From: Deltaproteobacteria bacterium
GTDB lineage: Bacteria; Myxococcota_A; UBA9160; UBA6930
NCBI GenBank assembly: GCA_016875395.1
Contig: VGRF01000004.1
Coordinates: 1-64,000, forward strand
DNA length: 64,000 nucleotides
Direction: 5' to 3'
This document shows positions 1 to 64,000 of this stretch, one piece after another. The position numbers and the translations under genes are program-made. The number at the start of each line of letters is the position of its first letter. Position 1 is the first letter of the stretch. The notes below the pieces were generated by a model. The model was not told the origin of the DNA. It saw only the letters and a program-made list of their open reading frames with translations, and did no database searches.

Positions 1-1
1 G

Positions 2-322
2 CGCGAAGCGGCGGAGCTCGAGCTCGCGCGCGCGCACAGCGAGGCCTCGCTCGCGGTCGCGATCGCGCGCGAGCGCCTCGCCGAGGCGGAGCACGGCCTC
101 ACGATCGTGCGCGAGCAGATCCTCCCCGCGGCGCGCGATCAGTTCGACGCCGCGAGCGCGGCGCTGGCCGCGGGCCGCGGCGAGTTCGGCGACGCGATCG
201 AAGCCGAGCGCGCGTGGTACGAGGCAGAGCTCGAAGCCGCGGAAGCGCTCGTCGCGCTGAGCCGCAGCGCGGCAGAGCTGAATCGCGCGCTCGGGAAGAG
301 CGGCGCGGAGGACGTGCAATGA
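2..322 (+). CDS. TolC-family outer membrane efflux protein, C-terminal end (partial)
   Basis: The 5' end lies outside the window; 106 codons remain, ending at TGA 320-322. The product is almost wholly helical and alanine/glutamate-rich (heptad-like runs of A, E, L and R), with an ARDQFDAASAALAAGRGEF segment like the last periplasmic helical hairpin of TolC/CusC proteins. Its stop overlaps the start of the membrane-fusion protein gene (ATGA, 319-322), so it is the first visible gene of a CusCBA-type operon. The family assignment rests mainly on this context and the helical character. It would form the outer-membrane channel of the metal efflux pump. Confidence 0.7.
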   Translation, partial: REAAELELARAHSEASLAVAIARERLAEAEHGLTIVREQILPAARDQFDAASAALAAGRGEFGDAIEAERAWYEAELEAAEALVALSRSAAELNRALGKSGAEDVQ

Positions 323-1779
323 GCAGGACCCTAATCACTCTCGCCTGCGCGGCCGCGCTTTGCGCCTGCGCACCGGAGGCTTCCGAGCCCGCGCGAGTGC
401 GCAGCGGCGCGCTCGCGCTCGAGGCGCGCGTCACCCCTGCGGCGCTGCGCGTGGGCGAGAACCAGCTCGAAGTCACGCTGCGCGATGCGAGCGGTGCGCC
501 GGTGAGCGGCGCGCACGTCGAGGCGGACGTGCGCATGCACGCGATGGGCGCGATGCCGGAGATGGGCGGCCCCGAGCGAGTGAGCGATCTCGGCGAGGGG
601 CGCTACCGCGCCGACTTCGGCCTCGAGATGGGCGGGACCTGGCAGGTGGAGATCACCGCACACGCGCCCGGCGGCGAGACGCTGCAGGCGGAGGGCTCCC
701 TCACGGTCGGCAGCCCCGGCCTCCGCCTCGCAGCCGCGGGCGCGAGCGCTGCCGCGTCCCCCACGACTCTTGCGTCCGGCGAATCGCCCGGTGCGTTCTC
801 GTTCCCCGCGGAGCGTCTCCAGCAGATCGGTGTGCGCACGGTTCGCGCCGAAGTGAAGCCGCTCGCGCGCACGCTGCGCGCCACGGCGCGCGTCACGTTC
901 GACGAGAGCGCGCTCGCGGACGTGTCGCCCAAGGTCTCGGGGTGGGCGGAGAGCGTCGCGGTCACGGCAGTGGGCGAGCCGGTCGCGCGCGGCGAGACGC
1001 TGCTCACGCTCTACAGCCCCGACCTCTACGCCGCGCAGCGCGAGTACCAGCAGGCGCTCGCGAGCCGCGCGCGGGCCGAGGGCGCGGTGCGCGCCGAGCG
1101 CTCGGACGCGCTCGTGCGCGCGGCCGAGCGGCGCCTCGCACAGCTTGGGATCGCGCGCGCGGACGTCGAAGCGATCGCGCAGCGCACGGAGCCGCTGCAG
1201 GCCCTGCCCATCCGCGCGCCGGCGAGCGGCTTCGTGCTCGAGAAGAACGTCGTGGCCGGCGGCGCCGTGAGCGCGGGCGAGCGCCTTTACCGCATCGCGC
1301 CGAGCGAGCGCGTCTGGCTCGAGGCCGCGATTCCGGAGAGCGATCTCGCGCTCGTGCGCGAAGGCACGCGTGTTCGCATCGCGCTCGCCGGCGACACCAG
1401 CGCCGAGCCACGCGCGGGGCGGGTCGCGCGCGTGCTCCCGCAGCTCACGGCGGAGTCGCGCACCGGCGCCGCGCGCATCGCGCTCGCTGCGCCCGCACCG
1501 CTGCGGCCCGACGCCTGGGCGAGCGTCGAGATCGACGTCGCGGCGAGCGACGGCCTCGCGGTGCCGAGCAGCGCGGTGCTGCGCGCGGGCGAGCGCAGCT
1601 TCGTGTTCGTCGCGAAGGGTGGCGGACGCTTCGAGCCGCGCGCGGTGACACTCGGCTTCGAGACTGCCGACGCGATCGAGATTCGCAGCGGCCTCGCAAG
1701 CGGCGAGGAAGTCGTGAGCGAGGGCACCTACCTCGTCGCGTCCGAGAGCCGGCTGCGCGCGGCGCTGGAGACGTGGTGA
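319..1779 (+). CDS. cusB: RND efflux periplasmic adaptor (CusB-like) lipoprotein
   Basis: 486-aa membrane-fusion protein linking the inner-membrane RND pump to the outer-membrane channel. The start at ATG 319 gives a lipoprotein signal with a lipobox ending at Cys17; an upstream GTG at 214 would add 35 unlikely residues inside the preceding gene. Residues about 30-125 look like a FixH/YtkA-type beta domain with several Met and His residues (VRMHAMGAMPEMGG), possibly a periplasmic metal contact. Then come the barrel-sandwich, helical hairpin (SPDLYAAQREYQQAL, about 232) and beta-barrel regions of the HlyD/CusB fold. It overlaps the TolC-like and CusA genes, so the three are translationally coupled. 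Copper/silver specificity is inferred from the CusF-like partner. Confidence 0.88.
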   Translation: MSRTLITLACAAALCACAPEASEPARVRSGALALEARVTPAALRVGENQLEVTLRDASGAPVSGAHVEADVRMHAMGAMPEMGGPERVSDLGEGRYRADFGLEMGGTWQVEITAHAPGGETLQAEGSLTVGSPGLRLAAAGASAAASPTTLASGESPGAFSFPAERLQQIGVRTVRAEVKPLARTLRATARVTFDESALADVSPKVSGWAESVAVTAVGEPVARGETLLTLYSPDLYAAQREYQQALASRARAEGAVRAERSDALVRAAERRLAQLGIARADVEAIAQRTEPLQALPIRAPASGFVLEKNVVAGGAVSAGERLYRIAPSERVWLEAAIPESDLALVREGTRVRIALAGDTSAEPRAGRVARVLPQLTAESRTGAARIALAAPAPLRPDAWASVEIDVAASDGLAVPSSAVLRAGERSFVFVAKGGGRFEPRAVTLGFETADAIEIRSGLASGEEVVSEGTYLVASESRLRAALETW

Positions 1780-4700
1780 GCGCGCCGAACGACGGTCTCA
1801 TCGCGCGCCTGATCGGCGCGTGTGCGCGGCAGCCCGCAGTGACGATCGTGCTCGCGGCAGTCGCTGCGCTGATCGGCGTCGTCAGCGTGGCGCGCACGCC
1901 GCTCGACGCGATTCCGGACCTCTCGGACGTGCAGGTGATCGTCACGACGGACTGGCCGGGCCGCAGCCCCGACCTCGTCGAGGATCAGCTCACGTACCCG
2001 ATCTCGAGCGCGCTCCTCTCGGTTCCGCGCGCGCGCGCGGTGCGCGGGCAGAGCTTCTTCGGCGCGTCGTTCGTGTACGTCATCTTCGAGGACGGCACCG
2101 ATCTCTACTGGGCGCGCACGCGCGTGCTCGAGCGGCTTTCGGGCATCGGCGCGGCACTGCCCGAAGGCGTGCGCCCGTTGTTGGGGCCGGACGCGACCGG
2201 CGTGGGCTGGGTCTACTCCTACGCGCTGATCGACCGCAGCGGCAGCCGAGATCTCGCCGAGTTGCGCGCGCTGCAGGACTTCCGCGTGCGCTACGCGCTC
2301 GCGAGCGTGCCGGGCGTGGCCGAGGTCGCCTCGCTCGGCGGCGTGGCGAAGCAGATCGAGGTTCAGCTCGATCCTGCGCGGCTGCGCGCGTTCGGGGTGA
2401 TGGCCGAAGAGGTGCTCGCCGCGGTGCGCGCGGGCAGCGCCGATGCGGGCGCCGGCAGCATCGAGGCCGCGGGGCATGAAATCCTCGTGCGGACGCGGGG
2501 TTACGCGCGCACTCCTGAAGATTTCGGGCAGCTCGCGATTCGCGCGGGCGAGCGCGGCATCCCGGTGCGCGTCGCCGACGTGGCGCGCGTGGTGTGGACG
2601 CCTGCGGCGCGCCGCGGCATCGCGGAGCTCGACGGCATGGGCGAGGTGGCGGGCGGCATCGTCGTGATGCGCAGCGGCGAGAACGCGCGCGCGGTGATTC
2701 AGCGCGTGAAGGAGCGACTCGCCGCGCTGCGCACGAGCTTGCCCGCGGGCGTCGAGGTCGTGCCGACCTACGACCGCTCGGAGCTGATCGAAGGCGCGGT
2801 GGCGACGCTGCGGCGCACGCTGCTCGAGGAGATGGCGATCGTCTCGCTCGTCATCTTCGTCTTCCTCTGGCATGCGCGCAGCGCGCTCGTCCCGATCGTC
2901 ACGATCCCGATCGGCGTCGCGCTCGCCTTCGTGCCCATGCTCGCGCAAGGCATCACCGCGAACTTGATGTCGCTCGGCGGCATCGCCGTCGCGATCGGCG
3001 CGATGGTCGACGCAGCGATCATCGGCGTGGAGAACGTGCACCGCCGGCTCAGCGCGTGGGAGCGTACGGGCGAGGTCGAGCCGCGCGCGACCGTAATCAC
3101 TCGCGCGCTCCAGGAAGTCGGCCCGAGCCTGTTCTTCGCGCTGCTCGTGATCACCGTGTCGTTCCTGCCGATCTTCGCGCTCGAGGGCGAAGCCGGGCGC
3201 TTGTTCAAGCCGCTCGCGTTCACGAAGACCTACGCGATGGCGTGCGCGGCGATCCTCTCGGTGACGCTCGCGCCCGCGCTGGCGGTGCTCGCGATCCGCG
3301 GGCGCATCCCGCACGAGGAGGAGCTGCCCGCGCAGCAGCGCCCCGCGGGCGCGTATGCGCGCGTGGTGCGCTTCGTCGTGCGCCGGCGCGCCACGGTGAT
3401 CGTGGGTGCGCTGCTGCTCATGCTCGCGACGCTGCCCGCATTCCTCGCGCTCGGCCGCGAGTTCATGCCGCCGCTCGACGAGGGCACCCTGCTCTACATG
3501 CCCACCGGCACGCCCGGCATGTCTGCGACCGACGCCGCGCGCGTGCTTCAGCAGATGGACCGCGAGCTGAAGGCGTTCCCGGAAGTCGCGAGCGTGTTCG
3601 GCAAGGCCGGTCGCGCTGAGACGGCGACCGATCCCGCGCCGCTCGAGATGTTCGAGACGGTCGTTCAGCTGAAGCCCCGGGCGCAGTGGCGCGAGGGCAT
3701 GACGACGACGCAGCTGATGCGCGAGATGGAGGAGAAGCTCCGCTACCCGGGCATGCCGAACCTGTTCTGGCAGCCGATCCAGACGCGCACGGAGATGCTC
3801 GCGACCGGCCTGCGCAGCGAGGTAGGGCTCAAGGTGTTCGGACCCGATGCGGAGGCGATCGAGCGCGCGAGCGTCGCCATCGAGCGCGCACTCGCCGCAG
3901 TGCCCGGCACCCGCAGCGCCGTCGCGGAGCGCCTCACCGGCGGCCTCTACCTCGATCTCGCGTGGAAGCGCGAGGCGCTCGCGCGCCACGGGCTCAGCAT
4001 CGCCGCCGCGAACGAGGCCGCGGAGCTCGCGATCGGCGGCATGCCCGCGGGCCAAGTGCTCGATGGCCGCGCGCGCTACGCGGTCTCGGTGCGCTATGCG
4101 CGCGACTTCCGCGAAGACCCCGCGGCCCTCGCGCGCGTGCTCGTGGCGACTCCGCGCGGCGCGCAGATTCCGCTCGGCGAGCTTGCCGACGTGCGCTTCG
4201 CGCGCGGCTCGGCGTTCGTGCGCAGCGAGGGCGGCGAGCTGCTCGGCACGATCACGCTCGGCGTCGCGGGGCAGGCGGTCGTCGACTATGTCGAGACCGC
4301 ACAGCGGGCGATTGCCGGCGTGCAGCTGCCGCCCGGCGTGCGCATCGAGTGGGCGGGCAAGTACCAAGCGTGGGAAACGACGCGCGACCGGCTGCTGCTC
4401 GTCGTGCCGTTCACGCTGTTCCTCGTCGCGCTGCTGCTCTTTTGGAACACGGGCTCGGTCGTCGAGACCGGAATCGTTCTGCTCGCGGTGCCGTTCTCGC
4501 TGATCGGCGCCGTGTGGTTGTTATGGGCGCTCGACTACCACCTCTCGACGGCGGTCTGGGTCGGCGTGATCGCGCTGCTCGGCCTCGATGCGCAGACCGG
4601 CGTCGTGATGCTGCTCTATCTCACCCTCGCGCATGCCGAGCGCAGCGCGCGCGGCGAGATGCGCAGCGAGCACGACCTCGAGGAAGCGATCGTCGAAGGG

Positions 4701-4907
4701 GCCGCGCGGCGCCTGCGGCCGAAGCTGATGACCGTCGCGGCGATGACCGCGGGCCTGTTGCCGTTGCTCTGGAGCGACGGCGTCGGCGCGGACGTGATGA
4801 AGCGCGTCGCTGCGCCGATGGTGGGCGGTCTCGCGAGCTCGTTCGCGCTCGAGCTGCTCGTCTATCCCGCGCTGTTCGCGGCGTGGAAGCGGCGCGCGAT
4901 CGATTAG
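1776..4907 (+). CDS. cusA: Heavy-metal efflux RND transporter (CusA/CzcA family)
   Basis: 1043-aa inner-membrane proton/metal antiporter, normal length for the HME-RND family. The GTG at 1776 overlaps the cusB stop (GTGA); GTG 1773 is one codon earlier and equally possible. Visible hallmarks are an N-terminal membrane helix followed by DAIPDLSDVQVIV, the TM4 motif AIGAMVDAAIIGVENVH (Asp about 412, proton relay), FMPPLDEGTLLYMPTGTPGM (about 563) and GRAETATDPAPLEMFET, all typical of heavy-metal pumps. Twelve membrane helices and two large periplasmic loops are expected. It would export Cu(I)/Ag(I) or a similar cation from the periplasm or cytoplasm through the adaptor and channel. Confidence 0.93.
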   Translation: MSAPNDGLIARLIGACARQPAVTIVLAAVAALIGVVSVARTPLDAIPDLSDVQVIVTTDWPGRSPDLVEDQLTYPISSALLSVPRARAVRGQSFFGASFVYVIFEDGTDLYWARTRVLERLSGIGAALPEGVRPLLGPDATGVGWVYSYALIDRSGSRDLAELRALQDFRVRYALASVPGVAEVASLGGVAKQIEVQLDPARLRAFGVMAEEVLAAVRAGSADAGAGSIEAAGHEILVRTRGYARTPEDFGQLAIRAGERGIPVRVADVARVVWTPAARRGIAELDGMGEVAGGIVVMRSGENARAVIQRVKERLAALRTSLPAGVEVVPTYDRSELIEGAVATLRRTLLEEMAIVSLVIFVFLWHARSALVPIVTIPIGVALAFVPMLAQGITANLMSLGGIAVAIGAMVDAAIIGVENVHRRLSAWERTGEVEPRATVITRALQEVGPSLFFALLVITVSFLPIFALEGEAGRLFKPLAFTKTYAMACAAILSVTLAPALAVLAIRGRIPHEEELPAQQRPAGAYARVVRFVVRRRATVIVGALLLMLATLPAFLALGREFMPPLDEGTLLYMPTGTPGMSATDAARVLQQMDRELKAFPEVASVFGKAGRAETATDPAPLEMFETVVQLKPRAQWREGMTTTQLMREMEEKLRYPGMPNLFWQPIQTRTEMLATGLRSEVGLKVFGPDAEAIERASVAIERALAAVPGTRSAVAERLTGGLYLDLAWKREALARHGLSIAAANEAAELAIGGMPAGQVLDGRARYAVSVRYARDFREDPAALARVLVATPRGAQIPLGELADVRFARGSAFVRSEGGELLGTITLGVAGQAVVDYVETAQRAIAGVQLPPGVRIEWAGKYQAWETTRDRLLLVVPFTLFLVALLLFWNTGSVVETGIVLLAVPFSLIGAVWLLWALDYHLSTAVWVGVIALLGLDAQTGVVMLLYLTLAHAERSARGEMRSEHDLEEAIVEGAARRLRPKLMTVAAMTAGLLPLLWSDGVGADVMKRVAAPMVGGLASSFALELLVYPALFAAWKRRAID

Positions 4908-4929
4908 GCTCGCGCGCGGAGGAACCGAC

Positions 4930-5226
4930 ATGCGCATCACGACACTCGCGCTCGCCCTCGCGGGCGCGCTGCTCGCAGCGTGCGTGGGCGGCGCAGCGAA
5001 CGAAGGCGACGGCACGGGCGTCGTGCGCGCGATCGCCCCGGATGGAGCGAGGGTCACGCTCGAGCACGGGGACATCCCCGGGCTGATGCAGGCCATGACC
5101 ATGGACTTCGCCGTGGCGCAGCCGGCGCAGCTCGCGGGCGTCGAAGTGGGCGAGACTGTCGAGTTTCACCTCGTGTACGATGGCGGCGCCTACACGATCA
5201 CGGAGCTACGCGAAGTCGCGCCCTGA
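4930..5226 (+). CDS. CusF-like periplasmic copper-binding lipoprotein
   Basis: 98-aa protein with a lipoprotein signal (LLAAC, Cys at about 18) and one small OB-fold domain. The core GVVRAIAPDGARVTLEHG followed by MQAMTMDF matches the CusF metal site: His, then Met-x-Met. In the E. coli CusF arrangement a Trp precedes Pro-Glu-Met-Thr-Met; here that position is Met (LMQAMTM), so the site would be more thioether-rich. It sits 22 bases after cusA with a GGAGG at 4918-4922, so it is probably the metallochaperone of the same operon, delivering Cu(I)/Ag(I) to the pump. Metal identity is inferred. Confidence 0.85.
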   Translation: MRITTLALALAGALLAACVGGAANEGDGTGVVRAIAPDGARVTLEHGDIPGLMQAMTMDFAVAQPAQLAGVEVGETVEFHLVYDGGAYTITELREVAP

Positions 5227-5322
5227 CGGAGCCTTGGGCGGGGCGCTGCGTCCCAAATGCGAGCCCTTGCGCGTGCCACTTCCGCCCCCGAGCCCCCACT
5301 CCCTTCGTGGAGGGCTCCGCCC

Positions 5323-5880
5323 ATGCGCCACCTCGCACTCGCCCTGCTCGCGACGCTCGGCCTCACTTCATCCGCCGGAGCCGCGACGGTCACGTACAAC
5401 CTGACGTTCGGCCCCGAAGCGATGGGTGCCACCGGAACGGGCAGCGGCACGGCCGTCTACGACGACGTCGCGCGCACGCTCGCGATCAACGTGACGTGGA
5501 GTGGCCTCTCGGCCAACACGAGCGTGGCCCACCTGCACTGCTGCACGGCAGCCGCCGGCACCGGAACCGCGGGAATTGCGGGCGATCCGGGCTCCGCCTT
5601 CCCGGGAGGGGTCCAATCAGGGACGTTCTCGATCACCTTCGACCTTACGAACCCTGCGACCTATGGCGCGACGTTCCTCGCCAACAGCGGCGGCACCCCT
5701 GCCGGCGCTGAAGCGGCCCTCAAGGCCGGCATGGACGCGGGCAAGGCCTACTTCAACATCCACACCACCGCCTTCCCTGGTGGGGAGATCCGCGCCTTCA
5801 CGGCGGTGCCCGAGCCCGTGCTCGCGGGCCTGCTCGGCGCCGCGGGACTCGCGCTCTTGGGATGTCGCCGGCGCGCCTAG
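5323..5880 (+). CDS. CHRD-domain secreted protein with PEP-CTERM anchor
   Basis: 185-aa exported protein. ATG 5323 is chosen because it begins a clear signal peptide (RHLALALLATLGLTSSAGA). The body (VAHLHCCTAA, GSAFPGGVQSGTFSITFDL, AYFNIHTTAFPGGEIRAF) is a CHRD (chordin-like) domain. The C-terminus VPEPVLAGLLGAAGLALLG followed by CRRRA is a PEP-CTERM signal: VPEP, membrane segment, basic tail. Such proteins are normally processed by an exosortase and linked to surface polysaccharide export; no exosortase is in this window. An HCC pair and the conserved HT/H residues could bind metal, which would fit its place after the copper operon, but that is speculation. Confidence 0.8.
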   Translation: MRHLALALLATLGLTSSAGAATVTYNLTFGPEAMGATGTGSGTAVYDDVARTLAINVTWSGLSANTSVAHLHCCTAAAGTGTAGIAGDPGSAFPGGVQSGTFSITFDLTNPATYGATFLANSGGTPAGAEAALKAGMDAGKAYFNIHTTAFPGGEIRAFTAVPEPVLAGLLGAAGLALLGCRRRA

Positions 5881-5886
5881 CCGGCC

Positions 5887-6546
5887 TCAGCCCCGCGCAG
5901 TCGCCGCGTAGAACGAGACGCTCCCGAACGGGGTGAGCGCGCGTCCGCGTTCCTCCGCGTCCGCGAAGCCCGCCTCGCGCATCAGCTCCGGTCAGCGCCC
6001 GCCCCAGTTGTCGGCGAGGCGGTCCGCGCCGTCGAACCAGCCGACCACGCGCGAGATCGCTTTCATCGGGAGCGCGTCCTGGGGCCAGAAGTCGAGCACG
6101 TGCAGCTCGCCGCCGGGGCGAAGGCAGCGCCGCATCGCTGCGAGTGCGCTGCGCCGCTGGTCGTGCGTGAGGTGATGGAGCATCAGGCTCGTGAGGACGC
6201 GATCGAAGCTGGCCGGCTCGAACACCGGCGAATCGTTCGCGAGGCCGTGCACGAGCGTCACGTCGACACCCGCCCGCGCGAGCTTCCGCCGCGCGATCGC
6301 GAGCACCGCCGGGTCGCCGTCGAGCCCCGTGACGCGCGCGCCCGGCACGAGCTGCTTCGCGAGCAGCGCGAGCGTGCCGGTGCCGCAGCCGACATCGAGC
6401 ACGTCGTGGCCCGCGGCGATGCGCGCCTGCTCGATCAGCCGCGTCTTGAGCTTGCGCTCGCGCAACGAGAGGGCGATGAGCGGATCGTAGAAACGGGTGA
6501 GCGCGTCGAAGCCGAGAGCGGGGACGTAGTGATCGGGGCGAGCCAC
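5887..6546 (-). pseudogene. Class I SAM-dependent methyltransferase, interrupted by in-frame TGA
   Basis: The start is GTG 6546 with GGAG about 8 bases upstream. Residues 1-184 contain motif I (DVLDVGCGTGTLAL, about 48-61), an acidic motif II (GLDGDPAVLAIARRK), SFDRVLTSLMLHHL and CLRPGGELHVLDF, a standard Rossmann methyltransferase of the UbiE/ArsM-like group. A TGA at 5992-5994 then ends the frame, but the same frame continues for 34 codons with the expected family C-terminus (ELMREAGFADAEE, TPFGSVSFYAA) to a second stop at 5887-5889. One base change in a Leu-type codon would explain the TGA. The truncated form lacks the last beta-strands of the fold and is probably inactive. A sequencing error is possible. 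Confidence 0.8.
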
Positions 6547-6589
6547 AGGAGTTCTCCAGCGCGCAGCTGGAGGTGTACGCGAAGAGTGC

Positions 6590-7474
6590 TCAGGAAGCGA
6601 CGCGATTGCGTCCCGCCGCCTTCGCCGCGTAGAGCGCGATGTCGGCGGCATTGAGGAACGCGGGTGGCGTCCCGATATCGGGCGACCAGAACGCCACCCC
6701 GATCGAGAGCGTCACCGGGACCGTCTTGCCGTCGAGCTCGAAGCGCATGTGCTAGACCTGGCCGCGCAGCCGCTCCGCGAAGATCTCCGCACCTGGTTTC
6801 GTGCTGTCGGTGAGCACCACGGCGAACTCGTCCCCGCCGAAGCGCGCGAGGCAGTCGGTGCGACGCGTCGAGCGCGCGATCAGCGCTGCGACCTCGCGCA
6901 GCACGTAGTCGCCGAACACGTGGCCGGCCTCGTCGTTGATGTGTTTGAACTCGTCCACGTCGACGAGCAGCAGGGCGAGCCCGCCCTCGCCACGGTTCTC
7001 GCGAGCCACCTCGCGCTCGAGCACGTCCATCAGGAAGCGCCGGTTCTTCACCTGCGTGAGCGCGTCCTCCGTGAGCATGCGGTAAACGGCCTCGTGGTAC
7101 TCGGCCTCCGCGTCGCCGTGGGTGAGCAGCTTGAAGCTGGCGTCTCCGGTGTGCAGCACCGCGCCGTTCGCGAGCGCCGACGTGACGCCATGCGAGACAC
7201 GCTCCCCGTGCACCCAAGTCCCATTCTTCGACCCGCAGTCGCGCACGCGCACCGTGCCGCGCTCGACGTGCAGCGTGCAGTGCTGGCGCGAGACGCCGTC
7301 CGTGGCCACGACGATGTCGCATTGCGAGCTGCGCCCGAGCGTTTGCGATCCCTCGCACAGCGCGATTCGCCGGCCGAGCTGGGGGCCCCGGATCATCACG
7401 AGACAAGGCGCGGGGTCGCTCGAGCGAGCTTCCACCACGAAAGTGCGCGTATGGTCGCCTCGGTCGTCCGCCAT
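6590..7474 (-). pseudogene. FHA-GGDEF diguanylate cyclase, interrupted by in-frame TAG
   Basis: ATG 7474 begins MADDRGDHTRTF. An FHA domain follows (LGRSSQCDIVV, GVSRQHCTLHV, GSKNGTWVHG, about residues 30-100), then a GGDEF domain with an intact RFGGDEF active site (about 212-218) and an RxxD inhibitory-site motif (RRTD) five residues before it. A TAG at 6752-6754 stops the frame after 240 residues (FAERLRGQV). The same frame continues with [20 protein letters not shown] and [18 protein letters not shown], the invariant end of GGDEF domains, to TGA 6590-6592. The gene therefore looks like a full 294-codon cyclase with one nonsense change. It would have made c-di-GMP in response to a phosphothreonine partner bound by FHA. 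Confidence 0.88.
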
Positions 7475-7563
7475 TCGCTCTTCATCGGCCTCGCGCACGC
7501 CAACTTCAATGCTTCGAGCCAAATAGCCGATACCCTGCGCGCTCTTCATTGGAATCGCCGCGC
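7475..7563. promoter_or_regulatory. Divergent intergenic region between FHA-GGDEF and antiporter genes
   Basis: This 89-base gap separates two divergently transcribed genes and is less GC-rich than its surroundings (stretches such as CCAAATAGCCGATACC and CTTCATTGGAATC). It must hold promoters for both directions. No convincing -35/-10 pair or operator could be fixed by eye. Confidence 0.4.
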
Positions 7564-8862
7564 ATGAATCCGAGCCCGGTGGGCGCATCGGCTGAACAGC
7601 TCGTGCTGCACCTCCTCCTGCAACTGATCGTGATTCTCGTGGCGACGCGCTTGGTCGCGATGGGCGCACGCCGACTCGGGCAAACCGACGTGTCGGGCGA
7701 AATCCTCGCCGGCCTCCTGCTCGGGCCGAGCCTGCTCGGCGACATCGCGCCGGACGCCCTGGCGTGGCTCTTCCCTCCGCTCACTGCGCCCGTCTTCACC
7801 GGCCTCTCGCAGCTCGGCCTCGTGCTGCTGATGTTCCAGATCGGGCTCGAGTTCGAGTTCGGTGACGTGCTGCGCACCCAGCGCAGACAGGTCGTCACGA
7901 TCTCCGTGGTTGGAATCGCCGTGCCGTTCGCGCTCGGCTACGCGACGGCCGACTTCTTCTACGCGCGGATGCCCGAGATCGCGAAGCCCGACCCGTTCGG
8001 CTTCCGGCTGTTCTTCGCCGTCGCGATGTCGATCACCGCGATCCCGATCCTCGGCCGCATCTTCATGGAGCTCGGCCTCAGCCACACGCGCCTCGCCGCG
8101 CTCACGATCAGCGCAGCGGCCGTGGATGACGTGTGCGGCTGGCTGCTGCTCGGCGTGATCTCGCTGCTGGTCGTCGGGCAGTTCGACGCGAGCTGGATCG
8201 GGCTGCGTCTCGCCGGCCTCGTCGCGTACGTCGCGGCGGTGATGTTCTTGGCGCGCCCGCTGCTGAAACGCTTCATCGCGGGGAGCCTCGCCAAGCATGG
8301 CGGGCTCGGGCCGAACCTGATCACGGTCATCCTCGTCGCTCTGTTCATCTCCGCGGCGATCACGAGCTCACTGCACGTGTTCGCGATCATCGGCGGCTTC
8401 GTGGTCGGCGTGGCGCTGCACGACGACCGCCGCTTCGTGGCGGAGTGGAAGCGCCGCCTGTCGCCGCTCGTGAACGTGCTGCTGCTCCCGATGTTCTTCA
8501 CGTACACCGGCCTGCGCACCGACGTGGGCTCGCTCGGGAACGCGCACGAGTGGCTCCTGTGCGCGGGGGTCATCGGCATCGCGTTCCTCGGCAAGCTCGG
8601 CGGCGTGTTCGTGGGCGCGCGCGCGATGGGGCTCGGGGCGCGGGATTCGCTCGCGATCGCGACGTGCATGAACACGCGCGCGCTGATGGAGTTGGTCGCC
8701 CTGAACATCGGGCTCGATCTCGGCGTGCTGCCGCCGTCGATGTTCACGAAGCTCGTGGTGATGGCGATCGTGAGCACGTTCATCGCGACGCCGCTGATCC
8801 GCCGGCTCACGCGCGGCGAGGCGCGGCCCGTGTCGGTGACTGGCGAGAGCGTCGCGGCCTGA
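7564..8862 (+). CDS. CPA2-family cation:proton antiporter (Kef/NhaS-like)
   Basis: 432-aa polytopic membrane protein with about 12 hydrophobic segments. Key features are LGQTDVSGEILAGLLLGPSL near the N-terminus, FQIGLEFEF, and ISAAAVDDVCGWLL (about 180-193) carrying the Asp-Asp pair of electroneutral/electrogenic CPA2 exchangers. ATG 7564 is preferred over an upstream TTG at 7549. There is no C-terminal RCK/TrkA domain, so it is the short form, unlike full KefB/KefC. It likely exchanges Na+ or K+ for H+. The next gene starts four bases after its stop and may be co-transcribed. Confidence 0.88.
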   Translation: MNPSPVGASAEQLVLHLLLQLIVILVATRLVAMGARRLGQTDVSGEILAGLLLGPSLLGDIAPDALAWLFPPLTAPVFTGLSQLGLVLLMFQIGLEFEFGDVLRTQRRQVVTISVVGIAVPFALGYATADFFYARMPEIAKPDPFGFRLFFAVAMSITAIPILGRIFMELGLSHTRLAALTISAAAVDDVCGWLLLGVISLLVVGQFDASWIGLRLAGLVAYVAAVMFLARPLLKRFIAGSLAKHGGLGPNLITVILVALFISAAITSSLHVFAIIGGFVVGVALHDDRRFVAEWKRRLSPLVNVLLLPMFFTYTGLRTDVGSLGNAHEWLLCAGVIGIAFLGKLGGVFVGARAMGLGARDSLAIATCMNTRALMELVALNIGLDLGVLPPSMFTKLVVMAIVSTFIATPLIRRLTRGEARPVSVTGESVAA

Positions 8863-8866
8863 CGAG

Positions 8867-9334
8867 ATGCTGGTGGACCCGCGAGCGCTCTTCTCGGGGA
8901 CTTGGCGCGGCGCGGGCGAGCTGATCCCGCACGGGCTCGCGCGGCTGGTGCTGAAACGTGAGGCGGTCGCGATCACGGGTACGGGCGAGTGGCTGAGCGG
9001 CGCGATCTGGATCGTGCGCGAGCGCTTCGAGATGGGCAGCGGCTGGAGCTTCGAGCGGCGCATGTTCATGGAGCTCGTCGCTCCGGATCGCGTGCGCGCA
9101 ACCGCCGACGACATCCCGCTCGGCGCGAACGTCACGCTGACGAGCGCTGGGTTCCGCTTCGAGCGCTTTCGGAGCTGGCTCGTCTACCGGGGCGTGCGAT
9201 TCCGGATGAGTTGCGAGAGCGAGGCACGGCTCGACCCTTCTGGTGCACTCGTTGGGGAAGTGCGGCTGTTCTTCCTGTGGGTGCCTGCGGCGACGATGCG
9301 GCTGTCGATTCGAGTCGAGCCTTCATCTCGCTAG
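8867..9334 (+). CDS. Conserved-looking hypothetical protein, 155 aa
   Basis: I do not recognise the family. The protein starts at ATG 8867, four bases after the antiporter stop, so the two are probably one transcript. It has no signal peptide or membrane helix. The pattern is an alternating beta-strand-rich fold (FSGTWRGAGELIPHG, GEWLSGAIWIVRERFEM, YRGVRFRMSCESEARLDPSG), reminiscent of small lipocalin-like or DUF3833-type domains with a tryptophan-rich N-terminus. Codon use matches the neighbours. It ends at TAG 9332-9334, just before the inverted-repeat region. Confidence 0.6.
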   Translation: MLVDPRALFSGTWRGAGELIPHGLARLVLKREAVAITGTGEWLSGAIWIVRERFEMGSGWSFERRMFMELVAPDRVRATADDIPLGANVTLTSAGFRFERFRSWLVYRGVRFRMSCESEARLDPSGALVGEVRLFFLWVPAATMRLSIRVEPSSR

Positions 9335-9373
9335 GTCGCTGGTGTTTGGGAGGCGCGCGCCGGTGTGGCGCGC

Positions 9374-9454
9374 CCGCCTGCGGCTCCTGGCGGCCCGCGG
9401 CTGCGGCCGCCATCTGTCCGTCCTCGCCGCGGGCCGCCACTCCGCCGCAGGCGG
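9374..9454. repeat. Imperfect inverted repeat, arms 9374-9401 and 9426-9454
   Basis: The left arm (11 bp 9374-9384, 4-base bulge, 13 bp 9389-9401) pairs with the right arm (13 bp 9426-9438, 5-base bulge, 11 bp 9444-9454) around a 24-base loop. All 24 paired positions match and are almost all G/C. It lies between two convergent genes. It could be a terminator, but there is no T-run on either side; a degenerate mobile palindrome is another option. Confidence 0.75.
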
Positions 9455-9491
9455 ACAGGCTGGGTCCCCCGAGTTCAGGGCTTGGGAGGAG

Positions 9492-9530
9492 AGCGAAATT
9501 CTGGCGGCATCGAGCCGCCAGAATTTCGCT
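9492..9530. repeat. Perfect 17-bp inverted repeat with 5-base loop
   Basis: Arms 9492-9508 and 9514-9530 are exact reverse complements (AGCGAAATTCTGGCGGC) around the loop ATCGA. It lies 60 bases before the stop of the convergent flavoprotein gene and 157 bases after the upstream gene. The symmetric structure and convergent setting suit a bidirectional terminator, although no poly-T tail follows. Its lower GC content than the surroundings is notable. Confidence 0.85.
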
Positions 9531-9587
9531 TTCGGAGTCGGACGCGCGTCGAGGACTCGCGCGGGGTCGTGCGTTGCTTGTTGCTTG

Positions 9588-10961
9588 TTAGGCCGGAGTT
9601 TGCTGGGCGAGTTGTTGGTAGCGGTCGGGTTTGAAGTGCTTGTTGCGTTTGCCCGTGAGGTTGGCGAGGCCGATCAGGGCGCGGGCGTAGGTGCGGACGA
9701 AGGCGTCGATCAGCTTGTGGAAGCCGCGCAGGGCGTAGAGCTCGGGGATGGTGCGCGGGCAGTAACGGGTGTGGAAGTGGTTGAGGTTGAAGTTGAAGAA
9801 GAGGATCGAGACGACGTTGATGAAGAGCGGGTAGTGATCGCGCAGCTTGTGGCCGTACCACAGCACGTCGATCAGCGAGTCGATCGTGTGGATGTGGGCG
9901 CTGACTTTGCCTTGGAAGATGCGGCGCCACTTCGGATCGAGCTCGGACGCGTTCGCCTTGAGGCTGCGTTCGAGAATGTCGGTGGCGAGGAAGCCGGTTC
10001 GCAGCGCGGTGGTGAAGCCGCTCGACAGAATGCCGTCGACGACGACGAAGGCTTCGCCGACCGCGATCCAGTTCGGGCCGCTCGAGCCCTGCCCCGTGCC
10101 GCACTGGAAGACGCACGTCCACATCGGCGTCTCGGGAGTGATCAAGGGAACGAGCCACGCGAGATCGTCGTGTTTGCGCACCTGGTGCAGCAGCACTTCC
10201 TGCAGCGTCTTGTAGTGGCGCCGCAGCTTCACGAAGTCGCTCTCGGCGACGACGATGCCGATGTCGGTCACGTCGTCGGAGACGTTGATGTCCCACATCC
10301 ACGCCGCGGTGCCGAGCGTGTCGTCCGTTCGGATGCGCGTGCCCATGCCGTCGTAGCGGTGATTGAAGCGCGCCCGCACCACCACTTTGCGCGGGCCGAT
10401 CGGGTCGAAGCCGATGCCGAACTTCTTGCGGAACATCGCGGCGGCGCCGGTCGCATCGACGTAGAACTTGCCGCGCAGCACGCGCCCGTCCTCGAGCCTC
10501 ACGCCGGCGACGCGCTCGCCCTCGGCCGCCACTGCGCTGACTTTGCCGAGAATGATCTCAGCGCCCGCCTTCCGCGCGTTCTCCATCAAGTCGATGTCGA
10601 TCAGCTCGCGGTTCGCGTGGAGCGTGGGCGCGCCGCGTCCCACGAGCGTCATCAGGGCCTTGAAGATGGGATGAAAGCCGAGCTCGGCCTCGACGCCCGG
10701 CTGCGCCGACGAGGTGCACACCGCGCCCGCCTTCGAGGTGGCCTTGCCTTGCGGCACCCACTGGTCGACGGGGAGCCCGAGGCGCTTCAAGTAGACGGGC
10801 GCTTCCCAATCGAGCGACTCGCCCAGGCGGAACTCCGGCGGCGGCTTCTTCTCCACGAGCACGCAGCGGTAGCCGCGCTCCGAGAGCCGCGCGGCGAGCG
10901 CCATGCCGCCCACGCCGCCGCCGGCGATCACCACGTCGTAGTCGTTGCGTTCGAGCTGCAC
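9588..10961 (-). CDS. FAD-dependent oxidoreductase related to flavin halogenases
   Basis: 457-aa flavoprotein. GTG 10961 is chosen because GGAGG stands six bases upstream and the FAD-binding strand follows at once (DYDVVIAGGGVGGMALAARL). FRLGESLDWEAP corresponds to the FRIGES-type segment of the tryptophan-halogenase/geranylgeranyl-reductase superfamily, and the second FAD motif is present (GPNWIAVGEAFVVVDGILSSG). The WxWxIP halogenase signature is replaced by WMWDINVSD and no clear catalytic lysine motif is seen, so halogenation is doubtful; hydroxylation or reduction of a lipid-like substrate is as likely. The TAA stop lies inside the octamer CCTAACAA. Confidence 0.72.
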   Translation of the reverse strand: MQLERNDYDVVIAGGGVGGMALAARLSERGYRCVLVEKKPPPEFRLGESLDWEAPVYLKRLGLPVDQWVPQGKATSKAGAVCTSSAQPGVEAELGFHPIFKALMTLVGRGAPTLHANRELIDIDLMENARKAGAEIILGKVSAVAAEGERVAGVRLEDGRVLRGKFYVDATGAAAMFRKKFGIGFDPIGPRKVVVRARFNHRYDGMGTRIRTDDTLGTAAWMWDINVSDDVTDIGIVVAESDFVKLRRHYKTLQEVLLHQVRKHDDLAWLVPLITPETPMWTCVFQCGTGQGSSGPNWIAVGEAFVVVDGILSSGFTTALRTGFLATDILERSLKANASELDPKWRRIFQGKVSAHIHTIDSLIDVLWYGHKLRDHYPLFINVVSILFFNFNLNHFHTRYCPRTIPELYALRGFHKLIDAFVRTYARALIGLANLTGKRNKHFKPDRYQQLAQQTPA

Positions 10962-11107
10962 GTCGAGCCTCCGCGAGAGGCTTGGCACTGTAGCTACGGC
11001 AGCGGCGGGTTCATCGCGAAGCCCCAGCCGTCGTCGATCACGAGAACGGCCGGTGGCTCGAGACCGGCGCGCCCCACGCCCGAGAAGATTTCGTGACGGG
11101 TCTTGGG

Positions 11108-13087
11108 TCAGGCGGCGGTCTTGTCTGCTTCGAGCTCGATTAGGGTCGCGCCCTCGGGCACGCGTTCACCGGCCTGATACTTCACGGTCTTCACCACGCC
11201 GTCGTGGGGCGCGCGGATCGCGTGCTCCATCTTCATCGCCTCGACCACCACGAGCGTGTCGCCCGCCTTCACGCGATCGCCCGGCTTCACCGCGACGCGA
11301 ATCACGACGCCCGGCAGCGGCGTCGCGAGCGAGCCCGCGGCGTGCTGGCCGGCCGTGCTCACCTCGCGCGGATCGTCCACCACGAACGTCGCGCTCTCGG
11401 CGCCGCGCCACACCGTGATGCGCCCATGCGAGACGAGCGCGTCGACGGCATCGCGCGCATCGAACGGAGAGAGCCGCAGCAGCTCGCCGTCGCGCGCCGA
11501 CACGGCAACGTCGACGCGCGCATCCGCGCAGCTCGCGGCGATCTCGCGCGGCGAGAGCGGCATCGCGCTCACGGCGAACGCGTCCTTGCCGCGCTTCAGG
11601 TGGAAGCTCACGCGCGCGGGCAGGTTCACGCGGAAGCCATCCGCCGCATCCCAGGGCGAGGCGCGCTCGCTGCGCGGCGCGTGCGAAGCGAGCAGCGCGG
11701 CGCCCGCGAAGGCGGCCTGCTCCGCTGCGCTCGGGCCGTCCGCAAGCGCGGCGCCGTGATCGGCAACGAACGCGGTCGTCACCTCGCCCGCGCGAAACGC
11801 GGCGTGCGCGACCGCGCGCGCGAGCCACGCGGCGTTCGTCGCGATGCCTGCGATGCGCACGCCCGCAAGGCCGCGGCCGAGCTGCGCGAGCGCCTCGGCG
11901 CGCGTCGCGCCAGAGCCAACGACCTTCCCCAACAACGAGTCGTAGTGCGTGGGCACGACGTCGCCGCTCTCGAAGCCCGCGTCCACGCGAATGCCCGCCT
12001 CGTTCGCGGGCCACTGCGCGAGGCGCAGCGCACCCGCGCTCGGCACGAAGCCCTTCGCGGGATCCTCGGCGCACACGCGCGCCTCGATCGCGTGGCCGCG
12101 CACGTGAATCTCACGCTGCGCGAGCGGCAGCGGCTCGCCAGCCGCGACGCGCAGCTGCCACTCCACGAGATCGAGGCCCGTGACGAGCTCGGTCACGGGG
12201 TGCTCCACTTGGAGCCGCGTGTTCATCTCCATGAAGAAGAACTCGCGCTCCGCGTACAGGAACTCGACCGTGCCGGCGCCGCGATAGCCGATCTCACTCG
12301 CCACGGTGCACGCCGCCGCGTGCAGCCGCGCCCGCACGTCCGCGGGAATGCCGGGCGCCTGCGCCTCCTCCAGCAGCTTCTGGTGGCGGCGCTGCACGGA
12401 GCAGTCGCGGTCGTGGAGATGGACCACGCGGCCATGCGCGTCCGCGAACACCTGCACCTCGACGTGCCGCGGCGCCGGCAGGTAGCGCTCCAACAACAAG
12501 TGCGCGTCGCCGAACGAGCGCGCCGCCATGCGCTGCGCGCTCTCGAGCGCGGCGCGCAGCTCGCTCGCTGCGCGCACGATCTGCATGCCCTTCCCGCCGC
12601 CACCGCCGCTCGGTTTCACGATCAGCGGGAAACCCATCTCCTCCGCTTCGCTCGCGAGGCGCTCCAGCGATTGATCGTCGCCGTGATACCCGGGCAGCAC
12701 GGGCACGCCGGCTCTCGCCATGCGCGCCTTCGCCGCCGCCTTCGAGCCCATCGCCGCGATCGCGCTGGCCGGCGGCCCCACGAACGCGAGGCCCGCCTTC
12801 TCCACCGCGGCCGCGAACTCCGCGTTCTCCGAGAGAAAGCCGTAACCGGGGTGAATCGCGTCGCAGCCCGCGCGCTGCGCGATCGCCACGATCTTCGCGA
12901 CGTCGAGATAGCTCTGCGCGGGCGGCGGCGGCCCTAACAGGTACGCCTCGTCCGCCGCGCGCACGTGCGCCGCGTTCGCATCCGCCTCCGAGTACACGGC
13001 AACGACCCGCACGCCGAGGCGCTTCGCCGTGCGGGCGATGCGGCACGCGATCTCTGCGCGATTGGCGATGAGGAGCTTCTGAATCAC
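11108..13087 (-). CDS. Biotin-dependent acyl-CoA carboxylase, alpha subunit (biotin carboxylase + BCCP)
   Basis: 659-aa protein starting at GTG 13087 (VIQKLLIANRAEIACRI), the usual N-terminus of the family; longer upstream extension is not protein-like. Biotin carboxylase domain (about 1-445): KPSGGGGGKGMQIV ATP-grasp loop and FFMEMNTRLQVEHPVTE. Then a linker, and a C-terminal biotinyl domain with VVEAMKMEHAIRAP, whose Lys carries biotin. Size and partner match 3-methylcrotonyl-CoA, geranyl-CoA or propionyl/acetyl-CoA carboxylases. It lies 217 bases downstream of the carboxyltransferase gene on the same strand and would form the holoenzyme with it. Confidence 0.92.
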   Translation of the reverse strand: MIQKLLIANRAEIACRIARTAKRLGVRVVAVYSEADANAAHVRAADEAYLLGPPPPAQSYLDVAKIVAIAQRAGCDAIHPGYGFLSENAEFAAAVEKAGLAFVGPPASAIAAMGSKAAAKARMARAGVPVLPGYHGDDQSLERLASEAEEMGFPLIVKPSGGGGGKGMQIVRAASELRAALESAQRMAARSFGDAHLLLERYLPAPRHVEVQVFADAHGRVVHLHDRDCSVQRRHQKLLEEAQAPGIPADVRARLHAAACTVASEIGYRGAGTVEFLYAEREFFFMEMNTRLQVEHPVTELVTGLDLVEWQLRVAAGEPLPLAQREIHVRGHAIEARVCAEDPAKGFVPSAGALRLAQWPANEAGIRVDAGFESGDVVPTHYDSLLGKVVGSGATRAEALAQLGRGLAGVRIAGIATNAAWLARAVAHAAFRAGEVTTAFVADHGAALADGPSAAEQAAFAGAALLASHAPRSERASPWDAADGFRVNLPARVSFHLKRGKDAFAVSAMPLSPREIAASCADARVDVAVSARDGELLRLSPFDARDAVDALVSHGRITVWRGAESATFVVDDPREVSTAGQHAAGSLATPLPGVVIRVAVKPGDRVKAGDTLVVVEAMKMEHAIRAPHDGVVKTVKYQAGERVPEGATLIELEADKTAA

Positions 13088-13304
13088 GGGCGGCCTCGAA
13101 CTTGCGCGCCTGGAAGCGAAGCGACGTCGCAAAGTGGCGACAGGACCTTGGCGACGAAACGCGGGCTGGGTGCGTGCCGCAAGCCGCGAGCGCCCATGCA
13201 GGCGGGTGCTCGATGCGTAACGCGGCGCGCAGCGAGCCGTAGTCCGCGGAGGCGAGCGAAGCACAAGGAAGAAACGAAGTGTGAACGTCTCCGCTGCATC
13301 GCAC

Positions 13305-14924
13305 TCACATCCGAAACACGCCGAAGCGAGTTTCCTGCGCAGGCGCATTGCGCGCGGTCGCCAGCGCCAGCCCTAGGACCCGCCTCGTCTCCAGCGGATC
13401 GATCACGCCATCGTCCCACAAACGTGCGCTCGCGTAGTACGGATGGCCCTGCGTCTCGTACTGATCGCGCAGCGGCGCTTTGAACTTCTCCTCGTCCTCG
13501 GTGCTCCAGGCTTTTCCTTGCGCGGCCAGCGCGTCGCGGCGGATCGTCGCGAGCACGCTCGCGGCCTGCTCGCCGCCCATGACGGAGGTGCGCGCGTTCG
13601 GCCACTGGAACAGGAAGCGCGGCGAGTAGGCGCGGCCGCACATCGCGTAGTTGCCGGCGCCGTAGCTGCCGCCGAGCGTGATCGTGAACTTCGGCACGTT
13701 CGCGCAGGCCACGGCCATCACCATCTTCGCGCCGTCGCTCGCGATGCCGCCCTCTTCCGCGCGGCGGCCCACCATGAAGCCGGTGATGTTCTGCAGGAAC
13801 ACGAGCGGCGTGCCCTCGCGCGCGCACAGCTCGATGAAGTGCGCGCCCTTCTTGGCGCTCTCGCTGAACAGGATCCCGTTGTTGGCGAGAATGCCGACGG
13901 GGTAGCCGCAGACGTGCGCCCAGCCGGTGATGAGGGTCGAGCCGTAGAGCGCCTTGAACTCGTCGAGGATCGATTCGTCGACGATGCGCGCGATCACTTC
14001 GCGAATGTCGAAGGGTTTCCGCAGGCTCGCGGGCACGACGCCGTACAGCTCCCGCGCGTCGTAGTGCGGATCGCGCGGCGCGCGCGGCGGTGCGCAGTCC
14101 GGCGCCGCGCGCAGGCGCGCCACGATCTGCCGCGCGATGCCGAGCGCGTGCGCATCGTTCTCGGCGTAGTGGTCGGTGACGCCCGACTCGCGGCAGTGCA
14201 CGTCGGCGCCGCCGAGCGACTCCGCGTCGATCTCTTCGCCGGTCGCCGCCTTCACGAGCGGCGGGCCTCCGAGAAAGACGCGGCCCTGGCCTTTCACGAT
14301 CACGTTCTCGTCGGCCATCGCGGGCACGTAGGCGCCGCCCGCCGTGGAGGAGCCGTGCACGACGGCGATCTGCGCGACGCCCGCCGCCGAGAGCGTGGCC
14401 TGGTTGAAGAAGATGCGGCCGAAGTGCTCGCGATCGGGAAACACCTCGTCCTGCGCTGGCAGAAACGCTCCGCCGCTCTCGACGAGGTAGACGCACGGCA
14501 GCCGGTTCTCGCGCGCGATCTCCTGTGCGCGCAGGTGCTTCTTCACCGTCATCGGGAAGTACGTGCCGCCCTTCACGGTGGGATCGTTCACCACGACCAC
14601 GCACGCGCGGCCCGCGATGCGGCCGACGCCCGTGATGATCGAGGCCCCCGGCGCATCTCCCCCGTACATGCCGTGCGCCGCGAGCTGCGAGAGCTCGAGG
14701 AACGGCGCGCCCGCATCGAGTAACAAGTCGAGCCGCTCGCGCGCGCTCAGCTTGCCCGCCTTCGCGTGCTTCGCGACTGCGTCTGCCGGCCCGCCCGCCG
14801 CGACGCGCTCCACCTGTGCGCGCAGATCCGCCACGAGCGCGCGCATCGCTGCATCGTTGGCGCGGAAGTCCTCGCTGCGCGGGTCGATCTGCGTCTGGAT
14901 CAGCGGCATCGCCGGACGGTTCAA
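13305..14924 (-). CDS. Acyl-CoA carboxylase carboxyltransferase subunit (MCC/GCC beta-like)
   Basis: 539-aa carboxyltransferase with two crotonase-like halves. Motifs include [91 protein letters not shown] and [20 protein letters not shown]. This set is typical of 3-methylcrotonyl-CoA carboxylase beta (leucine breakdown) and its relative geranyl-CoA carboxylase (acyclic terpene breakdown). Which substrate is used cannot be told by eye; a Leu-pathway partner such as isovaleryl-CoA dehydrogenase or HMG-CoA lyase is not in the window. It would transfer the carboxyl from biotin to the acyl-CoA. Confidence 0.92.
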
Positions 14925-14963
14925 CTTCCACGCGAGGGCCGCAAGGTGGCTCGCATCAGTGCG

Positions 14964-16151
14964 TCATGGAGCGAGCTGATAGATCGATGGCGTGCCGCCG
15001 TAGTCGAGCACGTAGATCTCGCCGTCACGGCCTTGGCCGAAGCTCGAGGGGCTGAGGCCCGACGGCGCCGCGAGCTCGTCGACGCGCGTCGGGTTCGCCT
15101 GAAAGCGATAGACGAACACGCGCCCCGTCGCGAAGTCTCCGTACACGTAGCTGTTCGCCAGCGACGGGAGCGCGCTGCCGCGGTAGACGTATCCGCCCGT
15201 GATCGAGCGCGCTTCGCTGCGCGGATGCGCGACCTCCGGCTCTACGAATGGCGGCATGCAGTTCGGGTCCGGGTCGAACGACACGTCGCCCTCGCGGCAG
15301 TCCCACCCGTAGTTGCCGCCCTTCACGATGCGATCGATCTCCTCGCGCGCGTCCTGCCCGACGTCGCCGAGCCACAGCTCGCCGGTCTGCAGGTCGAAGC
15401 TCATCCGCCATGGGTTGCGCAGCCCGTACGCCCAGATCTCGCCCCGATTGGCGGTCCCCGCGAACGGGTTGTCGAGCGGGATCGCGTACGGCGCGGTGGA
15501 CACGTCGATGCGCAGGACCTTCCCGAGCAGCGTGGAGAGGTTCTGCCCGTCCTCGGGGTCGGGGTCGCCCGCGCCCCCGCCGTCTCCCGTAGCGACGTAG
15601 AGGAAACCGTCCGGGCCGAACGCGAGATCGCCCGCGTTGTGGTTGCTCTGCTCCGAGTCGAAGCGGAGCACGCCTGTGTTGCCCGCAACTGGCGCGAACG
15701 TGAGCCCGCCGTCTGCGCTCGCGAAGCGCGCGACGACCGAGTCGCTCCCGCCGCCCGCGCGCTGGTCGGTGTAGGCGAAGAACACCTCGCCATTCGCCGC
15801 GAAGCTCGGGCTGAACGCCATCCCTAACAAGCCCTCTTCGCCGCCCGTCGAGAGGTCGAAAAGCGCCTCCACGTCGACCGCGAGCGCGCGCGTCCCGGCC
15901 GGGTTCGATGCGCGCAATGTGAACACGCGGCCGCGCTGCTCGACGACGTACCAGCGGTCCGCGTCGCTCGGGTGCTGCACGAGCTTCACCGGCGACGCGA
16001 ACAGCTCGCCGCCGAATGCCGGCACGAAGCGAACGGTCGCTGGCGGGGGAGGAGGACCCGGGGCTCCTCCGCCGTCACTTCCGCCGCCGCAGGCGACGAT
16101 CAATGCCGCAGCGCCCGTCAGCCCGAACCATCCGGCACCTCGCGCTCGCAT
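14964..16151 (-). CDS. PQQ-type glucose/sorbosone dehydrogenase-like lipoprotein
   Basis: ATG 16151 gives a lipoprotein signal (LTGAAALIVACGGG) followed by a proline linker. The rest is a six-bladed beta-propeller of the GSDH family: VEQRGRVFTLR, GLLGMAFSPSFAANG, SNHNAGDLAFGPDGFLYVATGDGGG, DNPFAGTANRGEIWAYGLRNPWRMSFD, GDVGQDAREEIDRI and GGNYGWDCREGD. These are the sites that in soluble aldose sugar dehydrogenase bind PQQ and Ca2+. About 395 aa, normal length. It would oxidise sugars or alcohols in the periplasm, but many lipoprotein members have no proven substrate. An upstream in-frame ATG at 16190 is less likely. Confidence 0.85.
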   Translation of the reverse strand: MRARGAGWFGLTGAAALIVACGGGSDGGGAPGPPPPPATVRFVPAFGGELFASPVKLVQHPSDADRWYVVEQRGRVFTLRASNPAGTRALAVDVEALFDLSTGGEEGLLGMAFSPSFAANGEVFFAYTDQRAGGGSDSVVARFASADGGLTFAPVAGNTGVLRFDSEQSNHNAGDLAFGPDGFLYVATGDGGGAGDPDPEDGQNLSTLLGKVLRIDVSTAPYAIPLDNPFAGTANRGEIWAYGLRNPWRMSFDLQTGELWLGDVGQDAREEIDRIVKGGNYGWDCREGDVSFDPDPNCMPPFVEPEVAHPRSEARSITGGYVYRGSALPSLANSYVYGDFATGRVFVYRFQANPTRVDELAAPSGLSPSSFGQGRDGEIYVLDYGGTPSIYQLAP

Positions 16152-16246
16152 TGGCTGGCTCCCGACTCTCGCGAGAGTCACGGCACTCACGCACTCGGCC
16201 AGTGACGAGCCTCACTCCGCAACGGAGTGCTGCGCGATCCGGTCGC

Positions 16247-16672
16247 TCACTCGCGCGTGATCTGCAGCCGCCCGATCGAGACGCCGAGATCCCAGCCGCG
16301 CCCAGTGCCGCCGAGCGCGAGCGACACCTCGCCCTTGGTCAGCACCTGCCCGCCCGCGGACTTGACTACGCCTGCCGCGGCCTCGGCGGCTGCGTATCCG
16401 CCGAGAATCTCGTCGACGCGCGCAACGCTCGAGAACGTGCCCCTACCGTCCTCGATCACGGACTTGCCCACCGTGAACCCGGCGCCGCGGATGCGGAGCT
16501 TCACCGGGAACGTCTCGCCGTTCGAGCACGTGACGGTGCCCGCGCCGTTCGCACTGCGGAAGCCGAACGACCAGCCGCGCAGCGTGAACTTCATCTCGCA
16601 CTCGATCTTGGGCTCGGCAGTCGTGGGCGACGCGAGCGCGACCAGCAGCGTGAGGATCGCCAGGTTGCGCAT
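16247..16672 (-). CDS. Secreted protein of unknown function, 141 aa
   Basis: It begins at ATG 16672 with TAGGAG upstream, eight bases after the Rieske oxygenase stop, so it is the last gene of that operon. It has a signal peptide (RNLAILTLLVALASPTTA) and a small glycine-rich beta domain with two cysteines (IECEMKF, GTVTCSNGE). The C-terminal half (GGYAAAEAAAGVVKSAGGQV, RGWDLGVSIGRLQI) resembles the glycine-rich sheets of Ysc84/EipA-like periplasmic proteins, but I cannot assign a family. Its link with a ring-hydroxylating oxygenase suggests a role in handling a hydrophobic substrate outside the cytoplasm. Confidence 0.7.
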   Translation of the reverse strand: MRNLAILTLLVALASPTTAEPKIECEMKFTLRGWSFGFRSANGAGTVTCSNGETFPVKLRIRGAGFTVGKSVIEDGRGTFSSVARVDEILGGYAAAEAAAGVVKSAGGQVLTKGEVSLALGGTGRGWDLGVSIGRLQITRE

Positions 16673-16680
16673 GCCTGCTC

Positions 16681-17961
16681 CTACCCGCGCCGCATCTCCG
16701 CCACGCGCGGATCGTTCGGCCACATCCACTCGGGCCCGATCACCTGCGCGACGCGCAGCTCGGGCGGAATGTTCTCGACCCCGATCAGCTGGTCGACTGC
16801 CTGGTTCCAGTGATAGATGCGCGCTTCCTGATAACTCAGCGGCACGCCGCGGAAGCCGTTCGACTCGACCGACTTCTGGATCCACACGCCGAACTCGGTG
16901 TCTTCGCGCAGCACCTGGGCAAGCCGCTCGCCGCCGTTCTCCGTCCACTGATCGGGCTTCGGGAGGTCGCCCCACTCCGGCGCGAACGTGAACGTTTCGA
17001 ACAAGCACTTGTTCATGCCGATCGGCCAGAACAGCAGCGGCGGCAGCACGTACTGACTCAGCGGCGAAACCCAATTCGGGAACACGTTGTACGAGTGCGT
17101 GCACGTGCGCGCGATTTCGCCGACCGTCTCGATCTCGCGATACGGGATGCGCGTGCTGCGCTGGAAGTAGGACTTCTCCTCGCCCTGCGGCCGCGGCGCG
17201 ATCATGCGGCCGTGTCCGCCCGGGTAGAGCGTGTTGACGTTGCGCCGGTCGTCGAGGATCGGCGCGACGGTGGTCGGGTGGATGCTGCTGACGTGGTAGA
17301 CCTCGGTGTTCGCCTCCATCGCGATCTTCCAGTTGCAGTCGAGCACCCATGCATGGCGCGCGGCGAGGCGGCACTGGTCGAACTGGAACTCGCTCCACTC
17401 GTCGGCGATGGGACCGAGCCACTCGCGCAGCGTCGGAGCGCACTCGTCGAAGTTCACCCATACGAGATTCCCGAATCGCTCGCAGCGAACCGGCTTCAGG
17501 CCGCGGCACGACAGATCGAGCCCGCGGAAATCCTCAGGGTTCTTCACCGCGAGCAGCTCGCCCTTCGTGCTGTACGTCCAGGCGTGGTAGCGGCAGACGA
17601 GGCGCGGGTGCTTGCCGGGCCGCTTGCCGCTTTGCTCGGTGACGATCGGCGCGCCGCGGTGAGAGCACGTGTTGTAGAAGGCGCGAATCTCTCCGTCTTC
17701 CCCGTGCACGAGCAGCACCGGCTGCCCCGCGTTCTCCCAGAGGCGGAAGCAACCGGGCTCCGGCAGCTCGTCGACGTGGGCCGCAAACAGCCACGACTTG
17801 CGCCAGATGTGCTCCTGCTCGAGCGCGAAGAAGCGCGGATCCGTGTACCGCCCCGCCGGCAGGTCCGGCAGCACGGGGAATCCCTCGGGCGGCGCCTTGC
17901 GCGCCGCCTCGTACTCCATCAGCTCGCGCAGCGTGCGGATCTCGTCGGGCGTCATGTGCAT
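16681..17961 (-). CDS. Rieske non-heme iron oxygenase, alpha subunit
   Basis: 426-aa ring-hydroxylating-type oxygenase. The Rieske [2Fe-2S] centre is formed by Cys99, His101 (CSHRGAP) and Cys123, His126 (CRYHAW). The catalytic domain has the mononuclear iron site in the segment MEANTEVYHVSSIHP, with two His. It is followed by aromatic-rich strands typical of the START-like fold. No beta subunit or reductase is next to it, so it likely uses electron donors made elsewhere. It starts 24 bases after the thiolase stop, suggesting co-expression with acyl-CoA thiolysis. Substrate unknown: monooxygenation or demethylation of a terpenoid or steroid is plausible. Confidence 0.9.
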   Translation of the reverse strand: MHMTPDEIRTLRELMEYEAARKAPPEGFPVLPDLPAGRYTDPRFFALEQEHIWRKSWLFAAHVDELPEPGCFRLWENAGQPVLLVHGEDGEIRAFYNTCSHRGAPIVTEQSGKRPGKHPRLVCRYHAWTYSTKGELLAVKNPEDFRGLDLSCRGLKPVRCERFGNLVWVNFDECAPTLREWLGPIADEWSEFQFDQCRLAARHAWVLDCNWKIAMEANTEVYHVSSIHPTTVAPILDDRRNVNTLYPGGHGRMIAPRPQGEEKSYFQRSTRIPYREIETVGEIARTCTHSYNVFPNWVSPLSQYVLPPLLFWPIGMNKCLFETFTFAPEWGDLPKPDQWTENGGERLAQVLREDTEFGVWIQKSVESNGFRGVPLSYQEARIYHWNQAVDQLIGVENIPPELRVAQVIGPEWMWPNDPRVAEMRRG

Positions 17962-17985
17962 CTCGCTCGTTCGGAGCAGCGCGGC

Positions 17986-19128
17986 TCAGCGCGTGAGGAT
18001 GTTCACCCCGCTGATGCCGGGCGCTCCGTAGACGTGCGTGTATCCCACGCGCGGATTGTTAGGTACCTGGCGCTTGCCAGCGTCGCCGCGCAGCTGCACC
18101 ACGATGTCGTAGACCTGGCGCAGGCCCGAGGCGCCGATCGGCTCGCCGTTCGCGAGGCAGCCGCCATCGGTGTTCACGGGCAAGCGCCCGCCGATCTCGG
18201 TCTCGCCCTTCGCCAGCATGTGCTCCTGCTCGCCGTGCTCGCAGAAGCCGTTCTCCGCCATGTGCATGATCTCGGCGCCGGTCTCGGTGTCCTGCAGCTG
18301 CGCCACGTTCACGTCCTTGGGTCCGATGCCGGCGATCTCGAACGCGGCCTTCGAGGCGTCCACCGTCGGCCCCGCGCTCCAGTCGAGCGCGAGCGAAGGC
18401 GCGAGCACCTCGAAGCTGCCGAAGCGGCGCGAGCGCACGACCGCGGCCTTCAGGAACACGGGCTTCTTCGTGTGCTTGTGCGCCTGATCGCCGCGCGCGA
18501 GCAGCAGCGCCACGCCGCCTTCGCCGGGGTTGCAGAACATGAACTGCGTGAGCGGGTACGAGAGCATCGGCGAGGCCAGAATCTCCTCCTCGCTGAGGGG
18601 CTTCCTGCGCCACGCGTTCTCGTTCAGCGCGCCGTTGCGGAACGCCTTCGCGGCCACTTTCGCGAGGGCGTTCTGCGAGACGCCGTACTGCTCCATGTAG
18701 CGGTTGATCTTCATGCCGAAGAACTGGGTCGTCAGGGCCAGGCCGCTGCCGCCGTACCAATCGACGCCCTTGCCGCCGCTCTCGACCCGGAACGCACCGC
18801 GCTCGTGCTTGTCGAAGCCGATCGCGATGCCGAGATCGAAGGCGCCCGAGCGGATCGTGTTGTACGCGCTGAACAGCGCCGAGCCGCCCGTCGCGCAGCC
18901 GTTCGCGACGTTGATGAACTGCAGGCCCGTGAGCCCGAGCTGCGAAACCATCGTGTCCGCTGCGCCCGCCGCGGCGCTGCCGCCGAACGCGAACTGCACG
19001 TCCTTCCACTCGATGCCCGCGTCCTTGCAGGCGCTGCGCACCGCGTGCGCGCCCTGCTCCATGCCCGACACGCCCTCGTGCCGGCCGAAGGGGTGAATGC
19101 CGACTCCGACGATTGCGACGTCCGTCAT
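17986..19128 (-). CDS. SCP-x-type thiolase / lipid-transfer thiolase
   Basis: 380-aa thiolase of the non-decarboxylating SCP-x group. The nucleophilic Cys is Cys78 in INVANGCATGGSAL. The C-terminal half has VNTDGGCLANGEPIGASGLRQ, which carries the GEPIGASG signature; the second His-type motif GEGGVALLL is also present. Typical partner is a DUF35 OB-fold protein, encoded immediately upstream. Such pairs act in steroid or branched side-chain beta-oxidation and in aldol-lyase or thiolytic C-C cleavage. The start is supported by AAGGAG seven bases upstream. Reaction: CoA-dependent cleavage of 3-oxoacyl-CoA, or a retro-aldol variant. Confidence 0.88.
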   Translation of the reverse strand: MTDVAIVGVGIHPFGRHEGVSGMEQGAHAVRSACKDAGIEWKDVQFAFGGSAAAGAADTMVSQLGLTGLQFINVANGCATGGSALFSAYNTIRSGAFDLGIAIGFDKHERGAFRVESGGKGVDWYGGSGLALTTQFFGMKINRYMEQYGVSQNALAKVAAKAFRNGALNENAWRRKPLSEEEILASPMLSYPLTQFMFCNPGEGGVALLLARGDQAHKHTKKPVFLKAAVVRSRRFGSFEVLAPSLALDWSAGPTVDASKAAFEIAGIGPKDVNVAQLQDTETGAEIMHMAENGFCEHGEQEHMLAKGETEIGGRLPVNTDGGCLANGEPIGASGLRQVYDIVVQLRGDAGKRQVPNNPRVGYTHVYGAPGISGVNILTR

Positions 19129-19171
19129 CTGTTCTCCTTGTTAGGGGTGCTTCGGCTGCGCGCCGCGGCCC

Positions 19172-19597
19172 CTAAGAAACTGGCGCGAAGGCGTAAGTGA
19201 CGATCTCGTTGCCGTCCTTGTCCTTGCGGAGCGGCACCGTGACGAGCTCCATCGGGAGCCCCGTTTGCAGCTTCCGCGGATCCGCTTCCGTGAGCCGCGC
19301 TTCGACCTTCACTTGGCCCGGCAGCTCGACGTAGCCCACGCCGTAGGGCCTGAACTTCGTCGGGTCGTCCTCTCCCAGATACGGAGGCGCCTTGGGTGGA
19401 AAGCCCTGAATCGTCCACGCCCACAGCTTCCCGCGCGTGCCCAGCACGACGCGCTCCATGTCGGTGCCAGTGCAGCGCGCGCAACCCTTCGTGAACGGGA
19501 ACACGTGGTTGTCGCACGACTTGCAGCGACTGCCGATCAGCCGCGGGCCCTCGGGCGTGAGCGAGAGGATGTCGTCGCGGATCGAGACTTGCGCCAT
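19172..19597 (-). CDS. DUF35 Zn-ribbon/OB-fold protein, thiolase partner
   Basis: 141-aa protein with an N-terminal zinc ribbon (Cys25, Cys28, Cys39, Cys42: RCKSCDNHVF ... GCARC) and a C-terminal OB fold (WAWTIQGFPPKAPPY, PYGVGYVELPGQVKVEARL). This is the ChsH2/DUF35 architecture that forms complexes with SCP-x thiolases and MaoC-like hydratases, helping bind acyl-CoA. It is the first gene of the run DUF35, thiolase, Rieske, secreted protein. Start ATG 19597 is preceded by GGAGG. Confidence 0.88.
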   Translation of the reverse strand: MAQVSIRDDILSLTPEGPRLIGSRCKSCDNHVFPFTKGCARCTGTDMERVVLGTRGKLWAWTIQGFPPKAPPYLGEDDPTKFRPYGVGYVELPGQVKVEARLTEADPRKLQTGLPMELVTVPLRKDKDGNEIVTYAFAPVS

Positions 19598-19692
19598 GGG
19601 ACCTCCGGTCGCGAGGGCGCGAGCCTACCGCGAAGGAACGCGTTCAAGCGAGGGCGATCGGCGTACTCTCGCGGGCGAACCGCGGAGGCCCG

Positions 19693-21651
19693 ATGCCCTA
19701 CGAGCTCTTGCAGCAGCCGATCCGCATCAACGCCTGCACGATCCCGAACCGGATCGTGCGCACCGCGCACGCCACCGGCTTCTGCCGCGGCGAGATCTCG
19801 CCGCGCGTGATCGCCTACCACGAGGCTCGCGCACGCGGCGGCGTCGGCCTCAGCTTCCTCGAGATCGCCGCGGTTCACCCGAGCTCGCCGAGCGGCATCA
19901 TCGCCTTCCACGACGGCGTGATCGCCGGCTACCGCAAAGTCGCGGACGCGGTTCACGCCCACGGCATGCGCGTGTTCCAGCAGCTCTGGCACGGCGGCTC
20001 GAACGGGAATCCGCTCGATGGCGGCGCGTCGTGGGGGCCGTCGTCAGTTCCCGAAGCGCTCGCGGGGAACACGCCGATCCCGATGACCCACGCGATGATC
20101 AACGAAGTCGTCGCGGGCTTCGCCGCGGCGGCGCGGCGCTGTCAGCAGGGCGGCATCGACGGCGTCGAGATTCACGGCGCGCACGGCTACCTGCCCTGCC
20201 AATTCCTCTCGCCGCTCACGAATCGCCGCACGGACGGCTACGGCGGCTCGCTCGAAAACCGCACGCGCTTTCTGCGCGAGGCGCTCGCCGCGATCCGCGC
20301 CGCGGTCGGCCCCGAGTATCCGGTGGGCGTGCGGTTGTCAGGAAGCGAAGGCATCGCCGGTGGGATTCAGCCCGACGAGGCACGCCAGACTGCGGAGATC
20401 CTCGAGGCCGCGGGGCTCGTCGACTTCGTGAACGTCTCGCTCGGAAGTTATTACGCCTTCCACAAGTTCATCGGCGCGATGCACGAGCCGCTCGGCTACG
20501 AGCTGCCCACGAGCGAGCCCGTCACGAAAGCGGTGCGCGTGCCCACGATCGTGACCGGGCGCGTGATGGACCTGCACGATGCGGAGCAGATCGTGCGCGC
20601 CGGCCAGGCCGATCTCGTCTCGATGGTGCGCGCCACGATCGCGGATCCGGAGATCGTCGCGAAGAGCTTCCGCGGCGAGGCGGCGCGCGTGCGGCCGTGC
20701 ATCAGCTGCAACCAGGGCTGCGTGGGCGGCTTGTTGGGCGCCGCGGGCAGCGTGGGCTGCCTCGTGAACCCCGATGCCGGCCGCGAGGAGAACGCCGCAC
20801 TCGCGCCCGCGCGGTCTCCGCGGCGCGTTCTCGTCGTCGGCGGCGGCGTGGCCGGCATGGAGGCCGCGCTCACCGCTGCGAGGCGTGGCCACCGCGTGAC
20901 GCTGTGCGAGGCGGGCACGCAGCTGGGCGGCGTCGCGCAGCTCGCGCGCCGGGCGCCGCATCGCGAGGACATGGTCGTGATCGCGCGCTGGCTCGCGCAG
21001 GAGCTCGCGCTGCACGGCGTCGAGGTTCGCCTCGCGACGCCCGTGCACGCGCACGAGATCGCCCCGAGTGATTATGGAGCCGTGATCGTCGCGACCGGCG
21101 GCGAGCCGCGGCGCGACGGCCGTTCGCGCCATCTTCCCACCCTCTCGATTCCAGGCGTCGACCTCGCGCACGTCTGCGTGCCCGAAGACGTACTCGCCGG
21201 GCGCCGCGGCGAAGGCGCAAAGCGCGCGGTCGTGTACGACGACTACGGCCACGTCTCGGCCGCGTCGATCGCCGAGCACCTCCTCGCTCAGGGGGCGCAC
21301 GTCACGTTCGTCACCGGGCAATGGTCGCTCGCTTCGGAGCTCGGGCCCTCGCTTCAGTCCGAGCCGTACAACGCGCGGCTGCGCTCGCACGCGGACTTCG
21401 CGCTGCACACGCGCACGATCGTGAGTGCGATCTCGCGGGAGGGCGTCGTGCTGCGCGATCTCGACAGCGCGGCCGAGTGCGAAGTCGCTGCGGACCTCGT
21501 CGTGTTCGAGACCGGCTCCGCGCCGCGCCGCTCCCTCTACGACGCGCTGGTTGCGCGCGGCATCGAGGTGCACCTCGCTGGGGACGCGCTCGCTGCGCGC
21601 GACATGCAGCACGCATTCGCGTCGGGGCGCCGCGCCGGCGCCGCGGTGTGA
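19693..21651 (+). CDS. 2,4-dienoyl-CoA reductase-like OYE/FAD iron-sulfur oxidoreductase
   Basis: 652-aa protein in three parts. First an FMN-binding old-yellow-enzyme barrel (RIVRTAHATGFCRGEISPR, FQQLWHGGS, GIDGVEIHGAHGYLPCQF, RRTDGYGGSLENRTRF). Then a [4Fe-4S] cluster site Cys336, Cys339, Cys343, Cys356. Then FAD and NAD(P)H domains (RRVLVVGGGVAGMEAALTAA; EGAKRAVVYDDYGHVS). The layout is that of FadH, trimethylamine dehydrogenase and bile-acid 7-dehydroxylation BaiCD/BaiH enzymes. Function: NAD(P)H-dependent reduction of a conjugated enone or dienoyl-CoA. It is divergent from the thiolase operon and likely serves the same catabolism. Confidence 0.88.
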   Translation: MPYELLQQPIRINACTIPNRIVRTAHATGFCRGEISPRVIAYHEARARGGVGLSFLEIAAVHPSSPSGIIAFHDGVIAGYRKVADAVHAHGMRVFQQLWHGGSNGNPLDGGASWGPSSVPEALAGNTPIPMTHAMINEVVAGFAAAARRCQQGGIDGVEIHGAHGYLPCQFLSPLTNRRTDGYGGSLENRTRFLREALAAIRAAVGPEYPVGVRLSGSEGIAGGIQPDEARQTAEILEAAGLVDFVNVSLGSYYAFHKFIGAMHEPLGYELPTSEPVTKAVRVPTIVTGRVMDLHDAEQIVRAGQADLVSMVRATIADPEIVAKSFRGEAARVRPCISCNQGCVGGLLGAAGSVGCLVNPDAGREENAALAPARSPRRVLVVGGGVAGMEAALTAARRGHRVTLCEAGTQLGGVAQLARRAPHREDMVVIARWLAQELALHGVEVRLATPVHAHEIAPSDYGAVIVATGGEPRRDGRSRHLPTLSIPGVDLAHVCVPEDVLAGRRGEGAKRAVVYDDYGHVSAASIAEHLLAQGAHVTFVTGQWSLASELGPSLQSEPYNARLRSHADFALHTRTIVSAISREGVVLRDLDSAAECEVAADLVVFETGSAPRRSLYDALVARGIEVHLAGDALAARDMQHAFASGRRAGAAV

Positions 21652-21781
21652 AGCGCGACAGTCATTCGTCAAATCGCCTCGCGCTGCGGCACGGCGCCCA
21701 TCCATCTCGGCCCCAGCGTCAAGCTGCCGCCCCGCTGTCCTGGCACTCGGCTTGCGAGGGGAGGCGGCGGAAGGAGACGCC

Positions 21782-22324
21782 ATGGCCCGCTCGATCGCCC
21801 TCGTTGTGGCTTCCGCCCTCGCCCTCGCCTCGTGCGCGAAGGAGGAGCCCGCCGCGCCCGAGCCTGCCGCGAGCTCGGCAGCACCGGTCTCGAACATCCC
21901 GCCGCTGGACGCGACGAACATCGTCAGCATCGCGTCGGGTTCGCCCGACCACACGACACTCGTGGCCGCGCTGCAGGCAGCGGACTACGTCACGTCCGTC
22001 GCGGCGTCCGGCCCGCTCACGGTGTTCGCGCCCACCAACGCCGCATTCGAGGCACTGCCGGCCGGCGCGCTCGACGACTTGCTGAAGCCCGAGAACGCCG
22101 ACGCGCTGCGCAACGTGCTGAAGTACCACGTCACCACGTCCTCGCTGGGCGCCGCGAGTCTGCAGAACGGCCAGGTGTTAGGCATGGCGAACGGCGGCAA
22201 GACCACGATCGCGCGCGACGGCGACGCGCTCTCGATCAACGGCGCGAAAGTGGTCGCCTCGATCCCGGCGTCGAACGGCATGGTGCACGTGATCGACGCG
22301 GTCCTCCTGCCGCCCTCGAAGTGA
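21782..22324 (+). CDS. Fasciclin-domain lipoprotein
   Basis: 180-aa protein with ATG 21782, AAGGAG upstream, and a lipoprotein signal (SALALASCAKEE). After a proline/alanine linker comes one fasciclin (FAS1) domain: TTLVAALQAADYVTSVAASG, LTVFAPTNAAFEALPAG, LRNVLKYHVT and the terminal GMVHVIDAVLLPP. FAS1 lipoproteins are envelope adhesion or matrix proteins. The stop is four bases from the convergent TonB-receptor stop, so the two transcripts run into each other. Confidence 0.9.
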   Translation: MARSIALVVASALALASCAKEEPAAPEPAASSAAPVSNIPPLDATNIVSIASGSPDHTTLVAALQAADYVTSVAASGPLTVFAPTNAAFEALPAGALDDLLKPENADALRNVLKYHVTTSSLGAASLQNGQVLGMANGGKTTIARDGDALSINGAKVVASIPASNGMVHVIDAVLLPPSK

Positions 22325-22327
22325 CGC

Positions 22328-24409
22328 TCAGCGCGCGCCGAACTCGAAGCGCACGCGCAGGCCGCCGAAGTAGTTGCGGTCGGGCGCGGGCTCGTAGTAG
22401 CGCGAGGTCGCGTCCTCGATGCGGATCTCCTGGAAGTACCGCTCGTCGAAGAGGTTGCTCACGCCTAAGCTCGGCGTGAGCGTCCACTCGCTCAGTGCGA
22501 TGTCCCAGCCGAACACGAGGCTCGACAGGTCGTACGCCTTCACGCGCGTCGTGCTCAGGTTGTTGGCGTAGAGCGCACCGACGCGGCTCCAGTCCCACTT
22601 CGCGAAGAAGCCCGACTCGTGCTCGTAAGCGAGCTCGAGATAGGCCGCGTGCTTCGGCACGCCCGGGAGTCGGTTGCCCTCGGCGAGCGGCACGTTCGGG
22701 AACTTCTCGAACTCGAGATCGCTGTACGTGTACGTCCCCGAGAGCGTGAGCCCCGCGAGCAGCTCCGCCGCAACTCCGAGCTCGACACCCTGGCGATCCG
22801 TGTCCGCGTTGTTGAAGAACGCTCGGCCCCCGACGTTCGTGATGGTGGTGACCTCGTCTTCCACCTCGATTCGGTAGTAGGTGAGCTCGTACCGCACGCG
22901 GTCCGCGAGAACGCCCCGCGCACCCAGCTCGATGCCCTGCCCGGTCTGCGCTGCGACGTTCGCGAAGCCGCCCGCAGTGCCGTTGTCGGCGGGATTCGCG
23001 AACTCGGTGAAGGTCGGCGTCTCGAACGACGTGGAGTAGTTCGCAAACAGCGTGAGCGAATCGAGCGCGTCGAAGCTCGCCGCCACGAACGGGCTCACCT
23101 CGTCGAACTTCAGCTTCTCCGACTGATCGCCGTTCGCGCCGAAGTGGTCGTCGACTTCGTAGCGAATGCGGTCGTAGCGCAAGCCGCTCTGGACGCGCAG
23201 GCGCTCGCCGAGCGCGAGCTCGTGCTGCAGGTAGATGCCGACGTTGCGCGCGATCTCCTCCTGGTCGAAGGCGAGCGCGCCGGGCGATCCATTCACGTTG
23301 GGCCAACGCTGGCGATCGTCGGTCATCGCCTCCACGTCGATGCCGATCGTCACGCGACTCTCGAGTCCGAACAGCGGCGTCGAGTTGCTGTACTGCGCGC
23401 CGCCGCCCGCGAACACGCGATCGAAGTGCACGACACCGGTGCCGAGCGCAGGGGTGAGCGGAAGCTTCGCGTCGAAGTCGCGCCAGTTCGCGAAGCTGCG
23501 CAGGCGCAGCGCGTGCACGTCCCAGTCCTTCTGCCACGTCAGGCCGAGCTTCTGCTCCTTCACCGCCTCGCCCGCGTCGAGCTGCACGTTGCGCAAACGC
23601 GCTTGGCGCCGGTCTCTCTGGACTTCCGCCAACGTGAGCCCACCCGAGTCGTCGGCCGTGGGTGAGTCCGCTCCGCGCACGATCAGCTGGCCGATCGAGC
23701 CATCCGAGAACTCGTAGCGGAGCTTGGCGCCCCAGGTGCCGTGCTCGACCCGCGAGTGGCCGCGATAGCCCTGATAGTTGAGGTACGACCCGTTCACGAA
23801 GTAGTTGAGCTTGCCCGCCTGCCCGCCCGCCTTCAGCGTGTGCCGCTCGAAGCCGTAGTTGCCGAAGCTCACGCGGGCCTCGGCGAACGGAGTCTCCGCG
23901 CCGTCCTCCGTGAAGATGTTGATCACGCCGCCGGCCGAGGCGCCGTAGAGCGCGGACGCCGGACCGCGAATCACCTCGACCCGGGAGACGCTCGCGAGGT
24001 CGAGATCGTCGAGCGCGGTCTGACCATCCGCCGCAGTCGACGGGATCCCATCGACGCTCACCTCGATTCCGCGCACGCCGAAATTCGCGCGCGCGCCGAA
24101 GCCGCGGATCGCGATGCGCAGGTCGCGCGAGAAGTTGTACCGGTTCGAGAAGTAGAGGCCTGGCACGCGCAGCAGCGACTCGTCGAGCGAGAGCATCTGG
24201 CGGCGCTGAATCTGATCGAGCGACACGACCGAGACCGCGAGCGGCACCTCGGAGAGGTTCTGCTCGACACGCGAGGCCGTGACCACGATCTCCTCGACCC
24301 CCGCGGCGACCGCGCCGGCGGGAGCGAGCGCGCCCGCAACGAGTGCGGCGCATCCAAGACGAGCGGGTGAGAAGCGCAAGCGGGCCCCTTTGTGCTGTGG
24401 GGCGGCCAC
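22328..24409 (-). CDS. TonB-dependent outer membrane receptor
   Basis: 693-aa receptor. Signal sequence (RLGCAALVAGALAPAGAVAA), then a TonB-box-like start (VEEIVVTASRVEQNLSEVPL) and plug domain: RDLRIAIRGFGARANFGVRG, VDGIPSTAADGQT and VEVIRGPASALYGASAGGVI. The remainder is a 22-strand barrel with the usual aromatic-ended strands, closing with LRVRFEFGAR. Substrate is not visible; the length is like siderophore, cobalamin or small-hydrophobe receptors. It is divergent from the CoA transferase gene across an 82-base gap. Confidence 0.9.
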   Translation of the reverse strand: MAAPQHKGARLRFSPARLGCAALVAGALAPAGAVAAGVEEIVVTASRVEQNLSEVPLAVSVVSLDQIQRRQMLSLDESLLRVPGLYFSNRYNFSRDLRIAIRGFGARANFGVRGIEVSVDGIPSTAADGQTALDDLDLASVSRVEVIRGPASALYGASAGGVINIFTEDGAETPFAEARVSFGNYGFERHTLKAGGQAGKLNYFVNGSYLNYQGYRGHSRVEHGTWGAKLRYEFSDGSIGQLIVRGADSPTADDSGGLTLAEVQRDRRQARLRNVQLDAGEAVKEQKLGLTWQKDWDVHALRLRSFANWRDFDAKLPLTPALGTGVVHFDRVFAGGGAQYSNSTPLFGLESRVTIGIDVEAMTDDRQRWPNVNGSPGALAFDQEEIARNVGIYLQHELALGERLRVQSGLRYDRIRYEVDDHFGANGDQSEKLKFDEVSPFVAASFDALDSLTLFANYSTSFETPTFTEFANPADNGTAGGFANVAAQTGQGIELGARGVLADRVRYELTYYRIEVEDEVTTITNVGGRAFFNNADTDRQGVELGVAAELLAGLTLSGTYTYSDLEFEKFPNVPLAEGNRLPGVPKHAAYLELAYEHESGFFAKWDWSRVGALYANNLSTTRVKAYDLSSLVFGWDIALSEWTLTPSLGVSNLFDERYFQEIRIEDATSRYYEPAPDRNYFGGLRVRFEFGAR

Positions 24410-24491
24410 GTTCGCAGAGCTTCCTGCGTTCCGGCAGGCGGCTCACGCAAACCCTCGCCAGATCGCGCTCCACATGAGGCACACTCGCGGC

Positions 24492-26903
24492 ATGGCCACG
24501 CGCCCGCTGGCAGGAATCACGGTCGTCGACCTCGGCGGCACAGTCGCCACAGCCGCCTGCGGGCGCCTCTTCGCCGACTTCGGCGCGCGCGTGATCGACC
24601 TCGAGCCGCCCGGCGGCTTCGAGACGCGCCGCCTCGCACCGCTCGCGGGCGGCGAGAGCGCCCTGCACGGGCTGCTCTCGCCGAGCAAGGAGAGCGCGAT
24701 CGTCGCGAGCGAAGCCGACGCGCTGCGCTGGTGTGCCGGCACCGACATCGTGCTCGACTTCGGCCCGCCGCGCATCCGGCACGCGCGGATCCACGAGGCT
24801 TCACCTCGCGCGATCGTGGGCGCGCTCTCGTGGCACGGCCTCACGGGGCCGCTCGCGAGCACGGCCGGGAGCGACGCCACGATCGCCGCGCAGGTCGGCT
24901 GGATCAAAGGCTTCGGCAAACCCGGCGACACACCGCGCATACCGGCGGGCTTCCCGCTCTCGTTGCTGGGCGGGGTCACCGCATTCATCGCACTCAGCGC
25001 CGAGCTGACCGCACGCGAGCTCGGCCGCGCGCGCGCGAACGCCGTGGTCGACGTGTCCGTGCTCGAGTCCGCGATGTGCCTCACCGAGGTCGCGCCGATC
25101 GCGTTCTTCGGCTGGGCCGATCTGTTCCTGCGCCTCGGGCTGAACCGCTTCCCGCCGAACTACCCCGCCACGATCTACGCCACGCGCGAGGGCTGGCTCG
25201 GCGTGACGGCACTCACGCCGAAGCAGTGGCGCGACCTGTGCGCGCTCTTGGACCTGCCCGAGGCCGCGCGCGACCCGCGCTTCCGCACGTACAACCAGCG
25301 CCTCATCCACGGCGACGCCGTCGACGCCGCGCTCGCCCCGGTCTTCCTCACGCGCAGCGCCGACGAGTGGGTGGAGGCAGGCCAGGCGCGCCGCATTCCG
25401 CTCACGCGCGTGCACACGCCCGCGCAGCTGCTCGCGAGCCCGCAGCTCGAAGCGCGCGGCAGCCTGCGCGACGTCGCGCTCGCGAGTGGACGCACGCTCC
25501 GCGCACCGAGCCAGCCCTTCCGCCTCACGCGCACGCCCGCGCTCGGCGCCGCGCGCGTCGCGAAGCTCGGCGAGTGCGGCGCGCCGCCGTCGCCGCGCAC
25601 GAGCCCCGTCGGCGCAGCCGAGCAGCGCGCTCCGCTGCGCGAGCCCACGCTGCGCCCCGACTTGTTACGGGGCGTGCGCATCCTCGATCTCACGATGGGC
25701 TGGGCGGGACCGCTCGCAGGGCGCCACCTCGCCGATCTCGGCGCGGAGGTGATCAAGATCGAGTCGCGCCAGCGCATCGACTGGTGGCGCGGACCCGAAG
25801 TGAGCGAGCGCTTCCTGCGCGAGCGGCTCTACGAGAAGTCCGTCTCGCACAACATGGTGAACCGCAACAAGCTCGGCATCACGCTCGACTTCACCGTGCC
25901 GCGCGGGCGCGCAGTGTTCGAGCGGCTGGTCGCCGAGGCCGACGCCGTGATCGAGAACTTCTCGGCGGGCGTGATGGACAAGCTCGGCCTCGGCGAGCGC
26001 GAGCTGCTGATGATCAACCCGCGCCTCGCGATCGTGACGATGCCGCCGTTCGGACGCGGCGGGCCGATGCACGAGTTTCGCGCGTACGGCTCCACGGTCG
26101 AGCAGGCCTCGGGGCTGCCGCACCAGAACGGCAACCCGGACGAGCCGCCGACCATGTCGCACATCGCACTCGGCGATCCGGTCGCCGGCGTGCACGGCGC
26201 CGCGGCCCTCGCGCTCGCGCTGCTGCACGTGAAGCGCACCGGCGAGGGCCAGCTCGTCGACCTCTCCCAGGCCGAGGCCCTGACCAGCCTCGGCGTTCAG
26301 GGCGTGGCGCATCAAGCGCTGCTCGGCGAAGCGCCGCCACGGCTCGGCAACCGGCACGCGAGCTACGCGCCGCAGGGGAACTATCGCTGCGCGGGCGAGG
26401 ACCAGTGGCTGACGCTCACGGTGACGAGCGATGCGCAGTGGCTCGCGCTGCGCGATGCGGTCGGCGACAGCGCGCTGTTCGATCCCGCGCTCGAGGGCGC
26501 AGCCGCGCGCCGCGCGGAGCACGAGCGCATCGATGCGGCGATCTCTGCCTGGGCGCTCGCGCGCGAGCGCGACGACGTCGTCGAGATCCTGCGCGCGCGC
26601 GGCATCCCCGCCGCCGGGGTTCACGACGTGAACGAGGTGCTGCTGCATCCCCAGCTCGAAGCGCGCGGCTTCTGGCAGTGGATCGAGCGCGAGGTGGTGG
26701 GCACGCAGCCGAGCCCGAGCGCGCCGCACCGCACGAGCGATGCGCCGCACGCGATCGAGCTGCCCGCGCCGCTGCTCGGCGAGCACACGCGCGAAGTGCT
26801 CGGGACTCTGCTCGCGCTGAGCGGCGCGGAGATGGATGCGCTCGAAGCGGAAGGCGTGATCGGTACGGAGCCGTCGTTCGCGCTCGCCGACGGAGGCCTG
26901 TGA
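24492..26903 (+). CDS. Fused double-domain CaiB/BaiF (family III) CoA transferase
   Basis: 803-aa protein made of two family III CoA-transferase units in tandem. ATG 24492 starts MATRPLAGITVVDLGGTVA, the first N-terminal Rossmann strand. The second unit begins near residue 395 (GVRILDLTMGWAGPLAGRHL, GAEVIKIES). The C-terminal half has IALGDPVAGVHGAAALALAL, whose Asp is the expected acyl-anhydride-forming residue; the matching stretch of the first half (GFPLSLLGGVTAFIAL) has no Asp there, so the first half is probably non-catalytic. It would transfer CoA between organic acids, activating an acid for beta-oxidation. The stop overlaps the next start (TGATG). Confidence 0.88.
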   Translation: MATRPLAGITVVDLGGTVATAACGRLFADFGARVIDLEPPGGFETRRLAPLAGGESALHGLLSPSKESAIVASEADALRWCAGTDIVLDFGPPRIRHARIHEASPRAIVGALSWHGLTGPLASTAGSDATIAAQVGWIKGFGKPGDTPRIPAGFPLSLLGGVTAFIALSAELTARELGRARANAVVDVSVLESAMCLTEVAPIAFFGWADLFLRLGLNRFPPNYPATIYATREGWLGVTALTPKQWRDLCALLDLPEAARDPRFRTYNQRLIHGDAVDAALAPVFLTRSADEWVEAGQARRIPLTRVHTPAQLLASPQLEARGSLRDVALASGRTLRAPSQPFRLTRTPALGAARVAKLGECGAPPSPRTSPVGAAEQRAPLREPTLRPDLLRGVRILDLTMGWAGPLAGRHLADLGAEVIKIESRQRIDWWRGPEVSERFLRERLYEKSVSHNMVNRNKLGITLDFTVPRGRAVFERLVAEADAVIENFSAGVMDKLGLGERELLMINPRLAIVTMPPFGRGGPMHEFRAYGSTVEQASGLPHQNGNPDEPPTMSHIALGDPVAGVHGAAALALALLHVKRTGEGQLVDLSQAEALTSLGVQGVAHQALLGEAPPRLGNRHASYAPQGNYRCAGEDQWLTLTVTSDAQWLALRDAVGDSALFDPALEGAAARRAEHERIDAAISAWALARERDDVVEILRARGIPAAGVHDVNEVLLHPQLEARGFWQWIEREVVGTQPSPSAPHRTSDAPHAIELPAPLLGEHTREVLGTLLALSGAEMDALEAEGVIGTEPSFALADGGL

Positions 26904-28066
26904 TGCTGCGTGGACTGAACGCGCCGGTGTTCGAGGCCGACTACGGCGACGACGAGCCCGCGATGCAGAAGTACCGCGAGGCAGGGACGCAGCGCGCGCT
27001 CGCGCTCGGCAACCGCGGGCCGATTCGCTTCGCCGCGAACGGCGGCCTCGCGCCGGAGATTCGCGACGCGTACGCGCGCTGCGGCTTCTTCGTCTTCACC
27101 GGAGTGCTCGGCGAGGACGAGCTGACCGACCTCGAGCGCGACGTGAACGAGCTGCTCGAGCGCGCACCGGTCGCGAAGGGCGCGCCGCTCGACAAGCACG
27201 GCCGCCCCGCACTGAGCAGCGAGTGCAAGGCGCCGAACCTCAGCTGGGTGAAGCCGCTCTCCGACCCGCTCGGCGGAACCGCGGCCGCGCACGGGCGGCA
27301 TCCCGTGAAGATGAGCGAGCCCGCGCGGCCGGCCGGCGCGCCGGAGCACGTGCTGCAGCTCGTGCTCGGCTCGCTCCAGTTCTCGGAGGCGTGCCTGCGC
27401 GTGTACGCGCACCCGGAGTTGTTAGGGGTTGCCGCCGCGATCAACGGCCCGGACTTCACGCCGTTCAACGAGGCGGTGTGGATCAAGCACGCCGGCCTCG
27501 GCGGCTCGGTCGCGTGGCACCAGGACGCGTGGACGCACTGGGAGAGCCCCGCGCTCGACGACGACACGCACGGCTTCAACTTCATGGCGCAGCTGTATGG
27601 CTGCGACGCCGCGAACGGCCTGTGGGTCGTGCCTGGCTCGCATCACGCGAGGGCCGACATCGTGGCGCTGGCGCGCGCGGCGGGCAGCGACCGCCTGCCC
27701 GCCGCGGTGCCCCTCGTGTGCGAGCCCGGCGACGTCGCGATCTGCAGTCGCCAGGTCATCCACGGCTCCTTCGCGAACGTCAGCCAGAAGCCGCGCGTCA
27801 CGATCAACTTCGGCTTCCACCGCCGCAGCTCCGTGCTCGGCGTGCGCACCGGCGGCGTGCACAACCCCGTCGCCACCTACGACGAGGCCTACATCGCGAG
27901 CCGCTCGCGCGTGATCGGCTACGCGATCGACGCGCGCCGCCAGCGCTTCCCGCACGAGCGCGCGTTCGCGTACGCGCCGCACGCGGGGCGCGATAGCGAG
28001 TACCGCTGGACGCCCGAGGCGAGGGCGGGCCTGCGCGACTACAACCTGCAGGATCTGGGGATCTGA
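26903..28066 (+). CDS. Phytanoyl-CoA dioxygenase (PhyH) family oxygenase
   Basis: 387-aa Fe(II)/2-oxoglutarate oxygenase. The iron triad is visible: His206-x-Asp208 in VAWHQDAW and His287 in SRQVIHGSFANVS, with an Arg in QKPRVTINFGF to bind 2-oxoglutarate. An N-terminal extension of about 60 residues precedes the usual YARCGFFVFTGVLGEDEL start. Coupled to the CoA transferase by a TGATG overlap, it may hydroxylate the acyl-CoA just made. Substrate identity is not visible; PhyH enzymes act on phytanoyl-CoA, steroid-like acids and other bulky acids. Confidence 0.88.
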   Translation: MLRGLNAPVFEADYGDDEPAMQKYREAGTQRALALGNRGPIRFAANGGLAPEIRDAYARCGFFVFTGVLGEDELTDLERDVNELLERAPVAKGAPLDKHGRPALSSECKAPNLSWVKPLSDPLGGTAAAHGRHPVKMSEPARPAGAPEHVLQLVLGSLQFSEACLRVYAHPELLGVAAAINGPDFTPFNEAVWIKHAGLGGSVAWHQDAWTHWESPALDDDTHGFNFMAQLYGCDAANGLWVVPGSHHARADIVALARAAGSDRLPAAVPLVCEPGDVAICSRQVIHGSFANVSQKPRVTINFGFHRRSSVLGVRTGGVHNPVATYDEAYIASRSRVIGYAIDARRQRFPHERAFAYAPHAGRDSEYRWTPEARAGLRDYNLQDLGI

Positions 28067-28094
28067 GGCGCCGGCCCGACGAGGCCTCGCATCA

Positions 28095-28151
28095 GGGACG
28101 TTCCGCAAGAAAGTAAAGAAAGTGTTGCTTTACTTGCTTGCGGAACGTCCC
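28095..28151. repeat. 24-bp inverted repeat with 9-base loop (57 bp)
   Basis: Arms 28095-28118 and 28128-28151 are reverse complements with a single A/C mismatch (28110 against 28136). The base of the stem is GC-rich (GGGACGTTCCGCAAG) and its tip is A/T-rich (AAGTAAAG), sharply different from flanking DNA. It lies between two convergent genes (stops at 28066 and 28172). It may end transcription from both sides. Its size and base composition also resemble REP-type or miniature mobile palindromes; no second copy was seen in this window. Confidence 0.88.
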
Positions 28152-28171
28152 CCCTCTGGGGATCCCGCAGG

Positions 28172-28987
28172 TCAGTGCCAGACCGTCCCGCCGTCCACGT
28201 TGATCGCCTGGCCGGTGATCCAGGCGCCGCGCGGCGAGGCGAGGAAGAGCGTCATTTCGGCGATCTCCCAGCCGTCGCCCGGCGCCCCGAGCGGGATCAT
28301 CTGCTTCACCATCTGCTGCCACGCCTCGCCGCGGCCCACGTCGTCCATGCGGTAGGTGTCGATCACGCCGGGGCACACCGCGTTCACGCGAATCCTGTGC
28401 GGCGCGAGCTCCATCGCGAGCGCGTGGCTGAGCGCGTTGATGCCCGCCTTCGAGGCGGCGTACGCAGCGGTGTTCGCGGGCGCGAGCTTCGAGGCGATCG
28501 AGGAGATGTTCACGATGCTGCCGCCCTGCCCCTGTTTGATGAGCTGCCGCGCGGCGGCGCGCGAGAGCAAGAACGTGCCGTCGAGGTTGGTCACGACGAC
28601 CTGCTTCCACGCCGCGTACGGGAGATCGACGCACGCCACGCGGTCTTCGCCGCGCGCGGCGCCGGCGTTGTTCACCACGATGTCGAGCCGCCCGAGCTCG
28701 CGCGCGGTGCGCGCCACGAGCGCGTCGACCGCCGCCTCGTCGCGCACGTCCGACACGAGCGCGAGGCAGCGCGCGCCTTCCGCCCGCACCTCCTCCGCGA
28801 CGCTCTCGATGTCGCGCCAGCCCGCCTTCTTCTCGTCCTCGGGGTAGCGCTCGGGCGAGCGGCCCGTGCCCGTCACCACGATGTCGGCGCCCGCGCGCGC
28901 AAGCAGCCGCGCGATCGGCCGCCCGATGCTGCGCATCCGCCCCGCCCCCGTGACGATCGCCACCTTGCCCGCGAGCTCTCTCTCCAT
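28172..28987 (-). CDS. SDR-family NAD(P)-dependent oxidoreductase
   Basis: 271-aa classical short-chain dehydrogenase. Cofactor loop AIVTGAGRMRSIGRPIARLL (a slightly long TGxxxxxxG loop), VVNNAG, catalytic Ser in VNISSIAS and Tyr-x-x-x-Lys in AAYAASKAGIN, then RVNAVCPGVIDT and the terminal GQAINVDGGTVWH. Start ATG 28987 is used because it opens the Rossmann strand directly. It would oxidise a hydroxyl or reduce a keto group. It faces the PhyH gene tail to tail and is divergent from the HpcH aldolase. Confidence 0.88.
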   Translation of the reverse strand: MERELAGKVAIVTGAGRMRSIGRPIARLLARAGADIVVTGTGRSPERYPEDEKKAGWRDIESVAEEVRAEGARCLALVSDVRDEAAVDALVARTARELGRLDIVVNNAGAARGEDRVACVDLPYAAWKQVVVTNLDGTFLLSRAAARQLIKQGQGGSIVNISSIASKLAPANTAAYAASKAGINALSHALAMELAPHRIRVNAVCPGVIDTYRMDDVGRGEAWQQMVKQMIPLGAPGDGWEIAEMTLFLASPRGAWITGQAINVDGGTVWH

Positions 28988-29045
28988 CGCGACGCTCCCT
29001 TCATGAAGCGCGGCACGATACGCGAGCGGGTTAGCGTGTTGCGCC

Positions 29046-29831
29046 ATGGCGAACGCGATCAAGTCCGCATGGAAGCAAGGCAACCCGACCCACGGCGCGT
29101 GGCTCTCGATCCCGAGCAGCGTCTCCGCCGAGGTCGTGGCGCGCGCGGGCTTCGACTACGTGTGCATCGACATGCAGCACGGCCTCGTCGACTACCGCGA
29201 CGCCGTGGGGATGCTGCAAGCGATCAACCTCGGCGCGAGCTCGCCGGTGGTGCGCGTGCCGTGGAACGAGCCCGGCATCATCGGCAAGATGCTCGACGCC
29301 GGCGCGATGAGCGTGATCGTGCCGATGGTGAATTCGCCCGCCGAGGCGCGCGCGGCCGTCGCGGCCTGCCGCTACGCGCCGCAGGGCGCGCGCTCGTTCG
29401 GGCCGCTGCGCGCGTTCATGCAGGAAGGCGGGAGTTATTACGCCACCGCCAACGCGGAGGTCGCCTGCATCCCGATGATCGAGACGAAGCAGGCCGTCGA
29501 GAACATCGACGCGATCCTGGACGTGCCCGGAATCGATGCCGTGTACGTCGGCCCCGCGGACCTCTCGATCACGCTCGGCCTCCCGCCCGGCAACAACGAC
29601 GACCGCCCCGAGTTCGTCGCGGCACTGACTCGCATCGTCGCCGCATGCACCGCGCGCGGCATCGTGCCGGGCATCCACGCGAGCGCGGCGCTCGCCGCGC
29701 GCCGGCGCGAGCTGGGCTTCCGCCTGATCACCGTGTCCGCCGACCAGCAGGCGCTCGGCGACGGCGTGCGCGCGGAGCTGAAGCAGGTGCGCGCGGGAGC
29801 AGCGAGCGGAGACACGAAGCGCGTCTACTGA
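29046..29831 (+). CDS. HpcH/HpaI-family class II aldolase/citrate lyase-like
   Basis: 261-aa TIM-barrel aldolase. Catalytic His in YVCIDMQHGLVDYRD; metal ligands Glu in CIPMIETKQAVEN and Asp in YVGPADLSITLGLP; phosphate/Arg site VVRVPWNEPG. The family cleaves 4-hydroxy-2-oxo acids to pyruvate (or glyoxylate) and an aldehyde. It would be a late step in breakdown of a cleaved aromatic or alicyclic ring, fitting the oxygenase-rich neighbourhood. Length is normal. Confidence 0.9.
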   Translation: MANAIKSAWKQGNPTHGAWLSIPSSVSAEVVARAGFDYVCIDMQHGLVDYRDAVGMLQAINLGASSPVVRVPWNEPGIIGKMLDAGAMSVIVPMVNSPAEARAAVAACRYAPQGARSFGPLRAFMQEGGSYYATANAEVACIPMIETKQAVENIDAILDVPGIDAVYVGPADLSITLGLPPGNNDDRPEFVAALTRIVAACTARGIVPGIHASAALAARRRELGFRLITVSADQQALGDGVRAELKQVRAGAASGDTKRVY

Positions 29832-29843
29832 GGCGCTGCGCAG

Positions 29844-31169
29844 CTAGCCGGGCGTCGCCGCCTTCGTGAAGCGCAGCTTCAACGCGAGCGTGCCGAGCAT
29901 GATCCCCGGCTGATGCTTGATCTCGACGTCGGGCGCGTACTCGAGCGTGTCGATCCGCGCGAACAAGCGCCGCCACGCGATCACCTGCTCGAGGCGCGAG
30001 ATGCCGGCGCCCGGGCACACGCGCGGGCCCGCGGAGAACGTGAGGTGCTTCGTCACCGCCTTGCGGTCGAGCTGAAGCTCGTTCGCGTTCTCCCATTCCT
30101 CGGGGTCGATGTTCGCCGCCGCCCAGCGCAGATGGAGCAGCGAGCCCTTCGGCACCGTCACGCCCTGGAACACCTCGTCCTGCGTCGTGATGCGCGTCGA
30201 GAGGCCCTGCGTCGGAGCGCGCAGCCGCATCGCTTCCTCGGTGAAGCCGCGAATCTTCTCGCGGTCGGCCTTCAGCGCACGCCACACGTTCGGCTGCTCG
30301 CAGAGCAGCTGCGCCTGCTCCTCGATCGCGTACTGCGTCGTCTCGAGCCCGCCCAGCACCATCGCGTAGACGATGCCGTTGATCTCGATGTCGCTGAGCT
30401 TCCGGCCGAGCGCCTGATAAGTCACCTGCGTGAGAAAGCTGATCATGTCGTTCTGCGGATTCGCGCGCTTCTGCTCGACCGCGCGCTGCACGTACTCCTT
30501 GAAGCCGTCGAGCCAGGTGAACTGCTCGCGCATCTGCTCGGGCGTGACCTGGTTGCGATGGCTCTTGCCCCAGACGAACGAGGCGACCTGCGCGGTGCCC
30601 CACTCGGCGAGCTTCGGGATGTCGGACTCGGGGAAGCCGAGCACGCGCGCCATCACCATCTGCGGCAGCGGGCGTGCGAACTCCGAGATGAACTCGACCT
30701 CGCCGCGATCGATGAACTTGTCGATCAGCCGATCCGCGCACTCCGTGACCATCGCCGTGTGCCGCGTCGCGCCCGGCCCGACCCACGGATCCGTGAGCTC
30801 CTGCCGGTGCGAGCGCCACAGCTCGATCGACGGCCGCAGCGTCGCCATCGATTCCATCATCGCGTTCGTCATGTCGGGCGTGCGACCGGCCGCGAGGATG
30901 CCTTCCACGGCGAACGTGAGCGTCGGCTTGTACCGCACCGGATCGCGCACGACGCGCGCGACATCGTCGTACTTCGTCAGCACGTAGCCGTCGGTGCCAG
31001 GTGTGAAGCCATCATCCGGGAGGCGCTGTACCGGCGCCTCCCGGTGAAGGATGTCGTACGCGGCGTACCAGTGTTCCTGCGCGCCGTAGGCGAACAGGTC
31101 GACCTCCGTGAGGCGCTCGGGGCGCTTCGCGGGGTGCGACATGTCTACCCAGTGATCGAACGCTCCCAT
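29844..31169 (-). CDS. Cytochrome P450
   Basis: 441-aa soluble bacterial P450. Axial heme ligand Cys in FSAGPRVCPGAGISRLEQV; oxygen-activating I-helix AMVLGGLETTQYA; K-helix ExxR in TEEAMRLRAP. ATG 31169 lies seven bases after the stop of the upstream TonB receptor gene, so receptor and P450 are one transcript, suggesting that the receptor brings in the P450 substrate. Electron donors are presumably the ferredoxins encoded near 49.6 and 54.5 kb. Reaction: hydroxylation of an unactivated carbon. Confidence 0.92.
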   Translation of the reverse strand: MGAFDHWVDMSHPAKRPERLTEVDLFAYGAQEHWYAAYDILHREAPVQRLPDDGFTPGTDGYVLTKYDDVARVVRDPVRYKPTLTFAVEGILAAGRTPDMTNAMMESMATLRPSIELWRSHRQELTDPWVGPGATRHTAMVTECADRLIDKFIDRGEVEFISEFARPLPQMVMARVLGFPESDIPKLAEWGTAQVASFVWGKSHRNQVTPEQMREQFTWLDGFKEYVQRAVEQKRANPQNDMISFLTQVTYQALGRKLSDIEINGIVYAMVLGGLETTQYAIEEQAQLLCEQPNVWRALKADREKIRGFTEEAMRLRAPTQGLSTRITTQDEVFQGVTVPKGSLLHLRWAAANIDPEEWENANELQLDRKAVTKHLTFSAGPRVCPGAGISRLEQVIAWRRLFARIDTLEYAPDVEIKHQPGIMLGTLALKLRFTKAATPG

Positions 31170-31176
31170 CGCGCGC

Positions 31177-33777
31177 CTATTCGCCCCCGAACTCGACGCC
31201 GACTTCGAAGCCGTACGAGCGCGGGCGCCCGTACATCGTGAAGTTCCAGAGGCCGGCAACCGAGTTCGCCGCGAGCCGCGTGCGCTCGTCGGTGAGGTTC
31301 TTCCCCCAAATGGTGAAGAAGTACCGGTCGCCTTCGGGCCGGAACGTGACGTTGGCGTCGATCGTGTCCCACTGACTCATCTGCGTCTTCGGTGAGTTGA
31401 AGACCGACATCTGCGCCTTGTGTTGATGGCTGTAGATCAGGTTGTAAGCGAGCGAGCCCCACGGAATCTCGTGCTCGTACGTGCCGGTGATGCCCCACTT
31501 GAACTTGGGCGAGAACGGCACGTCGAGATCCGAGAGGTCGTTCCCGTTGAGAACGAACTTCTCGTACTCGTGGTGCAGGTACGCGAAGTTGCCCGAGAAC
31601 GAGAGCCCGTCGGTCGCCAGCCACGTGCCTTCGAGCTCGATGCCGGTCGCCTGCGACACGCCGGCGTTCACGTTGATCGTCTCCTGGGTCGTCAGGCCGA
31701 ACGGATCGGTGAAGGGCACCACCTGCGAGCGAATCAGATCCTTGTACTGCGTGAAGAAGACCGCGGCGTTGGTCTGAAGCGTGTTCTCGAGGAACTGCCC
31801 CTTGAAGCCGACCTCGACGTTCCAGTTCGTCTCGGAGTCGAACGGGTTGCACGTCGTGAGACTCGAGCACGTCTCCGTGAAGCCGCCGGGGATGAAGCCC
31901 GTGGCGAAGCTGACGTAAGCCATGCTCGCGTCCGTCAGGTCGTAATCGAGAACGAAGCGGTACGTCACCTCGCTCCACGAGTCGTCGAAGCGGCTGTTGA
32001 TGCCGAACGCCGAGTTGGGCAGCGGGATGTCAAACGGCTTCAGGTCCTTGCTGCTGAACCCCACTCCGACGCGCGAGACCGCGTTCGAGCGCGCGTCGAG
32101 GCACACGGGCGGCGTGAGCGGGTTGGAATCCGTATCCACGTCCACCGCGTCTTTGGACTGCGTCAGCGCCGTGCACGGGCCGCCCGAGTTCGCGCGGCGG
32201 AAGAAGTCCTTCTTGTCCTTCGTCCAGCGCATGCCAGCCGTGATCGACCAGCGCTCGAGGAACTCGAACGTGCCGTCCGCGTAGAACGCGGTCGTCTTGC
32301 GATCTTGCGCGGCGCCGCCCATGCCCGGGTCCGTCTGGTAGCTCGTGTCCAGATTGAGGAAGCCATTCGAGTCCACGAGTGGCGCGGGGATGCCGTCGTT
32401 TCGGTCGTTGTCGACGAACGTCACGAGGCTCAGCAACCCGACCGTCGCGTACGCGAGCATGTCGGTCTGCTCCCGCGTCCACGAGAAGCCGCCCACCATC
32501 GTGAACGGGCCCTCGAAGTTCGTGCTCGCGCGAAGCTCGATCTGCGTGTTGCGCTTCGTGGTGTTGCGCGTCGCGTCGAAGAGCGAAGCGTAGGCCTCAC
32601 CGGTGTACGTGCTGGCGAGGATCTCCTCCTGATTTCGCCACCCCGTGATCGCCAAGAGCGTGACTTTGTCGAGGTTCAGCGTCTGATGGAGCATGTAGCC
32701 CTCGACACTCGTCCGATGGCCGTCCTTGACGCACAGGGCGTCCGAGTTCCCCTCGAAGCACTGGTTGCTGATGCCGGTGCTGAGCACGTCCTTGTGGCCC
32801 GCGTCTTGAATCGAGGGGAAGCCGAGCAGCGGGAGCAGCATCGTCGGCTCGCTCTCGTTCACGCCCGGCGGTGAGCCCGAGTCGTCGTCGAGGAAGTCGG
32901 CGATGAAGTAGGCCTCGTACATCTCCGAGGGCTGCCAGAGCAGCTTCACCTTGCCGGCGAGGACGTCCGTGTTGTTGAGCTTTTCGCCCGAGCCCACGGT
33001 TCGTGTGCTGAAGCCGGGCGGGACCGGAGCAAAGCCGAGCAGCCAAGACGTCGGGAACGTCGAGGTGTCCTTGTCGTTCGTGTAGTAGCCCTCGTCCTTG
33101 TCGACGATGCCGGTGACGCGCAGTGCGAGCGTGTCCGTGATCGGGACGTTCACCGCCGCGCGGTACTTCTTGATCGTGGAGCTGCTCGGGCCATCCGAGC
33201 CGTTGAACGTGCCGTACTGCAGCTCGAAGTCGGCGCTGAACTCCTCGAGCACGGGGCGCTTCGTCACGATCGAGATCGCGCCGCCGGTCGCGCTCTTGCC
33301 GAACAGCGTGCCTTGCGGCCCGCGGTAGATCTCGACGCGCTCGACGTCGAAGAGCTCGACGAACTGCGCCTGCACGTTCGAGAGCGCGAACTCGTCGACG
33401 AGCAGCACGACGGAAGAGTCCTGCGTCACGAGGATCGAGTTCTGGCCGGTGCCGCGCACGCCGCCGGCGATCGCGCGGAAGCCGGCGACCTGACCGAGCG
33501 CCACGCCGGGGGTCATCTCGCCGAGCGCGAGCACGTCGGTGCGGAACTGGTTGTCGATCATCGCTTCGCTGATCGCGGTGATCGCGATCGGCACGTCCTG
33601 CGACACCTGCTGGCGCTTGGTGCCCGTGACGATGATCTCCTCGATCCCCTCGCGCGCGGGCTCAGCCGGCGCGGGCGCGGGAGGCGGAGTCGCCGCCGTG
33701 TCTTGCGCGCGTGCGCCCTGCGCGACTCCCGTCGCGAGCAGTGCAGCCAGAACGAGTCGTGATGTCCTCGAAGCCAT
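31177..33777 (-). CDS. TonB-dependent receptor, sphingomonad/steroid-type
   Basis: 866-aa receptor. Signal peptide (RLVLAALLATGVAQGARAQ), Pro/Ala linker, TonB-box region GIEEIIVTGTKRQQVSQDVP, then plug domain with VFRAIAGG-like RAIAGGVRGTGQN, VEIYRGPQGTLFGKSATGGA. The long barrel ends YGFEVGVEFGGE. This IEEIIVT/PIAITAIS subtype is common in organisms with many TonB receptors for lipophilic or plant-derived compounds. Upstream DNA (33778-33922) is less GC-rich and should contain the promoter. The P450 gene follows directly in the same operon. Confidence 0.92.
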   Translation of the reverse strand: MASRTSRLVLAALLATGVAQGARAQDTAATPPPAPAPAEPAREGIEEIIVTGTKRQQVSQDVPIAITAISEAMIDNQFRTDVLALGEMTPGVALGQVAGFRAIAGGVRGTGQNSILVTQDSSVVLLVDEFALSNVQAQFVELFDVERVEIYRGPQGTLFGKSATGGAISIVTKRPVLEEFSADFELQYGTFNGSDGPSSSTIKKYRAAVNVPITDTLALRVTGIVDKDEGYYTNDKDTSTFPTSWLLGFAPVPPGFSTRTVGSGEKLNNTDVLAGKVKLLWQPSEMYEAYFIADFLDDDSGSPPGVNESEPTMLLPLLGFPSIQDAGHKDVLSTGISNQCFEGNSDALCVKDGHRTSVEGYMLHQTLNLDKVTLLAITGWRNQEEILASTYTGEAYASLFDATRNTTKRNTQIELRASTNFEGPFTMVGGFSWTREQTDMLAYATVGLLSLVTFVDNDRNDGIPAPLVDSNGFLNLDTSYQTDPGMGGAAQDRKTTAFYADGTFEFLERWSITAGMRWTKDKKDFFRRANSGGPCTALTQSKDAVDVDTDSNPLTPPVCLDARSNAVSRVGVGFSSKDLKPFDIPLPNSAFGINSRFDDSWSEVTYRFVLDYDLTDASMAYVSFATGFIPGGFTETCSSLTTCNPFDSETNWNVEVGFKGQFLENTLQTNAAVFFTQYKDLIRSQVVPFTDPFGLTTQETINVNAGVSQATGIELEGTWLATDGLSFSGNFAYLHHEYEKFVLNGNDLSDLDVPFSPKFKWGITGTYEHEIPWGSLAYNLIYSHQHKAQMSVFNSPKTQMSQWDTIDANVTFRPEGDRYFFTIWGKNLTDERTRLAANSVAGLWNFTMYGRPRSYGFEVGVEFGGE

Positions 33778-33922
33778 CGGTCCCCTCGACCAGCTCGGAG
33801 CTGTTAGGTCGCTCGCGAGCCTCGATCTCGAGCCGCGTTCTGCACCCGTGCGAACCTCGCGAGGGTCGAGCGCGCGCTTCTTTGCATGCGTTCAAGCGCG
33901 TGTACTTTGCAAAAACCGGGAG
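33778..33922 (-). promoter_or_regulatory. Upstream region of TonB receptor/P450 operon
   Basis: This 145-base gap precedes the receptor start and follows the oxidoreductase stop. It contains an A/T-rich block near 33901-33920 and a 10-bp palindrome CCTCGCGAGG at 33855-33864 that could be an operator. A GAGGGGACCG ribosome-binding site lies next to the receptor ATG. The promoter is inferred from position only. Confidence 0.35.
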
Positions 33923-34960
33923 TCATTTAGCAGGAAAAATCCACAGCAAGTCTAGAAAAGTTCGGATCCCCGGCGCCGCTTGGCAGACCGCGGGGATCGC
34001 GTTGACCGCGTGCATCGCGGTTCCGAGCAGGCCGTCCGAGCAGAAGTCGTGCTTCAGCTCGAGGTGCAGGCGGGGCTTGCCTTCGAGCGTGATGGTGTGG
34101 TTTCCGCGCGGCCACTCGGGGGCGACCGAGTCGTGCATGCGCCACACCGTCTCGCTGAGCAGCCGCTCCTCGCCGCCCGCGCGGCCGGTCCAGCGGTAGC
34201 GCTGCCCAGCGACCGTCCCGCGCTTCACGACGCCGGCCGCGGTCTTCAGATCCTCGCTCGCGAGCGCGGTCTCGAGCGTGCCCTCGACGCGCTCGACGCC
34301 GAGGCCGATGCCGTCCGAGACCATCCGCGCGGACTCGCCGAACAGGCCGTCGAGCCAGAACTTCCGCCGCCGGTTCGAGCCCTCGAACTTCTCCGGCGCG
34401 GAGCCGAAGCCCATCGCGTCGAACATGATCTCGGGCGAGGGGTAGTACTGGAAGTTCGAGACCTCGCGCAGCTCCACGCGCTCGACGCGCGCCGAGAGCG
34501 AGCTCATCAGCAAGGGCAGGAGGTCGCCCATGAAGCCGGGATTGAGCCCGGTCGAGTGGAACGTGCTCTTGCCCGCGCGGCACGCGGCTTCGAGGCGCTC
34601 CACGAGCTTCGGCCCGTGGTGCTTCGGGTAGAGGTACCCGACCGCGGTGATCACGTTCTTGCCGCCGGCGAGCAGGCGGCAGATGTCGTCCACGTCCTGC
34701 TCGGGGTTGTCGCCGTACACGAGCGACGCGAGCGGCGTGTGAATCACGACCTCCGCGTTCGAGGCGAGCACGGCATCGATGGAGCCGGTGACCTTCACGC
34801 CCGTGGGCGCGCGGCCGAGCAGCTCGCCCACGTCCTTGCCGATCTTCGCCGGCGAGTACGCGTGCAGGCCGACGAGCTCGAGCGAGCCGCGGTCGAGACA
34901 GGCGTTCGCGGCGTGCTTGCCCACGGTTCCGCTCGCCCATTGGAAGACTCGGTACGTCAT
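33923..34960 (-). CDS. NAD(P)-binding oxidoreductase, dihydrodipicolinate reductase-like
   Basis: 345-aa protein with an N-terminal Rossmann fold (RVFQWASGTVGKHAANACLD, a GTVG dinucleotide loop) and a DapB/amine dehydrogenase-like second domain (NVITAVGYLYPKHHGPKL, STGLNPGFMGDLLPLLMSSL). Similar proteins are annotated as 2,4-diaminopentanoate dehydrogenase-like or dihydrodipicolinate reductase family and often sit in mycobacterial and proteobacterial steroid or terpenoid clusters. The reaction is unknown. It is followed at its 5' side by an SDR on the same strand. Confidence 0.8.
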   Translation of the reverse strand: MTYRVFQWASGTVGKHAANACLDRGSLELVGLHAYSPAKIGKDVGELLGRAPTGVKVTGSIDAVLASNAEVVIHTPLASLVYGDNPEQDVDDICRLLAGGKNVITAVGYLYPKHHGPKLVERLEAACRAGKSTFHSTGLNPGFMGDLLPLLMSSLSARVERVELREVSNFQYYPSPEIMFDAMGFGSAPEKFEGSNRRRKFWLDGLFGESARMVSDGIGLGVERVEGTLETALASEDLKTAAGVVKRGTVAGQRYRWTGRAGGEERLLSETVWRMHDSVAPEWPRGNHTITLEGKPRLHLELKHDFCSDGLLGTAMHAVNAIPAVCQAAPGIRTFLDLLWIFPAK

Positions 34961-34993
34961 GACTCTCTCCTCAATTGTCAGGGGAAGCCGCGC

Positions 34994-35845
34994 TCAGAAC
35001 GGCTCGATCAGCGCGCGCATCGCGCTGACGGCTGCGGGATCCGCCTCGCCGCGGTAGCTCGCGTCGACGGCGCGATTGCGCTGGCCCACCAGCTCGCGGA
35101 ACTCGGCGTGGCTCGAGACGAAGAAGCGGTTCGCGAGGACCGCATCCATCACCTGCGCCGCGAACTGCGCGGGCGTCATGAGCTGCGGCGCCGCCGCGCT
35201 CGCAGGCGCAGGCGCGGACGCGGCGCCGCCGCCCAGCGCCGCGGGGCGATTGCGCGCACTCGTCGGGAGTGCGGTCGCGATCACGCCGGGGCAGAGCACC
35301 GAGACGCCGACGCCGTGCGGCTTCATGTCCGCGCGCAGCGCTTCGCTGAGGCCGACCACTGCGAACTTCGAGGCGTTGTAGATGCCGAGGTTGCGCATGC
35401 CGACGAGCCCGCCGACCGACGCGGTGTTCGCGACGTGCGCCTCGCGGCCGTGGCGCTTCAGCTCGGGGAGGAACGTGGTCAGCCCGTTCACGACGCCGCC
35501 GAGATTCACGCCGAGCACCCAATCCCAGTCCTGGTAGGTCACGCGATCGAGCGGGCCGTCGGCGTTCACGCCCGCGTTGTTGAACAGGAGATGCACGGCG
35601 CCGAAGCGCGCGAGCGCGGCGTCGCTGGCAGCGGCGAAGGCGGCGCGATCCGTCACGTCGAGGCGCAGCGCCAGCACTTCGGCGCCGCCGCGCGCAACCT
35701 GCGCGCGTGCGCGATCGAGCGCAGCGGCCTCGATGTCCGCGATGACGACGCGCGCGCCGCGCTGCGCGAGCGCCTCGGCGAGGCCGAGCCCGATGCCGCT
35801 CGCGCCGCCCGTCACGAACGCGACCTTGCCGGCGATGCTCGTCAT
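34994..35845 (-). CDS. SDR-family oxidoreductase with Ala/Pro-rich insertion
   Basis: 283-aa short-chain dehydrogenase. GGAGG lies five bases before ATG 35845. Motifs: FVTGGASGIGLGLAEAL, FNNAGVN, catalytic Ser in ANTASVGGLVG and Tyr-x-x-x-Lys in LGIYNASKFAVVG. After the cofactor-binding VLCPGVIATAL there is a low-complexity Ala/Pro stretch (about 205-222) not usual in the family, in the substrate-lid region. The next gene downstream is the DapB-like oxidoreductase, 33 bases away. Likely alcohol/ketone interconversion. Confidence 0.87.
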   Translation of the reverse strand: MTSIAGKVAFVTGGASGIGLGLAEALAQRGARVVIADIEAAALDRARAQVARGGAEVLALRLDVTDRAAFAAASDAALARFGAVHLLFNNAGVNADGPLDRVTYQDWDWVLGVNLGGVVNGLTTFLPELKRHGREAHVANTASVGGLVGMRNLGIYNASKFAVVGLSEALRADMKPHGVGVSVLCPGVIATALPTSARNRPAALGGGAASAPAPASAAAPQLMTPAQFAAQVMDAVLANRFFVSSHAEFRELVGQRNRAVDASYRGEADPAAVSAMRALIEPF

Positions 35846-35908
35846 CGTGCCTCCGCTGCGAGACGCGCGAGGTTGCCGCACTCTCTCGCGCAGCGCGGGA
35901 CGAATTCG

Positions 35909-36511
35909 ATGAACGCAGAACCCAAAGCGGACTGGACGCACTCGCTCGGGGCGTGGATCGCGCGCGATGTGCTGCTGCTCGCGGCGTTCGTCGCGCTCTG
36001 GAGCTTGCTGCGGAGCTGGCACGCCGCGAGCGCGTCGTGGCCGAGCGCAATCGTGCTCGGCGTCGCGAGCTTCGTGTTCGCGTACGCAGCTTGTTACGTC
36101 GCGCACGAGTGGGGCCACGAGCTGGGCGCCCGCGCGCTCGGTGCGAGCCCGCCGCGCGGCTCGGCTCGCGGCGTCGTGATGCCACTGTTCGATCCGCGCA
36201 CGCACACGCGCGCGCAGTTCTTCGGCCTCGCGTTCGGCGGCCAGCTCGGATACGTCGCGATGGCGCTGCTGCTCCTCGCGCTGCTCCAGCCCGAGCTCGG
36301 CCTGCGGGTCGCCGCGCTCGCCGGCGTCGCGTTCGTGGTGCAGTCGCTCTACGTCGACAGCGCCGCGCTCATCCCCGCACTGCGCGGCGTCGCGCCCGCC
36401 GAAGCGCTGAAGAACGTCACGCCCCAGCTGATCCTGCGGCGCACGGGGATCGCGTGGAGCCTGCTCGCTGCGGTACTCGTGGGCGTTCACTTCACGAGGG
36501 GCCTGCCATGA
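35909..36511 (+). CDS. Membrane protein with M50-like HExxH motif
   Basis: 200-aa protein with about five hydrophobic segments. In the second membrane region AACYVAHEWGHELGARALGA contains HEWGH, matching the HExxHxxxA zinc site of site-2 proteases (M50). The second M50 motif (NxxPxxxxDG) is not evident; the closest stretch is LYVDSAALIPALRG, whose Asp might serve. It may be a minimal intramembrane protease or a non-peptidase relative. Its stop overlaps the P450 start (ATGA, 36508-36511), so it is made together with that oxygenase run, an unexpected partner. Confidence 0.65.
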   Translation: MNAEPKADWTHSLGAWIARDVLLLAAFVALWSLLRSWHAASASWPSAIVLGVASFVFAYAACYVAHEWGHELGARALGASPPRGSARGVVMPLFDPRTHTRAQFFGLAFGGQLGYVAMALLLLALLQPELGLRVAALAGVAFVVQSLYVDSAALIPALRGVAPAEALKNVTPQLILRRTGIAWSLLAAVLVGVHFTRGLP

Positions 36512-37665
36512 GCTTCGATCCGCTCGCGCGGGAGACCCTCGCCGACCCCGGCCCGCACTGGACGCCGCTGCTGCGCGACGAGCCGGTTCACCACTACGCC
36601 AAGTTCGACCCGCCCTTCTACACACTCTCGCGCCACGCCGACGTGAAGGCCGCGCTGCTCGACATCGAGACGTTCTCCAGCGAGTGGGGCCAGGGCCCGC
36701 GCTTCACGCCGCCCGGCGGCCTGCTCTCGAATCCGCCCGAGCACACGCGCTTCCGCCGCATCGTGCAGCGCGCGTTCAAGCCGGGACGCATCGAGGCGCT
36801 GCGCCCGCGCGCGCAGGAGATCGCGCGCGAGCTGTTAGGGAGCGTGCGCAGCGACGTGCTCGAGCTGCACGACGACTTCGCCTGCCCGCTGCCCGTGATC
36901 ATGATCAGCGAGATGCTGGGCGTGCCGGCGAGCGAGCGCGAGCAGTTCAAGCGCTGGTCGGACTGCTCGGTCGAGGCGATGGGCATGCCGGACCCGACGC
37001 CCCTCGTGGCCGAGCTCGAGGCGCTGCGCCGGTACCTCTACGACGCGATCGTCGATCATCGCGCGCGGCCGCGCGGCGGCGACCTGATCGACACGCTCGT
37101 CGAGGCGGTCGAGAACGACGACGGCCTGAACGACGCGCAGATCACCGGCGTCGTCTCTCAGCTGCTCGTCGGCGGCAACGAGACCACGACCTCGCTGATC
37201 ACGAACATGGTGTGGCGGCTGCTCGAGCGGCCCGCGCTGTGGCGAGCGGTCGTCGCGAATCCGGAGCTCGTGCCCATCGCGCTGGAGGAGAGCCTGCGCT
37301 TCGATCCGCCCGTGCTCGGGCTCTGGCGCTCGACCACGCGCGACATCGCGCTGCACGGCGTCACGATTCCGAAGGGCGCGAAGGTGCTGCTCTCCTACGC
37401 GGCTGCGAATCGCGACCCGCGCGTGTTCGCGGACCCCGACACGTTCCGCCTCGATCGCTCGCGCAGCGAGCTGGCGGAGCACCTCGCATTCGGCCTCGGC
37501 ATCCACTTCTGCCTCGGCTCCGCGCTCGCGCGCCTCGAAGCCGAGACCGCGCTGCAGGCGCTCGTCGCGCACTTCCCGAAGCTGTCGCTGATCGACTCAG
37601 GCGAGCGCATCACGCCCTTCTTCCTGTGGGGCCGCCGCCACCTCCCCGTGCGGATCGAGCGCTAG
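36508..37665 (+). CDS. Cytochrome P450
   Basis: 385-aa P450. Heme Cys in LAFGLGIHFCLGSALARLE; I-helix QLLVGGNETTTSL; ExxR in LEESLRFDPP. It is translationally coupled to the M50-like gene upstream and is followed after four bases by the EthD-domain gene. The pairing P450 plus EthD recalls the ethRABCD locus for ethyl tert-butyl ether oxidation, where EthB is the P450. Substrate here is unknown. Confidence 0.93.
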   Translation: MSFDPLARETLADPGPHWTPLLRDEPVHHYAKFDPPFYTLSRHADVKAALLDIETFSSEWGQGPRFTPPGGLLSNPPEHTRFRRIVQRAFKPGRIEALRPRAQEIARELLGSVRSDVLELHDDFACPLPVIMISEMLGVPASEREQFKRWSDCSVEAMGMPDPTPLVAELEALRRYLYDAIVDHRARPRGGDLIDTLVEAVENDDGLNDAQITGVVSQLLVGGNETTTSLITNMVWRLLERPALWRAVVANPELVPIALEESLRFDPPVLGLWRSTTRDIALHGVTIPKGAKVLLSYAAANRDPRVFADPDTFRLDRSRSELAEHLAFGLGIHFCLGSALARLEAETALQALVAHFPKLSLIDSGERITPFFLWGRRHLPVRIER

Positions 37666-37669
37666 CGCG

Positions 37670-38317
37670 ATGTACAAGACCTTCTACTTCCTCGAAGCCG
37701 CGGGCGATCCGTTCCGCCCGGACGCTGCGCGCGTCGCAGACGCGAGCACGCCGCGCGCCGCAGGCGTGACGCTCACGCGCGCGCTCGCCGAGCAGATCGA
37801 CCCGGCCGCGCGCGCGACGTTCGCGGGCGCGCTCGAGCTCTGGCACTTCCGCGCTGCGGACGCGCTCGCACACGCCGAGCGGGGCGCGCTCGAAACGCTG
37901 CTCACGCCCGGTGCGCGCCTCGCGGCGGTCGTGACGGGGCTCGCGCGCACCGTGATGCGCACGGCCGACCACTACGGCTCGCGAGGCGTGAAGTGCGTGT
38001 TCCCGTTTCAGCGCAAAGAGGGCATGAGCGTCGAGGCGTTCCAGCGCCGCTGGTGGCACGGCCACGGCCCGATCGCGGCGCGCACGGAGAACGCCCTCTT
38101 CTACCTGCAGACGCACCCGTTGCCGGAGACGTACGCGATCGCGGCCCCGCGTTTCGACGGCGTGACGGAGCTGCACTGGCACGATCTCGCGACGGCGCGC
38201 GCGGCGATGGCCTCCCGCCAGATGCGCGAGGACCAGGGAAATGACGCGCCTCACTTCGCACGGGCCGGGAGCGTTCTAATGTTCGCGGCCAGGGAAGAGA
38301 CCGTTCGCGAGCCCTAA
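37670..38317 (+). CDS. EthD-domain protein
   Basis: 215-aa protein. The C-terminal half is an EthD dimeric alpha/beta-barrel domain: FPFQRKEGMSVEAFQRRWW, HGHGPIAA, YLQTHPLPETY, FDGVTELHWHD and REDQGNDAPHF. The N-terminal 100 residues look like a degenerate duplicate of the same ferredoxin-like fold. EthD proteins are needed with P450 systems for ether degradation but have no settled reaction; related folds act as dehydratases or monooxygenases on ring compounds. It lies directly between the P450 and the Rieske oxygenase genes in one operon. Confidence 0.82.
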   Translation: MYKTFYFLEAAGDPFRPDAARVADASTPRAAGVTLTRALAEQIDPAARATFAGALELWHFRAADALAHAERGALETLLTPGARLAAVVTGLARTVMRTADHYGSRGVKCVFPFQRKEGMSVEAFQRRWWHGHGPIAARTENALFYLQTHPLPETYAIAAPRFDGVTELHWHDLATARAAMASRQMREDQGNDAPHFARAGSVLMFAAREETVREP

Positions 38318-38344
38318 CAGGTCGCGCAAGCACGAGGAGACGTG

Positions 38345-39742
38345 ATGACGAAGAGACCGCGCCCGCTCGACCCGAACACGATGACGCGCTCGCCGGGCGT
38401 CACCTACCAGCAGCTGCTCGACGCCGACACGCACCCGGTTCCGCCGGTGCTGCGCCTCCAGTCGCCGATGGACTTCGGCGACGAGGACGTCTCGATCGAG
38501 CGCTTCATCTCGCGCGATTGGTTCGACAAAGAGGTGAAGTACCTCTGGAAGCGCGTGTGGCAGTACACCTGCCGCGAGGAAGAGATCCCGGTGCCGGGCG
38601 ACTACTACAAGTACGACATCGCCGGCATGTCGTTCCTCGTGGTGCGCACGCAGTCCGGCGACGTGAAGGCGTTCCCGAACGCGTGCCTCCACCGCGGGCG
38701 CATGCTGAAGGAGTACGACGGCCGCGCCTCCGAGCTGCGCTGCGCGTTCCACGGCTTCTGCTGGGACCTCGATGGGAAGCTGAAGGACATCCCGGCGCGC
38801 TGGGACTTCAAGCACCTCGAAGACCGCGAGTTCGGGCTGCCTTCGCTGCCCGTCGGGCGCTGGGGCGGCTTCATCTTCATCAACCCCGACCGCGAGTGCG
38901 AGCCGTTCGACGAGTTCATCGCCGACATGCGCTCGCAGTTCGAGCGCTGGAAGCCCGAGACGCTCTACGTCGAGTCGCACACGGCGAAGATCGCGCCGGC
39001 GAACTGGAAGATCGCGCAGGAGGCGTTCTGCGAGGCGTACCACGTGAACGGCACGCACCCGCAGATCCTGATGAGCCTCGGCGACACGAATTCGCAGGTG
39101 GACGTGTGGCGCAACTGCGCGCGCGTGATCACGCCAGGCGGCACGTTCTCGCCGCTGCTGCTCGACAACCCGCCCACGCAGGAGCAGCAGCTCCGCTACG
39201 GCCTCGATCTGCGCGAGGGCGACGAGGTGCCGAAGATTCCGGAGGGCATGAGCGTGCGCGCGTTCCGCGCCGAGCGCGTGCGCGAGATGATTCGACCGCG
39301 CGCGGGCAAGCGCGCCGACGAGTACTGCGATGCGGAGCTCGTCGACAGCATCGACTACACGGTGTTCCCGAACTTCCATCCGTGGGGCGCGTTCAACGGC
39401 ATCGTCTACCGCTTCCGCCCGAACGGCACCGACCACCGCACCTCGATCATGGAGTGCATCATGCTCGCCCCGTTCGAGGGCAAGCGGCCGCCGCCGGCGA
39501 AGATCTACTGGCTCGCGCCGGACGAGCCGTGGTCGTCGCGTCTCGGCTTCCTCGGCAAGGTGTTCGAGCAGGACTTCTTCAACATGCCGAAGGTGCAGCT
39601 CGGCCTCGAGAGCACGTACAAGCCGGGCGTGTCGCTCGCGAGCTATCAGGAATCGAAGGTGCGCTGGCTCCACCACCGCCTCGGCGAGTTCGTCGAGGAG
39701 GGCGAGAAGAAGGAGCGCGCGCGCAAGGAGCAGGCGCGATGA
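38345..39742 (+). CDS. Rieske non-heme iron oxygenase, alpha subunit
   Basis: 465-aa oxygenase. Rieske ligands Cys114, His116 (CLHRGR) and Cys133, His136 (CAFHGFCW). Mononuclear iron site in AQEAFCEAYHVNGTHPQ. ATG 38345 is chosen over GTG 38342. The protein has an extended C-terminus ending in a Lys/Glu/Arg-rich helix (about 450-465). This subgroup (VKYLWKRVWQYTCREEEIPV) is typical of large Rieske families in terpenoid/steroid degraders. The stop overlaps the start of a 78-aa gene (ATGA), which may encode an accessory subunit. Confidence 0.92.
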   Translation: MTKRPRPLDPNTMTRSPGVTYQQLLDADTHPVPPVLRLQSPMDFGDEDVSIERFISRDWFDKEVKYLWKRVWQYTCREEEIPVPGDYYKYDIAGMSFLVVRTQSGDVKAFPNACLHRGRMLKEYDGRASELRCAFHGFCWDLDGKLKDIPARWDFKHLEDREFGLPSLPVGRWGGFIFINPDRECEPFDEFIADMRSQFERWKPETLYVESHTAKIAPANWKIAQEAFCEAYHVNGTHPQILMSLGDTNSQVDVWRNCARVITPGGTFSPLLLDNPPTQEQQLRYGLDLREGDEVPKIPEGMSVRAFRAERVREMIRPRAGKRADEYCDAELVDSIDYTVFPNFHPWGAFNGIVYRFRPNGTDHRTSIMECIMLAPFEGKRPPPAKIYWLAPDEPWSSRLGFLGKVFEQDFFNMPKVQLGLESTYKPGVSLASYQESKVRWLHHRLGEFVEEGEKKERARKEQAR

Positions 39743-39975
39743 GCGGCGGACTGAAGCACCCGTTCAACGGGGCGCTGTACCTCGCGATGCCCGACGGCAG
39801 CGTGCGCGTCGAGCACGACGGGAAGTGGGGGCTGTTCCAGCACGACGGCCAGTGGATCGAAGGCGAGATCCGCGAGGCCGACCCGCAGTTCTGCGGCTGG
39901 GTCGCCGCACCGCAGGCGCAGCGGCGCGAGTGGGCCACGCTGAGCTCGGTGCCGCAGGCCGCGAGGCCGCGCTGA
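39739..39975 (+). CDS. Small protein coupled to Rieske oxygenase, 78 aa
   Basis: Family not recognised. The start ATG 39739 overlaps the oxygenase stop by four bases. The product is soluble, with repeated aromatic strands suggestive of a small beta-sandwich or WW-like fold (GKWGLFQHDGQWIEGEIREA, PQFCGWVAAP). Conserved-looking GKWG/GQW pairs could bind a partner surface. Position suggests a Rieske accessory or small subunit, unlike the usual 160-180 aa beta subunit. Function is inferred from context only. Confidence 0.65.
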   Translation: MSGGLKHPFNGALYLAMPDGSVRVEHDGKWGLFQHDGQWIEGEIREADPQFCGWVAAPQAQRREWATLSSVPQAARPR

Positions 39976-39990
39976 GCGAAGGCGCTCCGC

Positions 39991-40581
39991 CTAACGCACC
40001 AAGATCGACTCCTCGCCCCACGGCGCAATGCGCTGGCTGTGGTCTTGGAAGCGCTCGGGCAGCTCATCGACCATGTCGAGCGTCGCGGCGAGGCGACCGA
40101 AGCCGACGAAGAACGCGATCGTCATGCCGAGCTCGATGATCTGCGGCTCGCTGAAGTGCTTGCGCAGGCGATCGAACGTGGCGTCGTTCACCGCGAGGTG
40201 GTCAGTCGCGAACGCGTCGGCGTAGGCGAGCGCCGCCTTCTCGGCGTCCGTCAGGTCGGGCGCGTCGTACGGCTTCTCGAGCGAGCACACGAGATCTTCC
40301 GTGACGCCGTCGGCCACCGCGTCGCGGTAGCGGATCGCCATGCAGCTGCGGCACTGGTTGTGGAACGCGACGCGCAGCCGCACCAGCTCCACGAGCCGCT
40401 CGCCGAGCGTGCGATTCAGCTTCAGCGCGCCCGCGAACTGCATCATCCCCTTCGCGAGCGCGGGCCGGTGCGCGAACATGCGCATCAGCCCCTGCTCCAG
40501 CGGCGTCGCCGTCTCCGGCCGCGCCATCGCGCGGATCTCGGGATCCCAGTCCTTCGGGTCGAGCTTCGAGATGCGGGTCAT
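39991..40581 (-). CDS. Carboxymuconolactone decarboxylase/AhpD-family protein
   Basis: 196-aa helical protein. The AhpD-like redox site Cys-x-x-Cys is present in NQCRSCMAIRYRDAV. ATG 40581 has GAGGAGG upstream; a longer frame to 40647 would read through the palindrome at 40598-40634. The family includes gamma-carboxymuconolactone decarboxylases and peroxidase-type disulfide reductases; the CxxC favours a redox or peroxidase-like role. It is the last gene of a minus-strand run with VOC, MAPEG and crotonase genes. Confidence 0.85.
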   Translation of the reverse strand: MTRISKLDPKDWDPEIRAMARPETATPLEQGLMRMFAHRPALAKGMMQFAGALKLNRTLGERLVELVRLRVAFHNQCRSCMAIRYRDAVADGVTEDLVCSLEKPYDAPDLTDAEKAALAYADAFATDHLAVNDATFDRLRKHFSEPQIIELGMTIAFFVGFGRLAATLDMVDELPERFQDHSQRIAPWGEESILVR

Positions 40582-40597
40582 CGGGTGCCTCCTCTCC

Positions 40598-40634
40598 GGC
40601 CTGGCCATCGGTGCCTGGCACCGATGGCCAGGCC
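40598..40634. repeat. Perfect 18-bp inverted repeat with one-base loop
   Basis: Arms 40598-40615 and 40617-40634 (GGCCTGGCCATCGGTGCC and its complement) meet at a single T. The centre GGTGCC-T-GGCACC resembles REP-type palindromes reported widely in proteobacteria. It lies just upstream of the ribosome-binding site of the CMD gene and 22 bases after the VOC stop, so in the transcript it could act as an intercistronic stabiliser or attenuator. Confidence 0.88.
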
Positions 40635-40656
40635 CCGATTGGCTCAACGCGGTTAG

Positions 40657-41181
40657 CTAGCGCCGCACGATCGGGTTGTCCGTGGGCTTGTGCTTCAGGT
40701 GCGCGTCGCGCCAGCCCTTGAAGCTCTGCAGGATGTGCGGCGGGTCGCCGTGCAGCTCGGTGAAGCCGCCGTTCACGCTGCGCGTGTCGAAGTAGGCGGC
40801 GTTAACGTTGTCGGCCCACAGCTCGCACGCATTCACGAAGCCCATGTCGGTCATGCGCTTGCACTCGTCTTCCCAGTCGTGGACGAGGATGCCGCTGTGG
40901 TGGAAGCCTTCTTCGCCGCGCTTGTACATGTCGCGGTAGATCGACGGCGTCTCGTCGTGCTGCTGGATGAACTGGATCATGATGTCGCCCGAGTAGCCGA
41001 ACGCGTACGAGACGTCGGCCTCCTGCTTCGTGCCGCGGTACTGGAAGCGGTCGGTCTTGTGGTGCGGCGCGATCACGAACGGGCCCGCGCAGTAGAGCTT
41101 GTGCCACTTCCAGATCGACTCTTCGATGTCGTTCACCAGATAGGCGACTTGGAACGTGGAGTATTTGCCGAACGTGGCCAT
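40657..41181 (-). CDS. VOC (glyoxalase/dioxygenase-fold) protein
   Basis: 174-aa vicinal-oxygen-chelate protein with two beta-alpha-beta-beta-beta modules: STFQVAYLVNDIEESIWKWH, MIQFIQQHDETPSIY, FHHSGILVHDWEDECKRM and YFDTRSVNGGFTELHGDPP. Possible metal ligands are His in FHHSG and Glu in TELHG. This group often accompanies P450 and Rieske genes in degradation clusters; exact chemistry (isomerase, dioxygenase or hydrolase) is unknown. It starts 16 bases after the MAPEG gene stop. Confidence 0.85.
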   Translation of the reverse strand: MATFGKYSTFQVAYLVNDIEESIWKWHKLYCAGPFVIAPHHKTDRFQYRGTKQEADVSYAFGYSGDIMIQFIQQHDETPSIYRDMYKRGEEGFHHSGILVHDWEDECKRMTDMGFVNACELWADNVNAAYFDTRSVNGGFTELHGDPPHILQSFKGWRDAHLKHKPTDNPIVRR

Positions 41182-41197
41182 GCGATCTCCTCGATTG

Positions 41198-41578
41198 TTA
41201 GGACTTCAGCGCGCCGTACACGAGCGCGGCGCTCATGATCGAGATCAGCAGGAACGTGCCTTGCGCTCCGACGAGGCGCGGATAGTTCGCGCCCTCGTAG
41301 CTGCCGAGGCCCCACGCGTGCAACACGCGGCACGCGACCAGGCCCACGCCGAACGCGTGCAGAGCGGCGACGCTCGCTCCCTGCAGCTCGAGCAGCAGCA
41401 GCAGCACGAGGGCGAGCGGCACGTTCTCGACGAAGTTCGCCTGCACGCGCAGCGCAGCGTCGGGCTTCCATTTCGGCTGCGTCGCCGCGCGCAGGCGCAC
41501 GAACAGCACGTTGTTCGCGAGCAGCACGGCGAGCAGCCCCAACAAGCCCGCGTAGCACGCGCTGATCGCGCCGTTCAT
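41198..41578 (-). CDS. MAPEG-family membrane protein
   Basis: 126-aa protein with four membrane helices. ATG 41578 overlaps the previous stop (ATGA). Motifs VQANFVENVPLALVLLLLLE and ACRVLHAWGLGSYEG match MAPEG (membrane-associated eicosanoid and glutathione metabolism) proteins, in which the ExxEN/VPxxL helix contributes to glutathione binding. In bacteria these may be glutathione transferases or peroxidases. Its stop TAA lies in an octamer TTGTTAGG. Confidence 0.85.
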   Translation of the reverse strand: MNGAISACYAGLLGLLAVLLANNVLFVRLRAATQPKWKPDAALRVQANFVENVPLALVLLLLLELQGASVAALHAFGVGLVACRVLHAWGLGSYEGANYPRLVGAQGTFLLISIMSAALVYGALKS

Positions 41579-41814
41579 CGCAGCAGCCCCGCGATCGCGG
41601 CGAGTGCGCCGCCCACGGCGAGCGTGAGCCCGATGAAGCCGTACTGGTCGATCCAGAACAGACCGAACGCCTCGGGCGTTCCCTTCGGCGCCGTCGGCTG
41701 CACCACGCGCCTCAGCGCGCGCGGCGGGCGTCCCACCACGACGATCTGCACGCCGAGCCAGAGCGCGCCGAAGCCGCATGCGACGAGCCAGTCGTTCACT
41801 CCGAAGCCCGCCAT
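41575..41814 (-). CDS. Small two-helix membrane protein, 79 aa
   Basis: Family not recognised. It has two hydrophobic segments (WLVACGFGALWLGVQIVVV and FIGLTLAVGGALAAIAGLL) separated by a basic/proline loop (GRPPRALRRVVQPTAPKG). It starts one base after the crotonase stop and overlaps the MAPEG start, so the three genes are tightly coupled. It may assist or pair with the MAPEG protein in the membrane. Confidence 0.7.
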   Translation of the reverse strand: MAGFGVNDWLVACGFGALWLGVQIVVVGRPPRALRRVVQPTAPKGTPEAFGLFWIDQYGFIGLTLAVGGALAAIAGLLR

Positions 41815-41815
41815 C

Positions 41816-42589
41816 TCAGCGCCCCTTGAACTCGGGCTTGCGCTTCTCGACGAACGCGCGCATCGCCTCTTTCGAATCCTCGGTCTGCGCGAGCTGGCCC
41901 GTCATCGTCTGCTCGAAGCGGTAGCCGTCGCGCAGGCTCAGCTCTTCGATCGTGTTGAGCGCGTGCTTCGCGAGCTTGATCGCGACGGGACTCTTCGCCG
42001 CCACCTCGCGCGCGAGCGCGAGCGCGGTGGGCATCAGCTCCTCCGCCTTCACGTACGCCTCGACCACGCCGAGGCGATACAGCTCGGGCCCGAACACGCG
42101 GTGCCCGGTGAGCATCATGCGCCGCAGCCGCGAGTGCGCGAACAAGCGCTGCGCGTGGCGCCCGCCACCTAACAAGCCCACGTCGATCTCCGGCAGGCCG
42201 AGGCACGCCGACTCCGCGGCGACGAGCATGTCGCACGACGCCGCGATCGCGAGGCCGCCGCCGAGCGCGGCGCCGTTCAGCGCGCCGATCACCGGCTTCA
42301 CGCACTCGCGCACGCTGTGATACGCCTCGCGCGCGGCGCGGCTCGTCTGCCAGTGATCGCCCGGCTGCGGCGCGCGCCCGCTGCGGGTCTTGATGTCGGC
42401 GCCGGCGCAGAACACCTTGCCCGCGCCCGTCAGCACCGCGACCCGCACGTCGTCGCGATCGGCGATCGCGTCGAACGTCTGCGCCATCTCGAGGAGCACC
42501 TGCGCGCTGTGCGCGTTCACGGGGGGATTGTCGATCGTGACGAGCGCGATGAACGGCTCGACGATCTCGCTGCGCACGACACTCGCCAT
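41816..42589 (-). CDS. Enoyl-CoA hydratase/isomerase family protein
   Basis: 257-aa crotonase. Oxyanion-hole segments FCAGADIKTRSG and LNGAALGGGLAIAASCDMLV; catalytic Glu in CLGLPEIDVGLLGGG, equivalent to Glu164 of rat crotonase. The other usual acid (Glu144 position, GGGCEL) is replaced (GGGLAI), so hydration may be impaired and isomerase or other crotonase chemistry is possible. First gene of the run crotonase, small membrane protein, MAPEG, VOC, CMD; divergent from the quinoprotein gene. Confidence 0.87.
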   Translation of the reverse strand: MASVVRSEIVEPFIALVTIDNPPVNAHSAQVLLEMAQTFDAIADRDDVRVAVLTGAGKVFCAGADIKTRSGRAPQPGDHWQTSRAAREAYHSVRECVKPVIGALNGAALGGGLAIAASCDMLVAAESACLGLPEIDVGLLGGGRHAQRLFAHSRLRRMMLTGHRVFGPELYRLGVVEAYVKAEELMPTALALAREVAAKSPVAIKLAKHALNTIEELSLRDGYRFEQTMTGQLAQTEDSKEAMRAFVEKRKPEFKGR

Positions 42590-42700
42590 GCTCCCGACTC
42601 CTCGCGGCGGACGAGTGTTGCGCAGCACCACCCCGTTTTGCGCGCCGCCTCGCGCGAATCGCATGGCGAGCGGTGTACGGTCGCGCGCGAAGGAGCCCGC
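42590..42700. promoter_or_regulatory. Divergent intergenic region, crotonase/quinoprotein
   Basis: This 111-base gap separates divergently transcribed operons. It holds an AAGGAG ribosome-binding site for the quinoprotein GTG at 42701. Promoters in both directions are expected; no clear operator was found. Confidence 0.4.
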
Positions 42701-44653
42701 GTGCCCGAGTCTTCGCCCGCATTCCGTCGCGGCGCAGCCCTGCGCAGCGCACTGATCGCCGCCGCCGCTGCGCTGGCCGCTTGCAGCACGAGCACCCCTG
42801 TCACGGAAGGCGCCGCTCAGCCCGCCGCCCGAGCCGCGGGCGCCGATGGGATGCAGGCGATCGTCGCAGTGCAACAAGCGCGCGAAACGCTCCCCGGCAA
42901 GGCGCTCTACGACCAGCACTGCGCGAGCTGCCACAACGGTGCGGTCGCGAAGGCGCCGCATCGCGACATGCTCGGCCTGATGACTCCGGGCAGCGTGCTG
43001 CACGCGCTCGACGCGGGCGTCATGAGCGCGCAGGCCTCGATGCTCTCGCCCGCGCAGCGCGCCGAGCTTGCGGAGTACGTGACGGGTCGCTCGCTCGCGG
43101 AGGCGGGCCCGAAGCCACTTCCGCGCTGCGGTCCAGAGCGCAGCGGCTTCGACCTCGCGCGGCCGCCCCTCGCTGCGGGCTGGGGCCAAGACCTCGCGAA
43201 CACGCGCAACATCTCCGCCGCAGCGGGCGCGATCACGCGCGCGAACGCTCCCTCGCTTCGCTTGAAGTGGTCGCTCGCGATTCCGGGCGCGAATCGCATG
43301 CGCTCGCAGCCGACGTTCGCGGGCGGCGCGCTGCTCGTCGGCGGCCACGACGGGCGCGTGTATGCGCTCGACGCCGAGACGGGCTGCGTGCGCTGGGAGT
43401 TCGTCGCGAGCGGCGAGGTGCGCAGCGGCATCGCCGTCTCACCCTGGCGCGCCGGCGACGCTTCGGCCCAGCCGCGCGCCTACTTCGGCGACGTGCTCGG
43501 CAACGTCTACGCGATCGACGCGAAGAGCGGCGCACTCGTGTGGCGCCAGCGCACCGACGACCACCCCAACGCGACGATCACCGGCACGCCCGCGCTGCAC
43601 GGGGACCGCGTCTACGTGCCGGTGTCTTCGCTCGAGGTCGCGCTCGCGGTGGACCCGAAGTACGAGTGCTGCAAGGCGACAGGCGCGGTGGTCGCCTACG
43701 ACGCAGCGAGCGGCGCGTTCGCATGGCGCACGCCCACGATCGCCGAGCCCGCCGTCGTGCAGAGCCAGAACAGATCGGGCACGGACATGTACGGCCCCTC
43801 GGGCGCCACGATCTGGAACACGCCCACGATCGACGCCGCGCGCGGCCAGCTCACGATCGGCACCGGCGAGAACATGTCCTCGCCGGCGACGCTGACGAGC
43901 GACGCGATCATGGCGCTCGACCTCGCGAGCGGCGCGGTGCGCTGGAGTTATCAGGGCACCGCGAACGACGTGTGGAACACGGCCTGCGACACCGCGACGC
44001 CCGACAGCTGCCCCCCCGAGAAGGGACCGGACTTCGACTTCGGCGCGGGCTCGCTGCTCTTCACCGCGGCGAGCGGGAAACAGCTCGTCGTCGCCGGCCA
44101 GAAGTCCGGCGACGTCCACGCGCTCGACCCGGACACCGGCGCCCTCGTGTGGAAGACCAAAGTCGGCCGCGGCGGGATCCAAGGCGGCGTGCACTTTGGG
44201 CTCGCCGCGGATGGGAGCACGATCTACGTGCCGATCACGGACATGGCCGACGGCCGCGTCTACGACTCGCCCTCGCGCCCCGGCCTGCACGCGCTCGACG
44301 CGCTCACCGGCCAGCCGCGCTGGTACTCGCCGGCGCCGACCGACGTGTGCGGCGAGCGCAAGTTCTGCCACCCCGGCGTGTCGCAGGCGATCACGGTGCT
44401 CGGCGACGTCGTCGCCGCAGGCGCGATGGATGGCGTGATTCGCCTGCACGACGCGAACACCGGTGAAGTCGTGTGGAGCTACGACACCACGGCCGAGCAC
44501 ACCACGCTGAGCGGCGACAGCGCGCGCGGCGGCTCGCTCGGCGGCGGCGCCGCCCCGGTCGCGCAGGGCGGCGTGCTCGTCGTTTCGTCGGGCTACGGCA
44601 TCTACAACCACATGCCCGGCAACCTGCTGCTCGCGTTCACGGTCGCCCCCTAA
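42701..44653 (+). CDS. Cytochrome c/PQQ quinoprotein dehydrogenase lipoprotein (PVA dehydrogenase-like)
   Basis: 650-aa periplasmic lipoprotein. GTG 42701 with AAGGAG upstream gives a lipobox (AAAALAACSTS). An N-terminal cytochrome c heme site is Cys74-x-x-Cys77-His78 (CASCHNGA). An eight-bladed PQQ propeller follows (RVYALDAETGCVRWEF, NVYAIDAKSGALVWRQ, DVHALDPDTGALVWKT). Adjacent Cys323-Cys324 (YECCKATG) resembles the vicinal disulfide near PQQ in quinoprotein alcohol dehydrogenases. This heme-first layout is that of polyvinyl-alcohol dehydrogenase. It would oxidise secondary alcohols and pass electrons to cytochrome c. Three SDR genes follow. Confidence 0.87.
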   Translation: MPESSPAFRRGAALRSALIAAAAALAACSTSTPVTEGAAQPAARAAGADGMQAIVAVQQARETLPGKALYDQHCASCHNGAVAKAPHRDMLGLMTPGSVLHALDAGVMSAQASMLSPAQRAELAEYVTGRSLAEAGPKPLPRCGPERSGFDLARPPLAAGWGQDLANTRNISAAAGAITRANAPSLRLKWSLAIPGANRMRSQPTFAGGALLVGGHDGRVYALDAETGCVRWEFVASGEVRSGIAVSPWRAGDASAQPRAYFGDVLGNVYAIDAKSGALVWRQRTDDHPNATITGTPALHGDRVYVPVSSLEVALAVDPKYECCKATGAVVAYDAASGAFAWRTPTIAEPAVVQSQNRSGTDMYGPSGATIWNTPTIDAARGQLTIGTGENMSSPATLTSDAIMALDLASGAVRWSYQGTANDVWNTACDTATPDSCPPEKGPDFDFGAGSLLFTAASGKQLVVAGQKSGDVHALDPDTGALVWKTKVGRGGIQGGVHFGLAADGSTIYVPITDMADGRVYDSPSRPGLHALDALTGQPRWYSPAPTDVCGERKFCHPGVSQAITVLGDVVAAGAMDGVIRLHDANTGEVVWSYDTTAEHTTLSGDSARGGSLGGGAAPVAQGGVLVVSSGYGIYNHMPGNLLLAFTVAP

Positions 44654-44674
44654 CAACCGGCGAAGGAGTCGCGC

Positions 44675-45442
44675 GTGGGCATCCTCGACAACTTCCGCCT
44701 CGACGGAAAGGTCGCTGTCGTCACCGGCGCGGGAAAAGGCATCGGCCGCGGCATCGCGATCGCGCTGGCGGAGTGCGGCGCCGACGTGGCGCTCGCAGCG
44801 CGCCGCAAAGCCGATCTCGAGGAAGTCGCGAAGCAGATCGAACAGCGCGGCCGGCGCGCCGCCGTCATCCCGACCGACGTGCTCGACTTCCCGGCCATCG
44901 ATCGACTGGCCGACGAGGCGGAGAAACGGCTCGGCGCGCTCTCGATCTGGGTGAACAACGCGGGCGGCAACCTCGATCGCCAGGTGCACGCGCTCGCCGA
45001 GACGACCGAAGCGAACTGGGACACGCTGATCGACCTCAACCTGAAGACGCTCTGGTGGGGCACGAAGGCGGCAGCGCGCAAGTTCGGCACGCGCGGCGGG
45101 CGCGTCATCAACATCGCGTCGGTCGCGGGCCTCGGGCCGTCGCCCGGCTTCGGGCCCTACGGCGCGGCGCGTGCGGGCGTGATGCAGATGACCCGTACGC
45201 TCGCGGTCGAGCTCGCGCCGCGCGGCATCCGCGTCAACGCGATCGCACCGGGCGTGGTCGTGACGGAGATGCTGCTCGAGACGATGCACGTCGACGCAGC
45301 GACCGCGCAGAAGATGGGCGCGCAGATTCCGGCGGGCCGCACCGGCGTGCCCGAAGACATCGCGGCGGCGGCGGTCTTTCTCGCCGCGCCGGCGAGCGAG
45401 TGGACGACGGGCCAAACCATCGTCGTGAGTGGAGGACAGTGA
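44675..45442 (+). CDS. SDR-family protein with YxxxR in place of YxxxK
   Basis: 255-aa short-chain dehydrogenase starting at GTG 44675 with AAGGAG upstream. Motifs: VAVVTGAGKGIGRGIAIAL, WVNNAGGN, catalytic Ser in VINIASVAGLG. The Tyr motif reads FGPYGAARAGVMQM, so the catalytic Lys is Arg. The C-terminus GVPEDIAAAAVFLAAPASEW, TGQTIVVSGGQ is normal. An Arg may still anchor the ribose, but activity may be altered. It lies between the quinoprotein and two more SDR genes, overlapping the next start (TGATG). Confidence 0.88.
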   Translation: MGILDNFRLDGKVAVVTGAGKGIGRGIAIALAECGADVALAARRKADLEEVAKQIEQRGRRAAVIPTDVLDFPAIDRLADEAEKRLGALSIWVNNAGGNLDRQVHALAETTEANWDTLIDLNLKTLWWGTKAAARKFGTRGGRVINIASVAGLGPSPGFGPYGAARAGVMQMTRTLAVELAPRGIRVNAIAPGVVVTEMLLETMHVDAATAQKMGAQIPAGRTGVPEDIAAAAVFLAAPASEWTTGQTIVVSGGQ

Positions 45443-46281
45443 TGGCATTCCTCGAAGGCAAGGTCGCACTGGTTACGGGCGCTGCGGTCGGGATCGGCAA
45501 CGCGATCGCGCGCGCGCTGCACGCCGAGGGCGCGCGGCTCTCCTTGTGCGACGTGCGCGACGAAGTGATGGACCTCGCGAAGGAGCTCGGAGCGCTCGGC
45601 ACGAAGGCGAACGTCTCGCAGCCCGCCGACGTGAAGCGCGTGGTCGACGCGACGCTGCGCAAGCTCGGCGGCATCGACGTGCTCGTGAACAACGCCGGCG
45701 TGTGGGCGGGCTCGCTGCCCACGGACGACCTCGAGAAGACGAAGCGCGACTACGACTACCTCGTGGGCGTGAACCTGAAGGGCTCGTTCCTGTTCGGCCG
45801 CGCGGTGATCCCGCACCTGATCGCGCGCGGCGGCGGCGACATCATCAACGTGTGCACGGACCACGTGCAGACCTGCGGCTCGCCGTTCGAGCTGACGCAC
45901 GACGACGCGCCCGCCTGCCCGTTCAAGGACATCGCGCCGCGCCCGACCGGCGGCGGTCCGGGCATGGACCTCTACGACGCGAGCAAGTGGGGCCAGCTCG
46001 GGCTCACCTTCGCGTGGGCGCAAGCGCTGGCGCCGCACCACATCCGCGTCAACGCGCTCTGCATGGGCGCGACCGACTCGTACATGCTGCGCGGCTTCCA
46101 CAACCACAACCCCGCGCCCGAAGAAGTCGCGCGCTGGATGAAGGCTTCGGACATCGCGCGGCTGATGCTCGACCTGATGCGCGACGGCCGAACCGGCGAC
46201 TACATCGGCGCCGCGGTGGGGCACCCCATCGTGCTGCCCGCGCGCCGCGCCAACCCCTACGTGATCTCGGGAGCGCACTGA
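45442..46281 (+). CDS. SDR-family protein with long active-site insertion
   Basis: 279-aa short-chain dehydrogenase. VALVTGAAVGIGNAIARALH cofactor loop and VLVNNAGVW are normal. Between the usual Ser strand (IINVCTDHVQ, Thr where Ser is expected) and the Tyr motif (DLYDASKWGQL) there is an insertion of about 25-30 residues rich in Cys, His, Asp and Pro (HDDAPACPFKDIAPRP). It ends VISGAH after a GAAVGHPIVLPARR tail rather than the usual WMSGQ. Closely related to the following gene (both have RVNALCMGATD then MLRG). Stop and start overlaps join the three SDRs. Confidence 0.86.
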   Translation: MAFLEGKVALVTGAAVGIGNAIARALHAEGARLSLCDVRDEVMDLAKELGALGTKANVSQPADVKRVVDATLRKLGGIDVLVNNAGVWAGSLPTDDLEKTKRDYDYLVGVNLKGSFLFGRAVIPHLIARGGGDIINVCTDHVQTCGSPFELTHDDAPACPFKDIAPRPTGGGPGMDLYDASKWGQLGLTFAWAQALAPHHIRVNALCMGATDSYMLRGFHNHNPAPEEVARWMKASDIARLMLDLMRDGRTGDYIGAAVGHPIVLPARRANPYVISGAH

Positions 46282-47072
46282 TGTCGCTCAAAGGACGCAG
46301 CGCAATCGTTACGGGCGCCGCGCAAGGCCTCGGCCGCGCCTTCGCCGCGGCGCTGGCGCGCGCGGGCGCGAACGTGCTCGCGTGCGACGTGCAGCGCGAG
46401 GTGCTCGGGGTCGCGGCGGGGCTGAAGGGTGCGGGCAAGGCGGTGGGCCTCGTCGCGGACGTGTCGAAGGAAGCCGGCGTGCTGCGCATCGTCGATACGG
46501 CGCGCACGAGCTTCGGGCGCATCGACACGCTCGTGAACAACGCGGGCGTGTGGCGCCGCACGCCGGTCACCGACTCGCTCGAAAAAGCGCTCGACGACTG
46601 GGACTTCGTGATGGACACGAACCTGCGCGGCGTGCTGCTGCTCTCGCGCGCGTGCGTGCCGCACATCGTCGCCGCGGGAGGCGGCGACATCGTGCACATC
46701 AGCACGTACTACGTGCTGCCCGCGAAGGGACCCGGCACGAACTCGCCGGAGACCGACCTCTACAACGCTTCGAAGTGGGCGCTGAACGGCTTCACGCAGG
46801 CGTGGGCGCGCGTGCTCGAGCCGAAGAAGGTGCGCGTGAACGCGCTCTGCATGGGCGCGACCGACACGGCGATGCTGCGCGGCCTCTGGGACGGGAGCCC
46901 GCCCGCGGAGCTCGCGCGCACGTGGATGAAGCCCGCACAGATCGCGCAGCATCTGATCGATTTGCTCGAAGAAGGGCCGAGTGGGCGCACGGGCGAGAAC
47001 ATCGGCGCGTGGGTCGGGCACCCGGTCGAGCTCGGGCCGCGCAAGCCTGCGCATCGCAGCGTGACCGGGTGA
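46281..47072 (+). CDS. SDR-family protein, tandem paralogue of preceding gene
   Basis: 263-aa short-chain dehydrogenase. SAIVTGAAQGLGRAFAAALA, TLVNNAGVW, Ser in DIVHISTYYV, Tyr-x-x-x-Lys in DLYNASKWALN, then RVNALCMGATDTAMLRGLW. The insertion before Tyr is shorter than in its neighbour. The C-terminus (GENIGAWVGHPVELGPRKP) again resembles the neighbour, so the two arose by tandem duplication. Likely oxidises an alcohol made upstream in the pathway, for example by the quinoprotein operon. Confidence 0.87.
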   Translation: MSLKGRSAIVTGAAQGLGRAFAAALARAGANVLACDVQREVLGVAAGLKGAGKAVGLVADVSKEAGVLRIVDTARTSFGRIDTLVNNAGVWRRTPVTDSLEKALDDWDFVMDTNLRGVLLLSRACVPHIVAAGGGDIVHISTYYVLPAKGPGTNSPETDLYNASKWALNGFTQAWARVLEPKKVRVNALCMGATDTAMLRGLWDGSPPAELARTWMKPAQIAQHLIDLLEEGPSGRTGENIGAWVGHPVELGPRKPAHRSVTG

Positions 47073-47098
47073 GGCGACCCTAACAAGCCGAGGCTCCG

Positions 47099-47521
47099 AT
47101 GACGCGTTACGTGATCGGCCCGGACGTCGCGCTGCTCCTCGCAGAACGCGAGGCGAAGCTCTCCGCGAGCCAGCGGCTGCTCGCGCCGACGCTGCTGCGC
47201 TCCGAGGTGCTGGCGCGACTCTACGAGTCGGTTCAGCGCGGAAAGCTGTCGCGCAAGGACGCCGAGCGCCGCCTCGATCACCTGCGCGGGCTCCGCATCC
47301 GCCTGCTCGGCGACCGCGTGCTGCAGCGCGTGGCGTGGGAGATCGCCGAGACGCTCCGGTGGAAGGACACGCTCGCGGCCGAGTACCTCGCGCTCACGCG
47401 GCTGCAAGCCGACGCGTTCGTCACGCTCGATGCGAAGCTCGCGAAGACTGCCGCGCGCGTGGTGAGGGTCGCGTCTGCCGAGGAGCTGTTGGGTCGCGTC
47501 AAGCGTCCGGAGTCAGCGTGA
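47099..47521 (+). CDS. PIN-domain protein (VapC-like), no antitoxin seen
   Basis: 140-aa protein with a PIN nuclease pattern: an early Asp (YVIGPDVALLLAE), Glu in LLRSEVLARLYE, and a late acidic pair in KDTLAAEYLALTRLQADAFVTLDAKL. These would hold Mg2+ for RNA cleavage. VapC toxins usually follow a small antitoxin gene; here the preceding gene is an SDR 26 bases away and no short partner frame is evident. It may be an orphan or have a distant antitoxin. Normal length for VapC. Confidence 0.78.
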   Translation: MTRYVIGPDVALLLAEREAKLSASQRLLAPTLLRSEVLARLYESVQRGKLSRKDAERRLDHLRGLRIRLLGDRVLQRVAWEIAETLRWKDTLAAEYLALTRLQADAFVTLDAKLAKTAARVVRVASAEELLGRVKRPESA

Positions 47522-47576
47522 CGTCGAGAGCCATCCTCACCGCCCGGAGCGACGATCCGTTAGATCTCGCTGCCGC

Positions 47577-48551
47577 TCAGCGCGCGCTCGTCACCGAGCG
47601 CACCGCCGCCGCGATCTTCTCCGGGTCGGGATAGAGCACGTGCTCGAGCGCGGGGCTGTACGGGATCTGCACGTCGGGCGTGCACACGCGCCGGATCGGC
47701 GCCTTCAGCGCGTCGAAGCACTCCTCGGCGACGAGCGCCGCGATCTCCGCGGCAAAGCTCCCGGTCTTGTGCCCGGGGTCCGCGATCACGAGGCGCCCGG
47801 TCTTCGCGACGGAGCGGAACACCGCGTCGCGATCGAACGGCACGAGCGTGCGCGGGTCGATCAGCTCCGCGCTGACGCCCTCGCCCGCCAGCTTCTCCGC
47901 CGCGCGCAGCGCATGCCCGACACACGCAGCGAGTGCCACGATCGTGACGTCGCGCCCCTCGCGCCGAATCGCCGCGCGGCCGAGTGGCACGGGGGCGTCG
48001 CCCCCGGGCACCGGCCCGCGCTCCGCGAACAAGTTGCGGTCTTCGAAGATCAGCACCGGATCGTCGTCGCGCACCGCGCTCAGCAACAAGCCCTTCGCAT
48101 CTGCTGGCGTCGCAGGGAGCGCGACCTTGAGGCCCGGCGTGTTGGTGAACAGCGCGTAGGGCCGGTCCGAGTGGTGCGCCGCCATGTTTTGCGCGTACCA
48201 CATGCCCGCGCGGAACACGACCGGCACGCGCCGCTGCCAGCCGAACATGCCGGCAGCCTTGCCTGCCTGATTGATGATCTGATCGAACGCGACGTAGGCG
48301 AAGCTCGAGATCACGAGGTCGACGATCGGTCTGAGCCCGGTGAGCGCGGCACCGACCGACATGCCCACGAAGCCGCTCTCGGAGATCGGCGTGCTCCAGA
48401 TGCGGTTCTTCGCGTACGCCGCATACGGCGCGCCGGGCGTCGCCATCAGCCCGAGGTCTTCGCCGATCAGGATCACGCGCGGGTCGCTCGCGAGCGCGAT
48501 CAGCTGCGCTTCGTGAATCGCCTCGACGTAGCCGACTTCGCGGGTGCTCAT
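47577..48551 (-). CDS. 2-oxoacid dehydrogenase E1 beta subunit (TPP-dependent)
   Basis: 324-aa transketolase-like subunit. Motifs: YVEAIHEAQLIALASDPRVI, LIGEDLGLMATPG, ESGFVGMSVGAALTGLRPIV, AQNMAAHHSDRPYALF, VPFDRDAVFRSVAKTGRLV. It pairs with the E1 alpha gene just upstream (ATGA overlap, 48548-48551). Together they form the alpha2beta2 thiamine-diphosphate E1 of pyruvate, acetoin or branched-chain oxoacid dehydrogenases. E2 and E3 genes are absent here. Confidence 0.93.
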   Translation of the reverse strand: MSTREVGYVEAIHEAQLIALASDPRVILIGEDLGLMATPGAPYAAYAKNRIWSTPISESGFVGMSVGAALTGLRPIVDLVISSFAYVAFDQIINQAGKAAGMFGWQRRVPVVFRAGMWYAQNMAAHHSDRPYALFTNTPGLKVALPATPADAKGLLLSAVRDDDPVLIFEDRNLFAERGPVPGGDAPVPLGRAAIRREGRDVTIVALAACVGHALRAAEKLAGEGVSAELIDPRTLVPFDRDAVFRSVAKTGRLVIADPGHKTGSFAAEIAALVAEECFDALKAPIRRVCTPDVQIPYSPALEHVLYPDPEKIAAAVRSVTSAR

Positions 48552-49522
48552 CGCGCCGCCTCGCTCGCGAACGCGGGCCGCGTCGCCTCGCCGATGTCGG
48601 GGAACGCGCTCGCCTCCGCGAAGCGCACCGCGTCCTCGACCTCGCGTTCCACCTCGGCTTCGAGCCTCGCGAGCGCGGCTTCGCTCGCCGCGCCATCCCG
48701 TAACAAGCGCGCGCGAGACAGCGCGACCGGATCGCGCTCGCGCCAGCGCGCGATCTCCTCTCGTGCGCGGTAGTGCCCGGGCATGCCCGCGCCCTCGGCG
48801 TGCTCGCAGTAGCGGTACGTCTTCGCCTCCACGAGCGACGGCCCATCGCCGCGCCGCGCGCGCGCTACCGCGTGCTGCACGACCTCGGCGACCGCGATCA
48901 CGTCCTGCCCGTCCACGACGACGCCGGGGATGCCGTAGCCCGCCGCGCGCGCCGAGATGTCCGCCACCGAGGTCGTGGCCGCGGCGGACGTCGTGGCGGC
49001 GTAGCCGTTGTTCTCGCAGAAGAAGATCGCGGGCAGCTTCCAGATCGCGGCGAGGTTGAGCGACTCGTGGAACGTGCCGTGGTTGCTCGCGCCGTCGCCG
49101 AAGAACGTGAGCGCGACCTGATCCGTGCCGCGCACGCGCGACGAGAGCGCCGCGCCCACCGCGATCGGCAGGCCCGCGCCGACGATGCCGGATTCGCCGA
49201 GGCTGCCCACCGAGAAGTCGGCGAGATGCATCGAGCCGCCGCGCCCGCCGCACACACCCGTCTTCTTCCCGAGCAGCTCGGCGAACAGCGGCGCAAGCGC
49301 GGCGCCTTTCGCGATGGGATGCCCGTGCGAGCGGTGGTTGCCCGTCATCCAATCGTCGTCGCGCAGCGGAGCGCACGCGCCCACGCACGCCGCCTCGTGC
49401 CCGATGCTCGGGTGCAGCGGCCCGGGAATCGCGCCGGCTTTCTGCAACTCGAGCGCGCGCTCCTCGAAGCGCCGGATCCGCAGCACCCGGCGGTGCAACT
49501 CCATCACGTCGAAGCGCGCCAT
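48548..49522 (-). CDS. 2-oxoacid dehydrogenase E1 alpha subunit (TPP-dependent)
   Basis: 324-aa subunit with the thiamine-diphosphate/Mg2+ motif from GDGASNHGTFHESLNLA to FFCENNGYA. Other landmarks: HPSIGHEAACVGACAPL, NHRSHGHPIAKG, GGRGGSMHLADF and YRYCEHAEGAGMPGHYR, most like acetoin/pyruvate dehydrogenase E1 alpha. ATG 49522 overlaps the stop of the ferredoxin gene. It is unusual for this enzyme to be coupled to a P450-type ferredoxin; decarboxylation of an oxoacid made by the P450 pathway, with the aldehyde or acyl group passed on, is one idea. Confidence 0.92.
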   Translation of the reverse strand: MARFDVMELHRRVLRIRRFEERALELQKAGAIPGPLHPSIGHEAACVGACAPLRDDDWMTGNHRSHGHPIAKGAALAPLFAELLGKKTGVCGGRGGSMHLADFSVGSLGESGIVGAGLPIAVGAALSSRVRGTDQVALTFFGDGASNHGTFHESLNLAAIWKLPAIFFCENNGYAATTSAAATTSVADISARAAGYGIPGVVVDGQDVIAVAEVVQHAVARARRGDGPSLVEAKTYRYCEHAEGAGMPGHYRAREEIARWRERDPVALSRARLLRDGAASEAALARLEAEVEREVEDAVRFAEASAFPDIGEATRPAFASEAAR

Positions 49523-49725
49523 CACTCCTCCACCAGCGCGAGCGCCTGCGACGGGCACACCTCGATTGCTTGCTCCGCCTCGAGTTTCTGCTGCGGCGTC
49601 GCGATCTCGGTCGCCAGGACGCGCGGGAAGCCGTCATCCCCTGCAGCGAGGATGTCGGGGTGGTTGTAGTAACACTCGCCCGCCTTGTAACAGCGGCGCG
49701 TGTCGACTCTCAGACGCAAGGCCAT
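49522..49725 (-). CDS. P450-type [3Fe-4S] ferredoxin
   Basis: 67-aa ferredoxin. Cys12, Cys18 and Cys57 (RCYKAGECYYNHPDI ... AIEVCPSQAL) form a three-cysteine [3Fe-4S] site, with Ala/Gly spacing typical of ferredoxins that feed bacterial P450s. It lies between a P450 gene (15 bases upstream) and E1 alpha (ATGA overlap). It probably reduces one or more of the tandem P450s; the ferredoxin reductase is not in the window. Confidence 0.9.
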   Translation of the reverse strand: MALRLRVDTRRCYKAGECYYNHPDILAAGDDGFPRVLATEIATPQQKLEAEQAIEVCPSQALALVEE

Positions 49726-49740
49726 GACGCGCTCCGCTGG

Positions 49741-51021
49741 TTAGGCGTCGTACTCGATCCACAGCTCGCGCGGCGAACGGAAGCCGCCCGAGTCGATCGA
49801 GGGCGCGACGATGCCTTCATGCTGCGCGTGCTTCGGACGCGGGCTCTTCAGCGCCTCGGCGAGCTTCGTGCACGCGATCACCGTCTCCTGCCGCGCCATC
49901 GCGTAGCCCATGCAGAAGTGTTGGCCGATGCCGAAGCCGAGGTGGCCGTTCTTGCCGTCGAGGTACTTGCCCGAGCGGTTCTCGCGGCCCATGTGCAGAT
50001 CGTCGCGGTGGATGTCGAACGTGTCGGGCGCCTTGAACGCGCGCTCGTCGCGATTCCCGGCGCCGAGATAGAGCGTGATGCTCGCGCGTTCAGGAATGAC
50101 CTTGCCGTGCAGCTCGATCTCGCGCGTCGTGCGGCGGAACTGCATGTGCACGACGGGGTCGTACCGCATCATCTCGCTGAACACGTTGCTCCAGAGCGAC
50201 GGATCCTTCTTCACGTCCTCGAACTGGTCCGGCCGCGTGTAGAGCATGTGGAACCACATGTTCGCGATCGCCTTGTCCGTGGTGTCGCCGCCCGCGGCCA
50301 AGAGCAACGCGACGAACCCCTTGATCTCGGCGTCGCTCATGCGCACGCCGTTCTGGTCCGCGGCGATGATGCGCGAGAGCAGGTCCTCGCCGGGCCGCGC
50401 GCGGCGTTCCTCGATCAGCGGCGTCAGGTACTCCCACATCTCGTTGCGCGCCTGGATGCCGCGCGCGAGGTGAATGCCGCCGAAGCCGAGGCCGGCGATC
50501 AGCGCCTGATACCAGCCGACGAAGCGGTCCTCGTCTTGGCGCGGCAGGCCGAGCATGTTCGAGATCACGCGGATCGGGAACTGGTGCGTGAACTCCTCCA
50601 CCAGCTCCACCTCGCCGCGACCCAACAGTTTGTCGATCAGCTCGCCGGCGATCTTCTCGATCACCGGGATGAACACGTCGAGCCGATTCCCGACGAACTG
50701 GCCCGCCACGACGTTGCGCAGGAAGCGGTGCTGTGGGCTGTTGCCGTACTCGAGGATGTTCGGCCCGAACACGTGCTCGGCGCCGAACTTGTAGGGGCCA
50801 CCCGGCTTGTGGATCGCGCGGTCGTAGCCGTCGTTGTCCTGGAACGCGGCGACCACGTCGTGGTAGCGGCTGATGATCCAGCGGTTGTGGAAGCGGTCGT
50901 GATAGGCGGGATGGTCGTCGCGCAGCCGCTTGTAGATCGGGAACGGATCGCGCTGGAACGCCGCCGAGTCGAACTCGCGCGGGTCGATCGCCTTCGCGAG
51001 GAACTCTTCCATCGAGCCCAT
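49741..51021 (-). CDS. Cytochrome P450
   Basis: 426-aa P450. Heme Cys in LGFGIGQHFCMGYAMARQE; I-helix LLLAAGGDTTDKAIANMWF; ExxR in SEMMRYDPVVH. N-terminal FQRDPFPIYKRLRDDHPAYH is normal. It is the third of three tandem P450-family genes, 13 bases after the stop of the cysteine-less homologue, and just upstream of the ferredoxin gene that likely serves it. Start ATG 51021; an internal Met at codon 4 is an alternative. Substrate unknown. Confidence 0.93.
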   Translation of the reverse strand: MGSMEEFLAKAIDPREFDSAAFQRDPFPIYKRLRDDHPAYHDRFHNRWIISRYHDVVAAFQDNDGYDRAIHKPGGPYKFGAEHVFGPNILEYGNSPQHRFLRNVVAGQFVGNRLDVFIPVIEKIAGELIDKLLGRGEVELVEEFTHQFPIRVISNMLGLPRQDEDRFVGWYQALIAGLGFGGIHLARGIQARNEMWEYLTPLIEERRARPGEDLLSRIIAADQNGVRMSDAEIKGFVALLLAAGGDTTDKAIANMWFHMLYTRPDQFEDVKKDPSLWSNVFSEMMRYDPVVHMQFRRTTREIELHGKVIPERASITLYLGAGNRDERAFKAPDTFDIHRDDLHMGRENRSGKYLDGKNGHLGFGIGQHFCMGYAMARQETVIACTKLAEALKSPRPKHAQHEGIVAPSIDSGGFRSPRELWIEYDA

Positions 51022-51034
51022 GGCTGCCTCCTTG

Positions 51035-52378
51035 TTAGGCGCGGAACGTCACCGGCAGATGCCAGCACGTGTGCATCTCGCCGAGACCGAGGGACTGCAG
51101 GCGCGGCGCGGCGCCCGGCGCGAGGCGCAGCTCGCGCAGCGCGTCGAGCAGCACGTTGCTCGCGGTGACCGCGGCGTCGCGCGTGAGCGCGTAGCGCGAG
51201 CGCGGGCGGTCTTCGGGGAGCGCGGGATGCTTCGAGGGCGGCCCGAGCGCGAACGCGATGCCCGACGCGAGGCCGTCGGCGCGGTACATGCCGCGCGGCT
51301 CGCGCTGGGTGAGGTCCTTGCGTCCCACGACGAACGAGTCGGGGTCGCTGAACACGCGCGGGTCGCGATTGCCTGCGGCTGCGACGCACACGATCAGCGC
51401 GCCCTCCGGAAACACCTGCCCGAAGCGCTCCACCTCGTGCTTCGCGAAGCGCTTCGCGCTGAGCACCGGCGCCGAGTGCCGCATCGCCTCCAGCACCGCG
51501 AGCTTCAGCAGGCGCGCCTCCGGGCGGCGATTGCCCTCGACGCGCGCGAGCTGCTCGGGATGCGTGAGCAAGAGGAACCACAGATTCGCGAGCGTGCCGT
51601 GGAGCGTCTCGTGATCGCACTCGAGCAGCGTGGCAGTGAGGTCCTCCGCGGTCGCCGGCCCCTCTGCGAGCTCGAGCTGCGCCGCGACCGAGATGAAGTC
51701 GTCGCCGGGATTGCTGCGGCGCTTCGCGAGCAGCGGAGCGAAGTACGCCGTCAGCTCCGCGAACGCCTGCTTGCCCGCGAGATCACTCACCGCGCTCGCG
51801 TGAACGCCGCGCTGCATGCGCACGCTGCGCTCCACGAACGCGCCGCGATCCGCCTCGTGGATGCCCCACGCGCGCACGAGCAGCTCGAGCGGAAGCCGCG
51901 CGGCGAGCTCGCGCGCGAGGTCGGCGCTGCCGCGCGCTGCGAACGCCGACACGAGCTCGCGCACGATGCGCGGCGTCTCCTCGTCGAGTACGCGCGCCTC
52001 GTGCTGCAGCCACGCGAGCTCGCCGCGCAGATCGCGCCCGACCTGATCGAGTCCGTAGAACCAGCGCTTCGGGCGCGTCTCGTAGTTCGCGTCGTCGACG
52101 AAGATCGAGGTCGCGTCGTCGTAGCGCGTGATCCAGTACGCGTTGCCGACCCAATCGCGATAGCACGGGTAGTTCTCGCGCAGCGTCGTGAACGGCGTGT
52201 ACGGGTCGACGAGAAAGTCGGGCGAGATCAGCGCGCCCGGCCGCAGCTTCGCGGTCGACTCGCCAACGCGGCGGCGCTGGTGGATCTCGTACGTGCGAAA
52301 CACCTGCGCACCCGGCTTTCGGCGCGTGATCGCGACGCCGTTGCGGCCGACCGTCGTGTCCGTTTGCTGCTCGCTCAT
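51035..52378 (-). CDS. Cytochrome P450 homologue lacking the heme-ligand cysteine
   Basis: 447-aa protein with overall P450 organisation: LVDPYTPFTTLRENYPCYRD, ITRYDDATSIF, a K-helix ExxR (VLEAMRHSAPV) and AAAGNRDPRVFSDPDSFVVG. The heme loop, however, reads FALGPPSKHPALPEDRPRSR (about 376-395). The conserved FxxGxxxCxG is lost: the Cys position is Lys383/His384. The I-helix oxygen site is also altered (LLECDHETLHG for AGGDTT). No other frame restores a Cys. The only nearby Cys is Cys438 at the C-terminus. The frame is intact and codon use normal, so this seems a conserved non-canonical homologue, not a decaying gene. It lies between two ordinary P450 genes in one operon. Confidence 0.85.
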   Translation of the reverse strand: MSEQQTDTTVGRNGVAITRRKPGAQVFRTYEIHQRRRVGESTAKLRPGALISPDFLVDPYTPFTTLRENYPCYRDWVGNAYWITRYDDATSIFVDDANYETRPKRWFYGLDQVGRDLRGELAWLQHEARVLDEETPRIVRELVSAFAARGSADLARELAARLPLELLVRAWGIHEADRGAFVERSVRMQRGVHASAVSDLAGKQAFAELTAYFAPLLAKRRSNPGDDFISVAAQLELAEGPATAEDLTATLLECDHETLHGTLANLWFLLLTHPEQLARVEGNRRPEARLLKLAVLEAMRHSAPVLSAKRFAKHEVERFGQVFPEGALIVCVAAAGNRDPRVFSDPDSFVVGRKDLTQREPRGMYRADGLASGIAFALGPPSKHPALPEDRPRSRYALTRDAAVTASNVLLDALRELRLAPGAAPRLQSLGLGEMHTCWHLPVTFRA

Positions 52379-52385
52379 CGCTCGC

Positions 52386-53816
52386 TCACGCGCGGTCGTA
52401 GTCGAGCCATAGCTCGCGGATCGCGCCGAGCCCGATCGGCGCGAGGCTCACGCCGTCGATGTCCTTGGGCATGCGCGCGGTGTTGATGCGCACGTTCTTC
52501 AGCGTCGGCAGCAGAATCTGCGAGCCCGTCACCGACTCTTGGTGCGAGATCCACGCGCCGGGGCAGAGATGCGGCCCCACGCCGAACGCCATGTGATTCG
52601 AGCGCCCGTCCTTGCGGTAGCCGCTGCGCAGGATCTTGCCCGTGTAGAGGTCGCGTCGCGCGATGTCGAAGCGCTCGGGGTCGGCGAACACGCGATCGTC
52701 GTGATTCGCGGAGACATCGACCATGTTCACGAGCGAGCCGGCCGGGATGCGCACGCCATGCATCTCGACGTCGAACGTGTTGTGCCGGGGCTGGCCGCCG
52801 ATCGAGGTCGAGTGGCGCAGGGTCTCGTGGAAGGCGGCGTCCCAGAGCGACTCGTCCGCGCGCAGCCGCGCGAACTGATCGGGGTGCTGCAGCAGCAAGT
52901 ACCACATGTTGAGGATCGCCCCGCGCGTGGTCTCGCCGCCGCCGCCCACGATCAGCGCGATGTTCGAGGTGATCTCCTCGGTCGAGAGGTAATCGCCATC
53001 GAGCTGCGACTCGCACAGCTTCGAGATGATGTCCTTGCCGAGCGGGTTGCCCGCCTCGTCGTACAGGTACGTCGGCTTCACGCGGCGCTGCTCGACGATG
53101 CCCTCGACGTAGTCCTCGAGGTGCTGACGCGCTTCGAGGCCCTTCTGCTGCGTCTCGGAGCCGCCGAGCCCGAGCATCATCGAGTTGTACCAGTAGAAGA
53201 ACGCGTCGCTGGCTTCTTCCGGGAAACCGAGCACCTGGCACACCACGCGGATCGGGAACTCGTTCGCGAACGCGCGGCCGAGCTCCACCGTGCGGGTTCC
53301 GTCCGCGTGGTCGATCACGTGATCGGCCTTCGCAGCGTCCCAGGCCGCGATCATCTTCTGCGCGAGGCTGCGAATCGCCGGGATTCTGTTCTGCAGCGAC
53401 TGGCCGACGAGGTGCTGGCCGTAGAGATTCCGCCGCCGGCGATGCTCGACGCCCGAGAGCTCGAGCTGGGTGTTCCCGAGCACGCCGCTCGAGCTGCCCT
53501 TCGGGATCGTGTTCCAGCCCTCGTCGTCGAAATAACAACTCGTGATGTCGTCGTAGCGCGTGACGTAATAACAGTTGTGCAGCTTGTCGTAGTAGACGGG
53601 GTAATGGTCGCGCAGGATCCGGTAGTACGGGTACGGGTTCCGCGCGAATTCGGGCGTGTCGAAGATGCGCGGGTCGACGAGCGGCGTGCCGTCCGGCGCG
53701 TGCCCCATGTCCACGGCTTGGCCGAGGGGCATCAGCGGAAAGCGGCGCGGCGCGGGCGGGCTCGCCGCGACCGCGCGCGACTGCTCGGCGAGGAACGAGT
53801 CGATCGAAGTGGCCAT
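52386..53816 (-). CDS. Cytochrome P450
   Basis: 476-aa P450, first gene of the tandem set. Heme Cys in MAFGVGPHLCPGAWISHQE; I-helix ALIVGGGGETTRGAILNMW; ExxR in FHETLRHSTSI. N-terminus includes NPYPYYRILRDHYPVYYD and is about 40 residues longer than its neighbours. The shared ending ELWLDYDRA / ELWIEYDA indicates common ancestry with the P450 at 49741. It is separated from the cysteine-less gene by seven bases and is divergent from the SnoaL/ferredoxin genes. Confidence 0.93.
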   Translation of the reverse strand: MATSIDSFLAEQSRAVAASPPAPRRFPLMPLGQAVDMGHAPDGTPLVDPRIFDTPEFARNPYPYYRILRDHYPVYYDKLHNCYYVTRYDDITSCYFDDEGWNTIPKGSSSGVLGNTQLELSGVEHRRRRNLYGQHLVGQSLQNRIPAIRSLAQKMIAAWDAAKADHVIDHADGTRTVELGRAFANEFPIRVVCQVLGFPEEASDAFFYWYNSMMLGLGGSETQQKGLEARQHLEDYVEGIVEQRRVKPTYLYDEAGNPLGKDIISKLCESQLDGDYLSTEEITSNIALIVGGGGETTRGAILNMWYLLLQHPDQFARLRADESLWDAAFHETLRHSTSIGGQPRHNTFDVEMHGVRIPAGSLVNMVDVSANHDDRVFADPERFDIARRDLYTGKILRSGYRKDGRSNHMAFGVGPHLCPGAWISHQESVTGSQILLPTLKNVRINTARMPKDIDGVSLAPIGLGAIRELWLDYDRA

Positions 53817-53899
53817 GCGCGACCTCCCACGCGTTGCGAACGAAGCGTACCGCGCGCGATGCTGCGTTAAACCGCGTGCAAACGCATGGGGAGAGACGC
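53817..53899. promoter_or_regulatory. Divergent intergenic region, P450 and SnoaL operons
   Basis: This 83-base region separates the tandem P450 operon (-) from the SnoaL/ferredoxin/GST run (+). Promoters for both are expected here. A GGGGAGAG ribosome-binding site precedes ATG 53900. No operator repeat was clear. Confidence 0.4.
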
Positions 53900-54349
53900 A
53901 TGACCCTCGACCAACTGCTCGAGATCGAAGAAATCCGCCAGCTGCGCGTGCTCTACTCGCACTACTTCGACGGCAAGCAATTGGCGGGCCTCGTCGACCT
54001 GTTCACCGACGACGCCGTGTGCGAGTTCGGCCCCGACTACGGCGGCGACTGGGTCGGCAAGCCGCAGATTCGCGAGAACTACGCCAAGTACCTCGCGAGC
54101 GAAGGTCCCGAGCACGGCGTGATGCACGCCGTCACGAACCACAGCGTGCGTGTCGTGGACGCGACGACCGCGCTCGGGCGCTCGTACCTGCTCGACCTGC
54201 GCACGACGGAAGGCGTGGAGAACCCGCTGATTCTGTTCGGCGTGTACGACGACCTCTACAAGAAGGTCGGCGGCGCCTGGAAGATCCACCGCACGCGCAT
54301 CGACTTCCTGTGGCCGAAGCGCAGCTACGTCGGGCCGCGCAAGATCTGA
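53900..54349 (+). CDS. SnoaL/NTF2-like protein
   Basis: 149-aa NTF2-like protein. ATG 53900 is preferred over an upstream ATG at 53834. The N-terminus EEIRQLRVLYSHYFDGKQLA and DLFTDDAVCEFGPDYGG is the classic SnoaL start; the core strands GVYDDLYKKVGGAWKIHRTR complete the cone. Members are ketosteroid-isomerase-like, hydratase or dehydratase enzymes. It is paired with a second SnoaL gene and a ferredoxin, and probably acts in the same oxygenase pathway. Confidence 0.85.
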   Translation: MTLDQLLEIEEIRQLRVLYSHYFDGKQLAGLVDLFTDDAVCEFGPDYGGDWVGKPQIRENYAKYLASEGPEHGVMHAVTNHSVRVVDATTALGRSYLLDLRTTEGVENPLILFGVYDDLYKKVGGAWKIHRTRIDFLWPKRSYVGPRKI

Positions 54350-54415
54350 AACGAGGGCGAGCGGGGTTCGAAGAGTGGCCTCGGTGCAGCGGGACTCTGA
54401 GATGGAGCGCAGCAG

Positions 54416-54703
54416 ATGACGTTCGTGATCGCCTCCGCGTGCGTGGACGTGAAGGACAAGTCCTGCATCGAGGTATGCCCGGTGAACTGCATCTACACGG
54501 ACCCGGACGACCGCATGTGCTTCATCCACCCGACCGAGTGCATCGACTGCGGCGTGTGCGAGTCCGCTTGCCCGGTGCAGGCAATCTTCCCGGGGAACGC
54601 GGTGCCGAGCGAAAGCAGCGAGTACACCGCGCTGAACGCGCTCTGGTTCGAGGACAAGAGCGCCGCGCGCGCAACGGTGAACAAGCTGAAGCCCAGCACC
54701 TAA
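54416..54703 (+). CDS. 7Fe ferredoxin (FdxA type)
   Basis: 95-aa ferredoxin with [3Fe-4S] and [4Fe-4S] clusters. By the Azotobacter FdI pattern Cys9, Cys17 and Cys52 bind the 3Fe cluster, and Cys21, Cys42, Cys45 and Cys48 the 4Fe cluster. Segments CIEVCPVNCIY and ECIDCGVCESACPVQAI are diagnostic. This is the second ferredoxin near the P450 block and may be an electron donor for the P450s or Rieske enzymes. TAA stop is in a CCTAACAG sequence. Confidence 0.93.
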   Translation: MTFVIASACVDVKDKSCIEVCPVNCIYTDPDDRMCFIHPTECIDCGVCESACPVQAIFPGNAVPSESSEYTALNALWFEDKSAARATVNKLKPST

Positions 54704-54719
54704 CAGCTCGGAGAGAACC

Positions 54720-55196
54720 GTGGCCAGCCTCGAAGATCGCGTGCGCGTGCTCGAAGACGTCGAGGCGATCCGCAAGCTGAAGGCGCGCTACTGCGCCGCC
54801 TGCGACGACAACCACAACGCGGAAACGCTCGGCACGCTGTTCGCGGAAGACGCGACCTGGGAAGCGTCGAGCATGGGGCTCGCGTCCGGGCGCAAGGCGA
54901 TTCAGGAAAAGCTCGGCGCGGTGGGCGCGAGCGGACGCATCCGCAACTCCGCGCACCATGCGATCAATCCCATCATCGAGGTCGATGGCGACCGAGCGAC
55001 GGGCCACTGGCGTCTGATCATGCTCTACACCGCGAACGAGGCGAACGGCACAACGCAGTGGCTGCGCATCATCGGCTGGTATCGCGAGCGCTACGTGCGC
55101 GTGCGCGGTGAGTGGCAGTTCCAGAGCCTCTACTGCCAGGTCGAGGAGCACGCGCCCTACGCGCTCGCGCCCGACCAGAGCGGAATCGGGGGCTGA
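54720..55196 (+). CDS. SnoaL/NTF2-like protein
   Basis: 158-aa NTF2-like protein starting at GTG 54720 with GGAGAG upstream. The N-terminus VEAIRKLKARYCAACDDNHN and TLFAEDATWEASSMG are typical of the SnoaL-like family of lipid/aromatic degradation clusters. A conserved-looking His in NSAHHAINPIIEV may be catalytic. Its stop is two bases before the GST gene start. Related to but different from the SnoaL gene at 53.9 kb. Confidence 0.85.
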   Translation: MASLEDRVRVLEDVEAIRKLKARYCAACDDNHNAETLGTLFAEDATWEASSMGLASGRKAIQEKLGAVGASGRIRNSAHHAINPIIEVDGDRATGHWRLIMLYTANEANGTTQWLRIIGWYRERYVRVRGEWQFQSLYCQVEEHAPYALAPDQSGIGG

Positions 55197-55198
55197 GC

Positions 55199-55870
55199 GT
55201 GCGCAAGCTCCACGGCCCGGCGACGTCGCCGTTCGTGCGCAAAGCCTGGATCTTTCTGCGCGAGAAGGGCCTCGACTTCGATCACCGCCAGCTCGATCCG
55301 CTCGCGAAGACGCCGCGCTTCCTCGCGATGAACCCGCTCGGGCGCGTGCCGATCCTCGAGGAGAGCGACGGCCACCTGATCTCCGACTCGAGCGTGATCT
55401 GCGACTACGTCGAGCGCATCCACCCGGCGCCCGCGCTCTATCCCGCGCAGCCTCGCGAGCGGGCGCGCGCGCTCTGGCTCGAGGAGTACGGCGACACGGC
55501 GCTGGTCGCGGTGTGCGCGCGCGTGTTCTGGATGCACGTGATCATTCCCGTGCGCACGGGCAAGCCCGTCGACCTCGCGGAGGTCGCGAAGTTCGTGCAC
55601 GAGGCGTTCCCCGGTGCGCTCGACTACCTGGAGACGATCGCGCCCGAGCGCGGCTGGTTGTTAGGCGACGCGTTCGGCATCGCGGACATCGCCCTGCTCT
55701 CGCCCGTGCGTCTGCTCGACCTCGCCGGCGCGCCGCTCGACGCCGCGCGCTGGCCCAAGTTCGCAGCGTGGTACCGCCGCGCGATCGCGCGGCCGTCGGC
55801 GCTCAGCATCGTGGAAGCCGAGGTCGCGGCGACCGAAGTGTTCCGCACGACGGGGAACGCGCCTACCTGA
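55199..55870 (+). CDS. Glutathione S-transferase family protein
   Basis: 223-aa GST. GTG 55199 opens the thioredoxin-fold N-domain: VRKLHGPATSPFVRKAWIFL, then LAMNPLGRVPILEESDGHLI and SDSSVICDYVERIHP, the glutathione gamma-Glu site. Ser in SPFVRK is the likely active residue. The helical C-domain has WLLGDAFGIADIALLSPVRL with the conserved Asp N-cap. It may conjugate or isomerise reactive products of the oxygenases. Last gene of the plus-strand run. Confidence 0.9.
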   Translation: MRKLHGPATSPFVRKAWIFLREKGLDFDHRQLDPLAKTPRFLAMNPLGRVPILEESDGHLISDSSVICDYVERIHPAPALYPAQPRERARALWLEEYGDTALVAVCARVFWMHVIIPVRTGKPVDLAEVAKFVHEAFPGALDYLETIAPERGWLLGDAFGIADIALLSPVRLLDLAGAPLDAARWPKFAAWYRRAIARPSALSIVEAEVAATEVFRTTGNAPT

Positions 55871-55877
55871 GCACCGG

Positions 55878-56609
55878 CTAGCTCGCGTCGAACTCCGCGA
55901 GCAGCGCGTCGGGGCGCTCCGTGAACTCGAGCTGCGTGCCGAGCATGCGCCCCGCTCCCGCCGCCCGCTTCGGCTGCTGCGTGAAGCAGCGATTCGTCGG
56001 CTGGCCGTCGAGCGCGCCGGCGTTCGGCACCGAGTCGAGCACGAACAACCTGCAGCGCGCGATCATGCACGCGCGCCGTAACAACACGGCCGCCTCGAAC
56101 AGCTCGGGTGAGAGGTTCGCCTCGGCCCAGCCGAGGAACTTCCCGACGAGCGGCACGCCTGAGAAAGGCGCCGGCCCGCGAATCGCGCCGTCGGCGATGT
56201 CCCAGGCGAGGAGCGGCACGCCGTCCTTCGCGAGCGTGACGCGCGTCGGGCCGCGGATCGGCTCCGGCACCGCGATGTCGTACCGAGCGCTTGCTTCGCC
56301 GCGCGCCGCGTAGGCCATCGCGATACCCGCGAGGTCGTAGAGATCGGTGCAGTGCTGGCGCGGGCCGCCGAGCGCGCCGACTGCGGTGATGCGCGGCTCG
56401 AGCTTCGCGCCGACCAGCGCGCTCAGCTCCGCGGGCGCATCGCTGCACGTGCTCCACGGGAACCGCACGCCGCGTCCCTCGATCGCGCTGACGCGCGCGC
56501 CGTCGTGGCGGATGCGCACCTCGAAGTGATGCGGGTCGCCCTCGAGCGCAGCGCGCGCGGAATCTCCGCGCGCCTCCACGCGAATGCGCCGCCGATAGAC
56601 GCCTGCCAT
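55878..56609 (-). CDS. DUF2889 protein
   Basis: 243-aa protein matching DUF2889: MAGVYRRRIRVEARGDSARA, GDPHHFEVRIRHDGARVSAI, GRGVRFPWSTCSDAPAELSA and QHCTDLYDLAGIAMAY with its conserved Cys and His. The family has no assigned reaction but often occurs in operons for terpenoid or steroid breakdown. The start ATG 56609 overlaps the VOC stop (TGATG). It is the last gene of the minus-strand BVMO/carotenoid oxygenase operon. Confidence 0.85.
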   Translation of the reverse strand: MAGVYRRRIRVEARGDSARAALEGDPHHFEVRIRHDGARVSAIEGRGVRFPWSTCSDAPAELSALVGAKLEPRITAVGALGGPRQHCTDLYDLAGIAMAYAARGEASARYDIAVPEPIRGPTRVTLAKDGVPLLAWDIADGAIRGPAPFSGVPLVGKFLGWAEANLSPELFEAAVLLRRACMIARCRLFVLDSVPNAGALDGQPTNRCFTQQPKRAAGAGRMLGTQLEFTERPDALLAEFDAS

Positions 56610-56992
56610 CAGCTCGCGTGGTGCTCGAGGATCTCGATCGGGTAGCCGTCGGGATCCTTCACGAACGCAGCGGTCACGGGCCAGCGATCGAGCCGCTGCG
56701 GTGCCGAGACGGGCTCGGCGCCGCCCGCGAGCGCGCGCTCGTAGAGGGCGCGGCAGTCGTCGGTCGCGAGATAGAGCTTCCAGAGCGCGTCGCCGTGTTG
56801 AATCGCGCCGCGCTGATCGTGCCGCCACGCGAGCTGGATGCGGTTGCCGCTCGCGCCCGCGAGCACGACCTCGCTCACGTTCGGGATCTCGATGCGATGC
56901 GTGACCGCGAGGCCGAGGCCGTTCTCTTAGAAACGCACCGAGCGCTCGAGGTCGCTCACGTGGATGCAGAACTGGTCGACGCTCGTCTTCAC
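56609..56992 (-). pseudogene. VOC/glyoxalase protein interrupted by in-frame TAA
   Basis: GTG 56992 overlaps the upstream stop (GTGA) and starts MKTSVDQFCIHVSDLERSVRF. TAA at 56927-56929 then ends the frame. The same frame continues ENGLGLAVTHRIEIPNVSEV to VKDPDGYPIEILEHH and TGA 56609-56611. In VOC proteins the position is nearly always Tyr (SVRFYENGLGL), so a single TAC/TAT to TAA change explains it. The whole would be 127 residues, a normal VOC length. The second part has an internal GTG/ATG (56878) that might allow partial translation. Possible substitution error or genuine nonsense mutation. Confidence 0.85.
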
Positions 56993-58455
56993 GCGCGCGC
57001 CCCTTCCCAGAAGCCGTGGAAGCCATACGGCTGGAGCGGCAGCGGAACCGCGGCGACCGGACCCTTCGCGAGCTGCTTCGGCTCGAACACGCACAGCTTC
57101 GACTCGCGCCGCTCGCCGTCGTAGACAAGTGCGACGACCCAGCCGTCTTCGAGGTCGGCTCCGCCCGGGCGCGGTGCGAACACCGGCTCGCCGACGAACT
57201 TGCCGGGACCTGGCGTCCACACGTCGGCCGGACGCTGCGCGTCCACCGCGTCTACGCGCGCCACCGAGTCGAACGGGTCCGAGAAGCGCACGTCGCTGCG
57301 CGCCGAAGCATAGATCGCGGGCGCGGAGCGGCCCTCGCGCTCGGGGTGCACGCGCGGGAAGTCCATGCCGAGCGGCGCGAGCTGCTCCCACTTCGCGTCG
57401 TCCGTGTCGTCGCGCACCGTGGCGCGATACAGGCGCTGAATCGAAGCTCGCCGATCCGGCGCTTCGGGATCGAGCGGCCGCTTCGCGCCCTGGAAGCCGA
57501 ACTCCTCGCCGAACTCGAACGACTCGAAGGCGCACAGCTCGACGGCACAGGTGCGGTCGTCCAGGTCGTGCGCGTTCGCGAAGTGGATCACGAACGCGCG
57601 CTGCGGCAGGCGGATCGTGCGCACCGGCCCTGGCCGCCCGCGCGGCACGAGGTAGAGCGCGCCGGGCTTCGAGGGGTCGGTGGCGATCGCCTCGATCAGC
57701 GTGCCGAGGCCGAGCGCGGCCTTGGCGAACTTCGCGAGCTTCGCCTTCATCGGGTTCGAGGCGACCACGTACCAGCGCGGCGTCACGACGAAGTCGTGCG
57801 TGAACGGCATGCCGGGCACGCTGGCTTCGCGCGTCTCGACCTGCACGCCGCTCGAGTCGAACTCGCGGAACGTGAAGCGCGCGGGGACGCTGCGCTGCAT
57901 GTTAAGCCCGACGAGGCGGCTCGCGCCGGTGTCGATGCGCACGTGCGCGAGGAACGTGCCGTCGGGCAGCGCGCCGCGATAGGTCTCTTCGCCGATGGTC
58001 TCGAGCGAGTCGGGGTCGAGCGCGTACGGCCGCCCGCCCTCCCAGCCTGATAACAAGCGGTCGGCCCACGGCTGAATCGTCGTGTTCGAGACGTTGCGCG
58101 GCCCCGGCGCGCGGAAGTTCGCGAGCGGCGAATCGCTCACGGGCGTGCCGAGGCCCTTGTACACGAGCTTCCCTGCCGCGCGCTCGGCGACGTAGGCGGG
58201 CGTGCGCACGAAGCGCGACTTGAAGCGCGCGCCGCCGCTCTTGGTGAGCTCGAGCGCGCGCACGAAGCCGTGGCCGTCGAACGGGTGAGCGAGGCGCCCG
58301 CCGATCTTCGTCCAGCCCGGCCCGTTCTGAAGATGTCTCCCGCCTGCGAGGTCTGCGGGGATGCGCCCCTCGATCGCCGACGCCGGAATCTCGAGATCGA
58401 GCTCGCCGGGCTCCGCCGTCATCACCGTGTTCCACGCAGCCGCTCGTCCGCTCAT
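56989..58455 (-). CDS. Carotenoid cleavage oxygenase (RPE65/lignostilbene dioxygenase family)
   Basis: 488-aa seven-bladed propeller oxygenase. Iron-binding His are in FTHDFVVTPRWYVV, VIHFANAHDLDD and the C-terminal YGFHGFWEG; a fourth is in the middle. N-terminal GRIPADLAGGRHLQNGPGW and HPFDGHGFVRALEL are family landmarks. It cleaves a double bond in carotenoids, apocarotenoids or stilbenes to two carbonyls. In an operon with a Baeyer-Villiger monooxygenase, cupin and MFS permease, it may open a terpenoid chain or stilbene. Confidence 0.9.
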   Translation of the reverse strand: MSGRAAAWNTVMTAEPGELDLEIPASAIEGRIPADLAGGRHLQNGPGWTKIGGRLAHPFDGHGFVRALELTKSGGARFKSRFVRTPAYVAERAAGKLVYKGLGTPVSDSPLANFRAPGPRNVSNTTIQPWADRLLSGWEGGRPYALDPDSLETIGEETYRGALPDGTFLAHVRIDTGASRLVGLNMQRSVPARFTFREFDSSGVQVETREASVPGMPFTHDFVVTPRWYVVASNPMKAKLAKFAKAALGLGTLIEAIATDPSKPGALYLVPRGRPGPVRTIRLPQRAFVIHFANAHDLDDRTCAVELCAFESFEFGEEFGFQGAKRPLDPEAPDRRASIQRLYRATVRDDTDDAKWEQLAPLGMDFPRVHPEREGRSAPAIYASARSDVRFSDPFDSVARVDAVDAQRPADVWTPGPGKFVGEPVFAPRPGGADLEDGWVVALVYDGERRESKLCVFEPKQLAKGPVAAVPLPLQPYGFHGFWEGARA

Positions 58456-58565
58456 CGTGTCTGCACTCCATTGGGCCCGACGCGCACTGGCGCCGGCCGT
58501 TCTTCGCTTGGCGGACGCACCTTAGGCGTGTGCGTGCCCCGAGTCTTTGGCTGCGTGAAGGGCAT
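58452..58565 (-). CDS. Possible 37-aa leader ORF
   Basis: A 37-codon frame starting at ATG 58565 ends with TGA overlapping the carotenoid oxygenase start (58452-58455). It is rich in Thr, Pro and Arg (MPFTQPKTRGTHTPKV) and has only a weak ribosome-binding site. It fills most of the 124-base gap before the oxygenase gene. In GC-rich DNA such frames arise by chance. Confidence 0.2.
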   Translation of the reverse strand: MPFTQPKTRGTHTPKVRPPSEERPAPVRVGPNGVQTR

Positions 58566-58579
58566 GCGGCCCCCCGCGC

Positions 58580-59047
58580 TCAGACCGCGTTCGCCTTCCA
58601 ATCCGCGACGAGCAGCTCGATCGTGGTGTTCACGATCAGCGCGCCCTGCTCGTCTCGAATCTCGTACAGCACGCCGTCGCTCGCGTGGTTGCCGAAGAAC
58701 ACGAGGCCGCCCTCCGGCCCGCCGCACTCGAGGTGCGCATGCGCGTCGCCGGTGCTGAGCGCGTAATCGCCTGCGCGGCGCACGCGATGCCCGCCGCGCG
58801 TCCCGTCGGGGAGCACGTCCCACAGGTGCTGCTCGCCGGCGAGCACGAGGATCGTCGTGGTCGCGACGTGGCGGTGGATCGGGCAGTGCCCGCCGTCGCC
58901 GCGCCAGCGCACGACCATGTCGAGCGTTCCCGCGGCCACGTCGTAACCGAGGATCGCGTAGTCGTGGCGCACCTTGATCGCGCCGTTGGGATCGCCTGTC
59001 ACTTCGCGCCACTTGTGCTTGCGCTCGTCGAATCCGATCTGCGCCAT
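58580..59047 (-). CDS. Cupin-domain protein, 155 aa
   Basis: Cupin with motif 1 like GGHCPIHRHVATTTILVL (two His and a downstream Glu in AGEQHLWD) and motif 2 in GDAHAHLECGG. ATG 59047 has GGAG upstream. The single beta-barrel would hold Fe or Mn through these His residues, suggesting a small dioxygenase, dehydratase or isomerase. It lies between the BVMO and carotenoid oxygenase genes and likely acts on their shared pathway. Confidence 0.83.
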   Translation of the reverse strand: MAQIGFDERKHKWREVTGDPNGAIKVRHDYAILGYDVAAGTLDMVVRWRGDGGHCPIHRHVATTTILVLAGEQHLWDVLPDGTRGGHRVRRAGDYALSTGDAHAHLECGGPEGGLVFFGNHASDGVLYEIRDEQGALIVNTTIELLVADWKANAV

Positions 59048-59067
59048 CGCGCGCTCCTTCCGTTCGG

Positions 59068-60864
59068 TCAACTCAGCGTGAGGCCCGCAAGCGTTCCCTC
59101 GCGGCGCCACGCATCGAGCAGCTCTTCGAACTCGGTGGGCGCTCCCATGTAGAACCCATCCTGCCGACTCCGCTCCGAGGGCTGCCCCTCGTTGTTGTAG
59201 TACCCCGGCGTGCAGTTCTGCGCGAACTCGAGCGTGCTGCGCGCCTTCGCGAGCACTGCATCGACCCAGGCTTGCTCGGCCTCCGCGCTCGCTTCGAGCC
59301 GCTTCGCGCCGCGTCCGAGCGCAGCGCCCACGACGTAACCGATGTGCTTCGCTTGCAGGTCGATGATGTACGGGAAGTTCACCGTGAAAGCGGACTGCGC
59401 GATGCTCATCATGAAGCAGTTCGGGAAGCCGTGGATGTGGATGCCGTGGAGCGTGCGGATGCCATCGCGCCACTTCTCGCTGAGCGTGCGCCCGCCCTCC
59501 CCCACGACCGGGAAGCCGGAGCGGCGCGAGTAATCGGTCCCGACTTCGAAGCCGGTCGCGAAGATCAAGCAGTCGAGCGCGATCTCGCGTCCGTTCGCGA
59601 CGACGCCGCGAGGCGTGACGCGCTCGACGCCGCGTCCGTCCGTGTCGACGAGCGTGACGTTCGGTCGGTTGAACGTCGGCAGGTACTCGTCGTGAAAGCA
59701 CGGGCGCTTGCAGAACTGCCGGTACCACGGCTTCAGCTTCGCCGCGGTCGCCGGGTCGCGAACGCTCGCGTCCACGCGCGCGCGCACCTCTTCCATCTTC
59801 TCGAAGTCCGCGAGCTCGACCGTGCGCGCGATCGCCTCGGGGGAGAGCTCGGCCGGCGTGGTCGACAGCATCTTGCTGAGCAGCTTGCGCGTGATGTCGG
59901 TCCAGCCGTCCGCAACGAGATCCTCAGGCTGGAAGCCGCCCGCGGTGAGGATCTGGAAGTTGGCGACGCGCTGCTGGTGCCAGCCGGGCGCAAGGGCCGC
60001 TGCCCACGCGGGATCGGTCGGTCGGTTGGCGCGCACGTCCACCGAAGACGGCGTGCGTTGGAAGACGAAGAGGTGCTGCGCGCTCGCGCCGAGATGCGGG
60101 ATGCACTGCACGGCGGTCGCGCCGGTGCCGACGATGCCGACGCGCTTGTCGCGCAGCCCTTCGAGATTCCCGCTCGCGTCGCCGCCGGTGTACGCGTAGT
60201 CCCAGCGGCTGGTGTGGAAGCAGTGGCCCGCAAACTCTTCGAGCCCCGGAATGCCGGGCAGCTTCGGCTTCTGCAGGTAGCCGTTCGAGAGCACCACGAA
60301 GCGCGCGCGCATCGCGTCGCCGCGGTTCGTGCGCACCACCCAGCGCGCGTCCGCGGCGTCCCAGCGCAGCTCGGTGACCTCCGTCTGCAGGCAGATGTCG
60401 CGATACAAGTCGAACTTGCGGGCGATCGCCTGGCAGTGCGCATAGATCTCTTCGCCGCGGCTGTACTTCTCCTTCGGGACGTAGCCGAGCTCTTCGAGGA
60501 GCGGGAGATATACGTAGGACTCGATGTCGCAGGCCACGCCGGGGTAGCGGTTCCAGTACCACGTGCCGCCGACATCGCCGCCCTTCTCGATGAGTCGCAG
60601 GCGCTGAACGCCGCGCTGCCGCAGCCGCACTCCGGCGAGGAGCCCGCCGAAGCCGCCGCCGATCAGCGCGACGTCGATCTCGTCCGTCAGCGGCGCGCGC
60701 GTGATCGGCGCGCTGAACGGATCCTCTTCGAAGCGCGCGAATCGCCCCTTCGCCTCGACGTACTGCGCGATGCCGTCCGCGCGCAGCCGCTTCTCGCGCT
60801 CGGCGCGGTACTTCGCGCGCAGCGCCTCGGCGTCGAAACCCAGCCGCGATCCCGAGTCGCTCAC
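59068..60864 (-). CDS. Flavin-containing Baeyer-Villiger monooxygenase
   Basis: 598-aa class B flavoprotein monooxygenase. FAD Rossmann motif VALIGGGFGGLLAGVRLR, GGDVGGTWYWNRYPGVACD, the BVMO fingerprint FAGHCFHTSRWDYAYT (FxGxxxHxxxWD variant), NADPH motif VGIVGTGATAVQCIP and CLIFATGFEVGTDY. About 60 extra N-terminal residues precede the FAD domain, as in some cyclic-ketone and steroid BVMOs. It inserts oxygen next to a ketone, giving an ester or lactone. Such enzymes act on ionone-type ketones or cyclic terpenones. Confidence 0.93.
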   Translation of the reverse strand: MSDSGSRLGFDAEALRAKYRAEREKRLRADGIAQYVEAKGRFARFEEDPFSAPITRAPLTDEIDVALIGGGFGGLLAGVRLRQRGVQRLRLIEKGGDVGGTWYWNRYPGVACDIESYVYLPLLEELGYVPKEKYSRGEEIYAHCQAIARKFDLYRDICLQTEVTELRWDAADARWVVRTNRGDAMRARFVVLSNGYLQKPKLPGIPGLEEFAGHCFHTSRWDYAYTGGDASGNLEGLRDKRVGIVGTGATAVQCIPHLGASAQHLFVFQRTPSSVDVRANRPTDPAWAAALAPGWHQQRVANFQILTAGGFQPEDLVADGWTDITRKLLSKMLSTTPAELSPEAIARTVELADFEKMEEVRARVDASVRDPATAAKLKPWYRQFCKRPCFHDEYLPTFNRPNVTLVDTDGRGVERVTPRGVVANGREIALDCLIFATGFEVGTDYSRRSGFPVVGEGGRTLSEKWRDGIRTLHGIHIHGFPNCFMMSIAQSAFTVNFPYIIDLQAKHIGYVVGAALGRGAKRLEASAEAEQAWVDAVLAKARSTLEFAQNCTPGYYNNEGQPSERSRQDGFYMGAPTEFEELLDAWRREGTLAGLTLS

Positions 60865-60879
60865 TTCTCCCTCCCCCGC

Positions 60880-62238
60880 CTAGCGACTCGCCGCGGGCGC
60901 TGCTTCGCCGTTCGCGCGCGCGTCGAGCTTCGCGCGGATCTCGCGGTGGAGCTGCTCGGTGATCGGGTAGTTCCACACGATCAGCGCGCCGGCGATGAAG
61001 AACAGCGACGGGAACGTGGAGAACAGGAAGCGCAACCCGGTCATCGCCGATTCGGAGTTGCGCGAGCCGAGCGTCGCGTCGAAGCCGAACAAACCGAGGC
61101 CGAACATCGCGAGCACACCGCCGAGCGATGCGGTGACCTTCGTCGCGAACGACCACGCGGAGAAGAAGAACGCGGCGCGATTCTCGCCGCTCTCGAGCGT
61201 GTCGAGGTCGATCACGTCGGCCTTCATCGCGTTCGGCAACAGCGCCGAGAAGCCGCCGCCCGCGAAGCCGGTAGCGAGGGTGATCGGGAGCATCCACCAG
61301 AAGTCGCCGGGGCCGAGCAGGAAATAGAACGGATGGGCGCACGCGATCAACAGGAACGCGGCGATGTAGGCGCGGTGCTTGCCGAGTCGCGCGGCGAGCG
61401 GAACCCACAGCGGAACGCTCGCGAGGCTGCTGAGGAAGAAGAACGTCAGCATGATCGGCGTTTGCGCGGTCGCGCCCAGCACGTCGGCAACGAAGAACGC
61501 GTAGAGCGGCGTCGTGATGTTCAGCCCGATCGAGCCGATCATGAACGCGATCACGAGGCGCAAGAAGGGCTTGTTCTGCCACATCAGCTTCAGCCCGGGA
61601 ACGAGCGGGACGTAAGAGGGCGCGTCGTTCGGCGGATCGGGAGTCTTCCACACGGTGAGCGCAACGCAGACCGGGATCAGCACGAGCGCGGTGGTGCCGA
61701 CTACGGCCAGCACGCTGCGGTCGCCCCCGATGCCGAGCAGGACGAGCGCGCCGATCGGAGCGAGCTGCGCCGACAAGCTGCCGAGAATGCCGGCCATCGC
61801 GCGAGCGCCCGCGACGCGCGAACGCTCGTTGTAGTCGGGTGAGAGCTCGGCGCCCCACGCGTAGTACGGGATGTGCATCATCGTCACGCTGAGCCCGAGC
61901 ACGAGGCCCCAGCCGAACAGATGCGACGCGCCCGCGCCCTCGGGCGGGAAGAAGAGCTGGTAGATGCCCAGCAGCATCAGCGGCGTCGAAACGGCGACCC
62001 AGGGCTTGCGGCGCCCGAAGCGCGAGCGCGTGCGGTCGCTGACGAGACCCATCACCGGGTCGGCGACGAGATCGATGAGGCGCTGCGCAAGCATCACCGA
62101 TCCCAGCACGGTGACCGGGATCGCGAGCTCGGTGCTGTAGAAGCGCGGCACGAAGACGAGCACCGGAAACAGCGCCATCGTGATGGGGAGCTCGGCGCAG
62201 GCGTAGAAGAAGAGCGCGGACTTCGAGAGCTTCTGCAC
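60880..62238 (-). CDS. GPH-family MFS transporter
   Basis: 452-aa transporter with about 12 hydrophobic segments. It belongs to the glycoside-pentoside-hexuronide:cation symporter group: LAQRLIDLVADPVMGLVSDR, RSRFGRRKPWVAVSTPLM and a central GSIGLNITTPLYAFF. GTG 62238 is the start. Though many family members carry sugars, those in degradation clusters often move other organic compounds. It is the first gene of the BVMO/cupin/carotenoid-oxygenase operon (next gene 15 bases downstream) and probably imports the substrate. Confidence 0.88.
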   Translation of the reverse strand: MQKLSKSALFFYACAELPITMALFPVLVFVPRFYSTELAIPVTVLGSVMLAQRLIDLVADPVMGLVSDRTRSRFGRRKPWVAVSTPLMLLGIYQLFFPPEGAGASHLFGWGLVLGLSVTMMHIPYYAWGAELSPDYNERSRVAGARAMAGILGSLSAQLAPIGALVLLGIGGDRSVLAVVGTTALVLIPVCVALTVWKTPDPPNDAPSYVPLVPGLKLMWQNKPFLRLVIAFMIGSIGLNITTPLYAFFVADVLGATAQTPIMLTFFFLSSLASVPLWVPLAARLGKHRAYIAAFLLIACAHPFYFLLGPGDFWWMLPITLATGFAGGGFSALLPNAMKADVIDLDTLESGENRAAFFFSAWSFATKVTASLGGVLAMFGLGLFGFDATLGSRNSESAMTGLRFLFSTFPSLFFIAGALIVWNYPITEQLHREIRAKLDARANGEAAPAASR

Positions 62239-62322
62239 GGCGCGCCCCTCTCGCGCCGGTTGTTAGGGCGCTCGCCCAGAGGGCAGCGCGGATCGCGGGC
62301 GGCGTCAACCCACGCGGGAAGC

Positions 62323-63258
62323 TCAGCTCACCGCGCGAATCACGGGCCGCACGTGGCGGCCCACGAGCAGCGCCTCGAACGCGAGCGCGGCTGCACTGGG
62401 CGTGCGGCCCGCGGCGTGGGCGACGCTCAGATGATGCGGGGGAAGCGCGAGCACGTCGCGCGCGAGGAAGAAGTCTGCAGCGAGCCCGCCGAAGCTCGGG
62501 CTGAGGTGCATGACCGGGAAGAACGCGTCGCTGCTGCGCACGAGCCGGCACGCGAGGTCGAAGTCGCTTGCGACGTAGCGGGGGCGCAGCGCAGGCATGC
62601 CGAGCTCGGCGTAGCGCTGCGCGAGGTCCGAGTACGACGCCTCGATCGACTCGGGAAGGATCACGGGCTGCTCGAGCACATCGCGCTCGCTGAGATGCTT
62701 GCGCTCGGCGAGCGGGTGGTCCTTGCGGAACATGCACGCGAAGTAGAGCGGCGCGAGCAGCGTGACCTCGAGCTCGCGCCAGCGACGCAAGTAGCTCGAC
62801 GTGCCCACGATCAGATCGAGCTCGCCGTGCAGGAGCTGCGGGCAAAGCGCTTGCGGCGAGCCGTTCACCGCCTCGACCGCGACGGCCGAGTGAGCCCGCG
62901 CGAACGCGCCGAACGCCCACGCGGCAAGCGCGCCGGTCGAGATCACGCCGATGCGCAGCCGCCCCGCGACGTGGGCCGCGCCGCTGCGCACGCCGCTCAC
63001 CAGCCCGTCGACCTCGGCGAACACGCGGCGCGCGCGCTCGACGAACTCGAGACCCGCTGCAGTCGGGTGCAACCCGCGCGGCGCGCGCTCGAACAGCCGG
63101 ACCCCGAGCGCTTGCTCGATCTCGGCGATTTCACGCGAGACCGCGGACTGCGTGAGACCGAGCGTCTCGGCCGCGCCGGTGATGGACTGCGCGCGCGCAA
63201 CTTCCACCACCGCGCGCATGCGCTTCAGGTCGATCGTCGCCGCGCTGTCGAGAGGCAT
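62323..63258 (-). CDS. LysR-family transcriptional regulator
   Basis: 311-aa regulator. N-terminal winged helix-turn-helix: ARAQSITGAAETLGLTQSAV, SREIAEIEQALGVRLFERAP and GLHPTAAGLEFVERAR. The C-terminal effector domain (GRLRIGVISTGALAAWAFGA, LHGELDLIVGTSS, LEQPVILPESIEASYS) is a periplasmic-binding-protein-like fold. ATG 63258 has GAGGA upstream. It is divergent from the TonB receptor gene and next to the BVMO operon, so it could control one or both in response to the pathway substrate. Confidence 0.92.
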   Translation of the reverse strand: MPLDSAATIDLKRMRAVVEVARAQSITGAAETLGLTQSAVSREIAEIEQALGVRLFERAPRGLHPTAAGLEFVERARRVFAEVDGLVSGVRSGAAHVAGRLRIGVISTGALAAWAFGAFARAHSAVAVEAVNGSPQALCPQLLHGELDLIVGTSSYLRRWRELEVTLLAPLYFACMFRKDHPLAERKHLSERDVLEQPVILPESIEASYSDLAQRYAELGMPALRPRYVASDFDLACRLVRSSDAFFPVMHLSPSFGGLAADFFLARDVLALPPHHLSVAHAAGRTPSAAALAFEALLVGRHVRPVIRAVS

Positions 63259-63364
63259 TCGGATTCCTCATGCTCCAATCCCGAAAGCTCATTTGACTTC
63301 ATGTCCGCATCCCGCGCAAGCTCCCCCGAATTGCGCGCTCTCTCGCGCCAGAGAAGGGAACTAG
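63259..63364. promoter_or_regulatory. LysR/TonB-receptor divergent control region
   Basis: This 106-base gap carries the LysR and receptor promoters. A TTGACT hexamer near 63294 could be a receptor-side -35 box; no -10 box is clear. LysR proteins usually bind such divergent regions at T-N11-A sites, but a specific site could not be fixed. Confidence 0.45.
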
Positions 63365-64000
63365 ATGCGTCGAGTCTCGGGTTTCGTGTGTGTACCGTTC
63401 ACCGTGCTGCTCGCGAGCGCCGCCCTCGCGCAGGCGCCGGCGGCAGCGCCGACTCCTCCTCCTGCGGAGGAACGCGGCGGCATCGAAGAGATCATCGTGA
63501 CCGCGCAAAAGCGCGAGCAGTCCGCGCAAGAGGTGCCGATCGCGATCACGGCGATCTCGGCAGAGCTCGCGACGAGCGCGATCCGCGACTTGCGCGACCT
63601 GAACGGATTCTCGCCGAATGTGCGCATCGATCGAGATCCCGGCCGTGCCAACGGCGCCGCGATCACCATCCGCGGGATCAGCCCGACGCGCACGGACGAC
63701 AACTCGTTCGACGCGCCGATCGCGGTGATGATCGACGACATCTATCTCGGGATCCTGTCCGGGCAGGTGCTCGAGAACTTCGACATCCAGCAGGTCGAGA
63801 TTCTGCGCGGGCCGCAGGGCACGCTCTTCGGCAAGAACACCGTGGGCGGCGTGATCAACGTGAAGCGCACGGTGCCGACCGGTGATTGGGGTGCGCGGCT
63901 CAAGTTCACGGCTGGCAGCTTCGGCCAGCGCGAGTACCGAGCCGTGATCAACGCACCGGTCGTCGACGAGAAGCTCGCCGCGAAACTCTTCTTCACGAAG
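63365..64000 (+). CDS. TonB-dependent receptor, N-terminal part (runs off window)
   Basis: The frame is open from ATG 63365 to the window end (212 codons). Signal peptide (RRVSGFVCVPFTVLLASAALA), Pro/Ala linker, TonB-box-like GGIEEIIVTAQKREQSAQEV, then plug domain: PNVRIDRDPGRANGAAITIR, VMIDDIYLGILSGQVLENF, VEILRGPQGTLFGKNTVGGV. It is of the same subtype as the receptor at 31.2-33.8 kb. AAGGGA lies just upstream of the start. Divergent from LysR, which may regulate it. The barrel is missing beyond the window. Confidence 0.92.
   Translation, partial: MRRVSGFVCVPFTVLLASAALAQAPAAAPTPPPAEERGGIEEIIVTAQKREQSAQEVPIAITAISAELATSAIRDLRDLNGFSPNVRIDRDPGRANGAAITIRGISPTRTDDNSFDAPIAVMIDDIYLGILSGQVLENFDIQQVEILRGPQGTLFGKNTVGGVINVKRTVPTGDWGARLKFTAGSFGQREYRAVINAPVVDEKLAAKLFFTK

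Follow-up and report, generated by a model that had tools for sequence, protein, structure and literature searches.

A conserved P450 homologue lacking the heme-ligating cysteine as a putative obligate subunit of its upstream P450 neighbor

As far as we are aware, a P450 is regarded as a catalyst made of a single polypeptide and served by redox partners. Among the P450 homologues with auxiliary functions, EryCII, which has no C helix, assembles with its glycosyltransferase partner into a heterotetramer and both stabilises and activates this partner (PMC3391682). The proteins of this type (EryCII, DesVIII, TylMIII and AknT; family model TIGR04515) share with the protein presented here, named LESS, the absence of the heme cysteine, a reduced C-helix region and an auxiliary relation to the enzyme encoded by an adjacent gene (PMC3391682). 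Another case is EutEFG from euthailol biosynthesis, a split, catalytically inactive P450-like complex, for which a structural helper role for another enzyme was suggested (PMC11574762). In the open-licence literature no description was found of a P450/pseudo-P450 gene pair such as the one analyzed below.

The analyzed window is a stretch of 64,000 nucleotides (positions 1–64,000 of contig VGRF01000004.1, assembly GCA_016875395.1, Deltaproteobacteria bacterium). The LESS gene occupies positions 51035..52378 of the minus strand (read from 52378 to 51035), starts with ATG and encodes 447 amino acids. It lies between two intact P450 genes of the same strand: P450A upstream (52386..53816, 476 aa) and P450C downstream (49741..51021, 426 aa, heme loop FGIGQHFCMG), at distances of 7 and 13 bp, respectively; the junction between the P450A stop and the LESS start reads TGAGCGAGCGATG (52376..52388, minus strand). 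P450A has the ExxR residues E331/R334, the I-helix motif GGGGETT and the heme loop FGVGPHLCPG with the ligand Cys418 (residues 408–420, HMAFGVGPHLCPG, 52557..52595, minus strand). The source genome contains approximately 38 P450 loci in 4.5 Mb, which is unusually many. An earlier note made from the sequence alone had recognized a P450 homologue without the cysteine between two P450 genes, and the reading frame, its flanks and every quoted motif were confirmed on the minus strand, including the landmarks ExxR (E297-A-M-R300; 51479..51490, minus strand), NRDPRVFSDPDSF at residues 337–349 and FALGPPSKHPALP at residues 376–388, the latter standing in place of the Cys heme loop (51215..51253, minus strand). 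Its placement of Lys383/His384 at the Cys position depends on the alignment: plain counting gives Lys383, while His384 is obtained once a one-residue insertion aligns HPA to CPG. The I-helix segment LLECDHETL (residues 251–259), listed there as a departure from the usual motif, is present as described, but the acid/alcohol pair is retained in it, since E257-T258 aligns with E295-T296 of P450A.

A scan of genome contigs produced ten first relatives with 51–59% identity in metagenome-assembled genomes of Alphaproteobacteria, Gammaproteobacteria and Acidimicrobiia. Further profile searches detected LESS in 45 of the 207 genomes of one Pseudomonadales family, in 21 of the 222 genomes of an Ilumatobacteraceae family and in 8 of the 10 genomes of an alphaproteobacterial order. 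In all, no fewer than 70 genomes from several bacterial phyla contain LESS. The final set included 80 distinct sequences from Pseudomonadales, Alphaproteobacteria and Acidimicrobiia, 78 of them full length, and all residue counts given here refer to the latter. None of the 78 carries the FxxGxxxCxG loop with the axial cysteine; instead, they have in common a loop of their own, GxP[ST]xxPAxP..RPxSxxA, with G379, P381, P385, P388, R391, P392, S394 and A397 invariant and R400 nearly so. The second half of this loop (residues 389–400, EDRPRSRYALTR, 51179..51214, minus strand), to which R391, P392, S394 and A397 belong, is a family-specific insertion ahead of the L helix. Pairwise dN/dS between close relatives was 0.03–0.20 for LESS, indicating strong purifying selection, and 0.01–0.17 for P450A. 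A local deletion, frameshift or assembly error and a pseudogene were both rejected on the grounds of the same loop in 78 independent relatives and these dN/dS values, and the intact, real gene assumed in the earlier note was thereby upheld: neither a normal heme loop in the homologues nor a dN/dS near 1, the two results named there as fatal to the idea, was found.

In the maximum-likelihood tree the LESS sequences were monophyletic (100/100) with a long stem, and LESS, P450A and P450C together formed a clade (100/99) that excluded the genome's other P450s. On these sequences, it is most simply assumed that the cysteine was lost once and that the pair and the new loop were then kept across phyla. 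Within the class of the window's organism, no LESS relative above the threshold was found in the other 90 genomes (1 of 91 overall, with the best 18 candidates per genome scored). As the window genome is alone in its class in having LESS, the cassette looks horizontally acquired by this lineage, judging from the sequence comparison, and vertical inheritance was rejected on the same count. A search of plasmid records gave no match for the cassette.

A P450A orthologue was directly upstream of LESS on the same strand in 78 of the 80 loci, while the remaining two stop at contig edges, one of them retaining a P450A fragment of 81 aa. The gaps between the two genes ranged from -31 to +258 bp (-71 for one truncated LESS call), and many of the junctions were exact 4-bp ATGA/GTGA overlaps (gap -4). 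All 45 LESS-containing genomes of the 207-genome Pseudomonadales family also had P450A. Four further genomes of this family had a P450A-type match and no LESS match: in G149 a LESS gene starts at the contig end, in G253 the match is at a contig edge, in G262 it is at a contig edge and has 60% identity, and in G248 it is a member of a sister subfamily. At five alphaproteobacterial loci the pair was present in tandem, as A-LESS-A'-LESS'. The P450A-like genes that occur without LESS (loci L124–L127) belong to a separate sister subfamily with 55–63% identity to P450A and can serve as a natural control for the changes in a P450 on acquiring a LESS partner. These solo genes adjoin either a MATE transporter or a beta-lactamase-like gene, and 19 positions, several of them in the C helix and the heme loop, are diagnostic between their subfamily and P450A. 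P450C was the immediate downstream neighbor of LESS in approximately 20 of the 80 loci and lay at another place on the contig in others; we therefore regard it as an associate and not as an obligate partner. The suggestion that LESS is a partner of the flanking P450s points to the upstream one, present at every readable locus, and not to the downstream one. Pairwise distances of LESS and P450A were correlated (r = 0.60 for the 74 pairs compared), and in the 15 loci that also have P450C r was 0.88. Gene order of this kind is evidence of joint function, not of contact. At the level of sequence, it is demonstrated that the catalytic ligand has been lost, that the pairing is obligatory and that selection is purifying.

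An AlphaFold2 model of LESS from 11 alignment rows was poor (pLDDT 60), and a joint alignment of unpaired LESS and P450A rows was discarded, because it misplaced LESS onto P450A. A better model was obtained for locus L035, in which the P450A and LESS genes share a reading frame and are separated by a single stop: the TAG was read as a residue, resulting in an artificial fusion, which was modeled from 20 paired rows plus 40 LESS-only rows. The mean pLDDT over its 927 residues was 82.5 and the pTM 0.79, with most of the LESS half at pLDDT 90–97; the N-terminal part of LESS, inspected for a counterpart of the extra A'' helix that serves EryCII-type activators as interface, was of low confidence, with one short helix at fused residues 511–518. 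For two good halves placed independently of each other the pTM was estimated at near 0.5, and the value of 0.79 therefore implies a confident relative placement of P450A and LESS in the model, as derived from one pTM that the covalent link may bias. It supports a heterodimer, short of proof. The LESS half (fused residues 527–926) aligned with CYP134A1 (3nc3) over 367 residues with a Z score of 38.8, an rmsd of 2.3 and 23% identity, and in the model LESS retains the P450 fold. The partner idea of the earlier note is thus well supported by the constant adjacency to P450A, the duplication of the pair as a unit and the pTM of the fusion, and from the gene coupling and this single AlphaFold2 fusion model we infer a physical P450A-LESS heterodimer.

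Since LESS is always directly behind the same intact P450, its most likely function is that of a non-catalytic second subunit. We consider it fairly probable that LESS is a conserved pseudo-P450 that joins the upstream P450A in a heterodimer, as an obligate subunit probably devoid of heme. In such a scheme, LESS would have arisen once from the same subfamily as the neighboring P450s and would then have lost the heme-thiolate chemistry; by analogy with EryCII/EryCIII, it may act in stabilising or folding P450A, in shaping or loading its substrate pocket or in allosteric activation. In place of the heme loop, LESS has a strongly conserved polar cluster (RExRGxYRADGL, PEDRPRSxYAxxRD and ExD on the I helix), which would probably fill or reshape the vacated heme site or bind a polar ligand. 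The same residues can be read in another way: LESS might be a separate non-oxygenase enzyme, such as an isomerase or hydrolase, acting on either the substrate or the product of P450A, in which the polar residues in and around the old heme pocket would form the active site. A number of charged and polar residues are invariant or nearly so around this site in the 78 sequences (D255, H260, R359, E360, R362, R366, D368, R391, S394 and R400), and the loss of the cysteine together with the new invariant loop suggests gain of function over decay. However, the next step of a pathway seldom needs to be encoded adjacently in every genome and to be duplicated as a pair, and the two proteins are placed confidently relative to each other in the fused model, so that such new chemistry is judged unlikely.

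The proposal of a heme-free subunit draws on an alignment of LESS with 86 P450A, 22 P450C and 22 other P450s of the same genome. Apart from the axial cysteine, LESS has lost the propionate His of HxxFG, replaced by Gly in 77 sequences and by Ala in one, and the C-helix His, which is missing in all 78 along with a shortening of the B-C region. What was kept includes the complete ERR triad (E297, R300 and R353, 78/78 each), the sheet propionate Arg R310 (75/78) and, in most sequences, the acid/alcohol pair E257-T258 at the center of the I helix (residues 253–260, ECDHETLH, 51599..51622, minus strand), where D255 was found in 77, T258 in 76 and H260 in all 78. The match of LESS to the Pfam p450 model was weak (25.9 bits with a cut-off of 22.8), while in phmmer searches solved P450s matched it at E 1e-24, mainly over approximately residues 130 to 360. 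The retained R310 and ExxR, together with a His at position 384 in 61 of the 78, would permit a His-ligated heme in most members and with it a redox, sensor or peroxidase-like subunit; the earlier note had offered His384 or Cys438 as possible ligands. Position 384, which aligns best with the cysteine, is nevertheless variable (Tyr in 11, Phe in 4 and Trp in 2 of the sequences), and Cys438, conserved in 76 (W439 in 77) within the C-terminal motif GEMHTCWHLP (residues 433–442, 51053..51082, minus strand), sits on the C-terminal strand, so that with the propionate His and the C-helix His gone as well, binding of heme by either residue is not borne out and a heme-binding subunit is highly improbable. 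Because no proximal residue is conserved as a heme ligand, we infer that LESS is probably heme-free. A transient assembly chaperone or regulator of P450A, e.g., for heme insertion, which would not be a subunit of the mature enzyme, agrees with the frequent overlap and tight spacing of the reading frames, suggestive of co-translational assembly, and with EryCII/DesVIII having first been described as activators of debated complex stability (PMC3391682), but a stable interface is more in keeping with the high pTM of the joint model, although transient action is compatible with it as well, and we give this possibility little credence.

The genes that recur around the pairs vary and include SDRs, the 7Fe ferredoxin, SnoaL-like proteins, Rieske oxygenases, TetR regulators and more P450s. 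In the window, a divergent SnoaL-like protein is encoded at 53834..54349 and a divergent 7Fe-type ferredoxin at 54416..54703, both on the plus strand; relatives of the former adjoin six other pairs, and the same family as the latter is present near 12 loci, making this ferredoxin a possible redox partner and candidate electron donor. Such a set of genes resembles an oxidative degradation pathway for a terpenoid- or steroid-like compound. Near the P450 operon, at 56989–60864 of the minus strand, there are also genes for an RPE65-type carotenoid oxygenase and a flavin-binding (Baeyer-Villiger-like) monooxygenase.

Compared to ordinary bacterial class I P450s, represented by P450A and P450C, LESS belongs to the same clade and has the same fold, ExxR and I-helix acid/alcohol pair, but it is devoid of the Cys ligand, the propionate His and the C-helix His and has its own conserved loop. 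The closest solved fold for the LESS half among the matches listed was CYP134A1/CypX, which, like the other cyclodipeptide-associated P450s (TIGR04538), possesses heme and, in contrast to LESS, a Cys heme loop; LESS scored 102 bits against the TIGR04538 cut-off of 500. EutEFG is confined to a single cluster, where a P450 in three frameshifted pieces aids a non-P450 protein (PMC11574762), while LESS is a full-length conserved family.

The activators of the TIGR04515 type are paired with a glycosyltransferase, in contrast to LESS, whose partner gene encodes a P450. With this family model LESS scored 78 bits, far below the cut-off of 343 and lower than most other P450s of its genome, and the recurrent neighbor clusters of the pairs examined contained no glycosyltransferase; an EryCII-type glycosyltransferase activator was rejected on both counts. 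EryCII was not among the best 60 matches listed in the PDB sequence search or the best 50 in the structural comparison, which by itself excludes nothing, and the grouping of LESS with its P450 neighbors applies to the tree of LESS with P450A, P450C and other P450s of the genome. As the curated model places LESS outside the EryCII family and the partner of LESS is a P450, we propose a P450 of two subunits, one catalytic chain and one pseudo-P450 chain. Whether it extends to a widespread type of monooxygenase, in which the catalytic P450 would function only with its heme-less paralogue as a subunit and the gene pair would have spread across phyla, is in our estimation an evenly balanced question. 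If true, such a pair would enrich the P450 superfamily by a subunit architecture, and it would account for any seeming lack of activity in members of the P450A subfamily that are expressed without LESS. LESS is analogous to the EryCII/DesVIII activators and not a member of them, and would then be, next to the EryCII type and probably with an origin of its own, a second case of a heme-losing P450 turned into a partner protein.
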